Positions 1 to 64,000 of a stretch of DNA of 64,000 nt are shown here, piece by piece. Made by a program: the position numbers and the translations under genes. The notes below the pieces were generated by a model. The model ran no database searches and was not told the DNA's origin. It saw only the letters and a program-made list of their open reading frames with translations. Within the stretch, counting starts at the first letter, position 1, and each line of letters begins with the position of its first letter. This stretch comes from Desulfarculus baarsii DSM 2075 (lineage in GTDB: Bacteria > Desulfobacterota > Desulfarculia > Desulfarculales > Desulfarculaceae), in contig NC_014365.1 in the NCBI RefSeq assembly GCF_000143965.1, forward strand, positions 2,321,501 through 2,385,500, in the 5' to 3' direction.

Positions 1-613
1 GGCCCAAAAAGATCAGCGCGGCCAGCCCGGCCAGGCCGGGGCCCAGCAGGCCCTTGGTCAAAAAGCCGAACGCGCAGCCCAGCCAAAAGGCGTAAAGCCC
101 CCACCAGCGCTCCTGGAGCATGGCCCAGAGCCCCAGCAGCGACAACACCACGCCAAAGCACAAGACCATATCGACCAGCAGCACCTGGCTCAGCAGCGCG
201 AACATCAGGCCCGTGCAAAGGACCAAGCCGGCGAAAAAACCCGCCCGCATCGACCACAACCAACGCCCCAGCAGGCACGTAAGCAGCACCGACAGCGCGC
301 CAAACACCGCCGGCACAAGGCGCGCGCTGTAGTCCGAGACGCCAAAGGCCTTGAAAGACAACGCGATCAACCAATAGGGCAGCGGCGGTTTTTCCATGTA
401 TTTAACATAGTTGAGCCTGGGGACCACCCACCACTGCCACGACGGGGCATCGAGCATCTCACGGCCGATCTCGGCGTAGCGGGCCTCGTCGGTCTCCCAC
501 AGCGTGCGCGCGCCCAGCGCGCCAAAAAACAATGCGCCGCACAGCGCCGCCAGCGTCAGCCAATAGACGGCCTCGGCCCACGGCGGCCGCTGATCCTTGA
601 CCCGAGGGCTCAT
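1..613 (-). CDS. ArnT/PMT-like membrane glycosyltransferase, C-terminus cut by window edge
   Basis: This frame starts at an ATG at 613 and stays open for 204 codons to the left edge, so only the N-terminal part is visible. After a first membrane helix it carries an acidic loop motif (WETDEARYAEIGREML) and then an EKPPLPYW segment. These are typical of GT-C glycosyltransferases of the PMT_2/ArnT (GT83) group, which use polyprenyl-phosphate sugars at the outer face of the inner membrane. Several hydrophobic helices follow. It overlaps the upstream paralog by 4 bp (ATGA), so the two are probably translationally coupled. It closes a lipid A operon, so transfer of a sugar such as aminoarabinose to lipid A is a reasonable inference. 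The substrate cannot be read from the sequence. Confidence 0.8.
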   Translation of the reverse strand, partial: MSPRVKDQRPPWAEAVYWLTLAALCGALFFGALGARTLWETDEARYAEIGREMLDAPSWQWWVVPRLNYVKYMEKPPLPYWLIALSFKAFGVSDYSARLVPAVFGALSVLLTCLLGRWLWSMRAGFFAGLVLCTGLMFALLSQVLLVDMVLCFGVVLSLLGLWAMLQERWWGLYAFWLGCAFGFLTKGLLGPGLAGLAALIFLG

Positions 614-2364
614 GAAGGGTCTCCCGGCGCGGCGGGGGCAGCCTGGCCTTGTCGCCAACGCGCCGACGCGGCCTGGTTGCCGCCCAGCAGATAGCCGCCC
701 CAACGGCCAAGCTCCACGAAGCCAGGCGCGGCGGCCAGCTTCTGGGCCAGGGCCACCCGGCTGAGCAGCCAGACCGGCTCGGCCTTGGCCAGTTCGACGG
801 CCAGCTCTTGCTGCTGCTCGACGCGCAGGCGCGGGATCTGGCGGTCCAGGTAAAAGATCATCGTCGGCTTCCACAGGCCGTAGCTGACCACCCGGTCGGC
901 CGGCGCGCGCTCCTTGAGCGCCAGGGCCATCTGCTTGGCCGGCTCCTGGATGGCCTGGGCCACCTGGGGCAGCAGGCCAAAAAACAGCATGGCGCAGCCC
1001 AAAAGCGCGCCAGAGGCCAAGATCGGCGGAATCAGCCGCAAGCTACCCCTTCGCCAGGCCAGCCAAACCCCTACCAGCAGCGCGCCCAGTGTCAGGCCCA
1101 GCAAGATCGGCCACAGCGCCACCAGCGGCGCGGCCTCGGGCAGGGCGTACTCGCTGCTGTCAAAGCGGATCGAGGCCACGATCTTGTCCCAAAACAGCGG
1201 CAACCCCGCCGGCAGAGCCAGCACGGCCACCGTCATCAGCCCGCCGCTGAAGCCCAGCGCCACCCCAAAGACGCCCCGCGCCAGGCGTCCGCCGGCCTGG
1301 CCCTTCCACAGGCCAAGCAAATAGCAGCCAGCAAGCAAGGCCAAAAACGGAAACGCCGGCAGGATGTAGTTGATCTGCTTGGTGGCCGCCAGGGAAAACG
1401 CCACCAGCACCACCAGCGCGGCGATGGCCGCCAGCAGGCGCAGCCGGGCCAGCGGATCTTGGGCCCTGGCCGTGGCCGGATTGCGGCCCAGGGCCCGGCC
1501 CAACTCGGGCAAGGCCGCCGCCACGAAGGGAAAACCGCCCAAGAGCATCACCGGCGGATAAAGCAAAAATCCGCCGCCGTGGCCCAAAAGCACCTCGCTG
1601 AAACGACGCAGGTTCTGCGCCACGAAAAAGGCGTCCCAAAATTCGCCGCCCAGGCGCAAGAAGACCAGGCCATACCACGGCAGGTTGATGACGAGAAAAA
1701 TCAACAGACCCCAATGAATCTGGGCCGTCTTGAGCACCGGCCACAGCCGCCGCTGGCACAGGGCGTAGATGAGCGCCGTGGGCAGCACCACCGCCGGGGC
1801 CACCGGGCCCTTGGTCAGAAAACCCAGGCCCAGGGCGGCCCAGGCCGCCAGATACCACCAGCGCCGGCGGCCGGGCTCTTGCTCCTCGACGGCCACGAAA
1901 AAGGCGGCCAAGGCCCCGGTGATCCACAGGGTCAGCAGCATGTCGGTCAGGCTGGCCCGGCCCACCAGGACAAACAGCGGCGTGAAGGCGCAGGCCGCCG
2001 CCGACATCACGCCCAGAGCCAAGCCGCCGTAACGCCAGGCCAGCGCGCCCACCAGCAAGATCACCGCCAAGGCCGGCAAGGCCGAAGGCAGCCGCGCGGC
2101 CAGCTCGCCAGGGCCGAAAACGGCCTGGGCGCCGGCGATGGCCCAAAAAATGAGAATCGGTTTTTCCAGATAATTGCGGCCGTTGAGCGTGGGGACAAGA
2201 TAATCGCCCGAACGAACCATTTCGCCCACCGTGGCGGCGTATTCGCCCTCGTCACGATCGGTCAGGGCCAGGCCGCCCAGGTCGGCCAAAAACATTAAAC
2301 CGGCCAACAGCGTCACGATCACCGCCGCCACCAGCCAGAGGCCCGCCTCGTTCGACCACTTCAT
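610..2364 (-). CDS. ArnT-like glycosyltransferase (GT-C, PMT_2 family)
   Basis: This is a 584-residue polytopic membrane protein. Near the N-terminus, just after the first helix, it has the periplasmic-loop motif TDRDEGEYAATVGEMVRSGD, followed by LEKPILIFW. The same arrangement is seen in ArnT and dolichyl-phosphate-mannose transferase relatives. Some ten or more hydrophobic segments follow, with a soluble C-terminal tail. I chose the ATG at 2364 because it overlaps the stop of the PAP2 gene by 4 bp (ATGA). A longer in-frame extension upstream is out-of-frame PAP2 sequence. It is a tandem paralog of the next gene. Likely role: transfer of a sugar from undecaprenyl phosphate to lipid A or another envelope glycan, acting with the adjacent phosphatase. 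The donor and acceptor are unknown. Confidence 0.85.
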   Translation of the reverse strand: MKWSNEAGLWLVAAVIVTLLAGLMFLADLGGLALTDRDEGEYAATVGEMVRSGDYLVPTLNGRNYLEKPILIFWAIAGAQAVFGPGELAARLPSALPALAVILLVGALAWRYGGLALGVMSAAACAFTPLFVLVGRASLTDMLLTLWITGALAAFFVAVEEQEPGRRRWWYLAAWAALGLGFLTKGPVAPAVVLPTALIYALCQRRLWPVLKTAQIHWGLLIFLVINLPWYGLVFLRLGGEFWDAFFVAQNLRRFSEVLLGHGGGFLLYPPVMLLGGFPFVAAALPELGRALGRNPATARAQDPLARLRLLAAIAALVVLVAFSLAATKQINYILPAFPFLALLAGCYLLGLWKGQAGGRLARGVFGVALGFSGGLMTVAVLALPAGLPLFWDKIVASIRFDSSEYALPEAAPLVALWPILLGLTLGALLVGVWLAWRRGSLRLIPPILASGALLGCAMLFFGLLPQVAQAIQEPAKQMALALKERAPADRVVSYGLWKPTMIFYLDRQIPRLRVEQQQELAVELAKAEPVWLLSRVALAQKLAAAPGFVELGRWGGYLLGGNQAASARWRQGQAAPAAPGDPS

Positions 2365-2954
2365 CGCCCGCCCACTCCAACCTTGCAGCGCCAGGCCAAT
2401 AGCCAGCCCACCACCAGGCCCAACATGGCTCCCACCAACACGTCGCTGACAAAATGCGATCCGCCCACCACCCGGCCCAGCGAGATGAAGAGCGCCGCCA
2501 AATAAAACGCCCACGACCAGCGTGGAAAACGCGCCGCCAGCACCGCCGCCAGGGCGAAGGTGGTGGTGGCGTGGCCCGAGGGGAACGAGTGCAGGTCGCT
2601 ATCAAAGGACAGCCCTTGCAGATCCCAGGCCAGCATGTTCCGGCCCGGCCGCGGCCGGCCCACCAGATGTTTGACGATCTGCACCAGCAGGCCGCCGGCG
2701 GCCAGCGCCGTGGGCGTCAGGTCGAGCTTTCTGACGGCCAGGCCCAACAGCAACAAAAAGCCCATGGCCCCGGCCTGCACGCCGCCGTGGCCCAGCCAAT
2801 AGGCCATGAACTGCCAGGCGTGGCCGATGGGGCCGGTTTTAAGGTACATCAGGTCGTCGGCCAACAGGCGGTCGCCGCCCAACAGCCAGACCAAGGCCAA
2901 CCCGGCCGCCAACGCGGCCAGCAGCAAGCCCCGGCCCAGGCTGCTTCTAGGCAT
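2361..2954 (-). CDS. PAP2-family membrane phosphatase
   Basis: This is a 197-residue membrane protein with the three acid-phosphatase motifs of the PAP2 superfamily. They are a K-(x6)-RP element (KHLVGRPRP), PSGH in the middle, and SLGRVVGGSHFVSD near the C-terminus, with the histidine and aspartate of the catalytic site. The ATG at 2954 gives a start just before the first helix and overlaps the msbA stop by 8 bp. The family dephosphorylates undecaprenyl pyrophosphate, phosphatidylglycerophosphate or lipid A phosphates. Placed between MsbA and two ArnT-like transferases, an LpxE/LpxF-like lipid A phosphatase or an undecaprenyl-phosphate recycling enzyme are both plausible. The sequence does not decide between them. 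Confidence 0.85.
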   Translation of the reverse strand: MPRSSLGRGLLLAALAAGLALVWLLGGDRLLADDLMYLKTGPIGHAWQFMAYWLGHGGVQAGAMGFLLLLGLAVRKLDLTPTALAAGGLLVQIVKHLVGRPRPGRNMLAWDLQGLSFDSDLHSFPSGHATTTFALAAVLAARFPRWSWAFYLAALFISLGRVVGGSHFVSDVLVGAMLGLVVGWLLAWRCKVGVGGR

Positions 2955-4740
2955 CGCCGGCCGACTCCAGGCCCTCCAGGCCGCTGTCGATCTGGAACTG
3001 CATGCGGTGCAGTTTGCAATAGAGCCCGCCATTGGCCAAAAGCTCCTCGTGACGGCCCTCCTCGACGATCTTGCCGCCGCTGACCACCACGATGCGGTCG
3101 GCCCGCTGGACGGTGGACAGGCGGTGGGCGATGACAAAAGTCGTGCGACCGCGCATGAGGTTTTCCAGGGCCTTTTGCACGTACAGCTCGCTTTCGGTGT
3201 CGAGGCTGCTGGTGGCTTCATCGAGGATGAGGATGGGCCGGTCGGCCAGGATGGCCCGGGCGATGGACAGGCGCTGGCGCTCGCCGCCGCTGAGCATCAC
3301 GCCGGCCTCACCGATGCGCGTGTCGAATTTTTGCGGCATTCTCTCGATGAAATCCAGGGCGTAGGCCGCCCGCGCCGCCTCGACGATCTCTTCGTCGCTG
3401 GCCTCGGGCCGGCCGTAGGCGATGTTTTCGCGCACGGTGTCGTTGAACAGGATCGTCTGCTGGGTGACGATGCTGATCTGGCGGCGCAGCGAACGCATGG
3501 TCACGCGGCGGATGTCCAGATCGTCGATGAGCACCGCCCCGGAAGTGACCTCGTAGAAGCGCGGCAAAAGGTTGACCAGGGTCGTCTTGCCGCCGCCGCT
3601 GGTGCCCACCAGGGCCACGGCCTGGCCCTTGGGCACCAGGAGGCTAACGCCCTTTAGCACCTCACCCTTTTCGGCCGAATAGGCGAAATGAACGTCCTTT
3701 AGCTCGACGGCGCGGCTCATGGGCGGCAGTTGGATGGCGTCGGGCGCGTCGACGATCTCGGGCTCGGTGTCTAGCACCTGGTAGACGCGTTCGGCGGCGG
3801 CCAGGCCGTTCTGGATCTCGTTGTTGAGGTTGCTCATGCGCTTGACCGGCTCATAGAGCATGATCAGCGCCGTCAGAAAGCTGAAAAACGTGCCGGGCGT
3901 GGATTGGCCCGAGATGACCTGCCAGCCGCCATAAAAGATGATGCCGGCGATGGCCAGGCCACCCAGGAACTCCATCAACGGGCTGGAGATGGCCCTGGTC
4001 GAAACGTCTTTCATGCGCAGATCGAACAGGCGATAGGCCTCGCGGGTGAAGCGCCTGGCCTCGTGATCCTCGCGGCAAAAGCCCTTGACGATGCGCGCGC
4101 CGCCGATGGTCTCGTGCAGCAGGACGTTGACGTCGGCCATGGTCTCCTGCGAGCTGGTGGAGATGCTACGCAGGCGGCGGCCCAGCTTGACCAAGGGAAT
4201 CACGCACACCGGAAACACGCCCAGGGCCACGATGGAAAGCATGGGGTCGCGGTAGATCACCACGGCGATCAGGGCCACGGCGGTGAACAAGTCCTTGAAC
4301 ACACCGGTGACGACGTTGCTGACCGCGCCCTGGATGAGGTTGACGTCGTTTGTGATGCGGCTCATCAGCTCGCCGGTGGCCACGCGGTCAAAATAACCCA
4401 GGGGCATGCGTTGCAGGTGGGTGTAAAGCTCCACCCGAAACTCGGTGACGATGCGGTTGCCCACGTAGGACATCATGTAGGTCTGACCGTAGGACGACAG
4501 GCCCTTGACGGCGTAGAGCACGATCACCACCACCGGCACCATGTAGAGCATCCACTGGTTTTTTTCCATGAAGATGCCGTCGGAGAGATCCTTGACCAGC
4601 CAGGCCAAGGCGCCTTGGGTGCCGGCGGCGACGGCCATCAGGAACATCGAAAAAACCAGGCGATACTTATAGGGTTTGACCCTGGCCAGAAGCCGCGAAT
4701 AAAGTTTGGCTTCCTCCCTGGCGGTGGTCTTTTTGCTCAA
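2947..4740 (-). CDS. msbA: Lipid A export ATP-binding/permease MsbA
   Basis: This 597-residue half-transporter flips lipid A-core across the inner membrane. The N-terminal half (about 20-320) is a six-helix ABC exporter domain. The C-terminal half has Walker A GTSGGGKTT, a Q-loop (VTQQ), signature LSGGERQRLSIARA, Walker B ILILDEATSSLD and the switch histidine in VIAHRLSTV. The order and length fit MsbA. The start is a TTG at 4740 that overlaps the lpxB TGA (TTGA), with an AAGGGA ribosome site about 8 bases upstream. Its place directly after lpxB supports lipid A as substrate over the many drug-exporting relatives. Confidence 0.95.
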   Translation of the reverse strand: MSKKTTAREEAKLYSRLLARVKPYKYRLVFSMFLMAVAAGTQGALAWLVKDLSDGIFMEKNQWMLYMVPVVVIVLYAVKGLSSYGQTYMMSYVGNRIVTEFRVELYTHLQRMPLGYFDRVATGELMSRITNDVNLIQGAVSNVVTGVFKDLFTAVALIAVVIYRDPMLSIVALGVFPVCVIPLVKLGRRLRSISTSSQETMADVNVLLHETIGGARIVKGFCREDHEARRFTREAYRLFDLRMKDVSTRAISSPLMEFLGGLAIAGIIFYGGWQVISGQSTPGTFFSFLTALIMLYEPVKRMSNLNNEIQNGLAAAERVYQVLDTEPEIVDAPDAIQLPPMSRAVELKDVHFAYSAEKGEVLKGVSLLVPKGQAVALVGTSGGGKTTLVNLLPRFYEVTSGAVLIDDLDIRRVTMRSLRRQISIVTQQTILFNDTVRENIAYGRPEASDEEIVEAARAAYALDFIERMPQKFDTRIGEAGVMLSGGERQRLSIARAILADRPILILDEATSSLDTESELYVQKALENLMRGRTTFVIAHRLSTVQRADRIVVVSGGKIVEEGRHEELLANGGLYCKLHRMQFQIDSGLEGLESAGDA

Positions 4741-5879
4741 TGCGCGTTCCCTTCGATGAGATCCATGGCCAGGCGCGCCACGCGCTGGTTGGCCCCAGGC
4801 TGGCCCAGACGCCCGCGCACCAGCTCCAGGCCCTCCAGGATGGCTTGGCGACGTTCGGCGTCGCCAAGGATGGCCAGCGTCTCGGCGGCCACGGCCTGGG
4901 GCGTGGCCTGATCCTGGATCAGCTCCGTCAGCAGGCCGCCGCCGAAGATCAGGTTGGGCATGGCGATGTGATCGACTTTGATCAGGGCCCTGCCTAAGTG
5001 GTAACTCAGTTTTCCGGTCTTATATACCACCACCATGGGCGCTTTGGCCAGGGCCGCTTGCAATGTGGCCGTGCCAGACGCCACCACCAGGGCTCGGGCT
5101 TGACGCATGACTCGTTCGGCCTGACCATCCAGAATCAGCAGGCCCTCGGGCGCGCCGGCCCAAAAAGGCGTCACGCGCCGGCGGTCCAGGCCGGGGGCCA
5201 GGGGTAAGACAAAGCGCAACTCCGGCCTCTGGGCGGCCATGATCCTGGCCGCGGCCATCATCAGCGGGGCCAATCGGCTGATCTCGGACATGCGGCTGCC
5301 CGGCAACAGGCCCACCCATTGCGCGTCGCGGCCCCCTGGCAGGGGCTCGTCCGCCTCGGGGTCGGGCGGGCGGTCCAACAAGGGATGCCCCACGAAGCTT
5401 ACCGGCAAATCCGGGGCGATGCGCCGGAAGAATGCCTCCTCGAAGGGGAAAACACAGGTCAGCGCGTCGACGAAGCGGGCCATCTGCCTGGCCCGGCCCC
5501 GCCGCCAGGCCCACAACTGGGGGCTGATGTAATAGAGCACCTTCAGGCCGAGCTTTTTGGCCGCCCGGCCGATGCGAAAATTGAAGTCGGGAAAATCGAT
5601 CAGGATGACCAAATCCGGTCGAACGCGCCCCAGGTGTCCCTTGAGTTGGGCCATCACCGCCAGGATGTGCCCCAGCTTGGGCAAAACCTCGGCCACGCCG
5701 ACCACGGCCAACTCGTCGTAGGCGCAGAGCAAATCCACCCCGGCCGCGGCCATGGACGGCCCGCCCAAGCCGGAGATTTCCGCTTCCGGGGCCAACTGGC
5801 GCAGGGCCCGCGCCAACGCCGCGCCGTGAATGTCGCCGCTGGCCTCGCCGGCCACCATCACGATGCGCGGTGGCCGCAC
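4737..5879 (-). CDS. lpxB: Lipid-A-disaccharide synthase
   Basis: This 380-residue GT19 enzyme joins UDP-2,3-diacylglucosamine and lipid X to make the beta-1,6 disaccharide of lipid A at the inner-membrane surface. It opens with the family signature VAGEASGDIHGA (residues about 7-20). It also shows the HILAVMAQLKGHL and IDFPDFNFR blocks, the YYISPQLWAWRRGR stretch, the FVGHPLLD and LLPGSRMSEI motifs, and the C-terminal VVYKTGKLSY block with an IAMPNLI segment. Length matches the family. The start is a GTG at 5879, just after the TAG of the oxidoreductase gene. It sits between that gene and msbA in the lipid A operon. Confidence 0.96.
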   Translation of the reverse strand: MRPPRIVMVAGEASGDIHGAALARALRQLAPEAEISGLGGPSMAAAGVDLLCAYDELAVVGVAEVLPKLGHILAVMAQLKGHLGRVRPDLVILIDFPDFNFRIGRAAKKLGLKVLYYISPQLWAWRRGRARQMARFVDALTCVFPFEEAFFRRIAPDLPVSFVGHPLLDRPPDPEADEPLPGGRDAQWVGLLPGSRMSEISRLAPLMMAAARIMAAQRPELRFVLPLAPGLDRRRVTPFWAGAPEGLLILDGQAERVMRQARALVVASGTATLQAALAKAPMVVVYKTGKLSYHLGRALIKVDHIAMPNLIFGGGLLTELIQDQATPQAVAAETLAILGDAERRQAILEGLELVRGRLGQPGANQRVARLAMDLIEGNAH

Positions 5880-5880
5880 G

Positions 5881-6885
5881 CTAACAGGCCCCGGGCGCCT
5901 TCGCGCCGACCCATTTGCGCGGTTCGTTCAGCAGCGGCTCCATGCCACGCAGGCCTGCGTCGACGCCGGCCTTGACGGCCAGGGCGCAGGCCAGGGCCCG
6001 GCGGGCCGCCGCGCCGTCGACCAAGGGCGGCGTGCGCTTGATCACCGAATCGACAAAAGAGCGGATTTCCTGGTCCAACGGATCACAAGGGCCGAACTCC
6101 AAAAGCCGCGAGTCAACCTCCGGGTCGTGCCCGGCCACGTAGTTGACGCCACGGACCACCAGCAACTGCCGCTCCTTGAAGTCAAGGGCCATGTACGATT
6201 CCGGCTGGAATATGCGCATCTTGCGCTCGTCTTTGAGGGCCAGGCGACTGGCGGTGACGTTGGCCACGCAGCCGCCGGGGAACTCCAGGCGGGCATTGAC
6301 CAGGTCGGCGTGGGGGCCCAACACCGGCACGCCCTTGGCGCGGATCTCACATGGCTCCTCGCCCACCAGGGCCAGGATGATGTCCAGGTCGTGAATCATC
6401 AGGTCAAGGGCCACGTCGACGTCCATGGCCCGGGCCTTGAACGGGGCGATGCGGTTGCACTCGATGAACATGGGCTTGGTCATCAGCCCGAAGGCCTGGG
6501 CCGCGGCCGGATTGAAGCGCTCCAGGTGACCCACCTGCAGGATGCGCCCGCCGGCGGCGGCCAACTCCACCAGGTGGTCGGCCTGGGCCAGGGTCGTGGT
6601 CACCGGTTTTTCGCACAAAACATCCTTGCCGGCAGTCAACAGCCGCGCGGCGATATCATAATGGTAGACCGTGGGGGTGACCACGCAGGCGGCGTCGATC
6701 TGGTCGATGACCTCATCCAGCGCGGCGCAGGCCAGGCAACCGTGCTCGGCGGCCTGGGCCTGGGCCCGGTCCAGATCCACATCCACCACGGCCACCAGTT
6801 CGGCCTGATCCATGGCCGCGATTTTTTGGGCGTGAAAACGCCCCAGATAACCAACGCCGATCACCGCCAGGCGCACTTTTTTCAT
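5881..6885 (-). CDS. Gfo/Idh/MocA-family NAD-dependent oxidoreductase (GnnA-like by context)
   Basis: This is a 334-residue soluble dehydrogenase. The N-terminal Rossmann fold has VIGVGYLGRFHAQKI (residues about 9-23). The family EKP catalytic motif is VLCEKPVTTT near residue 95, and DLMIHDLDII supplies the conserved His/Asp near residue 165. The gene overlaps the lpxI stop by 4 bp (ATGA) and lies one base before lpxB. In Acidithiobacillus and Leptospira a member of this family, GnnA, oxidises the 3-position of UDP-GlcNAc so that GnnB can aminate it for GlcNAc3N lipid A. No GnnB-type aminotransferase is seen in this operon, so the GnnA role is only a suggestion. Membership of the family itself is clear. 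Confidence 0.85.
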   Translation of the reverse strand: MKKVRLAVIGVGYLGRFHAQKIAAMDQAELVAVVDVDLDRAQAQAAEHGCLACAALDEVIDQIDAACVVTPTVYHYDIAARLLTAGKDVLCEKPVTTTLAQADHLVELAAAGGRILQVGHLERFNPAAAQAFGLMTKPMFIECNRIAPFKARAMDVDVALDLMIHDLDIILALVGEEPCEIRAKGVPVLGPHADLVNARLEFPGGCVANVTASRLALKDERKMRIFQPESYMALDFKERQLLVVRGVNYVAGHDPEVDSRLLEFGPCDPLDQEIRSFVDSVIKRTPPLVDGAAARRALACALAVKAGVDAGLRGMEPLLNEPRKWVGAKAPGAC

Positions 6886-7709
6886 TTTTTGTCGTCTCCC
6901 TCGGTCCAGGCCATTACGCAGATTCCCTTTTCATCGGCCAAGCTCAGCATCGGCTCGCGGTCGAAGACCAGGGTCTTGCCGGACTCCACCACCAAGCACG
7001 AGCAGCCGCTTTCGGCCATGACCTCCACCGTCCGCCGACCAACCGAGGGCAGATCAAATCGCAGGTCTTGGGTCGGTTTGCAACGTTTGACCACCACGGC
7101 CTTTTCGCCGGCCAGCTTACCGCCGCGGGCGATGCAGGCGTCGGTTCCTTCGATGGCCTCCACCGCCACCACGGCCTTGCCCCGGACAACCACGCACTGG
7201 CCGATGTCCAGCCGGCCCAGTTGTTCGGCCACCGTCCAGCCCACCCGGGCGTCGTCGAGCTCATCGACGCTGGGCCCGCGCCGTGAATGCAAGGCCCCAT
7301 CGGCCAGCAGCTCCGGCAGCAACTCGTGGCTGGCCATGATCGTCACGCCTTGATCGGCCATGTATTGGGCCACCGTGCGCAGGATGCCGTCATCGGCCAT
7401 GTGGCGCAGGTGGCGCAGCAGAAACAATGCCCGCAGATCGGGCCGCACGTCGGAAAAGATGCGCGTCTTGGTGACGCCGCCGCACATCACGGCCCGTGTC
7501 ACGCCGGCCTTGCGAAAGGCCTTGAGCAGCTTGCCCAGTTGCCCCAGATGAATCCAGGTGATCTCGTCGACCTCGGCGGCCAGTTCGGGGACGGTCTCGC
7601 CCAAATGGGCCACGGCCACCACCCGCAGGCCCTTGGCCCTGGCCGCCTTGGCGAATAAAATGGGAAACTGGTTCGATCCGGCGATCAGGCCGATGGCTTG
7701 GCGGGACAT
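6882..7709 (-). CDS. lpxI: UDP-2,3-diacylglucosamine pyrophosphatase LpxI
   Basis: This 275-residue protein belongs to the LpxI (DUF1009) family, which replaces LpxH in many alpha- and deltaproteobacteria and cleaves UDP-2,3-diacylglucosamine to lipid X and UMP. Visible family features are the N-terminal LIAGSNQFPILFAKAA, the HLGQLGKLLKAFRKAGV block, VMCGGVTKTRIF, the DIGQCVVVRGKAVVAVEAIE segment with EGTDACIARGG, and the C-terminal DLRFDLPSVG with the family's catalytic-region aspartates. The start is an ATG at 7709, 2 bp after the lpxA stop. No LpxH-like gene is seen in the window, which fits the one-enzyme-per-genome pattern. Confidence 0.95.
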   Translation of the reverse strand: MSRQAIGLIAGSNQFPILFAKAARAKGLRVVAVAHLGETVPELAAEVDEITWIHLGQLGKLLKAFRKAGVTRAVMCGGVTKTRIFSDVRPDLRALFLLRHLRHMADDGILRTVAQYMADQGVTIMASHELLPELLADGALHSRRGPSVDELDDARVGWTVAEQLGRLDIGQCVVVRGKAVVAVEAIEGTDACIARGGKLAGEKAVVVKRCKPTQDLRFDLPSVGRRTVEVMAESGCSCLVVESGKTLVFDREPMLSLADEKGICVMAWTEGDDKK

Positions 7710-7711
7710 GG

Positions 7712-8485
7712 TCAGCGCGACACGCCCCTCTTCGAGCTTTCGATGAATTCGAGCATCCGACGCACCTCGGCGGTCTGCGGCACCTCGGCCCGCACCTGGG
7801 CCAGGGCGTCGGCCAAGGGCGTGCGCGTGCGAAAAATGATGCGATAGGCCTGCTTGAGCGTCTCGATGGCCTCGTCGGCAAAGCCGGCGCGTTTCAGGCC
7901 GATGACGTTGAGGCCGTGGGAGATGGCCCGGTTGCCCTCGCAGAGGGTGTAGGGCGGCAGATCCTTGCTGACCCCGCTGGCCCCGCCCACGAAACAGAAC
8001 GTGCCGATGCGCGTGAATTGATGGACGGCCACCAGGCCGCCGATGTTGCAGCGGTCTTCCAGGGTGACGTGGCCGCCCAGGGTGGCGCAGTTGGCCATGA
8101 CCACGTTGTCGCCGATCTGACAGTCGTGGGCCACGTGGGCGTAGGCCATCAGCAGGCAGTTATTTCCGATGCGCGTGACGCCGCCGCCCTCGCCGGTGCC
8201 GCGATTGACGGTGACGAACTCGCGGAAAAGGCAGTTGTCGCCGGTTTCCAGGGTGGTGGGCTCGCCGTGATATTTCAGGTCTTGCGGGTCACCGCCCAAG
8301 GCGGCGAACGGCGCGACCATGCAGCCGGCGCCCAGCCGCGTCAGCCGGTCCACCGAAGCGTGGTGCTGGATTTTCGAGCCATCGCCGATCTCGACGTGGG
8401 GGCCGATGAAGGCGTAAGCCCCCACCTCGACGCCTTGACCCAATTTGGCGCTCGGATCGACAATGGCGGTGGGATGTATGGTCAT
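7712..8485 (-). CDS. lpxA: UDP-N-acetylglucosamine acyltransferase
   Basis: This 257-residue left-handed beta-helix acyltransferase starts lipid A synthesis by moving a 3-hydroxyacyl chain from acyl carrier protein to UDP-GlcNAc. The hexapeptide repeat runs through the first 190 residues. The family block GDPQDLKYHGEPT, the catalytic histidine region LMAYAHVAHDC, GGLVAVHQF and the ruler region VGGASGVSKDLPPY are all present. A helical C-terminal domain follows (GLKRAGF). The ATG at 8485 lies 14 bp after fabZ. Because a GnnA-like gene sits downstream, the sugar accepted (GlcNAc or GlcNAc3N) deserves a check. Confidence 0.96.
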   Translation of the reverse strand: MTIHPTAIVDPSAKLGQGVEVGAYAFIGPHVEIGDGSKIQHHASVDRLTRLGAGCMVAPFAALGGDPQDLKYHGEPTTLETGDNCLFREFVTVNRGTGEGGGVTRIGNNCLLMAYAHVAHDCQIGDNVVMANCATLGGHVTLEDRCNIGGLVAVHQFTRIGTFCFVGGASGVSKDLPPYTLCEGNRAISHGLNVIGLKRAGFADEAIETLKQAYRIIFRTRTPLADALAQVRAEVPQTAEVRRMLEFIESSKRGVSR

Positions 8486-8499
8486 GGTTGTGTCTTTCG

Positions 8500-8976
8500 T
8501 TATGCCTCTGGGCCCTTGGTCAGGCCTTTTTTGTCGGATATCTGCACCGCCGCCGAAAGCTCGGCCTGGGCCGCCAACTTGCCGTCCACATAGGCCTTGC
8601 CGGCCATCTTCCAGGCGCGGCTGGACAGGTGCGTGGAGTTGACCTCGATGAGCAATTGGTCGCCGGGCACCACCGGCCGGCGGAACTTGACGTTGTCCAG
8701 GCTCATGAAATAGATGATGATGTCGGAGCCGGCGGGCACCTCGTGATAGACCATGATCCCGCCGGCCTGGCCCATGGCCTCGACGATCAAAACGCCGGGC
8801 ATCACCGGCAGCCCCGGAAAATGGCCTTGGAAAAACGGCTCGTTATACGTAACGTTCTTGATGGCCACGATGCGCTTGCGCGGCTCCAGCTCCAACACCC
8901 TGTCGATAAGCAAAAACGGATAGCGATGGGGCAGCAGCTCGATGATTCTCTGGATATCCATGCATGGTTCGGGCAT
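8500..8976 (-). CDS. fabZ: 3-hydroxyacyl-[acyl-carrier-protein] dehydratase FabZ
   Basis: This 158-residue hotdog-fold dehydratase removes water from 3-hydroxyacyl-ACP in type II fatty acid synthesis. The family N-terminus [17 protein letters not shown] is present. The active site reads [20 protein letters not shown], with the catalytic His and Glu. The ATG at 8976 has a GGGAG ribosome site 7 bases upstream, so I prefer it over the internal ATG five codons later. It sits between lpxD and lpxA, as in most Gram-negatives. There it competes with LpxA and LpxD for 3-hydroxyacyl-ACP and so balances phospholipid against lipid A. Confidence 0.96.
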
Positions 8977-8979
8977 GAT

Positions 8980-10020
8980 TCAGCTCCCAACGCCGTCTTT
9001 TGCCTGTAGGGCGTTCAAGCGTTTTTCCAGTTTTTTGACCCGATCGAACAGGTCCGCCAGCCGACGGCCGACGGCGACGTTGCGCAGCCACATGCGGTGG
9101 GGGATGGCCGGAATGCCCGCGACGATTTCGCCGGGCTTGAGATCGCCGTGCACGCCTGATTTGGCGGCAATCTTGACGTCGTCGCCGATGGTCAAGTGGC
9201 CGGCCACGCCGGTCTGGCCGCCCATGATCACGTTTTTGCCCACCGTGGTCGAACCGCTGACGCCAACCTGGGCCACCAGCAAGGTGTTTTCGCCGATGAC
9301 GCAGTTGTGGGCCACATGAACCATGTTGTCGGTCTTGACGCCGCGCTGGATCCAGGTGCGACCCAGGGCGGCCCGGTCGATGGTGTTGCCCGCGCCGATC
9401 TCCACGTCGTCGTCGATCTGCACCACGCCCACCTGGGGAATCTTGAAATGCCCGTCGGCGGTGGGCACGAAACCATAGCCGTCCGCCCCGATGACCGTGC
9501 CCGAATGGATGATGCAACGGTTGCCGACCAGGCAGCCATGCCCGATGGTCACGTTGGGGTGGATCACCGTGTCGTCGCCCACGCGCGCGCCCTCGCCCAC
9601 GTAGACGCCGGGGTGGATCACCGACCGATCGCCGATGCGGGCGTTTTCGCCCACATAGGCCAGGGCGTGGACGCTCACATCCAGGCCCAGTTGGGCCGAC
9701 GGGGCCACTTCGGCCCGAGGGTGCACGCCCATGGGCTGATAGGGTTTTTGGGTGGCCACGGTCAAGATCTTGGCGAAGGCCAAGTAGGGATCGTCGACGC
9801 GGATCACCGCCAGGCCCGGCGGGACGTCTTGATCGGGCCTGACCAACACCACGCCGGCCCGGCAGCCGGCCAGGGCCGGCGCGTACTTCGGGTTGGCCAG
9901 AAAGGTCAGCTCATCGTGGCCGGCCTCCTGGATGCCGTTTATCCCCGAAACGACCCGGTCGGCGGGGCCATCCAGGCTCCCGCCGACCAATTCGGCCAAT
10001 TGGGCCAGGCTAAGCTCCAA
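8980..10020 (-). CDS. lpxD: UDP-3-O-(3-hydroxyacyl)glucosamine N-acyltransferase
   Basis: This 346-residue trimeric acyltransferase adds the N-linked 3-hydroxyacyl chain in the third step of lipid A synthesis. The N-terminal uridine-binding domain (about 1-100) ends with the LAFAKILTV block. The beta-helix of hexapeptide repeats follows (about 100-310), with GADGYGFVP, the catalytic histidine region MVHVAHNCVIGENT, and QTGVAGHLTIGDD. A C-terminal helix (FDRVKKLEKRLNAL) closes it. The start is a TTG at 10020, about 20 bp after skp. No better in-frame start is visible upstream. Confidence 0.95.
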   Translation of the reverse strand: MELSLAQLAELVGGSLDGPADRVVSGINGIQEAGHDELTFLANPKYAPALAGCRAGVVLVRPDQDVPPGLAVIRVDDPYLAFAKILTVATQKPYQPMGVHPRAEVAPSAQLGLDVSVHALAYVGENARIGDRSVIHPGVYVGEGARVGDDTVIHPNVTIGHGCLVGNRCIIHSGTVIGADGYGFVPTADGHFKIPQVGVVQIDDDVEIGAGNTIDRAALGRTWIQRGVKTDNMVHVAHNCVIGENTLLVAQVGVSGSTTVGKNVIMGGQTGVAGHLTIGDDVKIAAKSGVHGDLKPGEIVAGIPAIPHRMWLRNVAVGRRLADLFDRVKKLEKRLNALQAKDGVGS

Positions 10021-10040
10021 TTGCGCAACTCTCTGTTTGG

Positions 10041-10577
10041 TTATTTATACTTGGCGTCGTAGGCCGAGATCACCTCCTGGGTGATGTCGCGGCTGGCCGG
10101 CACGTAAACCACGCCCGAACGCTTGTCCATCATCAAGTCGTAGTTTTCCTTGACGCCGATGGCCTGCACCAGTTCGAGCATCTTGCGCTGCAGGGGCTCG
10201 ACCAGGCGCCGTTCGGCGGCGGAAAGCTCCTGGCGCACATCGTCGCGCAGGTCGTTGAACTGCTTCATCTTCTTTTTGAGTTCATACTCTTTCTGAATCT
10301 TGACGTCGCTCTTCATCATGTCTTGGGCGTCAAGCAGATAGCTGCGCAACTTGTTGATCTCGTCGCCCAACTCTTTCATTTCGTTCTGACGTTTTTCGGC
10401 CTGCCGCTTGAGTTCGGCCTGGGCCCGCTTGCCTTCCTTGCATTCGGTCATGGCCTGCATCATGTCGACCACAACGATCTTGCCCTCGGCCTTGGCCACC
10501 GCGGGAACCGCGGCCACGCCCATGATCATGAGCAGCCCCAGGCCGACCGCGGTGATTTTTCTGCTGACGAAAGTCAT
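10041..10577 (-). CDS. skp: OmpH/Skp-family periplasmic chaperone
   Basis: This is a 178-residue secreted protein. A signal peptide (about 1-30: positively charged start, hydrophobic core, cleavage near AVAKAEG) is followed by the Skp/OmpH beta segment KIVVVDMMQAM. A long charged coiled coil (about 45-130, rich in K, E, Q and R) comes next and then a short C-terminal beta region. Skp trimers hold unfolded outer-membrane proteins in the periplasm for the BAM complex. The ATG at 10577 has an AGGAG site 8 bases upstream. It lies 35 bp downstream of bamA and before lpxD, the usual order. Confidence 0.93.
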   Translation of the reverse strand: MTFVSRKITAVGLGLLMIMGVAAVPAVAKAEGKIVVVDMMQAMTECKEGKRAQAELKRQAEKRQNEMKELGDEINKLRSYLLDAQDMMKSDVKIQKEYELKKKMKQFNDLRDDVRQELSAAERRLVEPLQRKMLELVQAIGVKENYDLMMDKRSGVVYVPASRDITQEVISAYDAKYK

Positions 10578-10612
10578 TGCAAAACTCTCCTGATTCCCGA
10601 TCCATTTAGGTA

Positions 10613-13273
10613 TTAGAACATGCTGCCGATGGTGAATTCCCAGTTGGCCGTGTCCTCGTCGGGTTGCGGATCGAGGACATAACCATACTCCAGGCGCAAC
10701 GGCCCCAAGGGCGAAAGCCAGCGCACGCCCGCGCCGATGCTGCGGCGCATGTCGCCCACGTCATAGCCGTCGTCCTTGGTCCAGACGTTGCCGGTGTCGA
10801 AGAAAACCACGCCGGTGAGGCCGGCCTTGGGCACCAACGGGAAGCGATACTCCAGGTTGAACAGCAGCATGCGCTCGCCACCGATGCGCTCGCCCTGCAC
10901 GTCGCGGGGGCTGACCGACATGTACTCGAAGCCGCGCAGGGTGTTGATGCCGCCCAGGTAGAATTTCTCGTACATGGGCAGATCGCCGCCCGATTGCTGC
11001 TCGACCCAGCCGATGCGGCCATGGGCCACGAAGACGGTCTCCCAGAACAGGGGGAAGTACCAACCCGAATCGCCGATGGCCTTGATAAAGGCGTTGGTGC
11101 CGCCCAGGGGACCGCCGGCGTATTCCACGCTGACGCTGTTATCGGAGCCCTCGGTGGCGTTGAAGGTCTGGTCGCGGGTGTCGCGCCGCACCAGGCCGCG
11201 CACCGAACTGGTGGTGTGCCAACCCTCCTGATCCTTGACGTAGGCCGAAGCCGAACTGGAAATGTCGGTGATGTTGGCCTCTTCATACTTGTAGTAGGTG
11301 TAGACGCGCGTGGCGTAGATCGGCGTGGGGAAGCCGAAGCGCAGCTGGCCGCCGATGGCCTCCTTGTCGTAATCGATATACTCGCGCTCCCAGTCGTAGA
11401 GGTCGAAGCCGGCGCTGATGGGCCGGTCGAAGAGCCACGGCTCGGTGAAGCTGAGGGTGTAGCGGGTGGACTTGCCGCCGATCTGCCCCGACAACTCCAG
11501 GCGTTGGCCGCGGCCGAAAAGGTTGTTTTCGGCGATGGAGCCCATGACCATGAAGCTGTCCTGGGTGGAGTAGCCGGCGCCCACCGAGATCTGGCCGGTG
11601 CGCTTTTCCTTGACCTTGATGTTGAGGTTCATCTGCTCCTGGCTGGAGCCCTTGGTGGTCGAAACCTGAACGTCCTCGAAGAAGTTGAGCCGACGCAGGC
11701 GAATGTTGGCGTTTTTGATGGTGTCGCCGGAGAACAGATCGCCCTCGGCCGAATCCAGCTCGCGACGGATGACGTAGTCGCGGGTGCGGTCGTTGCCGGT
11801 GATGACGATGTTCTCGAAAAACACCTTGACGCCCTTGACGATGGTGAAATCGATATCTACGGTGTTTTTCTTAAGGTCTTCCTTGATTTGAGGCCGGACT
11901 TCAACGTAGGCGAAGCCCTTGTTGGAGTAGGCGCCGCTGATGCGCATGAGGTCTTCGCGCAGGTTGTTGCGGTTGTACCACTCGCCGGTCTTGGTTTTCA
12001 TGCCCTCCTGAAGCTGATCCTTGCTGAAGAGCAGGTCGCCCGAGAAATTCAGGGCGCCGACCTTGAAGCGCGGACCCTCGACGATTTTGATGGTGATGAT
12101 CAGGCCCTTTTCGCCGCGACTGATCTGGGGCGCGCCGACCTGGGCCATCATATAGCCGTTATTGTAGTAAAAATCGCTGATGTGCTGGGTGTCCTGTTCG
12201 AGCTTGTTTTTTTCCAGCACGTCGGCGTCGGTCAGCCACGTGAACCAGCCCGAACCCTGGGTGCTCATCTGGTCTTGCAACTCGTCGGCGTCGAAGTTGT
12301 TGTTGCCTTCGAACTTGATCTCGCTGATCAGGACTTTTTCGCCCTCGGTGATGTCGAACTTGACGGCCTTGTCGCCGCTGGGCAGGTCGCTGACCTGGTA
12401 GGTGACCTTGGCGTCGTAGTAGCCCTTGTTGTGGTACATGTCGAGGATCTTGCGCTCGGCGTCCTTGATGGCGTCTGGCTTGTAGACGCTGAAGGTCTTG
12501 ACGCCGATGTCGTCCTGGATGTCCTGGGCGTCGATGGCCTTGGCCCCAGCCACGGTGACTTCTTTGATCGTCGGCTTTTCCTTGACCGAGACCACCACCA
12601 CCTTGCCGCGTTCGCTGTCACGGGTCTTGACGCGCACATCGTCGAAGTAGCCCAGCTTCCAGACATCCTTGATGTCGTCGTTGAGCCGGATGGTCGAGAA
12701 CGGCCCGCCGGCCTTGGTCTTCATCGCCGCCCGGATGGCCTCGGCCTCGATGCGTTTGTTGCCCTCGACCTCCACCTCGGCCACCTGCTCGCGGCCAGAG
12801 GCCAGCACGGCCACTTCACGGGCCAGCTTGGCGGTCATGTCATCCAGCGAATCAAGGCCCACGCCCTCGCCGAAGACCGTCTGCGGACGACGAATGCCCA
12901 GCACGTCGAGCACCTTGACGTCAACCGACACCCGCGAGCCGATCTTGGTCAGCGAGCCGTAGACGGCGTACTCCGCGCCCAAGCGGTCGGCGATCTTGCG
13001 GGCCAGGGCCAAGTCCAGCGGTTGATTCATGGAACGCAGGGTCTGGTTGACTTCATCGGCGGCGATGACGCTCACGCCCTCCTTCGTCAACCGATCACGC
13101 AGGGATTTCTGCAAATCCATGCTGAGGTAATTGATCGAATCGCCGCTGAAGATCTGGAACGGAAAAACCGCCACCCTGCCCTGCTCGGCCGCCGCCGCGG
13201 CCAGGGGTTGGGCGATCAGCGCCAGCAGCAGCAACAACAACCAGCAGGTTTTCCTAACCGCGCCGCCAAACAT
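10613..13273 (-). CDS. bamA: Outer membrane protein assembly factor BamA with extra N-terminal domain
   Basis: This is an 886-residue outer-membrane assembly factor. A signal peptide (about 1-28) is followed by a segment starting RVAVFPFQIFSGDSINYLS (about 30-155) that resembles TolB-N/LpoB-type periplasmic domains and is absent from E. coli BamA. POTRA repeats run from about 160 to 560, the first opening with VAEVEVEGNKRIE. The 16-strand barrel follows, with the conserved barrel-loop motif LGGINTLRGFE. The chain ends in phenylalanine, as expected for an outer-membrane protein. I chose the ATG at 13273 because it directly precedes the signal peptide and has GGAG upstream. A longer in-frame extension lacks both. 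Confidence 0.95.
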   Translation of the reverse strand: MFGGAVRKTCWLLLLLLALIAQPLAAAAAEQGRVAVFPFQIFSGDSINYLSMDLQKSLRDRLTKEGVSVIAADEVNQTLRSMNQPLDLALARKIADRLGAEYAVYGSLTKIGSRVSVDVKVLDVLGIRRPQTVFGEGVGLDSLDDMTAKLAREVAVLASGREQVAEVEVEGNKRIEAEAIRAAMKTKAGGPFSTIRLNDDIKDVWKLGYFDDVRVKTRDSERGKVVVVSVKEKPTIKEVTVAGAKAIDAQDIQDDIGVKTFSVYKPDAIKDAERKILDMYHNKGYYDAKVTYQVSDLPSGDKAVKFDITEGEKVLISEIKFEGNNNFDADELQDQMSTQGSGWFTWLTDADVLEKNKLEQDTQHISDFYYNNGYMMAQVGAPQISRGEKGLIITIKIVEGPRFKVGALNFSGDLLFSKDQLQEGMKTKTGEWYNRNNLREDLMRISGAYSNKGFAYVEVRPQIKEDLKKNTVDIDFTIVKGVKVFFENIVITGNDRTRDYVIRRELDSAEGDLFSGDTIKNANIRLRRLNFFEDVQVSTTKGSSQEQMNLNIKVKEKRTGQISVGAGYSTQDSFMVMGSIAENNLFGRGQRLELSGQIGGKSTRYTLSFTEPWLFDRPISAGFDLYDWEREYIDYDKEAIGGQLRFGFPTPIYATRVYTYYKYEEANITDISSSASAYVKDQEGWHTTSSVRGLVRRDTRDQTFNATEGSDNSVSVEYAGGPLGGTNAFIKAIGDSGWYFPLFWETVFVAHGRIGWVEQQSGGDLPMYEKFYLGGINTLRGFEYMSVSPRDVQGERIGGERMLLFNLEYRFPLVPKAGLTGVVFFDTGNVWTKDDGYDVGDMRRSIGAGVRWLSPLGPLRLEYGYVLDPQPDEDTANWEFTIGSMF

Positions 13274-13292
13274 CCTGTCACGCTCCACGCCG

Positions 13293-14036
13293 CTAGTCCA
13301 CCGGATGGGCCAGGCCGTCGGCCAACCTGATCCGCCGGTCCATGACCGCGGCAAGCCTTTCATTGTGGGTAGCCACCAGGGTCGTCAGACCCCGCTGGTC
13401 ATTCAATCCTTGCAACAGGTCGAAAACAAGTCGGCCGGTGCGCTCGTCCAGGTTGCCCGTGGGCTCGTCGGCCAACAGAACCCGGGGTTGACGCACCAGG
13501 GCGCGGGCGATGGCCACCCGCTGTTGCTCGCCGCCGGACAACTCGGCCAGACGATGCTGGCGGCGATGGCCCATCCCCACGGCCTCCAAAAGATCCTCGG
13601 CCGCTTCCTGGGCCTTGGCCTTTGGCGTCCTGGCGATGAGGGCGGGCATCATGACGTTCTCGAGCGCCGAAAACTCGGGCAAAAGGTGATGAAACTGAAA
13701 CACGAAGCCTATATGTTCGTTCCTGAACGCGGCCAGGGCCGGTTCGTCCATCTTGAACAGATCGCGCCCGGCCACCAGCAACTGCCCCGACGTGGGGCGA
13801 TCCAAGGCCCCGGTGATGTGCAACAGCGTGGACTTGCCCACGCCCGAGGCCCCCAGCACGGCCACCATCTGGCCGGCATGCACGCTGAGGTCGAGCCCCT
13901 TGAGCACCTCGACCTTCTGCCCGGCCAGGACATAGCTCTTGCAAAGCTTCCTTATATGAATTAATGCCTGGCCTTCTGTCAAGTGTTCTGGGCCTCCTAG
14001 CCCCTCGCCATGGCCTCGCGGCGCGTTCCGGCTCAT
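13293..14036 (-). CDS. lolD: Lipoprotein-releasing system ATP-binding protein LolD
   Basis: This 247-residue ABC ATPase powers release of lipoproteins from the inner membrane. It has Walker A GASGVGKST, the Q-loop FQFHHLLPEFSALENVMMP typical of LolD/FtsE-type ATPases, signature LSGGEQQRVAIARAL, Walker B VLLADEPTGNLD and the switch region VATHNERL. The ATG at 14036 overlaps the lolC stop by 4 bp (ATGA). That adds about 25 residues before the usual LolD start near HIRKLCKSY, where no good start codon is seen. The pair lolC-lolD is consistent with a single LolC/E-type permease homodimer. Confidence 0.94.
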   Translation of the reverse strand: MSRNAPRGHGEGLGGPEHLTEGQALIHIRKLCKSYVLAGQKVEVLKGLDLSVHAGQMVAVLGASGVGKSTLLHITGALDRPTSGQLLVAGRDLFKMDEPALAAFRNEHIGFVFQFHHLLPEFSALENVMMPALIARTPKAKAQEAAEDLLEAVGMGHRRQHRLAELSGGEQQRVAIARALVRQPRVLLADEPTGNLDERTGRLVFDLLQGLNDQRGLTTLVATHNERLAAVMDRRIRLADGLAHPVD

Positions 14037-15256
14037 TCGTACCTCAAGGCCTCCACCGGGTCCAGCGCGCCGGCCTGGGCCGCGGGATAGATCGTGGCCA
14101 ACAGGCTGATAATCATCGCGCTGACGGCCACGATGGCCACGGTCAGCGGGTCCACCTCCACCGGCAACGTGCCCAAGGCGTAAATCTCCTTGGGCAGCTC
14201 GATGAACTGATAGCGCGCCAACACGGCGCACAACACCAGCCCCCCGGCCACGCCGATGAGCGTGCCGGCCACGCCGATGGTCAGGCCCACCATTGTAAAG
14301 ATGCGCCGCACGGCCTTGCGCGAGGCGCCCATGGCCTTGAGCACGCCGATGTCGGCGGTCTTGTCCATCACCAGCATTATAAGCGAACTGACGATGCCAA
14401 AGGCGGCAACCAGCACGATCAGGGTCAAAATTATGAACATCACCACCCGTTCCAGCTTGAGCGCCGCGAACAGGGTGTGGTTCATGCGGATCCAATCGCG
14501 GGTGTAATACTCGAAACCAAGGGCCTCGGTCAACCGCGCGGCCACCTCGGGCGCCTTGTAAATATCGCGGATATTGACCTCCAGCCCGCTGACCGCGCCT
14601 CCCAGCCCGAAAAACTCGCGCCCCGCCGCCAGCGAGACATAGCAAACGCTCGAATCGTATTGATACATGCCCGACTCGAACACGCCCACCACCCGGAACG
14701 GCTCGCTACGCGGCAGGCGGCCCACCGGCGTGTCGTCGCCTAGCGGGTTGACCACGCTGACCACCGAGCCCATGTGCAGGCCCATCGAACGGGCCATGGC
14801 CGCGCCGACGATGATCCCCGGCGGCGTGCGGCCATCATCCAGGGCCGAGAGGCTGCCGCTGATCATGATCTCCTGGAGGTCGAGCACCTTGGCGGCGCTG
14901 GCCACGTCGATGCCCCGCAGCAGCGCTCCGCCGGCGTCGCCGGGCGCCAAGAGCATCACCTGGCCATAGACAAAGGGCGCCACGGCCGTGACGTCCGGGT
15001 CTTGGCGCACCTTGGCCATGACCGCCTCGGGGTCGTCGATGCTGCCCGAAAGGCCGTGGACCAGCACGTGGGAGCTCTGGCCCAGAATCTTCTTTTGCCA
15101 CTCGCGCTGGAAGCCGCCCATCACCGAAAGCACCACGATCAACGCGCACACGCCCAGGGCCACCCCGGCCATGGAGAGCATGGTGATAACGGAAATGAAG
15201 GCCTGCTTGCGCCGCGAGCGCAGATAACGCAGGGCGACGAAGGATTCGAAACCCAT
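14033..15256 (-). CDS. lolC: Lipoprotein-releasing system permease LolC/LolE
   Basis: This 407-residue inner-membrane permease works with LolD to extract lipoproteins and hand them to LolA. It has the MacB/FtsX architecture: an N-terminal helix after FVALRYLRSRR, a large periplasmic domain (about 50-260), then three helices with the FtsX core segment MLVMDKTADIGVLKAMGAS. I used the ATG at 15256, which overlaps the lysS stop (TGATG). A TTG one codon upstream is also possible. Only one permease gene is present here, so it probably acts as a homodimer. Confidence 0.93.
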   Translation of the reverse strand: MGFESFVALRYLRSRRKQAFISVITMLSMAGVALGVCALIVVLSVMGGFQREWQKKILGQSSHVLVHGLSGSIDDPEAVMAKVRQDPDVTAVAPFVYGQVMLLAPGDAGGALLRGIDVASAAKVLDLQEIMISGSLSALDDGRTPPGIIVGAAMARSMGLHMGSVVSVVNPLGDDTPVGRLPRSEPFRVVGVFESGMYQYDSSVCYVSLAAGREFFGLGGAVSGLEVNIRDIYKAPEVAARLTEALGFEYYTRDWIRMNHTLFAALKLERVVMFIILTLIVLVAAFGIVSSLIMLVMDKTADIGVLKAMGASRKAVRRIFTMVGLTIGVAGTLIGVAGGLVLCAVLARYQFIELPKEIYALGTLPVEVDPLTVAIVAVSAMIISLLATIYPAAQAGALDPVEALRYE

Positions 15257-16797
15257 CAACCCTGCTCGGGCCTCAACAGAGGGAACAAGATCACTTCCCG
15301 GATGCTTGGCTGGTCGGTCAAGAGCATCACCAGCCGGTCGATGCCCACGCCCTCGCCGGCCGTGGGCGGCATGCCGTACTCCAGGGCCCGCACGTAATCG
15401 GCGTCCATGAACTGGGCCTCGTCGTCGCCGGCCTCGCGCTCGGCAACCTGGGCGAAAAAGCGCTCGCGCTGGTCGTCGGGGTCGTTGAGTTCGCTGAAAC
15501 CGTTGCCCATCTCGCGGCCGGCGATGAAAAATTCGAAGCGATCGACGATGTCCGGGTCGAGGTCGTTGGTGCGGCTAAGCGGCGAGATGTCGCGCGGATA
15601 GCCGGTGATGAAAGTCGGCTGCCACAGATGGGGCTCGACGGTCACGTCGAAAATCTTGGCCAGGGCCTTGCCGATGTTGTCACCGGTCTTGTGCTGGCCA
15701 CCCAGATGGGCCGACATGTTCATGGCCTTTTCGATGTCGAAAAGCACCTCGGGCGGGGCCTTGCCGATCTCCAGCAGGCTGCTGCGAAAGTCCAGGTTCT
15801 CCCACGGCGGGGTCAGGTCGATCTGACGGCCCTGGTAATCGAACTTCAGCGAGCCGTGCACGGCCATGGCGCAGGCCCCCAGCATCTGCTCGGTGATGGA
15901 CATGAGGTCTTCGTAGGAGGCGTAGCTCATGTAAAATTCGAGCATGGTGAACTCGGGGTTGTGGCGGATGCTGATGCCTTCGTTACGGAAATTGCGGTTG
16001 AGCTCGAAAACGCGCTCCAGCCCGCCGACCACCAGCCGCTTGAGGTAGAGCTCCGGGGCCACCCGCAGATAGAGCTTCATGCCCAGGGCGTTGTGGTAGG
16101 TCTCGAAGGGCCGGGCCGTGGCCCCGCCGGGGATGACCTGCATCATCGGCGTTTCCACCTCCATGAAGCCCAGCTCGGTGAGATGGCCGCGGATGGTGTT
16201 GACGATCTTGGAGCGGGCGGTGAAAATGCCGCGCACCTCGTCGTTCATGATCAAATCGAGGTAACGCTGGCGATAACGCTGCTCCACGTCGGTCAGGCCG
16301 TGGAACTTCTCGGGCAGCGAGCGATAGCTCTTGGTCACCAGACGCAGCATCTCCACGCGCAGCGTCAGCTCGCGGGTCTTGGTGCGGAAAAGCGCGCCCT
16401 TGACCCCGATGATGTCGCCCACGTCAAGCTTGCGGAAAAGCTCGAACTCCTCGGGCGAAAGAGAGTCTTTCTGCACATGGAGTTGGATCTGGCCGCTGCG
16501 GTCGCGCAGCTTGACAAAGGCGGCCTTGCCAAACGAGCGGATGGCCATGATCCGCCCGGCGATCATGAATTTAACGTCTTCCAGAGACTCCAGCCGGGCC
16601 GCGTCCAGATGGTCGTATTGGGCGCGCAGTTTGCCGACGGTGTCGCGGGGGCGAAAGGTGTTGGGAAACAGCGGATAGCCCATCTGTTGAATATCTTCGG
16701 CTTTTTTGCGGCGCTGGCGCATCAGGACGTTTTCGTCGAGGATGGCCTCCGGGGCGCTGGCCGCCACGGGCTTGTTCTTTTGTTCGGTGTTTGCCAA
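15256..16797 (-). CDS. lysS: Lysyl-tRNA synthetase, class II
   Basis: This class IIb synthetase attaches lysine to tRNA-Lys. The N-terminal OB-fold anticodon domain (about 60-160) includes VKFMIAGRIMAIRSFGKAAF. Motif 1 lies near GFMEVETPMM, motif 2 is FRNEGISIRHNPEFTMLEFY, and motif 3 is the C-terminal GEGVGIDRLVMLL. I start it at the TTG at 16797, giving 513 residues, because GGAG lies about 11 bases upstream. An in-frame TTG at 16863 would add 22 residues but has no evident ribosome site. It heads the lipoprotein/lipid A operon, so translation and envelope supply may share a transcript. Confidence 0.93.
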   Translation of the reverse strand: MANTEQKNKPVAASAPEAILDENVLMRQRRKKAEDIQQMGYPLFPNTFRPRDTVGKLRAQYDHLDAARLESLEDVKFMIAGRIMAIRSFGKAAFVKLRDRSGQIQLHVQKDSLSPEEFELFRKLDVGDIIGVKGALFRTKTRELTLRVEMLRLVTKSYRSLPEKFHGLTDVEQRYRQRYLDLIMNDEVRGIFTARSKIVNTIRGHLTELGFMEVETPMMQVIPGGATARPFETYHNALGMKLYLRVAPELYLKRLVVGGLERVFELNRNFRNEGISIRHNPEFTMLEFYMSYASYEDLMSITEQMLGACAMAVHGSLKFDYQGRQIDLTPPWENLDFRSSLLEIGKAPPEVLFDIEKAMNMSAHLGGQHKTGDNIGKALAKIFDVTVEPHLWQPTFITGYPRDISPLSRTNDLDPDIVDRFEFFIAGREMGNGFSELNDPDDQRERFFAQVAEREAGDDEAQFMDADYVRALEYGMPPTAGEGVGIDRLVMLLTDQPSIREVILFPLLRPEQG

Positions 16798-17103
16798 TTT
16801 CCCACGACTCCCCAAAAACCGCCACCGCTGGAACAATACCTTTTGGGGCGGGTTTTCCCACAAACTAGGCTAATTTATCTACGGCAGCCCCACTCTTTTG
16901 TCAAGGCCGCTTGCAAGGGCGATTATCCGGTTATAAATTAGCCTTGACACCATAAAGGGCGGCGGCCATAATTGCCATCTTGATTATCCCGGTCGCCGTG
17001 GTCGTTGGTTTCGCCAAAAGCGGCCGGGCTAGTTTTGTGTTGTTTGGGCGAAATTACATCGCCGGGGCCAAGGCCCGGCTTACTCATCTTAAGGAGCCAA
17101 GAG
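16798..17103. other. Divergent intergenic region between lysS and the PxxKW gene
   Basis: This region of about 300 bases must hold the start of the large minus-strand operon and the promoter of the plus-strand PxxKW gene. The plus-strand promoter is clear and listed separately. I see no convincing minus-strand sigma70 boxes. No protein-like frame is supported here. Confidence 0.6.
16944..16972 (+). promoter_or_regulatory. Near-consensus sigma70 promoter
   Basis: TTGACA at 16944-16949 and CATAAT at 16967-16972 are separated by exactly 17 bases. This is a strong housekeeping promoter facing the PxxKW gene, with a leader of about 125 bases before its ATG at 17104. Confidence 0.75.
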
Positions 17104-17382
17104 ATGCTGTGCACCACCACCCGCGAGGGGAATGAATGCGCCTTCATGAGCAAAAACGGTTGCACCTTTAGCGGCGGCACCTGCAACCCCGCCATCGAGG
17201 CTTGCCTGGGTTGCGAGCGCTTGGTGACGGCCGGCGACATGCAATACTGCTCCAGCTACCCCGACCCGGCCGCCAAATGGCGCTACGGCGTGTGTAACTT
17301 CGCCACCCATGTCAAGGGCACGTCCAAGGAAGAGGCCAAGATCAACCCCCTCAAGGCCAGCCGCCGCGCCCACCGTCGCTAG
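17104..17382 (+). CDS. PxxKW family cysteine-rich protein
   Basis: This is a 92-residue cysteine-rich protein. Eight cysteines lie in the first 67 residues, including GCTFSGGTC, EACLGCERL and the family-defining PAAKWRYGVCNFATH. This motif marks a small family found mainly in sulfate-reducing Desulfobacterota. Its function is unknown; metal or iron-sulfur binding is a guess from the cysteines. The ATG at 17104 has AAGGAG 8 bases upstream. It is monocistronic, with a strong promoter in front and a clean terminator behind, which suggests a well-expressed protein. Confidence 0.85.
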   Translation: MLCTTTREGNECAFMSKNGCTFSGGTCNPAIEACLGCERLVTAGDMQYCSSYPDPAAKWRYGVCNFATHVKGTSKEEAKINPLKASRRAHRR

Positions 17383-17402
17383 TTTCGGCGCGTCCGCGAC
17401 AA

Positions 17403-17432
17403 AAAAACCGGCTCCTCGCGGGGCCGGTTTTT
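17403..17432. terminator. Rho-independent terminator, likely bidirectional
   Basis: A 10-bp perfect stem (17403-17412 with 17423-17432) of A5 plus CCGGC is flanked by A and T runs on both sides, so it can end the PxxKW transcript and the converging Hdr transcript. Confidence 0.8.
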
Positions 17433-17487
17433 CGCGTTTGCCCCGGCCGCCGATCGCGGCCAAAGCGCATTTTTGCCGCAAAGCCCG

Positions 17488-18363
17488 TCAAGCGGCCTTA
17501 TTGGCCAGATGCTCCACCAGGTGACGTCCCAGGGCCGGGCCGTCGGCCACGCCCAACTCCTCGGGCGTCAGGCCCATGGCCAGGCCCAGCATCTGGGGAT
17601 AGAGCGCCGCCGCCGCCACCAGCGCCTCGCCGCCGCCGGCGGCCGCCCGATAGGCCCCCGAGGCCTGCATGAACGAATATGGGCACGACACGCAAAAGAC
17701 ATCGGCCCCGGCCCGATGGGCCTCGTTCAGGCGCTGGCCGATCATGCGGTCGGCCAGGGCGTCGTTGCGGCCGCGTAGCGGCGCGCCGCAGCAACTGACC
17801 TTGCCGGCCCACTCCACCACCTCGGCCCCGGTCAAGGCCACCAGTTCATCGCTGAGCGTGGGGTGCCACGGATCGTCGAAGCCGGTCATCTGGCTGGGCC
17901 GCAGGGCGTGGCAGCCGTGCAGCACAGCCGCCTTCAGGCCGATGAACGGCCGCGTAATCCGTTGAGCCAGGGCCTCGGCGCCCACGTCGCGGCTCAGGGC
18001 CGTCAGCAAATGCTTGACCACCACCTTGCCCGAATAACGCAGGCCCTCCTTGGCCAGCTCGTCGTTGATCCGCGCCAGCAGCGCCGGGTCTTCTTTCATA
18101 TAATAAGCCGCGGTCTTGAAGCTGCCCAGGCAGCACTTGCACTGGGTCATCACATCCAGGCCCCGGGCCTCGGCGATGGCCATGTTGCGCGCCGCCGAAA
18201 GGATATAGGAGTCGAAGTAGAGGTTGCGCATGGGGTAGCCGCAGCAGTTGAACTCCAGATCGACCAGACCCAGGCCCACGGCCGCGCAGACCGCCCGGGT
18301 GGATTTTTCGTATGCCGGCACGTGGTGGGGCGTCTTGCAGCCCACGAAAAAAGCGTAGTTCAT
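17488..18363 (-). CDS. HdrB-like protein (CCG-domain, heterodisulfide reductase-related)
   Basis: This 291-residue cytoplasmic protein has two cysteine-rich CCG domains as in HdrB. The first shows FNCCGYPM (about 37-44) and TQCKCCLGSFK (about 73). The second shows HGCHALRPSQ and VSCCGAPLRG, with FCVSCPYSF beyond. In HdrB such motifs hold the noncubane 4Fe-4S clusters that reduce disulfides. It starts 3 bp after the stop of the HdrC/cytochrome-b-like gene, so the two form a membrane-tethered HdrBC-like pair. The natural disulfide or other partner is unknown. It resembles pairs in sulfate reducers that link menaquinone to cytoplasmic thiol/disulfide redox. Confidence 0.88.
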   Translation of the reverse strand: MNYAFFVGCKTPHHVPAYEKSTRAVCAAVGLGLVDLEFNCCGYPMRNLYFDSYILSAARNMAIAEARGLDVMTQCKCCLGSFKTAAYYMKEDPALLARINDELAKEGLRYSGKVVVKHLLTALSRDVGAEALAQRITRPFIGLKAAVLHGCHALRPSQMTGFDDPWHPTLSDELVALTGAEVVEWAGKVSCCGAPLRGRNDALADRMIGQRLNEAHRAGADVFCVSCPYSFMQASGAYRAAAGGGEALVAAAALYPQMLGLAMGLTPEELGVADGPALGRHLVEHLANKAA

Positions 18364-18366
18364 CGC

Positions 18367-20052
18367 TCAAGCCTCTTTGACCCGGCCGTCGCGTCCGGCC
18401 AGGTTGGTCAGTTCAAACATGATGTCGGTGACCCGCACGCCCTGGGGGCAGGCCTCCTGGCAACGATAGCAACTGAGGCAATTCCAGATCATCCGCGCGC
18501 CCAGGGCCTCCTCGCGCAGGCCCAGGCCCAGGGCGTGCATGATCTGATGGGGCGCTAGGTCGATCTCGGCCTTGACGTCGGCGCACTCCTGCACCACCGG
18601 GCAGACAGTGGTGCAGGTCTTGCACCGAAAACAGCCGGCGAAGCTCTGGGCCCGGCCCGAAAGATCGAGACCGGCCCCGAATTGCCTTTGGCCCAGGCGC
18701 ACCACCTTTTGCTGGCGGCTGGGCTGGGCGGCGCTGACGGCCCGGTCGCGCAGGGCCTTGAAGGTTTCACCCTGGCCGGCCCGCTCCAGGTCTTGTTTCT
18801 GGGCTTGCCACAGGTCTTGCAGATTGATGCGCACCGGGCAGAGGTCGGTGCAGCGGTGGCAGTCGGTGCAGATGTCGGCCCCCTGGCGAATCCGGCGCAG
18901 ATCGTGCTGGTCCAGACCCTTGCCGTGGGCCATGCGGGCCAGGGCGTGCAGCTTCTCCGAGGGCAAAATCGCCGGATTGGCCACCTGGGCCATGGCCGCG
19001 GCCACCGAACAACGCACCGAGCAGGCCGCGCAATGAGTGCAGGCGTCCAACTCCATGGCCCGCACCGTGGCCCGGTTGGCCGGATGCATGGCCGCCCGCT
19101 CGTTGGCCGCGTTGATGGCGATGATCAGCGGCGAGGAGATCAGGTGCATGAACTTGGTGTGGGGTAGCAACGCCAGGCCGACAAAGCAGGCTAAAACGTG
19201 GATGAACCACAGGCCCTCGGCCGCGCCGGACTCGGCCAGGGCCACCGCCGCCGGCCGGATCAACCGGGCCAGGCCAAAGCTGGCAAAGGCCCAGGCCGGC
19301 TTGTCGTGACAGCTCAGGCACGAATCCTCGGAAAGCTGGCGGCCCTGATCATATAGCTCGGGCGAAAAGGCGGGCGTCTGGTCCTTGGCGAAGACCACGC
19401 CGTAGTCGCGCGACCAGAACAAGCGCAGCGCCGCCACCTCGTCGGCGGCCTCGGGGTCGGCGTATTCGGCCACCATGCGCTCGAACTCGCGCGGCGAGTC
19501 GATCTTCAGCGCCTCCAGGGCAAAGCCCGAGAAAATGATCAGCGCCACCACCACGATGGCCAATACATCCACTCCCCGGTTGGTGGCCCGCACCCCCGGC
19601 GCGCGCAGACGCCGCCAGATGGCCATGCCCACGCCCAGCAAAACCATCAGCCCGAACAGATTGCGCAAAAACAAAAACGGGTTGAGCGTGGCCTGATAGT
19701 CGCCAAACAAGGCGTTGGAGACGATGGGCCCCATGGCGTGCAAGAGCGTGAGCAGCACAAAGCCCACGAAGATGCACATGTGCATGACCCAACGATAAGC
19801 GCTGGCCCGCAGCACCCGTCGCTGCAACAGGCCGTCGACGATCAGGGCCCAGACGAACTTGAACGCCCGGGCGCCAAGCAGCAACCCCACAACCCCGCGC
19901 AGGGCCCAAAGCGCCCGCGCCGCCGGCGAAAACTCCGCCCCCTCCGGGCCCACCTTGGCCGACAGCCAACCCCAGACCTTGTAGGCCAGGCCCGCCGCGC
20001 AAAGGGCCAACGAAACATGCAAACCATAATCGAAAAACATGATGACGCGCAT
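18367..20052 (-). CDS. Membrane cytochrome b-HdrC fusion with CxxCH motif
   Basis: This is a 561-residue two-part protein. Residues 1-300 form a NarI-like membrane region of about six helices with histidines placed for heme b (for example HMC near 91 and LLHAMGP near 105). A single c-type heme motif, CLSCH, sits at 245-249 between helices. From about 338 a cytoplasmic iron-sulfur part carries CTHCAACSVRC (338-348), CTDCHRCTDLCP (395-406), CFRCKTCTTVCP (about 480) and CLSCYRCQEACP (about 525). This adds an HdrC-like arm to a quinone-linked cytochrome b. An alternative ATG four codons downstream is possible. With the adjacent HdrB-like protein it probably moves electrons between the quinone pool or periplasm and a cytoplasmic disulfide site. 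Confidence 0.87.
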   Translation of the reverse strand: MRVIMFFDYGLHVSLALCAAGLAYKVWGWLSAKVGPEGAEFSPAARALWALRGVVGLLLGARAFKFVWALIVDGLLQRRVLRASAYRWVMHMCIFVGFVLLTLLHAMGPIVSNALFGDYQATLNPFLFLRNLFGLMVLLGVGMAIWRRLRAPGVRATNRGVDVLAIVVVALIIFSGFALEALKIDSPREFERMVAEYADPEAADEVAALRLFWSRDYGVVFAKDQTPAFSPELYDQGRQLSEDSCLSCHDKPAWAFASFGLARLIRPAAVALAESGAAEGLWFIHVLACFVGLALLPHTKFMHLISSPLIIAINAANERAAMHPANRATVRAMELDACTHCAACSVRCSVAAAMAQVANPAILPSEKLHALARMAHGKGLDQHDLRRIRQGADICTDCHRCTDLCPVRINLQDLWQAQKQDLERAGQGETFKALRDRAVSAAQPSRQQKVVRLGQRQFGAGLDLSGRAQSFAGCFRCKTCTTVCPVVQECADVKAEIDLAPHQIMHALGLGLREEALGARMIWNCLSCYRCQEACPQGVRVTDIMFELTNLAGRDGRVKEA

Positions 20053-20356
20053 TCCCGGTTGCCGGCCGGGTCATCCCCGGCGCTAAAATACTTCGTTGTT
20101 TTTGGCCAAACCTCCGCCCGCGCCCAAAGCCGTGGGCATAGCCTGGCGTATCGCCAAGTTAAGATTCCATATGCCCAGGGTCGCGCCATGGTTTTGCGCC
20201 GACCGAAAATACAATATTAAACTAGTATGAATTTATACCCCAGCGACGATCATCTCGCAACGAAGACGCTGTTTGAGCGGCCACACCCAGCAAAGTTTGC
20301 TATCATTCAGGCAAAATGCGCATTGAAGCGTCTCGGACACATTCTGGAGATTTGTC
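20053..20356. other. Divergent intergenic region upstream of the DUF362 gene
   Basis: About 300 bases, A+T-rich in the middle. It must contain the divergent promoters for the Hdr-like pair and the DUF362 pair. I see no clear sigma70 or sigma54 boxes. A short perfect palindrome, AGCAAA-G-TTTGCT at 20289-20301, is a possible operator. Confidence 0.5.
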
Positions 20357-21286
20357 ATGGATCGCAGGGATTTTCTGAAGTGGCAGATGAAGGGCGCGCT
20401 GTGGCTGGCCGCCGGCGCGAGTGGCCTCAACGCCATCGGTGGGGCCAGCCAGGCCCTGGCCGCCGCCGAGCCCGACATCAGTGTCGTGCGTGGCGCGCCC
20501 GGCGCGGCCACCCGCGCGGCCGTGGACCTGCTGGGCGGCATGAAGCGCTTTGTCAAGCCCGGCCAAAAAGTGGTCATCAAGCCCAACATGAGCTTCGACA
20601 CCCCGGCCGAGGCCGGCTCCAACACCCACCCGCTGGTGCTGCGCGAACTGATGCTGATGTGTCAGGAAGCCGGCGCGTCCAGGGTGTTGATCCTGGACAA
20701 CCCCTTGCGCGGCGCCGAGGCGTGCCTGCAGGGTTCGGGCATCCCCGAGCCCTGCAACGCGGTCATGGCCAACTCCGTCCAGATGGTGCAGAACGAATCC
20801 ATGTTCAGCTCCGTCGAAATTCGCGGGGCGGCCCAGATGGCCAGCACCCAGGTGATGAAGGCCGTGCTGGAATCGGACGTGCTGATCGCCGCGCCCGCGG
20901 CCAAGAGCCACGGCGCCACCGGCGTCAGCCTGGCCGTCAAAGGCCAGATGGGCCTGATCCTGGAACGCGAGATCATGCACAGCCGCTACAATCTCGACAC
21001 CAGCATCGTCGATCTGGCCAGCCTGCTCAAGGCCGACCTCACCGTGGTCGACGCCATCTACGTCCTCAGCACCGGCGGCCCCTATGGCCCGGGCAAGGTG
21101 CTAAAGGAAGACACCATCATCGCCTCGGCCGACATGGTCGCCGCCGACGCCCAGACCGTGAGCATGTTCGAGTGGTACGGCCGCCGCTTCCAGCCACGCC
21201 AGGTGCCCCACATCAAGCTGGCCCATGAGCGCGGCCTGGGCCGCATGGATGTGGAAAACATGACCGTCAAGACGGTGCGTCTATAA
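20357..21286 (+). CDS. Tat-exported DUF362 protein
   Basis: This is a 309-residue protein. The N-terminus reads MDRRDFLKWQMKG followed by a hydrophobic stretch ending near QALAAAE, a twin-arginine (Tat) signal (RRDFLK). The rest is a DUF362 domain, with KPNMSFDTPAEAGSNTHP near residue 76 and AAPAAKSHGATGVSLAVKG near 178, the conserved family region. DUF362 proteins often sit beside polyferredoxins, but their chemistry is unknown. This one has no cysteine-rich ferredoxin part of its own. The start has GGAG about 9 bases upstream. The next gene begins 2 bases after its stop, so they are surely co-transcribed. Confidence 0.87.
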   Translation: MDRRDFLKWQMKGALWLAAGASGLNAIGGASQALAAAEPDISVVRGAPGAATRAAVDLLGGMKRFVKPGQKVVIKPNMSFDTPAEAGSNTHPLVLRELMLMCQEAGASRVLILDNPLRGAEACLQGSGIPEPCNAVMANSVQMVQNESMFSSVEIRGAAQMASTQVMKAVLESDVLIAAPAAKSHGATGVSLAVKGQMGLILEREIMHSRYNLDTSIVDLASLLKADLTVVDAIYVLSTGGPYGPGKVLKEDTIIASADMVAADAQTVSMFEWYGRRFQPRQVPHIKLAHERGLGRMDVENMTVKTVRL

Positions 21287-21287
21287 G

Positions 21288-22895
21288 ATGGTCGTCCGCC
21301 GAGTCGTCCAACTGACCAGCCTGGGTCTGTTCCTGACCCTGCTGAGCCTAGCCGCCGCCGCCAGCGCGCCGGATTGGGCCGTGGATCTATTCCAGCGCAT
21401 GGACCCGTCCCTGGCGGCGCTGACCATGCTGGCCAGCCAAAAATGGATCTGGGCCCTATGGCCGGCCGCCGTGGTGCTGGCCAGTGGGTTGCTTTTTGGC
21501 CGGGCCTTCTGCGGCTATGTCTGCCCCATGGGAACGACCATCGACGGCGCGGACAAGATAATCGGCCGAGGCAAAACCAAGCCGGCCCAGTGGCTGCGCG
21601 GCATGGGCTGGCTGGTGCTGGCCTTTTTGGGCGGCGCGGCCCTGGCCGGCGTCAGTCTGGTCTTTTTGGCCGCGCCGCTTTCGTTGATCACGCGGCTCTA
21701 TGGCCTGGTCGCGCTGCCGGCGGCCGAACTGCTGGGCGGGGCCGCCGTGGACATCGTCCGGCCCGTGGCCGACGACCTGGGCCTCAACTGGCTGGCCTTT
21801 TGGCAGATCAACGCCCCGCGCTTCGACACGGTGTGGTTCGTCGCCGGCGTGTTCGCGGCGATATTCGCTCTGGCCCGCCTGGCCCCCCGTTTCTGGTGCC
21901 GCTACCTCTGTCCCAGCGGCGCGATGCTGGCCCTGTTCGCCGCCAAGCCCTTGATCCGCCGCCGGGTTTCCGATCAATGCACCGGCTGCGGCAAGTGCCG
22001 CCGGGCTTGCCCCATGGGCGCCATCGAGCAAAACCCCCTGCTGACCAATCACCGTGACTGTCTGCTCTGCCGCACCTGCGCCTCGGTCTGCCCGGAAAAC
22101 GCCATCAGCTTTCTGCCCGGCCCGATCGCGCTTCCGACCAAGGCCCCGGCCTTCTCGCCCATCCGTCGCCAACTGCTGCTCTCGGGCGTGGGCGGCGCAT
22201 CGACGGCCGTGCTGGCTTACGGCGGGCTGCAACTGCCCCGCGCCGCCAGCGACAAAACCGCCCTGCCCACGCCGATGCTCTTGCGGCCGCCAGGGGCCCT
22301 GCCCGAGCACGACCTCCTGAAGCTCTGCGTGCGTTGTGGCCTGTGCATGAGCGCCTGCCCCACCAACACCCTGCAACCGATCTGGTTCGAAGCCGGCCTC
22401 ACGGCGGCGTTCAGCCCCACCATCACTCCGCGCCTGGCCCCCTGCGACCCGCGCTGCACAGCCTGCGGCCAAAGCTGCCCCACCGGAGCCATTCGCCCAC
22501 TCACCCTCGGCGAGCGCGTCTGGGCCAAAACCGGCACGGCCGTCGTCGATCGCCAACGCTGTCTGGCGTGGAATCAGCACAAAAAATGCGTGGTCTGCGA
22601 CGAGGTCTGCCCCTACGACGCCATCAGCCTGGTGCAGCAGCCGGGCATACCCGTCAGCGTGCCGCTGGTCGACGCCGATAAATGCGGCGGTTGCGGCTTC
22701 TGCGAAAAATTTTGCCCCGTGCGCAACAAGGCCGCCATCGTCGTCAATCCCTTGGGCGAACTGCGCCTGGACCACGGCTCCTACGCTCAAAACGGCGTCA
22801 TGCGCGGGCTGAATCTGCATCTCGTGCCGCCGGGCGGCCAGAGCCACGGCCACGTCTCACCCACCAATGGCCCCGCCCCGGGCTTCACCGACTGA
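21288..22895 (+). CDS. NapH/NapG-like membrane polyferredoxin fusion
   Basis: This is a 535-residue membrane iron-sulfur protein. The first part is NapH-like, with helices, CGYVCPMG (about 76), a further helix block, then paired 4Fe-4S motifs CTGCGKCRRACPMGA (about 231) and CLLCRTCASVCPENA (about 258). A second part begins with IRRQLLLSGVGGAST (about 290), which looks like an internal Tat-type signal or membrane anchor. A NapG-like tail follows with CVRCGLCMSACPTNT, CDPRCTACGQSCPTGA, CVVCDEVCPYDA and CGGCGFCEKFCPV. The fusion could pass electrons from quinol to a periplasmic partner. The DUF362 protein upstream is the obvious candidate. The terminal reductase is not in the window. Confidence 0.88.
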   Translation: MVVRRVVQLTSLGLFLTLLSLAAAASAPDWAVDLFQRMDPSLAALTMLASQKWIWALWPAAVVLASGLLFGRAFCGYVCPMGTTIDGADKIIGRGKTKPAQWLRGMGWLVLAFLGGAALAGVSLVFLAAPLSLITRLYGLVALPAAELLGGAAVDIVRPVADDLGLNWLAFWQINAPRFDTVWFVAGVFAAIFALARLAPRFWCRYLCPSGAMLALFAAKPLIRRRVSDQCTGCGKCRRACPMGAIEQNPLLTNHRDCLLCRTCASVCPENAISFLPGPIALPTKAPAFSPIRRQLLLSGVGGASTAVLAYGGLQLPRAASDKTALPTPMLLRPPGALPEHDLLKLCVRCGLCMSACPTNTLQPIWFEAGLTAAFSPTITPRLAPCDPRCTACGQSCPTGAIRPLTLGERVWAKTGTAVVDRQRCLAWNQHKKCVVCDEVCPYDAISLVQQPGIPVSVPLVDADKCGGCGFCEKFCPVRNKAAIVVNPLGELRLDHGSYAQNGVMRGLNLHLVPPGGQSHGHVSPTNGPAPGFTD

Positions 22896-23011
22896 CGGCC
22901 GGCATTGAATGCTTGACCTAAAAACAAACCAAGTCATATCGTCATGGCTTAATCACCGTATCGACCGCAGCCAGCCGGCTCGGCCATGTCAACCACGAGG
23001 GAGGTTGTGTC

Positions 23012-23524
23012 ATGAAAAAATATCGCGCCGTGGCGATTTTGTTAGCGCTGACCGTCGCTTTGGCCGCATGGCCGGCCCTGGCCGAAAATAACGCCAAGCT
23101 CAAAAGCGAAATACAGGACATGCTCGACCAAGTGGCCGTGGAAATGGTCAAAAAAGACTTGGCCGCCGTGGCCGCGCATTCCATGCCACAGGCCGTTTTT
23201 CATTTTCGCGACGGCAAAAGCCTGACGCTGGCCCAATGGCAAGAAAGCCGCGCCAAGGCCTTGGCCGACATGCAGAATATTTCCAGCAAATTCGTGGTGG
23301 AAAAAGCCTGGCCCGAAGGCGCGGATAAGGCCGGCGTAACATATCAGGAAAACCATCAATTCACCACGATTAGCGACCCAGGGGCCAAGCAGGCCATCGA
23401 GGCGCGTTTCAGCGCGGTTTTATGCAAAACCGACGCCGGTTGGCGCTTTTTGGAGTTCAAGGAATTGGATTTGCGCGTTACACGAGACGGCAAGTTGGTC
23501 GAGCCTCCGGCAGAGAAGAAATAG
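23012..23524 (+). CDS. Secreted protein of unknown function (possible NTF2/SnoaL-like fold)
   Basis: This is a 170-residue protein. A clear signal peptide (about 1-24, cleavage near ALAEN) is followed by an amphipathic helix (AKLKSEIQDMLDQVAVEMVKK) and mixed alpha/beta sequence ending FSAVLCKTDAGWRFLEFKELDLRV. That pattern resembles SnoaL/NTF2-like domains, but no catalytic signature is visible. Only one cysteine remains in the mature part. The ATG at 23012 has GGGAGG about 8 bases upstream. It stands alone between the polyferredoxin gene and a long noncoding stretch. I do not recognise a specific function. Confidence 0.75.
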   Translation: MKKYRAVAILLALTVALAAWPALAENNAKLKSEIQDMLDQVAVEMVKKDLAAVAAHSMPQAVFHFRDGKSLTLAQWQESRAKALADMQNISSKFVVEKAWPEGADKAGVTYQENHQFTTISDPGAKQAIEARFSAVLCKTDAGWRFLEFKELDLRVTRDGKLVEPPAEKK

Positions 23525-23527
23525 ATT

Positions 23528-23795
23528 GGCCGTGGGCGGTGGGTGTTGATTTGCCGTTTTGGCCCTGAAGAAGAGAAGAGTTAAGAGGAGAATCAAGAAG
23601 AAGCCATGCGGGGCGGGGAGGTGGCTCTTTTGCCCCGTGTCGGCGGAGCCCCACACCGGGAGCCACGGGCGGTAGGTGTTAATCTGACGCTGTCGACCCG
23701 CCTTGCCAGGCCGGGCGCCGGCCCGCTGGTTGGTTGGAGAAGAGAAGAATTAAGAAGAAGGCATGCGGGGCGGGGAGGTGGCTCTTTTCGCAAAA
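23528..23795. repeat. Two diverged copies of a gene-free segment
   Basis: The block from about 23531 to 23640 (GGGCGGTGGGTGTTGATTTG, then a GA-rich run, then GCATGCGGGGCGGGGAGG and TGGCTCTTTT) recurs in the same order at about 23665-23790 (GGGCGGTAGGTGTTAATCTG, GA-rich run, the same GC-rich core). The roughly 30-base cores at about 23604 and 23761 are nearly identical. Short frames across it (MRGGEVAL...) arise from the repeat and lack coding character. Confidence 0.75.
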
Positions 23796-24042
23796 CCGCC
23801 CCCTTGCCCGCCCCGCGCCCCACCCCACCCCCGCAAAGCAAGGTGGCCGACTTTTAGTTTCGTGGTTGTAGGGATGACGACCATAGGATCGGTCATGGGC
23901 ATGGCCGCGCCGCGAAGATTGTCGCCGGTTGCCGGTGGCGTTACTGGAAGCTGGCGCGCGGGGCGCGCGCCAGCTACGGCCAAGGTTGGTTGCGCCCGGA
24001 AAAAGAAAAGATTTAAGAAAGAAGAGGTTCTTTTCTTTATCT

Positions 24043-24069
24043 CCATGAAATTGCGAAGCAATTTCATGG
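24043..24069. repeat. Perfect 12-bp inverted repeat with GAA loop
   Basis: Arms 24043-24054 and 24058-24069 are exact reverse complements around a GAA loop. The centre is GCGAAGC, known from structural work as an exceptionally stable DNA mini-hairpin. Confidence 0.85.
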
Positions 24070-24117
24070 CAAAAAGAGCAACAAGACTACCCGTGAAGCC
24101 GCCGCGAAAATGAAAAC

Positions 24118-24162
24118 GCCGCGCATCGATTGCGAAGCAATCGATGCGCGGCTTTTCTTTTT
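24118..24162 (+). terminator. 16-bp perfect hairpin with GAA loop and T-rich tail
   Basis: Arms 24118-24133 and 24137-24152 are exact reverse complements with loop GAA, followed by TTTTCTTTTT. It has the form of a strong rho-independent terminator on the plus strand, although no gene in the preceding 590 bases needs one. The centre is again GCGAAGC. Confidence 0.7.
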
Positions 24163-24174
24163 GGAGGGGGGTGC

Positions 24175-24219
24175 GGGGGGAACCTTTTTCTTTTGGCACA
24201 AAAGAAAAAGGTTCCCCCC
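24175..24219. repeat. 21-bp perfect hairpin downstream of formate dehydrogenase
   Basis: Arms 24175-24195 and 24199-24219 are exact reverse complements with a 3-base loop (GCA). The stem is six G:C pairs, then AACC, then a T-rich arm. It lies 20 bases past the fdhA stop on the minus strand, so it may stabilise or end that transcript. Confidence 0.75.
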
Positions 24220-24239
24220 GCGAGCTTTATTCGTCCGCC

Positions 24240-26936
24240 CTAGGCGGCCGGGGCCATTTTGATGGCGCAGGCCTTGTATTCGGCGGTTTGCGAGACGGGG
24301 TCGAAGGCCGGGTTGGTCAGCCAGTTGGCGCAGCCTTCGCGGAAGTGGAAGGCCATCCAGACCATGCCCGGCGGCACCTCGGCGGTGACGCGCGCGCTGA
24401 CCACGACTTCGCCGCGGCGCGAGGCCAGGCGCAGTTTGTCGCCGCTGCGCACGCCCATCTTGGCCGCGTCGGCCGGCGAGATGTCGGCGGTTTCCTCGCC
24501 CAGCAGGTCGTTGAGGCCGCCGCAGCGACCCGTTTGGGTGCGCGTGTGGTAGTGGTAGAGGCGGCGTCCGGTGCTGAGCACGTAGGGGTATTCGGCGTCG
24601 GTCACCTCGGCCGGCGGCGTCCACTCCACGGGTTTGAAATTGCCCAGGCCGCAGGTGAAGCAGCCGTCTTTGTGCATGACCTGGGTGCCGGGGTGCTCAA
24701 GCGAGGTGCAGGGCCATTGCAGGCCGTCGCCCTCGATGCGGCTGTATTTGATGCCCGTGAAGGCCGGGGCCACCACCGAGAACTCGTTGTCCCAGATCTC
24801 CTGGGCCGAGCTGGACGACCACATCTGGCCCATCCGCGCCGCCACTTCCTTGAATATCCACCAGTTGGGCTTGGCCTGGCCCGGAGGCGTCGAGACCTTG
24901 CGCACGCGGTTGACCCGCCGTTCGCTGCTGGCGAAGGTGCCGTCGTCCTCGCTCCACGCCGCCGAGGGCAGGATCACGTGGGCAAAGCGCGTGGTCTCGG
25001 TGGGGAAGATGTCGCTGCAAACCAGGAACTCGGCCGAGGCCAGTTGGTGCTCCACGTGGTGGATGTCCGGCTCGGTGTTGGCCACGTTTTCGCCGAAGAT
25101 CCACATGCCGCGGACCTTGCCGGTGACCAGCCCTTCGAACATCGCCGGCATCATCAGGCCGTTTTTGTCGTCCAGGTGCTCAACGCCCCAGAATTTCTCG
25201 AACTTCGCCTTGGCCGCCGGGTCGATGACCTTTTGGTAGCCCGGGTAGACGTTGGGCAGGGCGCCCATGTCGCAGGCCCCCTGAACGTTGTTCTGGCCGC
25301 GCAAGGGGTTCACGCCGCCGCACTCGAAGCCCACATTGCCCAGCAACATCTGCAAGTTGGCCGTCGACAACACGTTGTTGACGCCGCAGGTGTGCTCGGT
25401 GATGCCAAGGGTGTAGATCAGCATCGCCGGCTTGGTGGCCGCCAGCTTGCGCGCCACCCGGACGATCGTCTCGGCCGGCACGCCGCTGAGCTCGGCCGCC
25501 CGCTCCGGCGGATACTCCATCACCGTGGCCTTGAGCTTGTCAAACTCGACCGTGCACGACTCCACGTAGCGGCGGTCGTAGATCTCCTCGGTGATCAAAA
25601 CATGCATCAGGCCGTTGAGCAGGGCGATGTCGGAGCCCACCTTCAACTGCATGTGCTCGTCGGCCATCGCCGCCAGCGCCGTGCGACGCGGGTCGGCCAC
25701 GATCAAACCAGCGCCCTTTTGCACGGCGTTTTTCAGGAACGTCGAGGCCACAGGATGGGCCTCGGTCATGTTCGAACCTATCACCAAAAACATCTTCGCC
25801 TTGGCGAAATCAGCGAAGTTGTTGGTCATCGCCCCGGAACCAAACGATATCGCCAGACCGGCGACAGTGGGGGCGTGTCAGGTTCGTGCGCAGTGATCGA
25901 TATTGTTCGTGCCGATCACCGCGCGGAAAAGCTTTTGCATGTTATAGGAATCTTCGTTGATGCTGCGCGCGCAGCTCACCCCGGCCAGGGCGTCGGGCCC
26001 GGACTCGGCGATGATCTGCTTGAACTTGCTGGCCACCAGATCCAGCGCCTCATCCCACGAAGCCTCGCGGAAACCCTCGCCCTCGCGGATCAAAGGCGTG
26101 GTCAGACGATCCTCGGAGTAGATAAAATCATAGCCAAAACGGCCCTTGACGCAAAGACGGCCCTTGTTGGGCTCGGCGTCCTCCACCGCGCTGGTCTTGA
26201 CGATCCGCCCGTCCTTGACATGAAGCCAAATCTGGCAGCCCACTCCGCAATAAGGACACGTCGTGCGAACCTTTTGCATTTCCCAGGCGCGGCCCATGCC
26301 CTTGGCCTTCTTTTCGGTCAGGGCGCCGGTGGGGCAGACCTGCACGCATTGGCCGCAGAACACGCAGTCGCTCTGGTTGTAGGGGCGGTCGCCGCTGGTG
26401 ACGATCTTGCTCTTGGCGCCGCGATAGCCGTAGCCGATGGCCTTGTTGACCTGCACTTCGTTACAGGCCTGCACGCAACGGCCACAGAGGATGCACTTGC
26501 TGAAATCGCGCACGATCAGCGGGTTGTTGTCCTCGATGGGATAGTTGGTCGTGCGGCCCTCGAAGCGCACGGTCTCGACGCCGTACTTGTAGGCCAGGGC
26601 TTGCAGCTGACAGGCGCCGTTGGCTTCGCAGACGATGCAGTTGTGCTCGCCGCTGGCCAGCAGCAGCTCCAGGTTCAGCTTGCGTGAGCCGATCACCTTG
26701 GGGCTTTCGGTCTGGATGTCCATGCCCTCCGCGGCTGGCGTGGCGCAGGCGGCCAGCAGGGAGCGCGCCCCCTTGACCTCGACCATGCACATGCGGCAGG
26801 CGCCCGTTGGCGTGCAATCCTTGAGATAGCACAAGGTCGGAATGTCTATGCCGTTTTCCCGCGCGACCTCCAAGATGGTCTGCCCGGGAGCGAACGAGAC
26901 ACTCCTCGAGTTGATGGTTAATTGGGGATTGGGCAT
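24240..26936 (-). CDS. fdhA: Selenocysteine-containing formate dehydrogenase alpha subunit (UGA read as Sec)
   Basis: This is an 898-residue cytoplasmic molybdenum/tungsten enzyme interconverting formate and CO2. A TGA at 25878-25880 lies in frame within CART-U-HAPTVAG, exactly where Sec or Cys binds the metal in formate dehydrogenases (residue 353), and a SECIS-like hairpin follows. The N-terminus is NuoG/HydA-like, with 2Fe-2S cysteines (CYLKDCTPTGACRMC), a His/Cys cluster (EHNCIVCEANGAC) and two 4Fe-4S motifs (CILCGRCVQAC, CVFCGQCVQVCP). CPYCGVGC then starts the bis-MGD catalytic domain. No Tat signal is present. The ATG has GGGAG upstream. No electron-transfer partner lies next to it. It could feed CO2 reduction in the Wood-Ljungdahl pathway. 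Confidence 0.95.
25850..25864 (-). promoter_or_regulatory. Bacterial SECIS element core hairpin
   Basis: On the minus strand TCGCC and GGCGA pair around a GGTCT loop, starting 13 bases after the UGA. The GGUCU apical loop and short spacing match the SelB-binding hairpin of E. coli fdhF, supporting Sec insertion. Confidence 0.88.
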
Positions 26937-27059
26937 ACTCGGCTCCCTCTATCCTTGGACTAGATATGAACTAGGCGTCAAAAACACTTGCACGGCCCAC
27001 CGGGCCCCGCTTAGAGTACTCGCGATCATATTTAGCGTCATATATCATCATTTACAAGA

Positions 27060-27075
27060 TTTGCATAGATGCAAA
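27060..27075. promoter_or_regulatory. Palindrome between fdhA and the lactamase-fold gene
   Basis: TTTGCAT-AG-ATGCAAA is a perfect 7-bp-arm palindrome about 125 bases upstream of fdhA. It suits a dimeric repressor or activator site; the regulator is unknown. Confidence 0.45.
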
Positions 27076-27098
27076 GGTTATTTCTTGGCTTGCGCCAG

Positions 27099-27112
27099 GT
27101 GGTTCAAACCAC
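27099..27112. promoter_or_regulatory. Second palindrome in the same intergenic region
   Basis: GTGGTT-CA-AACCAC has perfect 6-bp arms, about 160 bases upstream of fdhA and 85 bases upstream of the lactamase-fold gene. It is a possible operator for either gene. Confidence 0.4.
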
Positions 27113-27195
27113 GTTCATTTTGCTGATTGAACGACCGCGGTATCACAGTTTCATGCTATGGTTTAATCATCCAAAATCCATATGGGTTGGCAACA

Positions 27196-28896
27196 ATGAT
27201 CTGGGTGAACAATCAATGGCAGCCAACGCCGCGCCCGACGGAGACGGAAATCTTTCCCATGATCCGCCGGGTGGACAGCACCTGCTCCAACGCCTTCATC
27301 GTCCGCGCGTCATCGTGCGTGCTGGTCGTCGACCCCGGAGCCGATGAAGAACAAGCCAGCGCCATCGAGGCGTTGGTCGAGGAAATCATGGCCCAGGGCC
27401 CCCGGCCGGTGCTGGTGGTGCTGACCCACTGCCACCGCGACCACTCGTTGGCCGTCCGCGACTGGCCCGCGCGCCATCCCTCATGGCTTTTGGCCGCCCA
27501 GGAAAGCGGCGCCAAGGCCATGCGCGGCGGTGACCACCGCGTGACCATGGCCTACATGTTCAACGAGGATTACCCGCCGGTCGATGTGCACGTGGAGTTG
27601 CTCTCGGCCATCGACGCGGCCACCGTGGGCGAGCGCGCGCTGGCCCCCTGCCCTGGCGGCGAGCTTGTGTTGCGCACCGACATCGCCGGTTTCGCGGGCG
27701 GGCCGCCGGCCCCGCGCCAGAGCCTCGTCGCCGGCGAAAAAACAGTGGCCGAACTCTTTCACGCCCCCGGCCACAGCCCAGACAGCCTGGTGATCAACGT
27801 GGGCGGCGCGCTTTTGGTGGGCGACCTGTTCTGCGCCGCCGCGCCCATGGTGGCCGGGATCGTGGGCTGGGACGGCGATCAGCTCAAGCGTTCGCTGGCC
27901 ATGGTCGAACGGTTGCTCGGCGACGGCTCGGTGCATGTCTGCTGCGGCGGACACGGCCAGCCGATGACCTCGTCCCAAGCCCTGGACGTTTTGGGCCAAG
28001 TGCGCGCGGAAACCGAAAAGCTCTCCGGGGCGGCGATACTAGACGAACGTCGCGTGGCCTTCCTGAAACGCTACGCCGTGGCCGTATTGCACGAGTTGGA
28101 CCAATTATTCACGATCATGGCCGGCCGCCTATTCACGCTAAGCTACTTTCTGGAACAACTCGAGGAAGAGGAGTTGGCGGCAGGCATCCTGCAATCGCTG
28201 GACATCGACGCCATCGACAACCTGATCACCAGCTTTCACCGCGCCGAGCGCGACAGCCAAGGCGACATCCTGGAGTTGCGCACGCCCATGCGCGGCCTGG
28301 TCACCCTCAAGCGCATCAACAACATCCTGCGCCAGGCCCGCATCGACGACTACATCGACCCGCTGATCCGCCGACGGTTGCGTTCATTGCTGCTGGACTA
28401 CATCGACGCCACGCGGGGCCTGCCGTTCCAGACGACCATGCTCGAACGCGACCTGAACCAGTTCGCCCAGGAGTTTGTCGAAGAGATGGCCCGCGTCTGT
28501 CAGCAATCCGAGGCCGTGCTCGCAAGCGCCGATGACGACAAGGCCTTTTCGACGGCCCTGGCCCGGCAAATCGCCGCCAACAACGCCCTGCCGCCGGTGC
28601 GCCTGAACTTCGTCCCCCACCCGAGCCGCGTGCTGACGCGCATCGACCACGACCGCTGCAGCGATCTGCTGGTCGATTTCATCGAGCGTTTCCACAGCGC
28701 CGGCGCGCACACCGTCGACATGGATGTGGCCATTCTGGACGGTGGCCAGCCCTGCCTGACCCTGCGCCCCTCGCCACCGTTGGGCCTGGCCAGCGCCGGC
28801 AAGCAAAAAAAGGCCTTTTGGGAGCTGTCGGCGCGCATAGCCCATTGCCAGCTCATCTTCGAACCAGAAGCGGTCGGCATCGCGCCACTGGCCTGA
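27196..28896 (+). CDS. Metallo-beta-lactamase-fold protein with C-terminal kinase-like region
   Basis: This is a 566-residue protein. Residues about 1-270 are a metallo-beta-lactamase domain. The metal-binding motif is LTHCHRDHSL (about 75-84), and HAPGHSPDSLVI and CCGGHGQP supply further histidines. The rest (about 290-560) is mostly helical. A HELDQLFTI segment near 300 recalls a histidine-kinase dimerisation helix, and DHDRCSDLLVDFIERFHSAG near 505 recalls the N-box of an ATPase domain. The G boxes are not recognisable, so any kinase part is degenerate. I start at the ATG at 27196, where MIWVNNQW begins. An upstream ATG at 27127 is possible. Function unknown; a sensor or signalling hydrolase is an inference. 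Confidence 0.8.
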   Translation: MIWVNNQWQPTPRPTETEIFPMIRRVDSTCSNAFIVRASSCVLVVDPGADEEQASAIEALVEEIMAQGPRPVLVVLTHCHRDHSLAVRDWPARHPSWLLAAQESGAKAMRGGDHRVTMAYMFNEDYPPVDVHVELLSAIDAATVGERALAPCPGGELVLRTDIAGFAGGPPAPRQSLVAGEKTVAELFHAPGHSPDSLVINVGGALLVGDLFCAAAPMVAGIVGWDGDQLKRSLAMVERLLGDGSVHVCCGGHGQPMTSSQALDVLGQVRAETEKLSGAAILDERRVAFLKRYAVAVLHELDQLFTIMAGRLFTLSYFLEQLEEEELAAGILQSLDIDAIDNLITSFHRAERDSQGDILELRTPMRGLVTLKRINNILRQARIDDYIDPLIRRRLRSLLLDYIDATRGLPFQTTMLERDLNQFAQEFVEEMARVCQQSEAVLASADDDKAFSTALARQIAANNALPPVRLNFVPHPSRVLTRIDHDRCSDLLVDFIERFHSAGAHTVDMDVAILDGGQPCLTLRPSPPLGLASAGKQKKAFWELSARIAHCQLIFEPEAVGIAPLA

Positions 28897-28907
28897 ACGC
28901 CGGCAAA

Positions 28908-28947
28908 AAAACCAGAGCCCGGCCACGGCGGCGCGAGCTCTGGTTTT
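28908..28947. terminator. Bidirectional terminator between converging genes
   Basis: An 11-bp perfect stem (28908-28918 with 28937-28947) joins the end of the lactamase-fold gene to the end of acs. The minus strand has a run of seven T, the plus strand four, so it works best for acs. Confidence 0.8.
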
Positions 28948-28967
28948 GCGTTATGGCCGTTTGGTCC

Positions 28968-30956
<1,989 letters not shown>

Positions 30957-31043
30957 CTTCAGCTCCTTTCAACTCCGCGAGTTAGCTTGAAAATCCGCGT
31001 CCAGCGCCACGAAGGGCCTGCCTCTGGCGCCGGTGGTCTTTGC

Positions 31044-32321
31044 TTACGAACCGGCTGGCGCGGCCAGCACGTCCTTGCCCGTGGCGCCGGCGGGCTTGCC
31101 GACAAACAGCGTCATGCCAGCCCCGGCCAGCAGCAGCACGCCAGCCAACACGTAGGCCGAGTTGAGGCTGCCGGTGTCGGCCACGATCATCTGCGAGACG
31201 CGCGGCAGGATCAGGCCGCCCACGCCCCAGGCCGTGAACAGCAGGCCGTAGTTGGCCCCGAAGTTCTTGATGCCAAAGAAGTCCTTGGTCGCCGAAGGGA
31301 ACAGCGACAGGTTGGTGCCGTAGTTGAAGCCGATCAGCGTGGCGGCGGTGACGATCAGGGCCACGCTCTCGGTGCCGGTGTAGAGCAGGCCGAACATGAT
31401 CAGGCCTTGGAAGGAGAGCATCGCGGCCATGGTCTGCAGGCGGCCCAGCTTGTCGGAAAGCATGCCCGCGGCGATGCGGCCGCCGGCGTTGCCCACGGCC
31501 ATCAGGGCCACCACCAGCCAGGCCATCTCGCCCAGCGAAGCCGAGGCCATGCCGGCCACGCTGCCGATGATCATCAGGCCCGCGCCAGAGCCCACCGCGT
31601 AGATGAACCACAGCACCCAGAAGGCGCGCGTGCGCAGCATCACCTTGGGCTCGACATCGATCATCACGTGGTTGGACGGGGCCGACTTGTTCTGCGTGGC
31701 GGCGGTCTGTGGTTGGGGCGGCTTGTAGCCGGCCGGCGGGTTGACCAGCAACTGGGCCAGGGCGCTCACCACCACGATGAAGGCCCCGCCGAAGATCATC
31801 ATCGATTGGCTCAGGCCAAACTGGCCGATGAGGTACTTGGCCAGGGGCGCGATGTAGACCGAGGCCAGGCCGAAGCCGGCCACGACGATGCCGGCGATCA
31901 TGCCCGTCTTGGAGGCCGGGAACCACTTGATGGCCGGCGGCGTGGCCGAGGCGTAGCCAAAGCCCAGGCCGGCGCCCATCAGCACGCCAAAGCCGAGGAC
32001 CCACACCAAAAGCGATGTGGAGAACGAGGCCAGCAACAGGCCCAGGCCCGTGAGCACGCCGCCGATGGTGGCCGTGACCCGGGGGCTTAGCTTATCCTGC
32101 ATGCGCCCGGCCGGGATCATGGCGAAGGCGAACACGATGCAACAAACGGCGTAGGGGTCGTTGAGCGAGGCCATGTCCCAGTTGAACATGCCGTCGCCGC
32201 GCTCGATGGAATCCTTGATGGCCAGCTTGAAAACACTCCAGGTGTACAAAATGCCAAGCGCCAGGTTGATGCCCAACCCGGCCATGGCGACCTGCCATCC
32301 CTTGTTCTTTATCTGGCTCAT
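31044..32321 (-). CDS. OFA-family MFS transporter (oxalate/formate antiporter-like)
   Basis: This is a 425-residue major facilitator protein with about 12 helices. The N-terminus WQVAMAGLGINLALGILYTWSV is the hallmark of the oxalate/formate antiporter (OFA) family, which also includes lactate and other monocarboxylate carriers. MIPAGRMQDKLSPRV matches the MFS loop 2-3 motif, repeated as AAGMLSDKLGRLQTM in the second half. The gene leads an operon with acs, so acetate or another short carboxylate is the likely cargo; that is inference. The ATG has a GGA-rich site upstream. A sigma54 promoter and inverted repeats precede it. Confidence 0.9.
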   Translation of the reverse strand: MSQIKNKGWQVAMAGLGINLALGILYTWSVFKLAIKDSIERGDGMFNWDMASLNDPYAVCCIVFAFAMIPAGRMQDKLSPRVTATIGGVLTGLGLLLASFSTSLLVWVLGFGVLMGAGLGFGYASATPPAIKWFPASKTGMIAGIVVAGFGLASVYIAPLAKYLIGQFGLSQSMMIFGGAFIVVVSALAQLLVNPPAGYKPPQPQTAATQNKSAPSNHVMIDVEPKVMLRTRAFWVLWFIYAVGSGAGLMIIGSVAGMASASLGEMAWLVVALMAVGNAGGRIAAGMLSDKLGRLQTMAAMLSFQGLIMFGLLYTGTESVALIVTAATLIGFNYGTNLSLFPSATKDFFGIKNFGANYGLLFTAWGVGGLILPRVSQMIVADTGSLNSAYVLAGVLLLAGAGMTLFVGKPAGATGKDVLAAPAGS

Positions 32322-32345
32322 ACTCCATCCTCTCCGGTTTTGGGT

Positions 32346-32361
32346 TGACCGACATCGGTCA
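32346..32361. promoter_or_regulatory. Perfect palindrome in the OFA-acs leader
   Basis: TGACCGA-CA-TCGGTCA, 7-bp arms, lies between the predicted sigma54 start site and the ATG. It could be an operator or an mRNA hairpin. Confidence 0.5.
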
Positions 32362-32375
32362 CGCCCTAGAGGCAG

Positions 32376-32392
32376 AGCAACTTTCGCGCCAA
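32376..32392 (-). promoter_or_regulatory. Sigma54 (-24/-12) promoter of the OFA-acs operon
   Basis: Read on the minus strand, TTGGCGCG-AAAG-TTGCT fits the YTGGCACG-N4-TTGCW consensus with one mismatch and exact spacing. It predicts a leader of about 43 bases. A sigma54 activator gene lies immediately upstream of this region. Confidence 0.8.
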
Positions 32393-32493
32393 AAAGATCG
32401 TTGTGGAATTTTGCAATTGATTATGGCGTGTTAGGCCAAAGGAGCCGCGCAAGAAGCCGTCGGGCAGGTTGCCGCGGGCCGCGTAATTAGCAA

Positions 32494-32527
32494 TTTTGCC
32501 AATATCTGGCGTAGCCGATTGGCAAAA
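32494..32527. promoter_or_regulatory. Inverted repeat, likely enhancer site for the sigma54 activator
   Basis: TTTTGCCAAT and ATTGGCAAAA are exact reverse complements separated by 14 bases, about 110-150 bases upstream of the predicted sigma54 start. Position and symmetry suit an NtrC-type upstream activating sequence. Confidence 0.7.
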
Positions 32528-32554
32528 CTTCAAACCCAGTCCGGCGGCCGGCGC

Positions 32555-33925
32555 TCAATCGCCCAATAGCTTTTTTTTGCGATAGCGGAAGGTGTGATAA
32601 TTCAGGCCCAGCAATTCGGCGGCGCGGACGTCGCTGCCGCCGCCCAACGCCTCGGCTTGTTGCAGATAATCGCGCTCCAGGCCCTCCAACAACGCCGGCA
32701 GGTCCAGCCCGGCCGGCGTCAACGGCGGCAGGGCCTGGCCGGCGGCGGCCGGGGCGGCCGGCGGCTCGGCGCGCAGGCTCTCCATGGTCAGTTCGGGGCC
32801 GTCGCCGGCGATGACCGCCCGTTCGATGACCGCCTTGAGCTCGCGGACGTTGCCCTCCCAGGGCCGCCCGCGCAGATAGGCCATCGCCTCGGGGCTGATG
32901 GACAAAAACCGCTTGCCGTACTTGTCGGCCATGGCCACCAGAAAATGCCGGGCGATGGGCTCGATATCCTCGGGCCGCTCCATCAGCGAGGGCACGTCGA
33001 CCCTGGTCACGGCCAGGCGATAATAAAGGTCGCGACGAAACTGGCCCTGGTCGATCATCGCCGCCAGGTCGCGGTTGGTGGCCGAGACCACCCTGGCCCG
33101 CACCTTGGTCGGCCGGGCCGAACCCACCTTGATGAACTCGCCGCCATCCAAAAAGCGCAGCAGTTTGGCCTGGGCCTCCAGGCTCAGGTCGCCCACCTCG
33201 TCCAAAAACAGCGTGCCGCCGTCGGCCTCCTCGATCAGGCCCCGCTTGCCGCCGGCCCGCGCCCCGCTGAAGGCCCCGGGTTCGTAGCCGAACAACTCGC
33301 TCTCGATCAGCTCGGCGGGGATGGCCGCGCAGTTGACCGTGACCAGCCTACCGCGAAAATTGGGGCTCTTGTAGTGGATGGCCCCGGCGATGAGTTCCTT
33401 GCCCGTGCCGGTGGGCCCGCAGATCAGCACCGGCGCGTCGGGGCTGGCGGCGATCTTGCCCACGAAGTCCATCACCGCCTGGATCGCCCGCGAACGGCCG
33501 ATGAACAGCGGCAGGTTTTCCTCCAGGTAGCGCTGATGCAGCAGGCTCACTTCCTTGCGCAGGCGCAAGGTCTCCAGGGCGTTTTCGATGTTGTTTTTCA
33601 GCGAATCCATGTGCAGCGGCTTGACCACGTAGTCGTAGGCCCCGCCCTTCATGGCCGTGACCACCGTGTCGACGTCCTCATAGGCGGTGATCATGATGAA
33701 CAGGGCCCGGGGCCACAGCCGGCGCATGGGGGCCAAGGCCTCGACGCCGCTCAGGCCGGGCAGGCCCACATCCAAAAGCACCAGGTCCGGCGGCGGAGTC
33801 GGGCCGGGGGCCATGGCCGCCTCGGCCGAGGCAAAGCCGAAGACAGCGTAGCGGCCCAGGTTCAACTCGACCGCGTCGCGGATGAATTCTTCGTCATCGA
33901 CCACATAGATGCAAAACGAGATCAT
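32555..33925 (-). CDS. Sigma54-dependent response regulator (NtrC family)
   Basis: This is a 456-residue activator. The receiver domain (1-120) begins FCIYVVDDEEF, with the phospho-acceptor Asp in VLLDVGLPG and Lys in VVKPLH. The AAA+ domain (about 135-375) has Walker A GPTGTGKE, an ESELFGYEPGAFSGA loop and Walker B GGTLFLDEVGD. The usual GAFTGA sigma54-contact loop reads GAFSGA here. A Fis-type HTH (RAAELLGLNYHTFRYRKKKL) ends it. I prefer the ATG at 33925, with GGGAAGAGG just upstream, to an ATG at 33946 that overlaps the kinase stop. It likely controls the divergently placed OFA-acs sigma54 promoter. Confidence 0.93.
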   Translation of the reverse strand: MISFCIYVVDDEEFIRDAVELNLGRYAVFGFASAEAAMAPGPTPPPDLVLLDVGLPGLSGVEALAPMRRLWPRALFIMITAYEDVDTVVTAMKGGAYDYVVKPLHMDSLKNNIENALETLRLRKEVSLLHQRYLEENLPLFIGRSRAIQAVMDFVGKIAASPDAPVLICGPTGTGKELIAGAIHYKSPNFRGRLVTVNCAAIPAELIESELFGYEPGAFSGARAGGKRGLIEEADGGTLFLDEVGDLSLEAQAKLLRFLDGGEFIKVGSARPTKVRARVVSATNRDLAAMIDQGQFRRDLYYRLAVTRVDVPSLMERPEDIEPIARHFLVAMADKYGKRFLSISPEAMAYLRGRPWEGNVRELKAVIERAVIAGDGPELTMESLRAEPPAAPAAAGQALPPLTPAGLDLPALLEGLERDYLQQAEALGGGSDVRAAELLGLNYHTFRYRKKKLLGD

Positions 33926-33938
33926 CGCCTCTTCCCGC

Positions 33939-36140
33939 CTAACCATGGCTATCGTAGCCCCAGTAGATCACCGCCGGCAGACTCACCACAAACTCGGCCC
34001 CGCCCATGGCCCCGCGATTGTACTCCAGCGCGCCGCCCAAGTCGCCGACGATGCGCGCGCACAAGCTCAGCCCGATGCCCGAGCCGTGGCCGCCGGTGGA
34101 GAAAAACGGGTCGAAGATGCGGTCCTGATGTTCGGGCGGCACGCCGGGGCCCGAATCGGCCACGCGCACGGTCACCCGGTGGCCCTGCACGGCCGAGTTG
34201 ATGCGCAGGCGCCTGGGACCGTCCCAGTCCTTCATGGCCTGCATGGCGTTGGTGACCAGGTTGACAAAGACCTGCTCCAAAAGTTGCTGATCGGCGTAGA
34301 TCAAGGGCAGGCCCTTTTCCAGGCGCAGATCAACGCTGACGCCGGCTTTGCGCAGGCTGACGGCGGTCAGCTCCAGGACGTTTTCCAGGGCGCGGTTGAC
34401 CTGCATCCAGCCCAGCATCGGCGTGGTCGGCCGCGAAAAATCCAACACCCGCTTGACCACGGCCTCGATGCGGCCGCTGACCGAGCGCATCTTTTCTATG
34501 ATCGCCGCCGTGGCCGGGTCGGCGGCGGCATTGGAGCCCTGGAGCGCGCTGAGGTACAGGTTGATGCCCGAGAGCGGGTTTCGTATCTCGTGGGCGATGC
34601 CGGCGGCCACGCGGCCCAGCGAAGCCATCTTGTCCTGGATCTTGACCATGTGCTCCAGTTCCTTGGCCCGCGAAATGTCGAGCATGATGATCAGATAAGC
34701 CGGCCCGCCCTTGTGGCTGATGCGCGTGGCCCGGCATAGCACCCAGCGCAGCTCCATGCTGTTGTAGACCTTGCCCAGGGGATAAAAGCGCAGCTCGTGC
34801 TCCCAGGTGCGGCCCTCGCCCAGGCCCGGCTCGTTGTCGAGGTGATAGAGCATGCGCAGGTCGCCCGGCGGCGCGCTCATCAGGTCGTCAAAGTAAAAAT
34901 CGTCGCGCTCGACGCCAAAAAGCCGCTTTTGCTCGGGATTGCTGTAGACCACCCGACCGTCCTTGAGGATGAGGATGCCGGCCGGCGAATGCTCCACCAG
35001 ACTGCGGAAGCGGCGCTCGCTCTCGGCCAGCTTGCGGCCGGTCTCGATGCGCGGGGTGATGTCCTCGTGGGTGCAGAGCACGCCGAAGATCTCGCCAGTC
35101 TCATCGCGCAGAGGCACGCGGTTGGACTCCAGCCACATCTCGGCCCCGCCCGGCCCGCGCCTGGGCTCGACCACGTGCAACTCGGCCCGGCCCGACTCCA
35201 TCACCGCCCGCTCCAGGCCGAACTGGCCGTCGCCATCCTCGAGCACCCCCGGCGCGTCCACCTGGCGCAGGCCCTGGATCGCGTCGTCCTCGGCCAGGCC
35301 GGCCAGCTGCCGAAAGCCCTTGTTGCAGCCCTGGAACACGCCGTCCTTGTCGCGCCAGTAGATGTATTGGGGGATGTTGTCCATGACCAGGCGCAGCATC
35401 TCCCGCGATTGGCGCAGGCTGTTTTCGGCGCGCATGCGGCTGCGCTCGGTGCGGAAGTTGTATTGGGCCACGTAGAGCAGAAGCACGGCGATGATGCCCA
35501 GGGTGCCCAGGGCCGTCTGGGTGAAGTGGCGAACGATGGCGGCGATCTGGCGGTCGACGTCGTCGATGTAGACGCCCGTGCCCACGATCCAACCCCAGGG
35601 CGTGAACTCCTTGATGAACGACAGCTTGGGCGCGATCTTTTTGGGGTCGTCCTTCCACTGCCACATGTAGTCGACAAACCCCTCGCCGTGGGCCTTGGCC
35701 GTCTGGACGAACTCCACGAAGAGGCGCTTGCCGTTGGGGTCGGCGAAATCGCTGATGTCTTTTCCTTCCAGGTCGCTGCGATAAGGGTGCATGACCATGA
35801 TCGGATGCATGTCGTTTATCCAGAAATAGTCTTTCATCTCGCGGCCATAACGCTGCTGGCGCAATTGCCGCACGGCCAGTTCCCGGGCCTGGGCCATGGT
35901 CAACTCGCCTTTTTGCCGCCGCGCCTCCAAAAAGGCCAGGCCGTCCATGGCCGTCTGGACCAGCTCGCGCAGCATCTCGCGCTTGCGGTCCATGATGTTG
36001 GCCCGCAGCTCTGGCAGCACCACCAGAAAGATGGCCGCCAAAAACACGCACACCGTCAAAAGCGACGGCAAAATCAGGCGCATGGCCGTCATGGCCCAGA
36101 GCTTGCGGTGCATGCGCCGTTCGCGGCCGGACTTGTCCAC
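33939..36140 (-). CDS. Membrane sensor histidine kinase with Cache and PAS domains
   Basis: This is a 733-residue kinase. Helix 1 (about 18-45) is followed by a periplasmic single Cache (sCache_2-type) domain with DYFWINDMHPIMVMHPY and FTPWGWIVGTGVYIDDVD, and helix 2 (about 210-230). Two PAS domains follow (about 255-375 and 390-500). The phosphoacceptor helix has the H-box GIAHEIRNPLSG. The ATPase domain has NLVTNAMQA (N-box), DSGPGVPPEH (G1) and GSGIGLSLC (G2). The start is a GTG at 36140 with AAAGGA 7 bases upstream. It precedes and nearly overlaps the NtrC-type regulator, so the two form a pair. Cache domains of this class sense small carboxylates in several systems, which would suit the acs neighbourhood. 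Confidence 0.93.
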   Translation of the reverse strand: MDKSGRERRMHRKLWAMTAMRLILPSLLTVCVFLAAIFLVVLPELRANIMDRKREMLRELVQTAMDGLAFLEARRQKGELTMAQARELAVRQLRQQRYGREMKDYFWINDMHPIMVMHPYRSDLEGKDISDFADPNGKRLFVEFVQTAKAHGEGFVDYMWQWKDDPKKIAPKLSFIKEFTPWGWIVGTGVYIDDVDRQIAAIVRHFTQTALGTLGIIAVLLLYVAQYNFRTERSRMRAENSLRQSREMLRLVMDNIPQYIYWRDKDGVFQGCNKGFRQLAGLAEDDAIQGLRQVDAPGVLEDGDGQFGLERAVMESGRAELHVVEPRRGPGGAEMWLESNRVPLRDETGEIFGVLCTHEDITPRIETGRKLAESERRFRSLVEHSPAGILILKDGRVVYSNPEQKRLFGVERDDFYFDDLMSAPPGDLRMLYHLDNEPGLGEGRTWEHELRFYPLGKVYNSMELRWVLCRATRISHKGGPAYLIIMLDISRAKELEHMVKIQDKMASLGRVAAGIAHEIRNPLSGINLYLSALQGSNAAADPATAAIIEKMRSVSGRIEAVVKRVLDFSRPTTPMLGWMQVNRALENVLELTAVSLRKAGVSVDLRLEKGLPLIYADQQLLEQVFVNLVTNAMQAMKDWDGPRRLRINSAVQGHRVTVRVADSGPGVPPEHQDRIFDPFFSTGGHGSGIGLSLCARIVGDLGGALEYNRGAMGGAEFVVSLPAVIYWGYDSHG

Positions 36141-36262
36141 GGGCCTATCCTTTGGCTTTTCGCCGGCTGGGAAGGTAAAATCCAGGGGTCAGCAATGATT
36201 GTAATACGACCGCCGGCCGTGGGTAAACCACGCCGGGCAACGCCAAGCCGAGAGGGAGCGAA

Positions 36263-36634
36263 GTGGCCGACAAGTCAAAGCAGGCCGGAGGGTCGATCAT
36301 CGAGCAAGCCCGCCGCCACATGCAGGAGCGCGAAAACACCTACCGCGAGATGGCCCTGAAGATGTATCCGTGGGTCTGCGGGCGTTGCGGCCGCGAGTTC
36401 AGCGGCAAACGCCTGCGCGAACTGACCGTCCATCACAAGGACCATAACCACGACAACAACCCGCCCGACGGCAGCAACTGGGAGCTGTTGTGCGTCTATT
36501 GCCACGACGAGGAGCACTCGCGCTACACCACGGCCCAGTTGACCGCCCAAGCCCCGCCGGCCAGCCGCGGCGGCCAATCCCTGGGCCCCATGGGCACCTT
36601 GGGCGATCTGCTCAAGGCCAAGTTGGGCCAGTGA
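36263..36634 (+). CDS. YajD-like HNH nuclease family protein
   Basis: This is a 123-residue protein with a zinc-finger HNH fold. CGRCGREF (about 39-46) is one cysteine pair, LTVHHKDHNHDNNPPDG carries the HNH catalytic histidines (about 56-72), and NWELLCVYCHDEEHS supplies Asn, the second cysteine pair and the last His. The layout matches the YajD family, whose physiological role is unknown. A low-complexity tail ends the protein. It begins at a GTG at 36263 with GAGGGAG about 7 bases upstream. It stands alone between two minus-strand units. Confidence 0.88.
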   Translation: MADKSKQAGGSIIEQARRHMQERENTYREMALKMYPWVCGRCGREFSGKRLRELTVHHKDHNHDNNPPDGSNWELLCVYCHDEEHSRYTTAQLTAQAPPASRGGQSLGPMGTLGDLLKAKLGQ

Positions 36635-36653
36635 CGAGCGCCCGCCAAAAGGT

Positions 36654-37571
36654 TCAGGGCCGGTGTCGGTCGAGGAAATCCCGGGCCGCCCGCTGGGCCA
36701 GGGGCGCGTTGGGGCTGAGCCAAAAGCCCAGGTGGGAGCCTTCCTCGATCCAGAAACGCTCGCTGCCGACGATGTGCTCGTGGGCGTAGACGCCGTCGTA
36801 GAACTTGACGTCGGCGTCGTGGGTGCCGTGGACGATCAGCGTCGGGCAGGCGATCCTTTCCACGGGCAGATGCGTCAACTGGCGCATCAAGACCATATCG
36901 TTGTCGGTGCCGGGCTTGCGCGTGGCGTAGGGGTTCATGGTGTTCATGAAGGCCCGAACGAAGTCCTTGGCCTCATCGGAGCCCATGGCGTAATCCAGGT
37001 GGGCCTTCAGTTGGCTCTTGGTGAAATAGGCCTCGGACTGGAATATCTGCTTCAGGAACAAGTCGGGCCGGGCCTCGCCGATTTTTTTCAGCAGCTTCTG
37101 GCCCAGATCGGTGGTGAAAATGGCCTGGGCGATGGCCCCGGCGGTCTCGGGCATGTCGTAATAGCCGCTGACGCAGTCGATGGCCACCAGGGCCCAGACG
37201 CGCTCCGGGTGGCGGATGGCCATGGCGTAGGCCGGCGGGCCGCCGGCCGAGGCGGCGATCACGGCCGCCTTGTCCAGGTCAAGGGCGTCGAGCAGGGCGG
37301 CGAACAGGTCCGCCTGATCCTCGAACCCGCGGCCGCTGTCCAGGGGCGTGCCCAGGTAGCCGGGCCGGCTCACCGATAAGATGCGATAGCGCCGCGGGTC
37401 CAGCCAGGCGGCGATGACCCTGGCTTGGTCCACGCCGCCGATGCCGCCGTGGCAGACCAACGCCACCGGGCCGTCGCCGGCGCTCAGGTCACACTCCACC
37501 GGCCCTTTGGCGGTCTGGACGATGCGCGGCTGGATGGACACTCCGGGCAGCAATTCGATTTTTTCAGACAA
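36654..37571 (-). CDS. Alpha/beta hydrolase
   Basis: This is a 305-residue alpha/beta-hydrolase fold protein. The oxyanion-region HGG motif (VALVCHGGIGG) is near residue 38. The nucleophile elbow is IAASAGGPP near 103, an A-x-S-x-G variant of GxSxG. A C-terminal VHGTHDADV carries the acid, and EEGSHLGFW the catalytic His. I start at a TTG at 37571 because AGGTGA lies 5 bases upstream. An in-frame GTG at 37664 would add 31 residues that look lipoprotein-like (FGACS) but has no ribosome site. It follows the secreted Cache protein on the same strand. The substrate is unknown. Confidence 0.82.
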   Translation of the reverse strand: MSEKIELLPGVSIQPRIVQTAKGPVECDLSAGDGPVALVCHGGIGGVDQARVIAAWLDPRRYRILSVSRPGYLGTPLDSGRGFEDQADLFAALLDALDLDKAAVIAASAGGPPAYAMAIRHPERVWALVAIDCVSGYYDMPETAGAIAQAIFTTDLGQKLLKKIGEARPDLFLKQIFQSEAYFTKSQLKAHLDYAMGSDEAKDFVRAFMNTMNPYATRKPGTDNDMVLMRQLTHLPVERIACPTLIVHGTHDADVKFYDGVYAHEHIVGSERFWIEEGSHLGFWLSPNAPLAQRAARDFLDRHRP

Positions 37572-37679
37572 AACTGTCACCTCTGGTTCGGGCTCATCGA
37601 AATATTGGTCGGACAAGACGCGGCCCGTGGGCGAACAAGCCCCGAAAGCGGCCAGTCCAACCACGGGCGCGGCGTATGA

Positions 37680-38138
37680 TCAATCGAGGTAGAACCACGA
37701 ACCGACAAGCAGCGTCTTGCCGTCGAGGGTCACGCCCTTGACGTATGAGCGGGTCTGGCGCGGAGTCGCGTCGTTGGACACGGCCCAGGGCGCGTCGATC
37801 CAGCCGGCGCCCTTGGCCTTGACCAGGGCCAGTTGCTCACTGACAACCGACGCTCCGGAAGGCATTTTGCGGTCGGAGATGTTTTTGCCCTGCAGATCGG
37901 GCGAGGCCGTGTTGACCAACTCCTGGCCGCTTTCCTCGCAGACGAACAGGTTGTCGCCGACGTCGGACTTGCGCAGTTCGTCGATGGCGGCCATGCCCTT
38001 GGCCTCGATCAGCGCCGCGGCCTTTTCGGCGATGGCCTGGGCCTTGGCTTCTTTTTCATCGGCGGCCTGGGCCGCGCCCAGGCAAACGAAAACGGTCAAC
38101 ATCGCCAGCGACCCCAGCATCAGCATTTTTTTCAGCAT
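37680..38138 (-). CDS. Secreted stand-alone Cache-domain protein
   Basis: This 152-residue protein has a signal peptide (about 1-25, cleavage near AQAAD) followed by one small Cache-type domain. Visible landmarks are a long first helix, NLFVCEESGQELVNTASPDL, GKNISDRKMPSG and the final strand pair DGKTLLVGSWFYLD. There is no membrane anchor or signalling domain after it, so it is a free periplasmic ligand-binding module rather than a receptor. It could bind a small carboxylate and present it to a partner. Partners are not evident, although a Cache kinase lies 1.5 kb away. The ATG has GGAG upstream. Confidence 0.83.
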   Translation of the reverse strand: MLKKMLMLGSLAMLTVFVCLGAAQAADEKEAKAQAIAEKAAALIEAKGMAAIDELRKSDVGDNLFVCEESGQELVNTASPDLQGKNISDRKMPSGASVVSEQLALVKAKGAGWIDAPWAVSNDATPRQTRSYVKGVTLDGKTLLVGSWFYLD

Positions 38139-38259
38139 AACGCGATCTCCGAATGTATGGTTAACGGGTCAATCGGCCTTGTTGCGGCCGGTTGTCATTT
38201 CATGTTAATAAGATACCCTTTCTTTGACAAGCCTTTTAACCCTTGCCGGAGCGTCGTCG

Positions 38260-38577
38260 ATGGTGGAGCTTACGCCCCGGGCCGCCGCGGCCCTGAGACA
38301 AATCCTGGGCCAACGGGGCTGGAGCCAGGCCGTGCGGGTGGTCATCGCGTCCAGCGGCTGCTGCGACGCGGCCCTGGGCCTGCGTCTGGAGCCCGCCACG
38401 CCCGACGATGTGCTCTGCCAAAGCCACGGCCTGAACCTGGCCCTGGCTAGACGCGCGGCCGACCTGGCCGGGCTGGTGCGCGTGGACCTGGCCGACGATG
38501 GCGAGGGCTTTGTCATCACCTCGGCCAAACCGCTGGGCGAGTGGGACGGCTTCGGCGTCTGCCAGGTGCTGGGCTGA
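38260..38577 (+). CDS. IscA/HesB-like protein
   Basis: This is a 105-residue protein with the A-type carrier fold pattern: VELTPRAAAALRQIL at the start, VRVVIASSGCCDAALGLRLE in the middle and DLADDGEGFVITSAKPL toward the end. True IscA proteins have three conserved cysteines (one mid-chain, CGC near the end). Here there is a GCC pair mid-chain and no terminal CGC. It resembles the diverged HesB-like group common in sulfate reducers rather than a standard iron-sulfur carrier. The start is the ATG at 38260 with GGAG about 9 bases upstream. Confidence 0.65.
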   Translation: MVELTPRAAAALRQILGQRGWSQAVRVVIASSGCCDAALGLRLEPATPDDVLCQSHGLNLALARRAADLAGLVRVDLADDGEGFVITSAKPLGEWDGFGVCQVLG

Positions 38578-38581
38578 ACCG

Positions 38582-38599
38582 CGCGGTTCGACCGCGTTT
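38582..38599 (+). terminator. Short hairpin after the IscA-like gene
   Basis: CGCGGT-TCG-ACCGCG followed by TTT, five bases past the stop codon. It is a weak terminator or mRNA 3' stabiliser. Confidence 0.5.
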
Positions 38600-38731
38600 G
38601 AAATTCGCGTGACGTCGCGCCAGCGCCACTGGCCGCCGGCCGCCAGGCGGGGTATCTTCAGTTAAAGACGGCCTGTCGGGCGGCCCGGCCATGACGGCCC
38701 GGCGCGGACCCACGGCCAAGGCGGAGCCGGC

Positions 38732-39592
38732 GTGCAGCAAAACCTCTCCCATTGGGTCCACGACATCGACCCGGTGCTCATTCAAATTTATGGCGATTTC
38801 GGCGTGCGCTACTATGGCCTGGCCTACATCCTGGCCTTCGTGGGCGGCTATCTGTTCCTGCGCCTGGCCTGGCGCAAGGGCCGCTCGCCGCTGGACCCGG
38901 AAAAGATCGACAATGTGTTTTTGGCCATCGCCGGCGGGGTGATCATAGGCGGTCGGCTGGGCCACGTGCTGTTCTACGAGCTAGGCCATTTTCTGGGCGA
39001 CCCGCTGATGGTCTTCCGGCTGTGGGACGGCGGCATGTCCAGCCACGGCGGGTTCATCGGCGTGGCCCTGGCCCTGATCTGGGCGGCCCGGCGTTATGGC
39101 CTCTCCTTCGCCGAGTTGGGCGACCTGATCTGCCCCATCGTGCCGCTGGGCCTGATGATGGGCCGGGTGGCCAACTTCATCAACGGCGAGCTGTGGGGCA
39201 CGCCGTCGCAAGCGCCGTGGGCGGTGGTCTTCCCGCGTAGCGCACCGCCGGGCGTGGCCCTGGAGCAGGTGGCGGCCCGGCATCCGTCGCAGCTATACGA
39301 GGCGGCGCTTGAGGGGTTGCTGCTGCTATTGATTTTTCAGTGGCGATTCTGGTTTACGAAGGCAAACAAATTTCAGGGGCGGCTTAGCGGCGAATTTCTG
39401 ATACTCTATGCGATAGTGCGGATCTTCTGCGAACAGTTCCGCGAGCCGGACGCCGGGCTGATTCTGGGGATGAGTCGCGGTTCATTTTACAGCCTGTTTT
39501 TGCTGGCGTGGGGCGCGGTTCTGTGGTTTCGCTCCGGCCCTCGGGTGGAGAAGGCGCCCCCCGGCAGCAAGAAGCAAAAAAATAGGGTATAG
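38732..39592 (+). CDS. lgt: Prolipoprotein diacylglyceryl transferase
   Basis: This 286-residue inner-membrane enzyme adds diacylglycerol to the lipobox cysteine of prolipoproteins. About seven helices are present. The catalytic region shows VRYYGLAYILAF near the start, GGRLGHVLFYE, WDGGMSSHGGFIGV and the Lgt signature GRVANFINGELWG (about 149-161). HPSQLYEA follows and then a REPDAG block in the C-terminal part. The start is a GTG at 38732 with GGAG about 8 bases upstream. It sits alone, well away from the Lol genes that depend on its products. Confidence 0.95.
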   Translation: MQQNLSHWVHDIDPVLIQIYGDFGVRYYGLAYILAFVGGYLFLRLAWRKGRSPLDPEKIDNVFLAIAGGVIIGGRLGHVLFYELGHFLGDPLMVFRLWDGGMSSHGGFIGVALALIWAARRYGLSFAELGDLICPIVPLGLMMGRVANFINGELWGTPSQAPWAVVFPRSAPPGVALEQVAARHPSQLYEAALEGLLLLLIFQWRFWFTKANKFQGRLSGEFLILYAIVRIFCEQFREPDAGLILGMSRGSFYSLFLLAWGAVLWFRSGPRVEKAPPGSKKQKNRV

Positions 39593-39905
39593 ATTAAGCC
39601 GATCGTTTTTGCCGATTTCGATTGCAATAACCTATTGGACTGACCAGGGAGTTTTACATAGAATGGGCGCAATATGTAGATTTTATCCCATTAGTTAAGG
39701 TTGTTATTGATGCATCCGGCCATCGGTTTCCCCTAATATCCGATAGTGGATGCTACCAGGGTTTGGTGAAAGGGGAAGCCGAGGCGGTTTTTGGACCTTC
39801 CCGCGAGTTGCCACGAGAGCATACCCCACGCCTCCCCAAGCCGCGCCCCTCGCTCCGAACCGTCTCTGGCCACGGGCCCGAGCCAGCACCGATCGTGGAG
39901 GCAAC
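39593..39905. other. Leader region upstream of the MvhD-HdrA cluster
   Basis: About 310 bases without a gene. A possible sigma70 promoter (TTGGAC at 39635, 18 bases, TAGAAT at 39659) and an imperfect inverted repeat (39712-39753) lie here. The rest shows nothing I can name. A ribosome site (GGAGG) ends it at the MvhD start. Confidence 0.5.
39712..39753 (+). promoter_or_regulatory. Long imperfect inverted repeat before the MvhD-HdrA cluster
   Basis: GCATCC-ggcc-ATCGG pairs with CCGAT-agt-GGATGC across a 13-base loop, about 50 bases after a possible promoter. It could be an operator or a 5' UTR hairpin. Confidence 0.45.
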
Positions 39906-40331
39906 ATGACCGAGGTTTTCGAACCTAAGATTTTGGCCATCTGCTGCCAGTGGTGCTCGTATGCGGCGGCAGATCTTGCTGGGGCCATGCGCCTGCAGTA
40001 TCCGCCCAACGTGCGGATCATCATGGTGCCCTGCACCGGCCGGGTGGACGCCCTGCACATGCTGCGGCCCTTCGAGGAAGGCGCCGACGGCGTGTTGTTG
40101 TCGGGCTGCCTGCCCGGCGACTGTCATTACAAGGATGGCAATCTGAAGGCGGCCAAGCGGGTGGATTACGTCAAGGGCATGCTCGCCTCCCTGGGAGTGG
40201 AGCCAGAACGCCTGGAGATGTATCATAATTCCTCGGCCATGGGCCCTCAGTTCGCCCAGACCTGTCGGGACTTCACCGAGCGAATCATCGGCCTGGGGCC
40301 TATTTACGGCGCCGGGCAAAAGGCGGCCTGA
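39906..40331 (+). CDS. MvhD-like iron-sulfur protein
   Basis: This is a 141-residue MvhD/FlpD-type protein, which carries a 2Fe-2S cluster and passes electrons to HdrA. The cysteine set is CCQWCSYAAADLAG (about 14-27), VPCTGRVD near 41 and SGCLPGDCHYKDGN (about 64-77). These match the family pattern, in which Cys pairs in the N- and mid-region bind the cluster. The ATG at 39906 has GGAGG 5 bases upstream. It is the first gene of the HdrA cluster, and a second copy lies beyond hdrA. It also has a long leader, so the whole cluster is probably controlled here. Confidence 0.93.
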   Translation: MTEVFEPKILAICCQWCSYAAADLAGAMRLQYPPNVRIIMVPCTGRVDALHMLRPFEEGADGVLLSGCLPGDCHYKDGNLKAAKRVDYVKGMLASLGVEPERLEMYHNSSAMGPQFAQTCRDFTERIIGLGPIYGAGQKAA

Positions 40332-40340
40332 GCGCCTTTT
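40321..40340 (+). terminator. Hairpin overlapping the first MvhD stop codon
   Basis: AGGCG and CGCCT pair across the stop codon and run into TTTT. It may act as an attenuator lowering read-through from mvhD to hdrA, since both are in one transcription unit. A second small hairpin (TGAAAT/ATTTCA) follows at 40348-40366. Confidence 0.4.
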
Positions 40341-40428
40341 AACATGCTGAAATACGTACGATTTCAAGCGACGTGCTTGTGATCGTTTTTTCAATCTGCA
40401 TAGGCAAGTCATCAAGGAGCTTATTAGG

Positions 40429-43400
40429 ATGGCTGACAAAACCAAGAAGCCAGTCGGAGCCGTGATGGTCGTCGGCGGCGGCATCGCCTCCATCCAGGCT
40501 TCGCTGGATCTGGCCGATAGCGGCTATTACGTCTACATGGTCGAAAAGACCTCGGCCATCGGCGGCGTCATGGCCATGTTGGACAAGACCTTCCCGACCA
40601 ACGACTGTTCGATGTGCATTCTCTCGCCCAAACTGGTCGAGGCCGGCCGTCACCCCAACATCGAGGTGATCACCCTGGCCGAGGTGCAGGACATCAGCGG
40701 CGAGGCGGGCAACTTCGAGGTCAAGGTGCTGCAGAAGGCCCGTTACATCGACATGAGCAAGTGCATCGCCTGCGGCGCTTGCGCGGCCAAATGTCCCAAG
40801 CGCGTGCCCGACGAGTTCAACCAGCGCCTCAACAACCGCCACGCGGCCCACGTGCGCTATCCCCAGGCCGTGCCGCTGAAGTACGCCATCGACAAGGAAA
40901 ACTGCCTTTACTTCCAAAAAGGCAAGTGCCGCGCCTGCGAGAAGTTCTGCCCGGCCGACGCCGTGGACTTCGGCCAGCAGGACGTCATGCACACCCTCAA
41001 CGTGGGCTCGGTGATCCTGGCCGCCGGTTATCGCCCGGTGGACCCGGGCCAGTGCGGCATCCACACCAGCGCCTTCCAGAACTTCCCCAACGTGGTCACC
41101 GCGTTGCAGTTCGAGCGCATCCTCAGCGCCAGCGGCCCCTGGATGGGCCATCTGGTGCGGCCCGGCGACAACAAAGAACCCAAGAAAATCGCCTGGTTGC
41201 AGTGCGTGGGCTCCCGCGACATCAACACCTGCCAGAACGGCTACTGTTCGGCTGTGTGCTGCATGTACGCCATCAAGGAGGCCATCATCGCCAAGGAACA
41301 CAGCCACCACGGGCTGGACACCTCCATTTTCTTCATGGACATGCGCACCTTTGGCAAGGACTTCGAGCGCACCTACGAAGGGGCCAAGCAAAAGGGCATC
41401 CGTTTCATCCGCAGCCGCAACCCCTCCATGATCGAACTGCCCGACGGCAGCCTGGAGCTGAGCTGGGTCGATGAAAAAGGCAAGCTCTCCACCGAGGTCT
41501 ACGACCTGGTGGTGCTCAGCCAGGGCCTGGAGATGGACCCGGAGACCGCCGCGCTTTGCCGCAAGATCGGCGTCGAGACCGGCCAGAGCCGCTTTGTCGA
41601 GACCGGCTCTTTCACCCCGGTCGAGAGCAGCCGTCCGGGCATCTACGTCTGCGGCGCCCTGGCCGGGCCCAAGGACATCCCGCTGTCGGTCATGGAGGCC
41701 TCGGCCGCCGCTTGCGCCGCCGCGGCCAACATCCACAGCGCCCGCGGCACGATGATCACCGAGCAGGTCAAGCGCCCCCAGAAGAACGTGGGCGGCGATC
41801 CGCCGCGGGTGGGCGTGTTCGTCTGCTCGTGCGGCATCAACATCGCCGGCGTCGTCGACGTGGATGCGGTCAAGCAATACGCGGCCACCCTGCCCAACGT
41901 CGAATACGTCGAGAACAACCTCTTCACCTGCTCGCAGGACACCCAGGACAAGATGGCCAAGGTCATCGAGGAAAAGGGTCTCAACCGCATGGTGGTGGCC
42001 GCTTGCAGCCCACGCACCCACGAGCCCCTGTTCCAAGAGACCCTCCAGGCCGCCGGCGTCAATAAATACCTCTTCGAACTGGCCAACATCCGCAACCAGG
42101 ACTCTTGGGTCCACGCCAACGACCCCGTGGCCGCCACCGAAAAGGCCAAGGATCAGGTGCGCATGGCCGTGGCCAAGGCCAGCCTGTTGGAGCCCCTCAC
42201 CGAAGCCCGCCTGAGCATCCTGCCCAAGGCCATGGTCATCGGCGGCGGCATCGCCGGCATGAACGCGGCGCTGGAGCTGGCCAAGCAGGGCTTCGAGACC
42301 CATCTGGTCGAGCGCGACATCAAGCTGGGCGGCAACGCCAGGATGCTGCGCGTGACGGCCAAGGGCGATCTGGTTCAGCCCTACCTCGAGCAACTGGCCG
42401 CCAAGGTCCAGGCCGAGCCGCTGATCCACCTGCACCTGGGCTCGACGCTCAAGGACGTCGACGGCTTCGTGGGCAACTTCAAGACGACGCTCGTCTCCGA
42501 CAAGGGCGAGGAGGTCGTCGAGCACGGCGCGACGCTTCTGTGCATCGGCGCCGGCGAATACAAGCCCACCGAATACCTCTATGGCCAGCACCCGGGCGTG
42601 ATGACCCACCTGGAGTTGGATTCGGCCCTGATCAACGGCCAGATCGATCCCAAAAAGACCAACTCCGTGGTGTTCATCCAGTGCGTGGGCAGCCGCGAGC
42701 CCGAGCGGCCCTACTGCTCCAAGGTCTGCTGCACCCACTCGGTGGAGTCGGCTCTGCACTTCAAGGAGTCCAACCCCGACTGCCAGGTGACGGTGATGTA
42801 CCGCGACATGCGCACCTTTGGCGAGCGGGAGTACCTCTACCAGAAGGCCCGCGCCCTGGGCGTGATGTTCGTGCGCTTCGACCTGGACCGCAAGCCGGTG
42901 GTCGAGCTTGACGGCGACCAGCTCCAGGTGCGGGCCTACGATCCCATCCTGGACATGGACGTGGCCTTCCCGGCCGACGTGGTGGGCCTGGCCACGGCCA
43001 TCGTCAGCCACCGCCAAGAGGAACTGGCCCAGATGTTCAAGCTGCCCATGGACTCCGACGGATGGCTGCTGGAGGCCCACGTCAAGCTGCGCCCGGTGGA
43101 TTTCGCCACCGACGGCGTGTTCATGGCCGGCATCGCCCACTATCCCAAGCCCATCGAGGAGGCCATCAGCCAGGCCCAGGCGGCGGTCAGTCGGGCCATC
43201 ACCGTGCTGTCGCGCAAGGAAATGTTCCTGCCCGGCACCGTGGCCGTCATCGACAAGAAAAAGTGCGTGGGTTGCGGCGTGTGCTGGGAGATCTGCCCCT
43301 ACTCGGCGATCACCCAAGACAGCGCCGACGGCTTGGCCGTGGTCAACGAGGCCCTGTGCAAGGGCTGCGGCACCTGCGTGGCCTCGTGCCGTTCGGGCGC

Positions 43401-43467
43401 GCCCAACCTCAAGGGCTTCAGCAACCAGGACGTGATGAGCCAGATTACGACCATGCTTCAGGGCTAG
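40429..43467 (+). CDS. hdrA: Double-length HdrA-like FAD/iron-sulfur protein
   Basis: This 1012-residue protein joins two HdrA-type halves. Half 1 has FAD-binding VVGGGIASIQASLDL near residue 14, the NDCSMCILSPKL motif, CIACGACAAKCP (about 112-123), a further cysteine set in CLYFQKGKCRACEKFCP, and WLQCVGSRD. Half 2 begins with a CSCG-type segment, then a second FAD site VIGGGIAGMNAALEL near 600 and FIQCVGSRE. The C-terminus has two ferredoxin motifs, CVGCGVCWEICP (about 946) and CKGCGTCVASC (about 978). HdrA is the flavin-based electron-bifurcation site. Single HdrA is about 650 residues, so this is an end-to-end duplication, as seen in some sulfate reducers. MvhD genes flank it on both sides. 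Confidence 0.93.
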   Translation: MADKTKKPVGAVMVVGGGIASIQASLDLADSGYYVYMVEKTSAIGGVMAMLDKTFPTNDCSMCILSPKLVEAGRHPNIEVITLAEVQDISGEAGNFEVKVLQKARYIDMSKCIACGACAAKCPKRVPDEFNQRLNNRHAAHVRYPQAVPLKYAIDKENCLYFQKGKCRACEKFCPADAVDFGQQDVMHTLNVGSVILAAGYRPVDPGQCGIHTSAFQNFPNVVTALQFERILSASGPWMGHLVRPGDNKEPKKIAWLQCVGSRDINTCQNGYCSAVCCMYAIKEAIIAKEHSHHGLDTSIFFMDMRTFGKDFERTYEGAKQKGIRFIRSRNPSMIELPDGSLELSWVDEKGKLSTEVYDLVVLSQGLEMDPETAALCRKIGVETGQSRFVETGSFTPVESSRPGIYVCGALAGPKDIPLSVMEASAAACAAAANIHSARGTMITEQVKRPQKNVGGDPPRVGVFVCSCGINIAGVVDVDAVKQYAATLPNVEYVENNLFTCSQDTQDKMAKVIEEKGLNRMVVAACSPRTHEPLFQETLQAAGVNKYLFELANIRNQDSWVHANDPVAATEKAKDQVRMAVAKASLLEPLTEARLSILPKAMVIGGGIAGMNAALELAKQGFETHLVERDIKLGGNARMLRVTAKGDLVQPYLEQLAAKVQAEPLIHLHLGSTLKDVDGFVGNFKTTLVSDKGEEVVEHGATLLCIGAGEYKPTEYLYGQHPGVMTHLELDSALINGQIDPKKTNSVVFIQCVGSREPERPYCSKVCCTHSVESALHFKESNPDCQVTVMYRDMRTFGEREYLYQKARALGVMFVRFDLDRKPVVELDGDQLQVRAYDPILDMDVAFPADVVGLATAIVSHRQEELAQMFKLPMDSDGWLLEAHVKLRPVDFATDGVFMAGIAHYPKPIEEAISQAQAAVSRAITVLSRKEMFLPGTVAVIDKKKCVGCGVCWEICPYSAITQDSADGLAVVNEALCKGCGTCVASCRSGAPNLKGFSNQDVMSQITTMLQG

Positions 43468-43501
43468 GCGGCCCGGCAGCGTGCAGCTGGAGAACGATAT
43501 A

Positions 43502-43957
43502 ATGAGCGACAAGGAACAATTCGAGCCGCGGATAGCAGCTTTCTTCTGCAACTGGTGCACCTACGGCGGCGCGGACCTGGCCGGCGTCAGCCGCCTGCAA
43601 TATCCGCCCAACATCCGCGTGGTGCGCATCCCCTGCACCGGGCGCATGAGCCCCAAATTCATCCTGCAGGCCTTCCGGCAGGGCGCCGACGGCATCTGGG
43701 TCAGCGGCTGCCACCCCGGAGACTGCCACTACATCGCCGGCAACATGTACGCCCGGCGACGTTTCGCGGTCCTCAAGAACCTCTTGGAGTACGTCGGCCT
43801 GGAGCCCGGTCGCATTCACTTCTCCTGGATCTCCTCGGCCGAGGCCACCAAGTTCCAGGAGACGGTCATCGAGGTGACCAACGCCGTGCGCGCGCTGGGG
43901 CCGGCCAAATTCATGTTGAAGGACATCGCTCCCCAAGCGCAGCGTGAGGTGGCCTGA
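43502..43957 (+). CDS. MvhD-like iron-sulfur protein, second copy
   Basis: This 151-residue protein is homologous to the first MvhD here. It has FFCNWCTYGGADLAG (about 14-28), IPCTGRMS near 42 and SGCHPGDCHYIAGN (about 66-79), the canonical MvhD set. It matches the family more closely than the first copy, whose WC motif is preceded by an extra cysteine. The ATG at 43502 has GGAG about 9 bases upstream. Its stop overlaps the next gene's start, so it is coupled to the FrhB/FloxB-like protein. It probably bridges HdrA to the NAD(P)H-side subunits. Confidence 0.93.
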   Translation: MSDKEQFEPRIAAFFCNWCTYGGADLAGVSRLQYPPNIRVVRIPCTGRMSPKFILQAFRQGADGIWVSGCHPGDCHYIAGNMYARRRFAVLKNLLEYVGLEPGRIHFSWISSAEATKFQETVIEVTNAVRALGPAKFMLKDIAPQAQREVA

Positions 43958-44907
43958 TGCAGCAGCGAACTGAAAAAATCCGCGAGGCGGCCAAACGCCT
44001 TCTGGCCGAAGGGGCGGTGGACGTGGTGCTTGGTTATCGCGCCGGCACGGTGCCCATGCGCGAGCAACCCTTTGCCGCCCGCAGCGTCGAGGAGGCCGAC
44101 GAACTGGTCTGGAGCAGCTTCTGCTGCAACAACCTGGCCAACTTCTTGGTGCGCCGCGACGAAAAGACCGCCATCGTGGCCCAGGGCTGCGTCAGCCGCA
44201 ACATCGTGGGCCTGCTCCAAGAAAACCAGATCGACCGCAAGCGCCTGAAAATCATCGGCGTGCCCTGCCTGGGCATGGTCTCGCGCTCGAAGGTGCTGGA
44301 CAAGATCGGCAACAAGACGGTCTTTGCCGTGGAAGAGCAAGGCGAGGAACTGGTCGTCAAGGGCAAGGGCTTCGAAGAGCGCTTGAACCGCAAGGAACTC
44401 CTGCGCGACAACTGCTTCACCTGCCAGCACCGCAATCCGGTCATTTCCGACGAGATGGTTTGCGAGCCGGTGCAGGACGCCGCCGGTGGCGACATCGACA
44501 AGATGGCCGCGCCTTGGGAGGCCCTGGCCCCCGAGGAGCGCTGGTCCACCTTCAAGGAGGCCTTTGCCGACTGCATCCGTTGCTACGCCTGTCGCGACGC
44601 CTGTCCGCTGTGTTATTGCCACGTCTGCTTCGTCGACGAGTCCAAGCCCCAGTGGTGCGGCAAGACTCAAGACGAGGCCGACGTGCAGACGTTCCATATC
44701 TTGCGCGCCTTCCACTGCGCCGGCCGCTGCACCGACTGCGGGGCCTGTGAGTCGGCCTGCCCCATGGGCATCAAGATGCGCGTCTTGACCAGCAAGATCG
44801 AAAAGGACGTGCGTCAGATGTATGGCTACACGCCGGGCATGGACGAAAAAGCCACGCCGACGATGAGCGTGTACCGTCCCAACGACCCGCAGGACTTCAT
44901 CAAGTAA
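43957..44907 (+). CDS. FrhB/FloxB-like iron-sulfur protein
   Basis: This is a 316-residue soluble protein. The first 180 residues resemble the N-terminal part of coenzyme-F420 hydrogenase/dehydrogenase beta subunits, with FCCNNLANFLV, AQGCVSRNIVGL, GVPCLGMV and DNCFTCQHRNP. The last third has two 4Fe-4S motifs, CIRCYACRDACPLCYCHVC (about 207-225) and CTDCGACESACP (about 262-273). Such proteins couple soluble electron carriers to Hdr modules. It overlaps the second MvhD gene by one base, and the HydB/FloxC-like gene follows. An ATG start at 43957 is clear. Its exact carrier, ferredoxin or NAD(P)H through FloxA, is inferred. Confidence 0.82.
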   Translation: MQQRTEKIREAAKRLLAEGAVDVVLGYRAGTVPMREQPFAARSVEEADELVWSSFCCNNLANFLVRRDEKTAIVAQGCVSRNIVGLLQENQIDRKRLKIIGVPCLGMVSRSKVLDKIGNKTVFAVEEQGEELVVKGKGFEERLNRKELLRDNCFTCQHRNPVISDEMVCEPVQDAAGGDIDKMAAPWEALAPEERWSTFKEAFADCIRCYACRDACPLCYCHVCFVDESKPQWCGKTQDEADVQTFHILRAFHCAGRCTDCGACESACPMGIKMRVLTSKIEKDVRQMYGYTPGMDEKATPTMSVYRPNDPQDFIK

Positions 44908-44918
44908 GGGTGGCTGCC

Positions 44919-45947
44919 ATGGCAGACAAAATATTGGCCAAAGACAAGCTGGACGAGTTCATCGCCAAGCTGCGGGAAGAAGCCGACGTTTACGCGCCCG
45001 CGCGCGTCGGCGCCAAGACCACGTGGCAAGAGGTGAACGGCGCCGAGGGTCTGGACTGGGATTTCACCAACACCGAAATGTCCCCCAAGGACTTTTTCTT
45101 CCCCCAGACCGAATGCATGATGCGCTTCAAGAACGCCAAGGATGATCCCGAGGGGATGATCATGAAGGCCGAGGAGTTGCTGCCCCGGTCGCGGGTTCTT
45201 TTGAACATGCGCCCCTGCGACGCCAAGGCCTTCCAGGTGCTGGACATGATCTTCGTCCAGGACGAGATGACCGACGACGTCTATTGGCGCGACAAACGCG
45301 AAAAGACCTTGGTGGCCGGCCTGGCCTGCAACGAGCCCTGCCCGACCTGCTTCTGTTCGTCGGTCAACTGCGGCCCGCACCACCAGGTGGGCATGGACCT
45401 GCTTTTCGTGGACCTGGGTGACAAGCTTCTGGTGAAGGTGCTCACCGAAAAGGGCGAGGCCGCCAGCGCCGACCTGCCCCCGGCCGCCGCCGCCGACGAG
45501 GCCAAGGCCGCCGAACTCAAGGCCGCCGCCGAGGCCGCCATCAGCTCCAAGGTCTCGCTGGACAAGATCAACGCCCGCGAGGTGCTCGATCTCTACAATC
45601 TGCCCATGTGGGACAAAGTGCACGAGGCCTGCCTCAACTGCGGCACCTGCACCTTTGTCTGCCCCACTTGCCACTGCTTCGACATCCAAGACGAAGTGCA
45701 GGGCCAGGAAGGCCGCCGCGTGCGCAACTGGGATTACTGCATGAGCTGGCTGTTCACCATGCACGGCACCGGCCACAACCCCCGCGGCAAGAAAAAAGAC
45801 CGGGTGCGTCAGCGCTTCATGCATAAATTCAAGTACATCCCGGTCAAGCGCGACGGCGAGATCGGCTGCGTCGGCTGCGGCCGCTGCATTCAGATGTGCC
45901 CCGTCAACATCGACGTTCGTCAGGTCGTCGACCAGATGAACTCCTAG
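44919..45947 (+). CDS. HydB/FloxC/AsrA-like 4Fe-4S dicluster protein
   Basis: This is a 342-residue cytoplasmic protein of the sulfhydrogenase beta/anaerobic sulfite reductase A/FloxC group. An N-terminal domain with LNMRPCDAKAFQVLD near 100 and GLACNEPCPTCFCSSVNCGP near 140 is followed by an Ala/Lys-rich linker. A C-terminal dicluster ferredoxin part has CLNCGTCTFVCPTCHC (about 238-253) and CVGCGRCIQMCP (about 320-331). I choose the ATG at 44919 over a GTG at 44910. In known systems this subunit works with an FAD/NAD(P)H-binding partner, which is the next gene, 20 bp away. Confidence 0.87.
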   Translation: MADKILAKDKLDEFIAKLREEADVYAPARVGAKTTWQEVNGAEGLDWDFTNTEMSPKDFFFPQTECMMRFKNAKDDPEGMIMKAEELLPRSRVLLNMRPCDAKAFQVLDMIFVQDEMTDDVYWRDKREKTLVAGLACNEPCPTCFCSSVNCGPHHQVGMDLLFVDLGDKLLVKVLTEKGEAASADLPPAAAADEAKAAELKAAAEAAISSKVSLDKINAREVLDLYNLPMWDKVHEACLNCGTCTFVCPTCHCFDIQDEVQGQEGRRVRNWDYCMSWLFTMHGTGHNPRGKKKDRVRQRFMHKFKYIPVKRDGEIGCVGCGRCIQMCPVNIDVRQVVDQMNS

Positions 45948-45967
45948 AGGAAGGGACGGGATAAGTC

Positions 45968-46807
45968 ATGAGAAACACGTATGTCCCTTACCCGGTCCGC
46001 ATCAAGGACGTGATCGTCGAGACCGAGGACAAACAGCTTCGCTCCTTCTGGTTCGAGTTCATCAACCCCGAGGACGCCGAGGCCTTCAACTACACTCCGG
46101 GCCAGTTCGCCGAGCTGAGCATCAGCGGCTACGGTGAAATCCCCATCGGCATCGCCTCCAGCCCCACCGAGGGTAAAGACGTCCTGTTCACCGTCAACAA
46201 AGTCGGCGTGGTCAGTTCGCAGCTGCACAACATGAAGCCCGGCGACGTCATGGGCATCCGCGGCCCCCTGGGCAACAGCTATCCCCTCAAGCAGATGGAG
46301 GGCAAGAACGTGGTCATCGTGGCCGGCGGTTTCGCCGTGACCACCCTGCGCTCGACCATGAACTGGCTGCTGCACCCGGACAATCGCGATCGTTACGGCA
46401 AGATCACCTTCATTTACGGCGCGCGCACCCCGGGCATGCTGCTCTACGAAAACGAGTGGCGCAACTGGATGCAACGCGGCGACTGCGACATCCACGTGAC
46501 CATCGACCGCGATTGCGAAGGCTGGGACTGCCTGGTGGGCTTCGTGCCCTCGGTCACCGAGCAGGTCGCCCCGCCGGCCGAAAATTCCGTGGCCCTGATT
46601 TGCGGCCCGCCGATCATGATCAAGTTCACCCAGCCGGTCTTTGACAAGCTGGGCTGGCAACCCGATCAGATCGTCCTCAGCCTGGAAAACAGGATGAAGT
46701 GCGGCATCGGCATCTGCGGCCGCTGCAACGTGGGGCCATATTACGTCTGCAAGGACGGCCCGGTCTTCACCAAGGAGCAACTGGACAAGCTGCCAAGCGA
46801 ATACTAG
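45968..46807 (+). CDS. FAD/NAD(P)H-binding oxidoreductase subunit (HydG/AsrB/FloxA-like)
   Basis: This is a 279-residue flavoprotein of the ferredoxin-NADP reductase family. The FAD domain has YTPGQFAELSI (about 44-54) and IGIASSP (about 62). The NAD(P) domain begins VVIVAGGFAVTTLRS near 119 and has ICGPPIMIKF near 215. The C-terminus carries a 2Fe-2S type cysteine set MKCGIGICGRCN. This subunit gives the cluster an NAD(P)H entry or exit point, as FloxA does in HdrABC-FloxABCD. The ATG at 45968 has a GGGA site about 10 bases upstream. A small hairpin follows the stop. Confidence 0.9.
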   Translation: MRNTYVPYPVRIKDVIVETEDKQLRSFWFEFINPEDAEAFNYTPGQFAELSISGYGEIPIGIASSPTEGKDVLFTVNKVGVVSSQLHNMKPGDVMGIRGPLGNSYPLKQMEGKNVVIVAGGFAVTTLRSTMNWLLHPDNRDRYGKITFIYGARTPGMLLYENEWRNWMQRGDCDIHVTIDRDCEGWDCLVGFVPSVTEQVAPPAENSVALICGPPIMIKFTQPVFDKLGWQPDQIVLSLENRMKCGIGICGRCNVGPYYVCKDGPVFTKEQLDKLPSEY

Positions 46808-46818
46808 CAGCCAAGCAA

Positions 46819-46843
46819 GGGGGCGGCCCGAGCGCCCCCTTTA
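46819..46843 (+). terminator. Hairpin between FloxA-like and HdrD-like genes
   Basis: GGGGGCG pairs with CGCCCCC around a 7-base loop and is followed by TTTAAAAATA. It is a partial terminator or processing site within the cluster. Confidence 0.5.
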
Positions 46844-46908
46844 AAAATACATAAATACCCTAGCTAAACCATGGGTTTCGTTTTCATCCTGTCGCCAGGG
46901 AGGAAGAA

Positions 46909-48237
46909 ATGCCCCAGGCCATCACACCCAAAACGCTCTCGCAAGAGGCGCACGAAAAGCTCAAGAAAGCCAACCTCAACCTGTGCCTGACCTGCGGCAC
47001 CTGCAGCGGCGGCTGCCCGATCACCGGCAACCCCAGCGAGGACATGCAGGGCATGGATATCCGTAAGGTTTATCGCATGCTGGCCTATGGCATGGTCGAC
47101 GAAGTGGTCAATTCGCGTTTCCCCTGGCTGTGCACCGGCTGTGGCCGCTGCGCCGCCGCCTGCCCCATGGACATCGACACGCCGGCGATCATGGGCTACA
47201 TGAAGCACTTGCGCCCCCGCGATCAGGTGCCGGGCATCCTGCACAAGGGCGTCGAGCAGGTGTTGGCCACCGGCAACAACATGGGCATCTCCAAGGAAGA
47301 CTATCTTTTCACCATGGCCGACATGGGCCGCGAGATGGCCGACGATTGCTGCCCCGGCTTTTACGTGCCCGTGGACAAGCAGGACGCCGACATCCTCTTC
47401 TTCCCCAACTCCAAGGAAGTCTACGGCGACTTCGAGGACATGCTGTGGTGGTGGAAGATCTTCTACGCGGCAAAGGAAAACTGGACCATCCCCAGCGAGA
47501 ACTGGGAGGCCGTGGACTGGGGCTTGTTCACCGGCAACTACGAGGCCACGCGCATCCTGGCCCAGCGCAAGATCGACATGATGAAAAAGTTCAACATCAA
47601 GCGCATGATCATGCCCGACTGCGGCGGCGGCTCCTATGGCTGCCGCATGGGCATGAAGACCTGCGCCATCGATGATCCCAACAACGTGGTCAACTGGATT
47701 TATCTCTACGACTACCTCAAGGAGATCATCGCGCAGGGCCGCGTCAAGCTGGACAAGAGCGTCAACGCCGGCAAGATTTTCACCTGGCACGACAGCTGCA
47801 AACACGGCCGCGAGTTGGAGCGCCATTATGGCCACGGCTACTTCGATGAGCCCCGCTGGATTATCCAGCAGTGCGTCGACGAGTTCGTGGACATGGAGCC
47901 CAACCGCATGAACGGCAACTGCTGCGGGGCCGGCGGCGGCAACTGGCCCATGCCCTACGAGGCCGACTCGGTGTGGCACGGCCGCAAGAAGTTCGAGTCG
48001 ATCAAAAACAGCGGGGCCCACGTGGTGGTGGTGGGCTGCTCCAACTGCCACGACCAGATCATGAAGCGCCTGCCCAAGTTCTACACCGACTATAAATACG
48101 AGGTGAAATACATCTGGGAGTTGGTGGCCGACTCGCTGGTCATCGAACCCTGGGACGACGACATGGTGGCCAAGGCCGAGGCCGAAGCCGCCGAGCAGTG
48201 GGAGCGCCTGGGCGTGGACCTGGACGCCGGATACTAG
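46909..48237 (+). CDS. HdrD-like iron-sulfur protein (HdrC-HdrB fusion)
   Basis: This is a 442-residue soluble protein. The N-terminal ferredoxin part has CLTCGTCSGGCP (about 26-37) and CTGCGRCAAACP (about 76-87), as in HdrC. The rest has two CCG domains as in HdrB, with MPDCGGGSYGCR near 242, a DSCKHGREL block, GNCCGAGGGNW near 340 and VGCSNCHDQ near 375. The HdrC-HdrB order equals HdrD. It lacks membrane helices and ends the cluster, so it likely holds the terminal disulfide-reducing site of the complex. The ATG at 46909 follows GGGAGG. A strong terminator lies beyond its stop. Confidence 0.92.
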   Translation: MPQAITPKTLSQEAHEKLKKANLNLCLTCGTCSGGCPITGNPSEDMQGMDIRKVYRMLAYGMVDEVVNSRFPWLCTGCGRCAAACPMDIDTPAIMGYMKHLRPRDQVPGILHKGVEQVLATGNNMGISKEDYLFTMADMGREMADDCCPGFYVPVDKQDADILFFPNSKEVYGDFEDMLWWWKIFYAAKENWTIPSENWEAVDWGLFTGNYEATRILAQRKIDMMKKFNIKRMIMPDCGGGSYGCRMGMKTCAIDDPNNVVNWIYLYDYLKEIIAQGRVKLDKSVNAGKIFTWHDSCKHGRELERHYGHGYFDEPRWIIQQCVDEFVDMEPNRMNGNCCGAGGGNWPMPYEADSVWHGRKKFESIKNSGAHVVVVGCSNCHDQIMKRLPKFYTDYKYEVKYIWELVADSLVIEPWDDDMVAKAEAEAAEQWERLGVDLDAGY

Positions 48238-48259
48238 GCCAACGCCTCGCGACGACGCC

Positions 48260-48297
48260 GGCGGTCGGGGATGGTTGTCTCCGACCGCCGCTTTTTT
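48260..48297 (+). terminator. Rho-independent terminator of the HdrA cluster
   Basis: A 9-bp perfect stem, GGCGGTCGG with CCGACCGCC (48260-48268, 48281-48289), followed by GC and six T. Confidence 0.85.
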
Positions 48298-48397
48298 CGC
48301 CCCAAGCGCCAAAAAACCTGGATCAAAAAAGCGATCGGGCGGACTATAGGACAAAGGCTCGTGACGAAAACAACTTGCGCTAGGGTGAAACCAAGCG

Positions 48398-49088
48398 ATG
48401 CATTCGTTGACGGAGGCCTTTGCCTTCTCGGCCATCGTGGGCCAGGAATCGATGAAACAAGCGCTGCTGCTCAACGCGGTCAACCACATGGTTGGCGGCG
48501 TGCTGATCCGCGGCGAAAAAGGCACGGCCAAATCCACCGCCGTGCGCGCCCTGGCTGCCTTGCTGCCACAGATCCTGGTGGTCGAGGGCTGCCCCTTTGG
48601 CTGTGATCCGGCCGCGCCGGCCAAACTATGCCCTTATTGCGCCCAGCGCCTGGCCAAAGGCGAAAAACTGCCGAACCTCCTGCGCAAGGCTAGGGTAGTC
48701 GATCTGCCGATGGGCTCCACCGAGGACCGCTTGTTGAGCTCGTTGGATTCGGAACGGGCCATCAAGCACGGCGAAAAGCACTTCGAGCCGGGCATCCTGG
48801 CCGAGGCCAACCGCGGCGTGCTCTAGGTCAACGCGGTGAACCTGCTGGAGGATCACATCGTCGACGTGTTGCTGGACCGCTTTGGCCTGTGCGCCCAAAA
48901 GGCCCACGCCGCCGGTCACCGCGCCGAGATCGTCATGCGCCGCGCGGCCTTGGTTTTGGTCCATCGCCGCCGCACGCCGTCGCCAAAGCCGGTACAGCGG
49001 CCAGAAAAACCGCATGAGCGACATCCCGAGCCGAATGCGTGCCGAGACGCTGCCGGACGCGTTACGCCTGGAGGAGCGCGGGCGCTGA
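48398..49088 (+). pseudogene. Remnant of a magnesium-chelatase-type AAA+ ATPase (BchI/ChlI-like)
   Basis: The first 142 codons read like the N-terminus of a magnesium/cobalt chelatase ATPase. FSAIVGQESMKQALLLNAV is followed by Walker A GEKGTAKST, a CPFGCDPAAPAKLCPYC zinc segment typical of the fused chelatase family, and LPMGSTEDRL. A TAG at 48827 then interrupts GVL*VNAVNLLEDHIVDVLLD. Here the Walker B acidic pair (normally YVDE) has become VNA. Only DRFGLCA and HRAEIVMRRAAL remain recognisable afterward, with about 100 residues of the normal intervening sequence missing. It is a decayed gene, not a stop-codon recoding case. The end is approximate. Confidence 0.8.
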
Positions 49089-49117
49089 ACGGTGGCGCGG
49101 GCGAGGCAAAATTATAG

Positions 49118-49369
49118 CGAAGATAACCACTTGCGGGCTAGGTCGCGGTTTTTCTGACACAAACGTGACAAAGCATTCACGCGCTGTCGTTAACGGTTTC
49201 CCCCGCGCCAAGTGTAGTCCAGATTGTGTAAAGATTTGAAAAATGGGCTTGCGTCATAATCGTAAATAGAGTACTCAATAATAATCGCTGGCTGAACATC
49301 GATCAAATACTGTAGAGCACCACGCCTGCCCAACGCTCGAAACAAACTGCACGCAAAGGGTTGTAACTC
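49118..49369. other. A+T-rich region before the glycosyltransferase gene
   Basis: About 250 bases, visibly richer in A+T than the flanking DNA. It probably holds the promoter of the glycosyltransferase-epimerase pair, but no confident boxes can be named. Confidence 0.45.
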
Positions 49370-51625
49370 GTGATTGAAACCGACGGCAGAACCATGACCA
49401 AGCGCAATGACAGGCAACACGCAAAGTCACTCAAGGAAAAACCGTACAAAGTCGGCCTGCAGAAAGCGCAATATTTTTTGCCGGGGGCGGCGAGTTCGCC
49501 AGAGAGAAAACCACTGAAAGTTTGCATTTTAGCCTGTGACATAGTTGGACCTATCCGTAACGGTGGAATCGGTACGGCCTATACTTATCTTGCCAGATTT
49601 CTGAAGCACCATGGACACGATGTAACCATTCTTTATACCTTAGGAAAGTATTGCGAAATTGGAACAATTGACCAATGGATAGAATTTTATAATAATGAAG
49701 AAATAGAGTTTATTCCGCTACCACATATTCTTTCAACACGATTCGCCGACAATGGAATATCCGATTCGGTGCGTCAGTCATATGACGCCATGGCCTGGCT
49801 TAAAGACAAACAATTCGACGTGGTGCACGTAAGCGAATGGCGCGGCATAGGTTATTTCCCATTGTTGGCGAAACGTTTGGGATTGTTGGAGCACCCACCG
49901 CACTTCGTCGTCAAATGCTCGTCGCCGACATTGTGGGCCAACAAGGGCGGTTGGCAACTGCCAATGCGCTTGGTCGAGCTTTCCTATGAACGTCTGGAAC
50001 GTTGCTCGGTGGAATGGGCCGACACCGTGATTAGTGGATCATCAGACCTTCTCGACTGGATGATCGAGCACGGGTACGATCTGCCTGCGGAAACATATTC
50101 TCACAAGAATATTTTACCGCTCATCGATGATTTTTTGGATGGCAGTAAAACAGGCAAGCGCGAACAGGTCGACGAACTAGTATTTTTTGGCCGCTTGGAG
50201 CCACGCAAGGGCATTGAGCTTTTTTGCCGCGCCTTGGATATGTTCAGGCATTCAGACGTCAAACCACGTAAAATCACCTTCCTGGGAAAACGATCAAACC
50301 TTTTCAATATAAAAGATGCTTTAGCCGCGCGAAACTATCTTGGAATTGAATTTGAGATTATTGACAACGCCTCTCAACCAGAAGCGATTCGTTATTTAAA
50401 GGAACCAGGACGGCTGGCGGTGATGCCTTCCATCCTGGAAAATTCTTCATTTTGCATTTACGAGTGTTTGGCATATGGCATTCCCTTTGTGGCTAGCGGC
50501 ACCGGCGGCAATCCAGAATTGGTCGCGCAAGAATATCACGACGAAGTAATGTTTCCCCTGATGCCATCGGCAATCTTCAAAAGCATTGTCAACGCGCTGA
50601 AGAATGGCGCCATAAACCCCGCTCCATCGTTTTCGCTTGAAGAAAGCGAGTCCATTTGGTCGGACTGGCACTATTCGCTTTCCAACGTCCTGGCCGCGGA
50701 ACGTAGCTCGCGCAAAACCAACGCTATCGAATCGATAAGTGAACCGCCCTTGATATCAGTGTGCCTCTCCACCTACAATCGGTCACACGGCGCGCGCCGC
50801 GCGATCGAATCGATAAAGGCGCAGGATTATCCAAATATTGAAATATTGGTCGTGGATGATGGCACGGACAACCCATACGACATGGCCGAAATGCGCCGCA
50901 TCGCCGACGAGTTGCACTCCGAAGGCCACAGGGTCGTATTTCAGGAAAATCAATATCTTGGCGCGGTAAGAAACAAGTGCATTTCTGAAGCCAGGGGTGA
51001 GTATCTATTTTTCCACGACGACGACAACGTAGCATTGCCTGGTGAAATCAAGAAAATGTTTTCGGCCATGCAAAAAACAGGCTGCGATATTCTGACTACA
51101 TTTGGTTATAAATATGTCGAAGAAGACGATGAATTCGCCTCTTACGAAGAAATAATACAAAAAGATTTGTCACATTGTGACATCATTCCTTTTTTGGGTG
51201 GAGGCTTGGCGCTTGGCCTATTCAAAAACGTATTTGGCGATTCAAACAGCCTGCTGAAAAAGCAGGTCGCCATCGACGTGGGTGGATTCACCACGGATTA
51301 TGGCATTATCCAGGAAGACCATGAGTTCTTCGCAAAATGCGTTCTAGCTGGCAAAAAGTTGCTGGTTTACCCCGAACCCACATATATATACCGCTGGTCA
51401 AACCGCGGCATGATGCGTTCACAAAGCGCAATCGCCGGGCGTTTGCGCGTCGCCAGAGCGTACACGCAGCACATCCCCCGCGAACTGGAACAGATCATTT
51501 ACATGGCCCAGTCACAGTTTTTTGAAAACAATAAAAACGCCAATTTCGTGCGTCTGATGACGCCATGGATTGAAAGCATCGGCGAGGTGAGCGAGCTGAT
51601 GAAGAACATGACAAAAAAAGGCTAG
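49370..51625 (+). CDS. Two-domain glycosyltransferase (GT4-like plus GT2-like)
   Basis: This is a 751-residue protein. Residues about 50-430 are a GT-B/GT4-like domain, with NGGIGTAYTYLARFLKHHGHDV at the N-terminal nucleotide fold, VDELVFFGRLEPRKGIELF near 265 and SILENSSFCIYECLAYGIPF near 355 carrying the E-x7-E signature. Residues about 460-700 are a GT2 (GT-A) domain, with ISVCLSTYNRSHGARRAIES near 463, ILVVDDGTDNP and the metal site HDDDN near 545. Fusions like this build surface polysaccharides. The gene is notably A+T-rich compared with its neighbours, suggesting recent transfer. It starts at a GTG with AAGGG about 10 bases upstream; an ATG at 49394 is an alternative. It leads into the epimerase gene. 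Confidence 0.9.
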   Translation: MIETDGRTMTKRNDRQHAKSLKEKPYKVGLQKAQYFLPGAASSPERKPLKVCILACDIVGPIRNGGIGTAYTYLARFLKHHGHDVTILYTLGKYCEIGTIDQWIEFYNNEEIEFIPLPHILSTRFADNGISDSVRQSYDAMAWLKDKQFDVVHVSEWRGIGYFPLLAKRLGLLEHPPHFVVKCSSPTLWANKGGWQLPMRLVELSYERLERCSVEWADTVISGSSDLLDWMIEHGYDLPAETYSHKNILPLIDDFLDGSKTGKREQVDELVFFGRLEPRKGIELFCRALDMFRHSDVKPRKITFLGKRSNLFNIKDALAARNYLGIEFEIIDNASQPEAIRYLKEPGRLAVMPSILENSSFCIYECLAYGIPFVASGTGGNPELVAQEYHDEVMFPLMPSAIFKSIVNALKNGAINPAPSFSLEESESIWSDWHYSLSNVLAAERSSRKTNAIESISEPPLISVCLSTYNRSHGARRAIESIKAQDYPNIEILVVDDGTDNPYDMAEMRRIADELHSEGHRVVFQENQYLGAVRNKCISEARGEYLFFHDDDNVALPGEIKKMFSAMQKTGCDILTTFGYKYVEEDDEFASYEEIIQKDLSHCDIIPFLGGGLALGLFKNVFGDSNSLLKKQVAIDVGGFTTDYGIIQEDHEFFAKCVLAGKKLLVYPEPTYIYRWSNRGMMRSQSAIAGRLRVARAYTQHIPRELEQIIYMAQSQFFENNKNANFVRLMTPWIESIGEVSELMKNMTKKG

Positions 51626-51640
51626 GCCCGGAGCTTGTCA

Positions 51641-52549
51641 ATGAACATTTTGATCACCGGCGGCGCTGGATTCATCGGCGTTAACCTCACGGCTAAACTC
51701 AACGCTATTGGTGTCTCCCCGCGCATAATCGATAATGAAGTTTTGGGCAAGGAAGCCAACCTGGCTGGCCTATCCTATACTTATATCAAGGCCGATATCC
51801 GCGACGCCAACGCCTGCATCGACGCCGTCAAAGGCATGGACTGCGTGGTCCATCTGGCCGCCGACACCAGGGTCATTCCTTCCATCGAAAACCCGCGTTT
51901 CAACTTTGACAACAACACGTTGGGCACCTTCAACCTGCTGGAAGCCATGCGTCAAACCAAGGTCGGACGCATCGTCGCCGCCTCCACCGGCGGGGCCATT
52001 TTGGGCGAAAGAACGCCGCCTGTGCATGAGGAAATGCTGCCCAAGCCTGTCTCGCCTTACGGCGCGTCAAAACTGGCCATGGAAGGCTATTTGTCGGCCT
52101 TTGCCGGCAGTTACGGCATCGCCGCCACGGCACTGCGTTTCTCCAACGTTTATGGTGAACGCAGCATACATAAAGGCAGCGTGGTCGCGGCGTTTTTCCG
52201 CAGAATCATCGCCGGAAAATCGATAACAATATATGGCGATGGCGAGCAAATACGCGATTATGTCTACATTAAAGATCTCTGTGACGGCATCATCAAGGCC
52301 GTCAATTCCGGCAAGGCCGGCGTGTTTCAATTGGGCACGGGCATTCCCACCACGCTCAATCAACTGGTCGCGCTCATGCGTGAAGTGACCGGCCGCGAGA
52401 TCGAAGTTTTGTACGAGCCGTTCCGCGACGGCGAAATCCGTCACACCTATTGTGACATCGCCAAGGCCAGGCGCGAGTTGGGCTTCGATCCCGCCACGCC
52501 GCTGAAAGACGGCCTGACCGCCACCTGGAACTGGTTTTTGGCCCAATAA
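51641..52549 (+). CDS. NAD-dependent sugar epimerase/dehydratase (extended SDR)
   Basis: This 302-residue extended short-chain dehydrogenase begins ILITGGAGFIG, the NAD site. It has HLAADTRV near 67, the catalytic Ser/Thr region AASTGGAILG near 105 and the YGASK Tyr-Lys pair near 142, then RFSNVYGER. It groups with UDP-glucose 4-epimerases and dTDP-glucose 4,6-dehydratases; the exact substrate cannot be read. I prefer the ATG at 51641 with GGAG 7 bases upstream over a TTG two codons earlier. It follows the two-domain glycosyltransferase by 15 bases and likely supplies its sugar nucleotide. Codon use is intermediate between that gene and the backbone. Confidence 0.9.
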   Translation: MNILITGGAGFIGVNLTAKLNAIGVSPRIIDNEVLGKEANLAGLSYTYIKADIRDANACIDAVKGMDCVVHLAADTRVIPSIENPRFNFDNNTLGTFNLLEAMRQTKVGRIVAASTGGAILGERTPPVHEEMLPKPVSPYGASKLAMEGYLSAFAGSYGIAATALRFSNVYGERSIHKGSVVAAFFRRIIAGKSITIYGDGEQIRDYVYIKDLCDGIIKAVNSGKAGVFQLGTGIPTTLNQLVALMREVTGREIEVLYEPFRDGEIRHTYCDIAKARRELGFDPATPLKDGLTATWNWFLAQ

Positions 52550-52572
52550 TCTCGCGGGATGCGTCTGACTGA

Positions 52573-52597
52573 AAGCGGCCCTGGCGGCCGCTTTTTT
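52573..52597 (+). terminator. Terminator of the glycosyltransferase-epimerase pair
   Basis: An 8-bp stem, AAGCGGCC with GGCCGCTT, and a run of T end this unit about 25 bases after the epimerase stop. Confidence 0.8.
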
Positions 52598-52716
52598 CGT
52601 CGCCACCCCTGCCCGTGGCGCGGCCGCGGGGCGACGCTTTTGGCTGGCGCATCGGGCCGGCTTCAGGCTTAATAAATATGCGCCAACTTCGCAACCAACC
52701 GCCAGAGGTGAGCAAA

Positions 52717-54972
52717 TTGCACGACCAAGACGCCCTGCGCTATCACCGTTACCCGCGCCCCGGCAAGATCGAGGTCACGCCAACCAAGCCCTGCATGTCC
52801 CAGGCCGACCTGAGCCTGGCCTACACCCCCGGCGTGGGCGTCCCCTGCCTGCGGATCAAGGACGACCCCGACGCATCCTTTGATTACACCTCGCGCGGCA
52901 ACCTGGTGGGGGTGATCACCAACGGCACCGCCGTGCTGGGCCTGGGCCACATAGGCCCGCTGGCCGGCAAGCCCGTCATGGAGGGCAAGGCGGTATTATT
53001 CAAAAGATTCGCCGACTTGGATGTTTTCGACATCGAAGTAAACACCACCGATCCCGACGAATTCATCCGCACCGTCGAGCTGCTCGAACCCACTTTCGGC
53101 GGCATAAACCTCGAAGACATCAAGGCCCCGGACTGCTTTTACATCGAGGACGAACTCAGCCGGCGCATGTCCATCCCGGTCTTTCACGACGATCAACACG
53201 GCACGGCCATCATCTCGGCGGCCGCGCTCTTGAACGCCTGCGAGCTGACCGGCCGGCGCTTGGAAACCACGCGCGTGGTCATCAACGGCGCCGGCGCGGC
53301 GGCCATGGCCTGCGCCAAGCGCTACATCCAGCTTGGCGTCGCGCCCGACAACCTGCTCATGGTCGATTCCAAGGGCGTGATCTTCCAGGGTCGCCAGGCA
53401 GGCATGAACCCCTACAAAGCGGCCTTTGCCCGCCAAACCAGCCTGCGCACCCTGGAGCAGGCCGCGCGCGGGGCCGACGTGCTGGTGGGCTTGTCGGTCA
53501 AGGGGGCCTTCACCCCCGAGTTGCTGGCCGTGATGGCTCCCAAGCCCATCGTCTTCGCCCTGGCCAACCCCGACCCGGAGATCGATTATCATCAAGCCAA
53601 GGCCGCCCGGCCAGACGCCATCGTGGCCACGGGTCGATCCGATTATCCCAATCAAGTCAACAACGTGCTCGGCTTCCCCTTCATCTTTCGCGGGGCCTTG
53701 GACGTGCGCGCCACCACCATCAACGAACAAATGAAACAGGCCGCCGTGCTGGCCCTGGCCAAACTGGCCCGCGAGGACGTGCCCGACTCGGTGCTGCGGG
53801 CCTATGGCGGCCAGCCCATCCACTTTGGCCCGGAATACCTGATCCCCAAGCCGCTGGACTCCCGCGTGCTGCTGGCCGTCACCCCGGCCGTGGCCCGGGC
53901 CGCCGTGGAAAGCGGCGTGGCCCGCGTGGGCCTGCCCGAGCCGGCGGCCTATCTCCAGGCCCTGGAGGCCAGGCTGGGCCCCGAGCGCGAGATCATTCGC
54001 AAGATCATCATCCGCGCCCAACAGCACCCCAAGCGCATCGTTCTGCCCGAGGGCGATCATCCCGTGATCATGCGCGCAGCCCATCAGGCCGCCGCCGAAG
54101 GCGTGGCCCGGCCCATTCTCCTGGGCGAACCCCAACGCATCCAGGCCACCGCCGCCGGGCTGGGCCTATCCCTGGAGGGCGTGGAGATCGTCGACAACCT
54201 CAACAGCCCGCTCTACGACGAGTTTTGCGACCAACTATTCGCCCTCAGGGCGCGCAAGGGCTGGTCCCGCGAGGAAACCAGGCGCCAACTGCGCCACCGC
54301 TACGTTTTCGGGGCGATGATGGTGCGCCAGGGTCTGGTCGACGGCCAGGTCCACGGCGTGGCCCACTCCTACCCCGACGCCATCCGGCCGGTGCTGTGGG
54401 TCATCCCCCGCCGACCGGACGTGGCCAAGGTCTCGGGGCTTTATCTGATGGTCTTGCGCCAACGCACTCTGTTGTTCGCCGACGCCACGATCAACATCCA
54501 TCCCAGCGCCGATGATCTGGCCGAAATCGCCATGCTTTCGGCCGAAATGGCCCGGTTCCTGGACATGCGGCCACGGGTGGCCATGCTGTCGTTTTCCAAC
54601 TTCGGCAGCACCCGCCACCCCGACGCCACGCGCGTGCAAAGGGCCGTGGAGATCGTCCGTCAACGCCAGCCCGAGCTGACCATCGACGGCGAAATGCAGG
54701 CCGACACCGCCGTCGATGAAATGATTCTCGGCGAAAGATTCCCCTTCAACCGTCTGGGCGGACCGGCCAACGTGCTGATCTTCCCCGAGCTTTCCGCGGC
54801 CAACATGGCCTATAAGCTGCTCGATCGCCTGGGCGGGGCCACCGCCGTGGGCCCCATCTTGATGGGCTTGACCAAGCCTTTCAATGTGGTGCAACGCGGC
54901 GCGGACATGGAAACCGTGGCTAACGTCATCGCCCTGACCGTGGCCCAAGCCAAGGCCCAAACGCCGGCTTGA
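52717..54972 (+). CDS. maeB: Malic enzyme with C-terminal phosphate acetyltransferase-like domain (MaeB type)
   Basis: This 751-residue protein decarboxylates malate to pyruvate with NAD(P). The N-terminal malic-enzyme part (about 1-430) opens with [17 protein letters not shown]. It has [12 protein letters not shown], the metal/catalytic region [27 protein letters not shown] and the dinucleotide site [11 protein letters not shown]. The C-terminal part (about 430-750) is Pta-like, with [30 protein letters not shown] and [10 protein letters not shown]. In E. coli MaeB that part is regulatory, bound by acetyl-CoA, not catalytic. I start at the TTG at 52717, which has GAGGTG upstream and aligns with other MaeB N-termini; an ATG at 52678 is possible. 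Confidence 0.94.
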
Positions 54973-54973
54973 T

Positions 54974-55330
54974 TCAGTGTAGGCGGCCGCCTGGCGGCGT
55001 TTGCCCCCCAGCGGGCTCGTCGGCGGGCGGTTTGTTGGCGGGGCGTCCGCGACGGCGTAGCTGCATCTCCAGATAGGCCTGACTGAAGGGGTATGGCCCG
55101 CTCATCAGCAAATGGCAGGGATAAAGCCGGCAATCGGCCGAGCAATAGGCAATCTTGCGCTGGACGGCGCATTGCAGGATCGGGCAGACCCCGCCCATGA
55201 TCTTGAGTTGAGCGGCCAGCTTGACCTGGGCCTGCTCCTCGAGCCCGCTGCCGCAACAGCCGCACTTGCCCTGACGAAACAGCCCGCAAACCAGGCAGTT
55301 GACGCCACAGGCCCCCGTGCCTTCAGCCAT
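54974..55330 (-). CDS. DUF3795-like cysteine-rich protein
   Basis: This is a 118-residue protein with about 12 cysteines: ACGVNCLVCGLF, GKCGCCGSG, VCPILQCAV, YCSADCRLYPC. The CG-x2-C-x2-C opening and the central C-x-C-C cluster fit the DUF3795 family of small cysteine-rich proteins in anaerobes. They probably bind zinc or an iron-sulfur cluster, but the function is unknown. The C-terminal 35 residues are basic and proline-rich (RRRGRPANKPP). It overlaps the DUF3786 gene by 8 bp, and these two families often co-occur. Its own end meets the malic enzyme gene after one base. Confidence 0.8.
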   Translation of the reverse strand: MAEGTGACGVNCLVCGLFRQGKCGCCGSGLEEQAQVKLAAQLKIMGGVCPILQCAVQRKIAYCSADCRLYPCHLLMSGPYPFSQAYLEMQLRRRGRPANKPPADEPAGGQTPPGGRLH

Positions 55331-55964
55331 TGCCGCCGCCAGTCGTCAGCCTGTGGATCAGCAGGTTGGTCAGGGCCCAGACGCCGTCCAGGGGCAGATG
55401 CTGGGCCGTCCGCGAATCCACCCCCACCACGGCCCTGGCCGGAAATTCATCGTCGGCCAGCCACAACAGCACCCACAGTGGCAGCATCGGCAGGCCCGGC
55501 AGGCGCACGGCCACGTCCGCGCCATCGATCGACTGACCGCCCATGGCCAGGGCCCGCGCGATCAAGCCCTGGCCGTCCGCGCCAAAGCGTTGCTCCAGGG
55601 CCGGGGTGTTGACGGCGTGGGGGCCGTTGAAAAACAGCTCGCCGCCCACCAACTCGCGGGGGGTGACCATCTGGCCGCTAGGCGAGGCGCCCGTGGAAAA
55701 GGCCAGGGTCTTGACCAGAATCAACGCCACCTGATAACCCACGCGGCGCTCCGGGGCCTCGACGCTGGTCAGCTTCATGGCCGCCGGCTCGACGCAATAA
55801 TCGCGCCCCAGCAGCGGCAAAACAAAACACGCGCCATCCCAGCGCGCGCCGCAGGCCGCGGCCGCCGCCAGCGGGTCGCGGCCGCGTAGATCGTCCCACA
55901 GGGCCAGGGGCAGATCCTCGGCCCAACGAAACAGCGTGTTTTCCTCGGGATCAGCCGTTGCCAT
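55323..55964 (-). CDS. DUF3786 protein
   Basis: This is a 213-residue protein of the DUF3786 family. Landmarks are ALWDDLRGRDPLAAAAACGA near 21, FVLPLLGRDYCVEP near 47, the GELFFNGPHAV block near 108, and WVLLWLADDEFPARAVVGVD near 162, followed by VDSRTAQHLPLDGVWAL. The family occurs mainly in anaerobic bacteria and archaea, often near corrinoid or methyl-transfer genes, but no function is established. No metal-binding motif is obvious. The ATG at 55964 lies inside the end of the carboxyltransferase gene, overlapping by 14 bp, and DUF3795 follows with an 8-bp overlap. All three are therefore one coupled unit. Confidence 0.85.
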   Translation of the reverse strand: MATADPEENTLFRWAEDLPLALWDDLRGRDPLAAAAACGARWDGACFVLPLLGRDYCVEPAAMKLTSVEAPERRVGYQVALILVKTLAFSTGASPSGQMVTPRELVGGELFFNGPHAVNTPALEQRFGADGQGLIARALAMGGQSIDGADVAVRLPGLPMLPLWVLLWLADDEFPARAVVGVDSRTAQHLPLDGVWALTNLLIHRLTTGGGNG

Positions 55965-57843
55965 CGTCCAACTCCACGCCGGCGCTGTGCACCACCCGGC
56001 GCATGTATGGGCGCTGGCCCTTCTTTTGCTTTTCGCCGGCCCGGAAACGGGCGTAAAGCTCCAGATAGCGGGCCAGCGAACGGCGCATGTCGCGCCGTGG
56101 CGTCACCTCCTGGATGCCCCTGATGTCGCAATAAAAATCAGCAAGCTCCAGCGTTTCGGCCGAAACGGCCAGCAGCGAATCGGACCGCACCAGATCGTCC
56201 TGCACGGCAAAGCCCCGCGCCTTCATCACCCGGGGGCCGGTAAAGATAACCAGGGCGTTGGGTTCGGCGATGCAAACGTCGCCCAGGGCCGCGTAGGAGG
56301 CGATGGCCCCGCCCGAACTGGGGTCGGCCAGAATGGAGATGTAGGGAATGCCCAAACGCTTGAGGCGCTCCACCGCCGCCACCGTCTTGGTCATCTGCAT
56401 CAGCGCCACGATACCCTCGTAAAGCCGCGCCCCGCCCGAACAACACACGCTGATCAGCGGCCAACGCTTGCGCGTGGCGTACTCCACGGCCATGCGAAAC
56501 TTTTCGCCGAAAACAACACCCATCGAGCCGCCGGCAAAGGCGAATTCGCTGATGGCCAACACCACCGGATAGCCATGCACCCTGGCGTGGGCCGTGACCA
56601 ACGATTCATTGAACGAACTGCAACCCTTTTGCCGATCGAGAAACTGGCGATAATAATCGTGAATTTCTTCCTCGGGCAAAACATCGGCCACGGTGATGTT
56701 GCGAAACAGCTCGTGAAAGGTGCCCGCGTCGGCCAGGGCGTCGACCCAACCGGCCGCGTCCAGCACGTGCTGCTTGCCGCAGTTGGGGCAGATCTGATGA
56801 TTGCGCAGATAATCTTCCAGGGCGATCACCGCCCCGCAACCATCGCCGCTGGCCCCCTGGCGCTCCTCGCCGCAACGGATGTAAGCCTGGCCGGGCTTCA
56901 TCAACGTGCCGTCGCCGTAGGAGGTGTCGTCGATGTGAATGGTCGCGCCGCTGGGGTCGGCGATGAGCTTGATGTCCACCGGCGGCTTGCTGAACGATTT
57001 CAGCGGTTTCTCGATAAACCGCTTGATCTCGTAAAACTTGCCTCGCCGCACCACGCCCATCTCCTCGGCCTGGTCCAGGCGCTTTTGCATCAGCTTTTCC
57101 AGCCGCGCCCGCGAAAGTTCCTTGACGGTCTTTTCCAGATAGGCCCGGACATTCTGGGCCATGCCTTCAACGTCGTCGACCCGTTTGGTCTGGGGGATGA
57201 TCGTGTCGATCACATTGAAATGTTTCAGATCCTTGGCCCGCGACTTGCTGATGGCCAGGGCCTGCTCGATGCGGCCCGGATCGCGAAAAATGATCGCCGC
57301 CAGCGATTCCGGCGGGGCGGTGGCGTAGAGGGCGTCCTCCATGGCCGCCCGGCGGTCGGCCACCTGCAAGGCCAGCGCGCCGCCCGAACCGCCCTCGCCG
57401 ATGACGATGCTGATGGTGCGGATAGGCACGTTCAAATAGGCCCGGATAAGGTTGGCAATAAAAAACGCCTGGAGCTGTCGCGCCGATTCCATCGAAATAT
57501 CGGCGCCATAGGTGTCAATCAACGACAGCAGCACGGCGTCTTCGTGGGGTCCGGTTTCCTGCAGGCGTTGCAGCAGCCGCAACACCTGCGAATGCTCGGC
57601 CGCGCTGAGCATGCCCCAATTGAGCTTGCCCACGTCGGCGGCGCTGCGCAGCTTTTTGGGCTTTGGCTTTTCCTGGCCCACCACGTAGACGCGACGGTCG
57701 TCCAGGTGGCCCTCGCCGATGATCAACGAGTCTCCCTTGGCGCCATAATCGCGGAAATCTTGAAAAACATGCTGGATTATATCGGACGAACGCGGGCGGA
57801 AAGGATGGCGGGTGCGGGTCTTGAGTATGTCGATAAGCTTCAA
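55951..57843 (-). CDS. Fused acetyl-CoA carboxylase carboxyltransferase (AccA-AccD order)
   Basis: This is a 630-residue carboxyltransferase. The first half (about 1-300) is AccA-like, with FIANLIRAYLNVPIRTISIV and GEGGSGGALALQVADRR. The second half (about 310-630) is AccD-like, with FNESLVTAHARVHGYPVVLA, the FAGGSMGVVFGEKF core, CCSGGARLYEGI and ILADPSSGGAIASYA. The normal fused order in other bacteria is D then A, so A-D is unusual. The zinc ribbon that opens AccD is also altered: RCG and DGCG are 11 residues apart instead of the standard CxxC, while the second pair, CPNC, is normal. The start is a TTG at 57843. It would transfer CO2 from biotin to acetyl-CoA. Confidence 0.86.
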   Translation of the reverse strand: MKLIDILKTRTRHPFRPRSSDIIQHVFQDFRDYGAKGDSLIIGEGHLDDRRVYVVGQEKPKPKKLRSAADVGKLNWGMLSAAEHSQVLRLLQRLQETGPHEDAVLLSLIDTYGADISMESARQLQAFFIANLIRAYLNVPIRTISIVIGEGGSGGALALQVADRRAAMEDALYATAPPESLAAIIFRDPGRIEQALAISKSRAKDLKHFNVIDTIIPQTKRVDDVEGMAQNVRAYLEKTVKELSRARLEKLMQKRLDQAEEMGVVRRGKFYEIKRFIEKPLKSFSKPPVDIKLIADPSGATIHIDDTSYGDGTLMKPGQAYIRCGEERQGASGDGCGAVIALEDYLRNHQICPNCGKQHVLDAAGWVDALADAGTFHELFRNITVADVLPEEEIHDYYRQFLDRQKGCSSFNESLVTAHARVHGYPVVLAISEFAFAGGSMGVVFGEKFRMAVEYATRKRWPLISVCCSGGARLYEGIVALMQMTKTVAAVERLKRLGIPYISILADPSSGGAIASYAALGDVCIAEPNALVIFTGPRVMKARGFAVQDDLVRSDSLLAVSAETLELADFYCDIRGIQEVTPRRDMRRSLARYLELYARFRAGEKQKKGQRPYMRRVVHSAGVELDDGNG

Positions 57844-57981
57844 GCTTCTCTCGCAGCGTGGGTTTCGGGGCCCCTACGGCCCCCAAAAAGCCTATGGCCG
57901 CGCGCGGCCTTGCGCAAATCGTAGTGTAGAGCCGCTGCCATGTCAAGCAGGGCCGCCGCGCGCCCCCCTCCACAAAAAAAG

Positions 57982-58010
57982 TTGCCACGACGCCATGGCT
58001 CTGCTATAAA
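57982..58010 (+). promoter_or_regulatory. Sigma70-like promoter for tRNA-His
   Basis: TTGCCA (57982-57987) and TATAAA (58005-58010) with exactly 17 bases between, some 50 bases upstream of the tRNA. Confidence 0.65.
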
Positions 58011-58063
58011 TCCGTGGCGCGGACGCCGGCCTTACGGCCATAATTCAGGCATCCGCCCCTTGT

Positions 58064-58141
58064 GGTGGCTGTAGCTCAGTTGGTTAGAGCGCCAGGTTGT
58101 GGCCCTGGAGGCCGTGGGTTCGAGTCCCATCAGCCACCCCA
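58064..58141 (+). tRNA. tRNA-His (anticodon GTG)
   Basis: A 7-bp acceptor stem (GTGGCTG with CAGCCAC) is preceded by the extra G-1 that defines tRNA-His, paired to C73 and followed by an encoded CCA. The anticodon arm has CCAGG/CCTGG around GTG (58099-58101). The T arm shows GGGTTCGAGTCCC. Confidence 0.95.
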
Positions 58142-58400
58142 CCCCACGTCGCCAAGTTTGGTGGATCAGCCACGGGTTGCATCGCGGCCAACGACAACCG
58201 CTCGGCCCCCCCACGTCGCCAAGGCTGGTGAGTCAGCCGCCAGGCGCTTGAATGCGTCGCGGCGCACGGCCTGGCCGAGACCTCATTGCCGCCAAGCATG
58301 ACCGATTGATGGATCAGCGACCAGCCGTTTGGCCGCATCGTGGGGCGCTGATCCTGCCGAGCAAAATCTCTAATAAATCACGGTTGTTGAGATGTTGAAC
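58142..58400. repeat. Degenerate repeats downstream of tRNA-His
   Basis: No gene is supported between the tRNA and the PilZ gene. Diverged, roughly 60-100-base copies share CCCCACGTCGCCAAG (58138 and 58209), TTGATGGATCAGCGACCAG-type blocks and GCGCTTGAATGCGTCGCGG-type blocks. One copy repeats the tRNA 3' end ATCAGCCAC (58163-58171). The pattern suggests old tRNA-end duplications or integration scars. Confidence 0.55.
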
Positions 58401-58471
58401 ACGGGGCGCTTGGCTGCGTCGCGGGGCGTGGCCACGATGTGGCGGAGCTGGCGGGCGCGCCCCGGCCGCCG

Positions 58472-58828
58472 TCACGCCTCCACTAACCGCCGCCACAACT
58501 CATAGTGTTGGCTGCTGATCTCGGTCAGCTTGACGCCAAGGGCCGTCGCCACGTGGCTGTCGGCCGGCTCCAGCACGTGGCTGACCTTGCCGGTGGCCTC
58601 GATGCCGTGCTTGTGGATGAATATATGCAGCTCGTCACGCTGGCTGATGGTCGCCTCGCGCGGCACGCGCAGGCGCATGCCCTGGGCGCTGACTTCCGTC
58701 ACCCAGGCCCGCACAGGAAACCAGCCGCCATCCGGGCACAGGTATTCCACGGTCGCCTGCAGGCTGACCTGCCGCCGCGCGGACATGCGTCGCGGGTCGG
58801 GCTCTTCCATTTCCATAACGCTTATCAT
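58472..58828 (-). CDS. PilZ-like domain protein
   Basis: This is a 118-residue protein of PilZ-type beta-barrel layout. It has RRMSARRQVSLQATVEYL near the start (the R-x3-R site that binds cyclic di-GMP), then VTEVSAQGMRLRV near residue 43, which fills the D/N-x-S-x2-G position with E at the first site. A strand with GKVSHVLEP and a final helix follow. Binding of cyclic di-GMP is likely but the replaced first residue makes it less certain. It is monocistronic, opposite to the reductase gene. Another PilZ protein lies 2.5 kb away, so local cyclic di-GMP control is possible. Confidence 0.75.
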   Translation of the reverse strand: MISVMEMEEPDPRRMSARRQVSLQATVEYLCPDGGWFPVRAWVTEVSAQGMRLRVPREATISQRDELHIFIHKHGIEATGKVSHVLEPADSHVATALGVKLTEISSQHYELWRRLVEA

Positions 58829-59054
58829 GGGGCACGCTTATTCTGGCCATTCGCCGGGTCATGCTTTACACTGTAAATTTATTATAACAAATTATTCAGG
58901 AGTGAAAGAAAATACCACCCGCCCAACGCGCTGGGCCGGCCCGTTTGTTCATTCATGGGCAAACAGGCCTCGCCACTGTTGACACCGGGGCCACGCTGAA
59001 CGCAAAATGGCCCAAGCGGCCGCTCGCCAGTTATCTTTCCGTGGAGGCGTGACG

Positions 59055-60083
59055 ATGTTGACTTCCGAGAGCCCGACAGCGGTCATTGGCGCGGGAGCCA
59101 TTGGCGGCATCACTGCCGCCCTGATGGCCAAGGCCGGCCGTAACGTCGAGTTGGTGTGCAAGCACTCCCAGACCACCGACCGCGCCCTCTACCCCGGCCT
59201 GCGCCTGCGCGGCGTCTGCGGCGAGCACGAGGTGCGCATGCAGGCCGTGACCAATATCGGCGAACTCAGCTCGCCCAAAGACATTGTCTTTCTGGCCACC
59301 AAGGCCAACGACTGCCTGACCGCGGCCCGGCAGTTGGCGCCTTTCCTCACCGATGACGGCGTGGTGGTCTCGCTGCAAAACGGCATCAGCGAGGACGCCC
59401 TGGGCGAAATCCTGGGGCGTGGGCGGGTGATCGGCTGCGTGGTGGGCTGGGGCGCAACCATGCACGAGCCAGGCGAACTGGAAATGACCTCCGAGGGCGA
59501 GTTCGTCCTGGGCAACATCGACGCCCAACCCGACGAACGCCTGCCGATAATCAAGAGTTTCCTGGAGTTCGCGCGGCCCACGCGCATCTCCGACAACATC
59601 ATGGGCGAGCTTTACTCCAAGCTCATCGTCAATTCGTGCATCAACAGCCTTGGGGCCATCTCCGGCTGGCCGCTGGGCCAGTTGCTCAAGAGCTGGCGGG
59701 TGCGGTCCATCTTCATCGCCCAGATGCGCGAAGCCATGGCCGTGGCCGCGGCCATGAAACTCAAAGTCGAGCCCGGCGGCGGCGGCAAGCTGGATTATTA
59801 TCGCTTCGTCAAGGGCAACGGCCCGCTGGCGATCCTCAAGCGGCACCTCTACGTCAAGGCCATCGGCACCAAATACGCCCGGATCAAGTCGTCGAGCCTG
59901 CAATCACTGCAACGCGGGCGGCCCACCGAGGTCGATTATTTGAACGGCTATATCGTGGAAAAGGGCAAGGCCTTTGGCGTGGCCACGCCGGTAAACGAAG
60001 CGATCGTGCGCATGATCAAACAGATAGAGGAAGGCTCCCGGCGCATAACGCCCGACAACATAGCCGAGTTGCCCCTGGCCTGA
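59055..60083 (+). CDS. 2-dehydropantoate 2-reductase family protein
   Basis: This 342-residue dehydrogenase has an N-terminal Rossmann fold with VIGAGAIGGITAALMAKAG near residue 11. The ketopantoate-reductase landmarks are ATKANDCLTAAR near 82, a SLQNGISEDAL block near 106, and the catalytic Lys region SKLIVNSCINSLGAISG near 195. Length is about 40 residues above E. coli PanE, mostly in the C-terminal helical part. NADPH-dependent reduction of ketopantoate for pantothenate synthesis is the default, but several family members act on other substrates. The ATG has GGAGG 7 bases upstream. It converges with the LuxR-type gene. Confidence 0.88.
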   Translation: MLTSESPTAVIGAGAIGGITAALMAKAGRNVELVCKHSQTTDRALYPGLRLRGVCGEHEVRMQAVTNIGELSSPKDIVFLATKANDCLTAARQLAPFLTDDGVVVSLQNGISEDALGEILGRGRVIGCVVGWGATMHEPGELEMTSEGEFVLGNIDAQPDERLPIIKSFLEFARPTRISDNIMGELYSKLIVNSCINSLGAISGWPLGQLLKSWRVRSIFIAQMREAMAVAAAMKLKVEPGGGGKLDYYRFVKGNGPLAILKRHLYVKAIGTKYARIKSSSLQSLQRGRPTEVDYLNGYIVEKGKAFGVATPVNEAIVRMIKQIEEGSRRITPDNIAELPLA

Positions 60084-60091
60084 CGAAGGCG

Positions 60092-60766
60092 TCAGTCGTC
60101 GTGGCCTTCCAGGCGACCGACGCGGGCCTGCAAAAAACCGCGCAGGCTGGCCCCGGCGTCGTTGATGCGCAGCTTGCGCCTGATGTTGCGGCGGTGGGTC
60201 TTGACCGTGTCGAGGGAAATATTCAGGTTGGCGGCGATCTGTTTGCTGCTCATGCCGCTCTTGATCATGGCGGCGATGCGCCGTTCGCTGACCGTCAGCC
60301 GGCCCAGCAGACCCTCGCCATCGCCGATGCCGGCGGCCAGGTCTTCCAACTCCTCGACGACCACGCGCAGTTCATCGCGCAGACGGCCCATCCGATCGTC
60401 GCGCCCCAGGCGCTCCAGGATGGGCAAGGTCAGGGCCTGGATGCGACGGGCCATGCCCTGCTCCGACTCCAGGCGCATGGATTCCAGGCTGCTGGCCAGG
60501 ATGGTCAGGGCCTTGTTGTTGGCCAGCAGGGTCTTGGTCAGCTCGTCCTGGCGCGATTTGAGCTGCTCCATGTGCTGTTGGCCCAACGCCAGTTGGTTTT
60601 GCAGACGCTCGATATGGGCGGTTTTCGCGGCCAGAGCGCCATGGAGGGCTTGGTGTTGCTCCAGGAGTTGCTCATGAGCCTGACGCAGAGAGTCCAACTT
60701 GCCGTGCAAGCCCTGGACAACTTGTTGCAGTTTCGCGATCTTTTGCTCGGCTTCCATCTGGCGCAT
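60092..60766 (-). CDS. LuxR-type HTH regulator with N-terminal coiled coil
   Basis: This is a 224-residue protein. Residues 1-110 form a long, Q/L-rich coiled coil without any receiver or sensor domain. The C-terminal 65 residues are a LuxR/FixJ helix-turn-helix, with LTVSERRIAAMIKSGMSSKQIAANLNIS and VKTHRRNIRRKL. In its place a sensor might be supplied by a coiled-coil partner. An ATG three codons in is an equally good start, since the upstream sequence shows no strong ribosome site. Targets are unknown. It sits between the PanE-like gene and a PilZ protein. Confidence 0.85.
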   Translation of the reverse strand: MRQMEAEQKIAKLQQVVQGLHGKLDSLRQAHEQLLEQHQALHGALAAKTAHIERLQNQLALGQQHMEQLKSRQDELTKTLLANNKALTILASSLESMRLESEQGMARRIQALTLPILERLGRDDRMGRLRDELRVVVEELEDLAAGIGDGEGLLGRLTVSERRIAAMIKSGMSSKQIAANLNISLDTVKTHRRNIRRKLRINDAGASLRGFLQARVGRLEGHDD

Positions 60767-60963
60767 CCGCAGTCAACAGCCGCCCACCGGGAGATCAAAG
60801 GCGACGCCGGCTAGTTGTGTAGGCACTTTCCAATGCAAAAGCACGATTAATTCTTGCCTGGCGAACGTATTGGCTCTAAGTTAGTAACAGAAGTGAAATA
60901 AAATAGCCACAGTTTGTTTGATGTTGTAAGATAAAAACCAACCCATCACCGCGCGGAGCAGAA

Positions 60964-61335
60964 ATGGCCAGCCACCGAGACAAACGAAAAACCCAGAGAT
61001 ACTCGGCCGCCAAAGAGGCTTTTGTCTTTTTGCGGCCCACTTTTGTCAATCTGGGTCGTGTCGTCGACCTCAGCGACGGCGGCGCGGGCCTGGAGTACAT
61101 CGCCGACAAGGGCATCGCCCCCGAATGGGCCGAAGTGGACATTGTCCTGTCCGATAGCGGCACGCATATCAGTCGCGTGCCCTGCCGCATCGTCCACGAT
61201 TCGCCCCTGGACGACCAAGCCATGCCCCTGGGCCTGGAAACCAGGCGCTGCGGCCTGCAGTGGGGCGAGTTGACGCCGCGGCAGCAAGTCCACCTAAAAG
61301 CATGCACGTCCTATCATGGCAAATTCAACGCCTAA
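60964..61335 (+). CDS. PilZ domain protein
   Basis: This is a 123-residue PilZ protein. It has RDKRKTQRYSA at the start, the basic R-x3-R cyclic di-GMP motif, and VVDLSDGGAGLEYI, a perfect D-x-S-x2-G motif, near residue 36. A closing strand and helix follow, with GLQWGELTPRQQVHL. Both key motifs are intact, so binding of cyclic di-GMP is very likely. No output domain is attached, so it probably acts by protein contact. It is preceded by an A+T-rich stretch, and a long noncoding leader follows it. Confidence 0.85.
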   Translation: MASHRDKRKTQRYSAAKEAFVFLRPTFVNLGRVVDLSDGGAGLEYIADKGIAPEWAEVDIVLSDSGTHISRVPCRIVHDSPLDDQAMPLGLETRRCGLQWGELTPRQQVHLKACTSYHGKFNA

Positions 61336-61825
61336 ATGCCAAAGTCCCGCGCATGGTCAAGGATGACCGGCGGGGCCGCGACTGGCCGACTTGACTCTTT
61401 GCCCCGCCGCCGCACAAAACCAGCCACACGCAACCTCATTCATATTATAATGATGGGCATACGGTTTTTGCCTATCGAAAGACTATGCTTTACCGTTGAC
61501 CAAAGGCCGACAACAGCCTGAAACAAAAACTTTTTTGCGAACGATACGGATTGCTTTCATTGCCAAAACATATAGTTACCATGTAGCATTAGTTTTCTTG
61601 GCCAGAAATCGAGCAACAATCCCTTGCAGGCTTGAAGAAATAGAGTTATGAAAGATAGCCGGTAAAGTGAAGTATCTCACAGGGGGTCGAAACAGCTCCG
61701 AGTCCGGCTGGAAGGGGCGACCCCGCGCCGCTGGGATCGACGGGCGTCTTCATCTGGCGGCCTAGGCCGTCGTTGCATGGCTCATCTGGTGCTTGTCCGC
61801 CAATCCAACCGAGGGAGGACAGCAT
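61336..61825 (+). other. 490-base leader region upstream of metF
   Basis: No gene is supported. The left part is A+T-rich with imperfect palindromes near 61440. The right part has a structured element: GGGGTCG (61683-61689) pairs with CGACCCC (61718-61724) around an inner CAGC/GCTG stem. AGCCGG at 61655 can also pair with CCGGCT at 61703, so alternative folds exist. It then runs into a strong ribosome site (GAGGGAGG). Confidence 0.5.
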
Positions 61826-62698
61826 ATGGCCTTTGCAGAAGCACTCAAGTCCAAGGCTTTCGTGGTGCTGGTGGAGATGGAGACGCCCAAAGGCGTTGAC
61901 ATTTCGGGCTTTATCGACAACGCTCGCCACGTGGTCGGCCGCGTCGACGCCGCGCTGATCCCGGATATGAGCTTTGCCGTGATGCGCATGTCGGCCCTGG
62001 CCGGGGCGGTGCTCTTAAAGCAGCAGGGATTGGAGCCGATCATCCAATTCTCCTGTCGCGACCGCAATCGCCTGGCCTTGCAGGGTGATCTGCTAGCCGC
62101 CCACGTGCTTGGCGTGGCCAACGTCATGGCCATTGACGGCGAGGCCATCGAGATGGGCGACCATCTGCACGCCAAGCCGGTTTACGACCTCAGCGCGGTC
62201 GGTTTCCTGGAGGCCGCCCAGGGCTTGGCCGACGGCAAGGACATCGGCGGGCGACAATTGCGCGGCGCGCCCAAGTTCTGTCTGGGCGCGCGCATCGAGC
62301 CCTGGGTCGACGACGCCCAGTGCGAGTTGCGCCTGGGCGAGGCCCGGGCGGCGGTCAAGCGGGGGGCCAAGTTTCTGGTTGGCCCGCCGGTGTTTGACCT
62401 GGAGTCCTTCGCGGGCTTCATGGCAAAGGCCAAGGACGTCGGCGCGCCGATCATCGCGTCGGTTCTGCTTCTGAAATCGGTGGGCATGGCCCGCTACCTC
62501 AACCAGAACCTGCCCGGCGTCTGCATCAGCGAAGATACGATCCGGCGCATTCGTCAGGCCTCCGATCGGCCGGCCGAATGTGTCAAGATCGCCGCGGAAA
62601 CGGTCAAGGGACTCAAAAAACTCTGCGGCGGGACATTGTTGGTGACCGCCGGCTGGGAGGACAAACTGCCGGGCGTCCTGGACGCCGCGGGCCTCTAG
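61826..62698 (+). CDS. metF: Methylenetetrahydrofolate reductase (MetF type of Wood-Ljungdahl clusters)
   Basis: This is a 290-residue TIM-barrel protein of the MTHFR family, which reduces methylene- to methyl-tetrahydrofolate. It has VEMETPKGVDISGF near 16, QFSCRDRNRLALQGDL near 74 (the SxRDRN substrate-region motif), the GANVMAID-type strand (VANVMAID) and ARIEPWVDDAQCEL near 155, and ends in KLPGVLDAAG. No NAD(P)H-binding part is fused. In acetogens such MetF works with MetV, HdrA, HdrBC and MvhD; here hdrA follows 42 bases after the stop. The ATG at 61826 has GAGGGAGG about 7 bases upstream. MetV is not seen in the window. Confidence 0.88.
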   Translation: MAFAEALKSKAFVVLVEMETPKGVDISGFIDNARHVVGRVDAALIPDMSFAVMRMSALAGAVLLKQQGLEPIIQFSCRDRNRLALQGDLLAAHVLGVANVMAIDGEAIEMGDHLHAKPVYDLSAVGFLEAAQGLADGKDIGGRQLRGAPKFCLGARIEPWVDDAQCELRLGEARAAVKRGAKFLVGPPVFDLESFAGFMAKAKDVGAPIIASVLLLKSVGMARYLNQNLPGVCISEDTIRRIRQASDRPAECVKIAAETVKGLKKLCGGTLLVTAGWEDKLPGVLDAAGL

Positions 62699-62740
62699 CC
62701 GGTGTAAAGTGCAGGCATTTTCATCATCGAAGGGTTTCCT

Positions 62741-64000
62741 ATGAGCGACGCAACACAAAAGGGCCGGTTGGAAACGGTCCTGGTCATAGGAGGCGGTATC
62801 GCCGGCCTGAAATCCGCGCTGGATCTAGCCGAATCCGGGCGTCAGGTCGTGGTCACCGATAAGGCCCCCAATTTGGGTGGCTATCTGCCTCTTCTCGACC
62901 GTCAGTTCCCAACCAATGACTGCCAGATCTGTTATCTGTCGCCGGACATGGCTCCGGCCGGCTTCGATATCGGCATCGGCGTCATGCCCCTGACCGAAGT
63001 GGTGGGCGTCAGCGGCCAGGCGGGAGACTTCACCGTCGAACTGACCACCAAGCCCCGCTACATCGACACCGAGCTGTGCACCGCCTGTGGCGAGTGTCTC
63101 AAGGCCGCGCCAGAGGGCGCGGTGAGCTTCACGCCCGGCCTGGATCACCGCAGCACCACCTGTCTGCGCTATCCCCAAGCCGTGCCCCAGGCCTTCGCCA
63201 TCAACATCGACAAGGTCGGCCAAGACACCAGCTGGATCAAGTGTTGCGAGCCGGGGGCGATCAAGCTCGATCAAAAGCCCGAGAGCGTCAAGCTGAACGT
63301 GGGCTCGATCATCGTGGCCACCGGCGCCGAGCTGTTCGACCCTACCCCGCTGTCCGACTACTTCGGCTACGGTCAGTTCCCCGACGTGGTCACCAGCCTG
63401 GAGTTCGAGCGCATCCTCAGCCCCGCCGGCCCCACCTGCGGCGCCTTCGCGCGGCCCAGCGACGGCCGCCGACCCACGCGCATCGGCTGGGTGCAGTGCG
63501 TGGGCAGCCGCACCACCAAGGCGCCGGGCAATCCCTATTGCTCGAGCATCTGCTGCATGTTCGCCATGAAAGAAGCCGCGTGGGCCAAGGAGCACTTCGC
63601 CAGCGACCTAGACGCCACGATCTTCTACATGGACATCCGGCCCATGGGCAAGGATTACGAGCAGTATTACCAGCGGATGAAAAACGACGTCGGCGTCAAC
63701 TTCGTGCGCTGCCGTCCCCACACCGTGCGTCGCGACGAGGCCACCAATGATCTGCTGCTGTCCTACGCCACCGAGGACGGCCAGCAGCTCGAGGCGGCCC
63801 TGGACATGCTGGTGCTGGCCACGGGTTTCTGCGCCTCCAAGGAGGCCGTGAGCACGGCCCAGGCCCTGGGCATCGAGCTGGACAAGTACAACTTCGTCAA
63901 GGTCAGCGACAAGGCCCCGGTCAGCACCAGCCGCGAGGGCGTCTACGCCTGCGGCATGAGCACCGGGCCCAAGGATATCCCCGATTCGCTGATGCAGGCC
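62741..64000 (+). CDS. HdrA-like FAD/iron-sulfur protein, cut by window edge; lacks a cluster cysteine
   Basis: The first 420 residues of an HdrA are seen; the gene runs off the right edge. FAD site VIGGGIAGLKSALDLAES is near residue 15, NDCQICYLSPDM near 62, and WVQCVGSRTTK near 250. The normal CxxCxxCxxxCP cluster is CTACGECLKAAP (113-124), with Ala in place of the fourth Cys (codon gcg). The second cysteine set seen in the other HdrA (CRACEKFCP) is lost too, leaving only KCCEPG. The FAD parts are conserved, so the gene is not decaying. It follows metF, so the protein is likely the HdrA of a MetF complex. The ATG has AAGGG upstream. Confidence 0.9.
   Translation, partial: MSDATQKGRLETVLVIGGGIAGLKSALDLAESGRQVVVTDKAPNLGGYLPLLDRQFPTNDCQICYLSPDMAPAGFDIGIGVMPLTEVVGVSGQAGDFTVELTTKPRYIDTELCTACGECLKAAPEGAVSFTPGLDHRSTTCLRYPQAVPQAFAINIDKVGQDTSWIKCCEPGAIKLDQKPESVKLNVGSIIVATGAELFDPTPLSDYFGYGQFPDVVTSLEFERILSPAGPTCGAFARPSDGRRPTRIGWVQCVGSRTTKAPGNPYCSSICCMFAMKEAAWAKEHFASDLDATIFYMDIRPMGKDYEQYYQRMKNDVGVNFVRCRPHTVRRDEATNDLLLSYATEDGQQLEAALDMLVLATGFCASKEAVSTAQALGIELDKYNFVKVSDKAPVSTSREGVYACGMSTGPKDIPDSLMQA

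Follow-up and report, generated by a model that had tools for sequence, protein, structure and literature searches.

A probable sigma54-dependent, acetate-type sensing circuit upstream of a transporter-acs operon in Desulfarculus baarsii

In Escherichia coli, the kinase AtoS and the NtrC-type regulator AtoC control the sigma54 promoter of atoDAEB for the catabolism of short-chain acids, and the paired upstream sites of this system are two inverted 20-bp sites (PMC3118216). The locus described here, from Desulfarculus baarsii DSM 2075, is similar in having a kinase, an NtrC-type regulator, a sigma54 promoter, and paired inverted sites upstream, and AtoC and AtoS are the best NCBIfam matches of its regulator and kinase. 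However, both scores lie far below the equivalog cut-offs (AtoC, 349.3 of 714 bits; AtoS, 215.8 of 646), the sensor is a single Cache (sCache) domain, and what is controlled is a transporter gene with acs and not acetoacetate catabolism. The circuit works like AtoSC, yet by score it is not a member. In the sulfate reducer Desulfovibrio vulgaris, LurSR is likewise a two-component sigma54 activator system beside a carboxylate-use operon, but the operon is for lactate, LurS is a hybrid PAS kinase, and the quoted LurR sites, e.g., GTCTGCAATGTCGGAC, differ from the dyads found here (PMC6456213). CrbSR also provides two-component activation of acs for acetate use, although with a kinase fused to an SLC5 transporter and a LuxR-type regulator (PMC5715377, PMC9100948), neither of which is present in the domain annotation of our locus. 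The rhizobial MctSR and RpuSR systems place a Cache-2 kinase beside a monocarboxylate transporter, MctP, and tie this same transporter to different two-component systems in different lineages; in contrast to our locus, MctP is described as another kind of symporter, there is no link to acs, and no sigma54 element is mentioned (PMC9100948).

Individual parts of the locus also have described counterparts. The single-Cache domains of PscD and Adeh_3718 (4K08) belong to the same domain family as that of the kinase and have the identical seven ligand-contact residues (PMC5062169), but they come from chemoreceptors and not from histidine kinases. The transporter SfMCT (PDB 6g9x) is of the same MFS family and shares the carboxylate-binding Arg, Asn, and Tyr, while its specificity and proton-coupling residues differ. 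The only acs-linked regulator of a sulfate reducer met in our literature search was DVU0749 of D. vulgaris, which, unlike the regulator here, is of the LytR type (PMC3333781); the search found no acetate-uptake regulator in complete-oxidising sulfate reducers, and keyword searches of two papers, one on the sigma54 regulome of D. vulgaris (PMC4641369) and one on a Desulfobacteraceae network (PMC11887813), did not reveal the circuit. Within the literature searched, the class of system is well known, whereas this member, its predicted binding sites, and its likely ligand appear to be new.

The window, i.e., the whole 64-kb stretch of D. baarsii DNA that was analysed, carries on its minus strand, in this order, the kinase, the regulator, the control region, the transporter, acs, and a terminator (Table 1). 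An earlier note on this DNA had named the neighbouring genes as an NtrC-type activator and a Cache/PAS kinase, which Pfam confirmed, and had placed all parts of the system in one 7.5-kb stretch; they do lie in a single stretch, with 7.2 kb from kinase to acs. The regulator starts at either 33946 or 33925. The transporter and acs are separated by 87 bp with no terminator-like site inside the gap, and both sequence and comparison indicate that they form a two-gene operon with its own terminator. A second acs gene (G000:C1:3528818-3530785, locus L185) is 82% identical to the operon copy and has no sigma54 site and no strong dyad upstream. Near the kinase, 37680-38138 encodes a small protein with a signal-peptide-like start and little beyond a single Cache-like domain, possibly a soluble carboxylate binder. 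Farther away, two adjoining minus-strand reading frames at 24240-26936 resemble one formate dehydrogenase split by a stop, which is possibly a selenocysteine codon, and four perfect inverted repeats, one with 23-bp arms, are clustered in 220 bp at 24002-24221.

Table 1. Coordinates of the predicted control elements and genes in the window
Feature	Position	Strand	Basis or remark
Sigma54 -24/-12 promoter, TTGGCGCGAAAGTTGCT	32376..32392	-	Consensus match and orthologous positions in relatives
Leader palindrome, TGACCGACATCGGTCA	32346..32361	.	About +5 to +20; function unsupported
Inverted repeat, TTTTGCCAAT-N14-ATTGGCAAAA	32494..32527	.	Inner parts of both dyads
Promoter-proximal activator dyad, TGGCAAAATTGCTA	32488..32501	-	Centre about -130; rank 3 with both motifs
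Promoter-distal activator dyad, TTGAAGTTTTGCCA	32520..32533	-	Centre about -162; rank 5 with relatives-only motif, rank 4 with hand-picked motif
Possible third site, TGCAAAATTCCACA	32402..32415	-	Weak; between activator sites and promoter
MFS monocarboxylate transporter, SfMCT-like	31044..32321	-	NF049980, 422.6 bits (cut-off 320); PDB 6g9x, 35% identity
acs, acetate-CoA ligase	28968..30956	-	TIGR02188, 998 bits (cut-off 725)
Rho-independent terminator at the operon end, with A-tract, stem, and T7	28905..28947	-	Behind acs
NtrC-type response regulator	32555..33946	-	Pfam: receiver, sigma54 AAA+, Fis-type helix NYHTFRYRKKKL
Sensor histidine kinase	33939..36140	-	Pfam: sCache_2, two PAS, HisKA, HATPase

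On the minus strand, the predicted promoter reads TTGGCGCG-AAAG-TTGCT, one base off TGGCACG-N4-TTGCW, with the -24 GG and the -12 GC near consensus and at the correct spacing. The sequence and position given for this sigma54-type element in the earlier note hold, and its conservation in relatives backs the sigma54 reading. Matches to the strict pattern TGGCRCG-N4-TTGCW number 18 in the 3,655,731-bp genome against 4 for a reversed control, and the element outscores every one of 200 dinucleotide-shuffled versions of the intergenic region in which it lies. From the position of the promoter, transcription would start at about 32365. The genome encodes both an AAA+ activator with a sigma54 interaction domain and the sigma54 factor itself, with one copy of rpoN, and the activator protein has 28 matches in the genome. 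The 7-bp palindrome reported for the leader (TGACCGA-CA-TCGGTCA) is present as described, but comparative support for a role is absent: this is its sole occurrence in the genome with up to one mismatch, and it is missing from the leaders of nine relatives. We therefore rejected it as an operator. Rfam gave no match in 31000-34000.

The exact inverted repeat that the earlier note saw about 110-150 bases upstream is also present, and its measured position, 102-135 bp upstream of the -24 element, is close to that estimate. The genome search that the same note had proposed returned no second copy with up to three mismatches (control, 0). Shuffling the 233-bp intergenic region 20,000 times produced a perfect inverted repeat with 10-bp arms and a loop of up to 30 in 107 cases, and because the window holds 16 such repeats, the rarity of this one is modest, suggestive evidence, conservation in relatives being the stronger argument. 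A better reading is that the repeat consists of the inner portions of two predicted 14-bp activator dyads, so that its proposed role as an upstream activator sequence gains support, but as two separate dyads and not as one site.

An unsupervised motif search over the upstream regions of 11 relatives, from which the window's own region was excluded and for which no sites were picked by hand, returned TAGAAAATTTTCTA, a 14-bp dyad, with a total score of 214.8 compared with 117-122 in eight shuffled sets. When this relatives-only motif was scanned over the window (63,987 positions), the two dyads, 32 bp apart, took the ranks listed in Table 1, and with a hand-aligned motif they were the top-scoring pair in the window, although the 32-bp distance was added to the pair score after having been seen. 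The two single matches ranking above both dyads lie inside coding sequence. The possible third site scores 7.5, compared with 15.6 and 13.1 for the two main dyads. A relaxed form of the dyad has seven matches in the genome, and only the one at the operon is followed, some 100 bp downstream and in the correct orientation, by a sigma54-like site; the exact TTGGCAAAANTKC occurs in the genome only at the operon control region. A wider regulon drawn from TTGGCAAAANTKC was rejected, most one-mismatch matches belonging to an unrelated genome-wide repeat. That repeat is at least 150 bp long, with several hairpins and the core TTGGCAAAAGCGCGGTTTTGCCAA, and is present in roughly two dozen genome copies (G000:C1), for example, around position 1500 in loci L121, L126, L128, L130, and L133; its arms resemble the activator dyads, but the element itself is unrelated.

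Relatives of the transporter were collected from the class, together with 80 contigs with 10-kb flanks. The closest are those of Desulfarculaceae (Desulfocarbo, Dethiosulfatarculus), and in this family, as at the majority of Desulfobacteraceae loci, the transporter has the kinase-regulator pair as its neighbour. The comparison covered 44 orthologous upstream regions, including non-independent ones from near-identical species. The top-scoring sigma54 site exceeded dinucleotide shuffles at p<0.05 in 40 of them and at p<=0.01 in 31, and these sites mostly lie 60-115 bp before the transporter start. Upstream activator sites are conserved as well, and in Desulfarculaceae they take the form of two AT-rich dyads upstream of the transporter. 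The Desulfobacteraceae and related contigs instead have ACAAC-N4-GTTGT dyads, of which 97 (two mismatches allowed) occur in 32 upstream regions against 5.7 expected; at least three are present in 30 of these regions, the first two almost always exactly 18 bp apart. These arrays (L047, L051, L056, L067, and others) are very regular upstream of the transporter across Desulfobacteraceae, usually comprising three dyads with spacings of 18 bp and about 70 or 90 bp. No such dyads were found in six Desulfarculaceae regions, and the window's own control region has one isolated match.

The DNA-binding helix of the regulator differs in step with the sites, being NYHTFRYRKKKL in Desulfarculaceae and ISQQALSKRLKK in Desulfobacteraceae. 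Those Desulfobacteraceae kinases that were inspected at the sequence level are about 500-530 aa long, compared with 733, and their sCache domain runs to the kinase core, with no room for two PAS domains. Sensor pocket and transporter are the same in Desulfobacteraceae, where acs is often present too, but the regulator lineage and the site are different. One reading of this pattern, which we advance tentatively and consider somewhat doubtful, is that the input (a single-Cache acetate sensor) and the output (transporter plus acs) have been kept across sulfate reducers while the middle has been exchanged, between a wiring of sCache-PAS-PAS kinase, NYHTFRYRKKKL regulator, and TAGAAAATTTTCTA sites in Desulfarculaceae and one of short sCache kinase, ISQQALSKRLKK regulator, and three ACAAC-N4-GTTGT sites in Desulfobacteraceae. 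In the regulator tree, each of the two lineages forms a solid clade, and since their joining as one clade or as sisters is not rejected (AU p = 0.50), replacement and divergence are not separable there. Replacement of the regulator is plausible, with the rhizobial MctSR/RpuSR as a precedent (PMC9100948).

The nearest solved domains to the Cache domain of the kinase are 4K08 (E 8e-42) and PscD (E 7e-35), and the kinase is identical to PscD at all seven contact residues (Y90, W92, H103, F126, Y143, W145, and K156), which are all kept in 37 of the 39 sensor kinases examined. PscD binds glycolate at 23 uM, acetate at 31 uM, propionate at 101 uM, and pyruvate at 356 uM (PMC5062169). Given the conservation of this PscD-type pocket for C2/C3 carboxylates, together with the residue differences in the transporter and the adjoining acs described below, our best guess for the sensor ligand is acetate or a closely related acid, C3 acids being the chief alternative; the earlier expectation of acetate or a short carboxylate thus finds support in the pocket. 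The "OFA" label that had been given to the transporter, in contrast, is imprecise, as its scores against the oxalate/formate families (TIGR00890, 205.2 bits against a cut-off of 374.9; TIGR04259, 147.3 against 335) are far under the cut-offs, and it is closest to SfMCT.

The same circuit might instead have a C3 acid (L-lactate, pyruvate, or propionate) as its signal and cargo, with acs being secondary or propionate-activating, and we regard this as unlikely but worth weighing. The transporter passes the L-lactate family cut-off and conserves the SfMCT substrate residues Y119, N276, R280, Y331, and F359, and only unsubstituted acids of at least three carbons competed significantly in SfMCT (PMC6573034); the family cut-off and the competition data keep lactate, pyruvate, and propionate as candidates. 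Propionate and pyruvate are also bound by the PscD-type pocket, and L-lactate is a ligand of McpP (PMC5062169). However, relative to the SfMCT pocket, the transporter has the changes L145F, F335L, and C362W, the first two at residues that confine the SfMCT substrate, and the proton residues D257 and D378, which are essential in SfMCT (PMC6573034), are replaced by S and A. In addition, acs adjoins the transporter in 31 of the 80 loci (23 downstream and 8 upstream), and the synthetase scores far above the acetate family cut-off and below the propionate one. NF049980 would label 31044-32321 an L-lactate transporter despite the absence of key specificity and proton residues, and this label is probably too broad for the clade to which the transporter belongs.

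Two further alternatives concern the control region itself. It is very improbable that the promoter and dyads are chance matches and that a sigma70 promoter, or readthrough from the kinase-regulator operon, drives the operon: consensus scans do yield chance matches in a 3.66-Mb genome, as the reversed control illustrates, but both elements are conserved across genera, and no sigma70-like site was found in 32200-32700. The inverted repeat begins 27 bp past the regulator stop codon and forms a stable hairpin (-12.8 kcal/mol), as a terminator or attenuator of the regulator gene might, yet its TTTT-stem-AAAA arrangement has the wrong polarity, as the stem is not followed by a run of T, and scanning the minus strand gave no terminator at the repeat. 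The site sequence also varies with the DNA-binding helix of the regulator in relatives, and dyads keep their place ahead of the transporter promoter at loci whose regulator gene lies elsewhere. At L050, the kinase and regulator genes diverge from the transporter gene, and at L028, L030, and L035, which match or are related to L050, the sigma54 site of the transporter still has the dyad pair upstream of it, with no regulator gene end preceding the pair. On polarity and on these divergent loci we rejected the terminator reading, which is extremely improbable.

We consider it probable, with good but not full confidence, that the locus is an acetate-type circuit in which an sCache kinase and an NtrC-type regulator act on the sigma54 promoter of the transporter-acs operon. 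The complete sigma54 control region run by the neighbouring kinase and regulator, as originally proposed, is supported by the conserved promoter, sites, gene order, and pocket, and sequence and comparison likewise identify the gene module, the operon, and its terminator. In this model, the periplasmic single-Cache domain of the kinase would bind an external small carboxylate, most probably acetate, and the kinase would phosphorylate the adjoining regulator. The regulator would then bind both 14-bp dyads, whose centres lie some 130 and 162 bp before the putative start site, and DNA looping would bring it to RNA polymerase-sigma54 at 32376-32392, where it would open the promoter. The transporter and Acs would import and activate the acid, transcription ending at the terminator behind acs. 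Binding, phosphotransfer, and looping are inferred steps, as are the start site and which acid is involved. Several observations count against the proposal: the centre-to-centre distance of the dyads is 32 bp here compared with 20 or 22 bp in the hand-aligned pairs of relatives, although these distances differ by about one helical turn; the -12 element is poor (TTGA, TTGT) in several relatives; acs does not adjoin the transporter in other Desulfarculaceae, so its membership is not constant within the family; and the L-lactate family score and the SfMCT competition data weighed above leave lactate, pyruvate, and propionate as candidates.

Complete-oxidising sulfate reducers process much acetate in anoxic sediments. 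The locus offers a sensor whose ligand can be predicted, an operon open to testing, and, for two families, predicted binding sites, and its analysis corrects a likely over-extended "L-lactate transporter" label. If the exchange reading is true, the kinase core, regulator, and operator would have been replaced together around a fixed sensor pocket and a fixed target. In D. baarsii, a sulfate reducer appears to sense external acetate or a similar small acid and to switch on the genes for its uptake and activation through sigma54.
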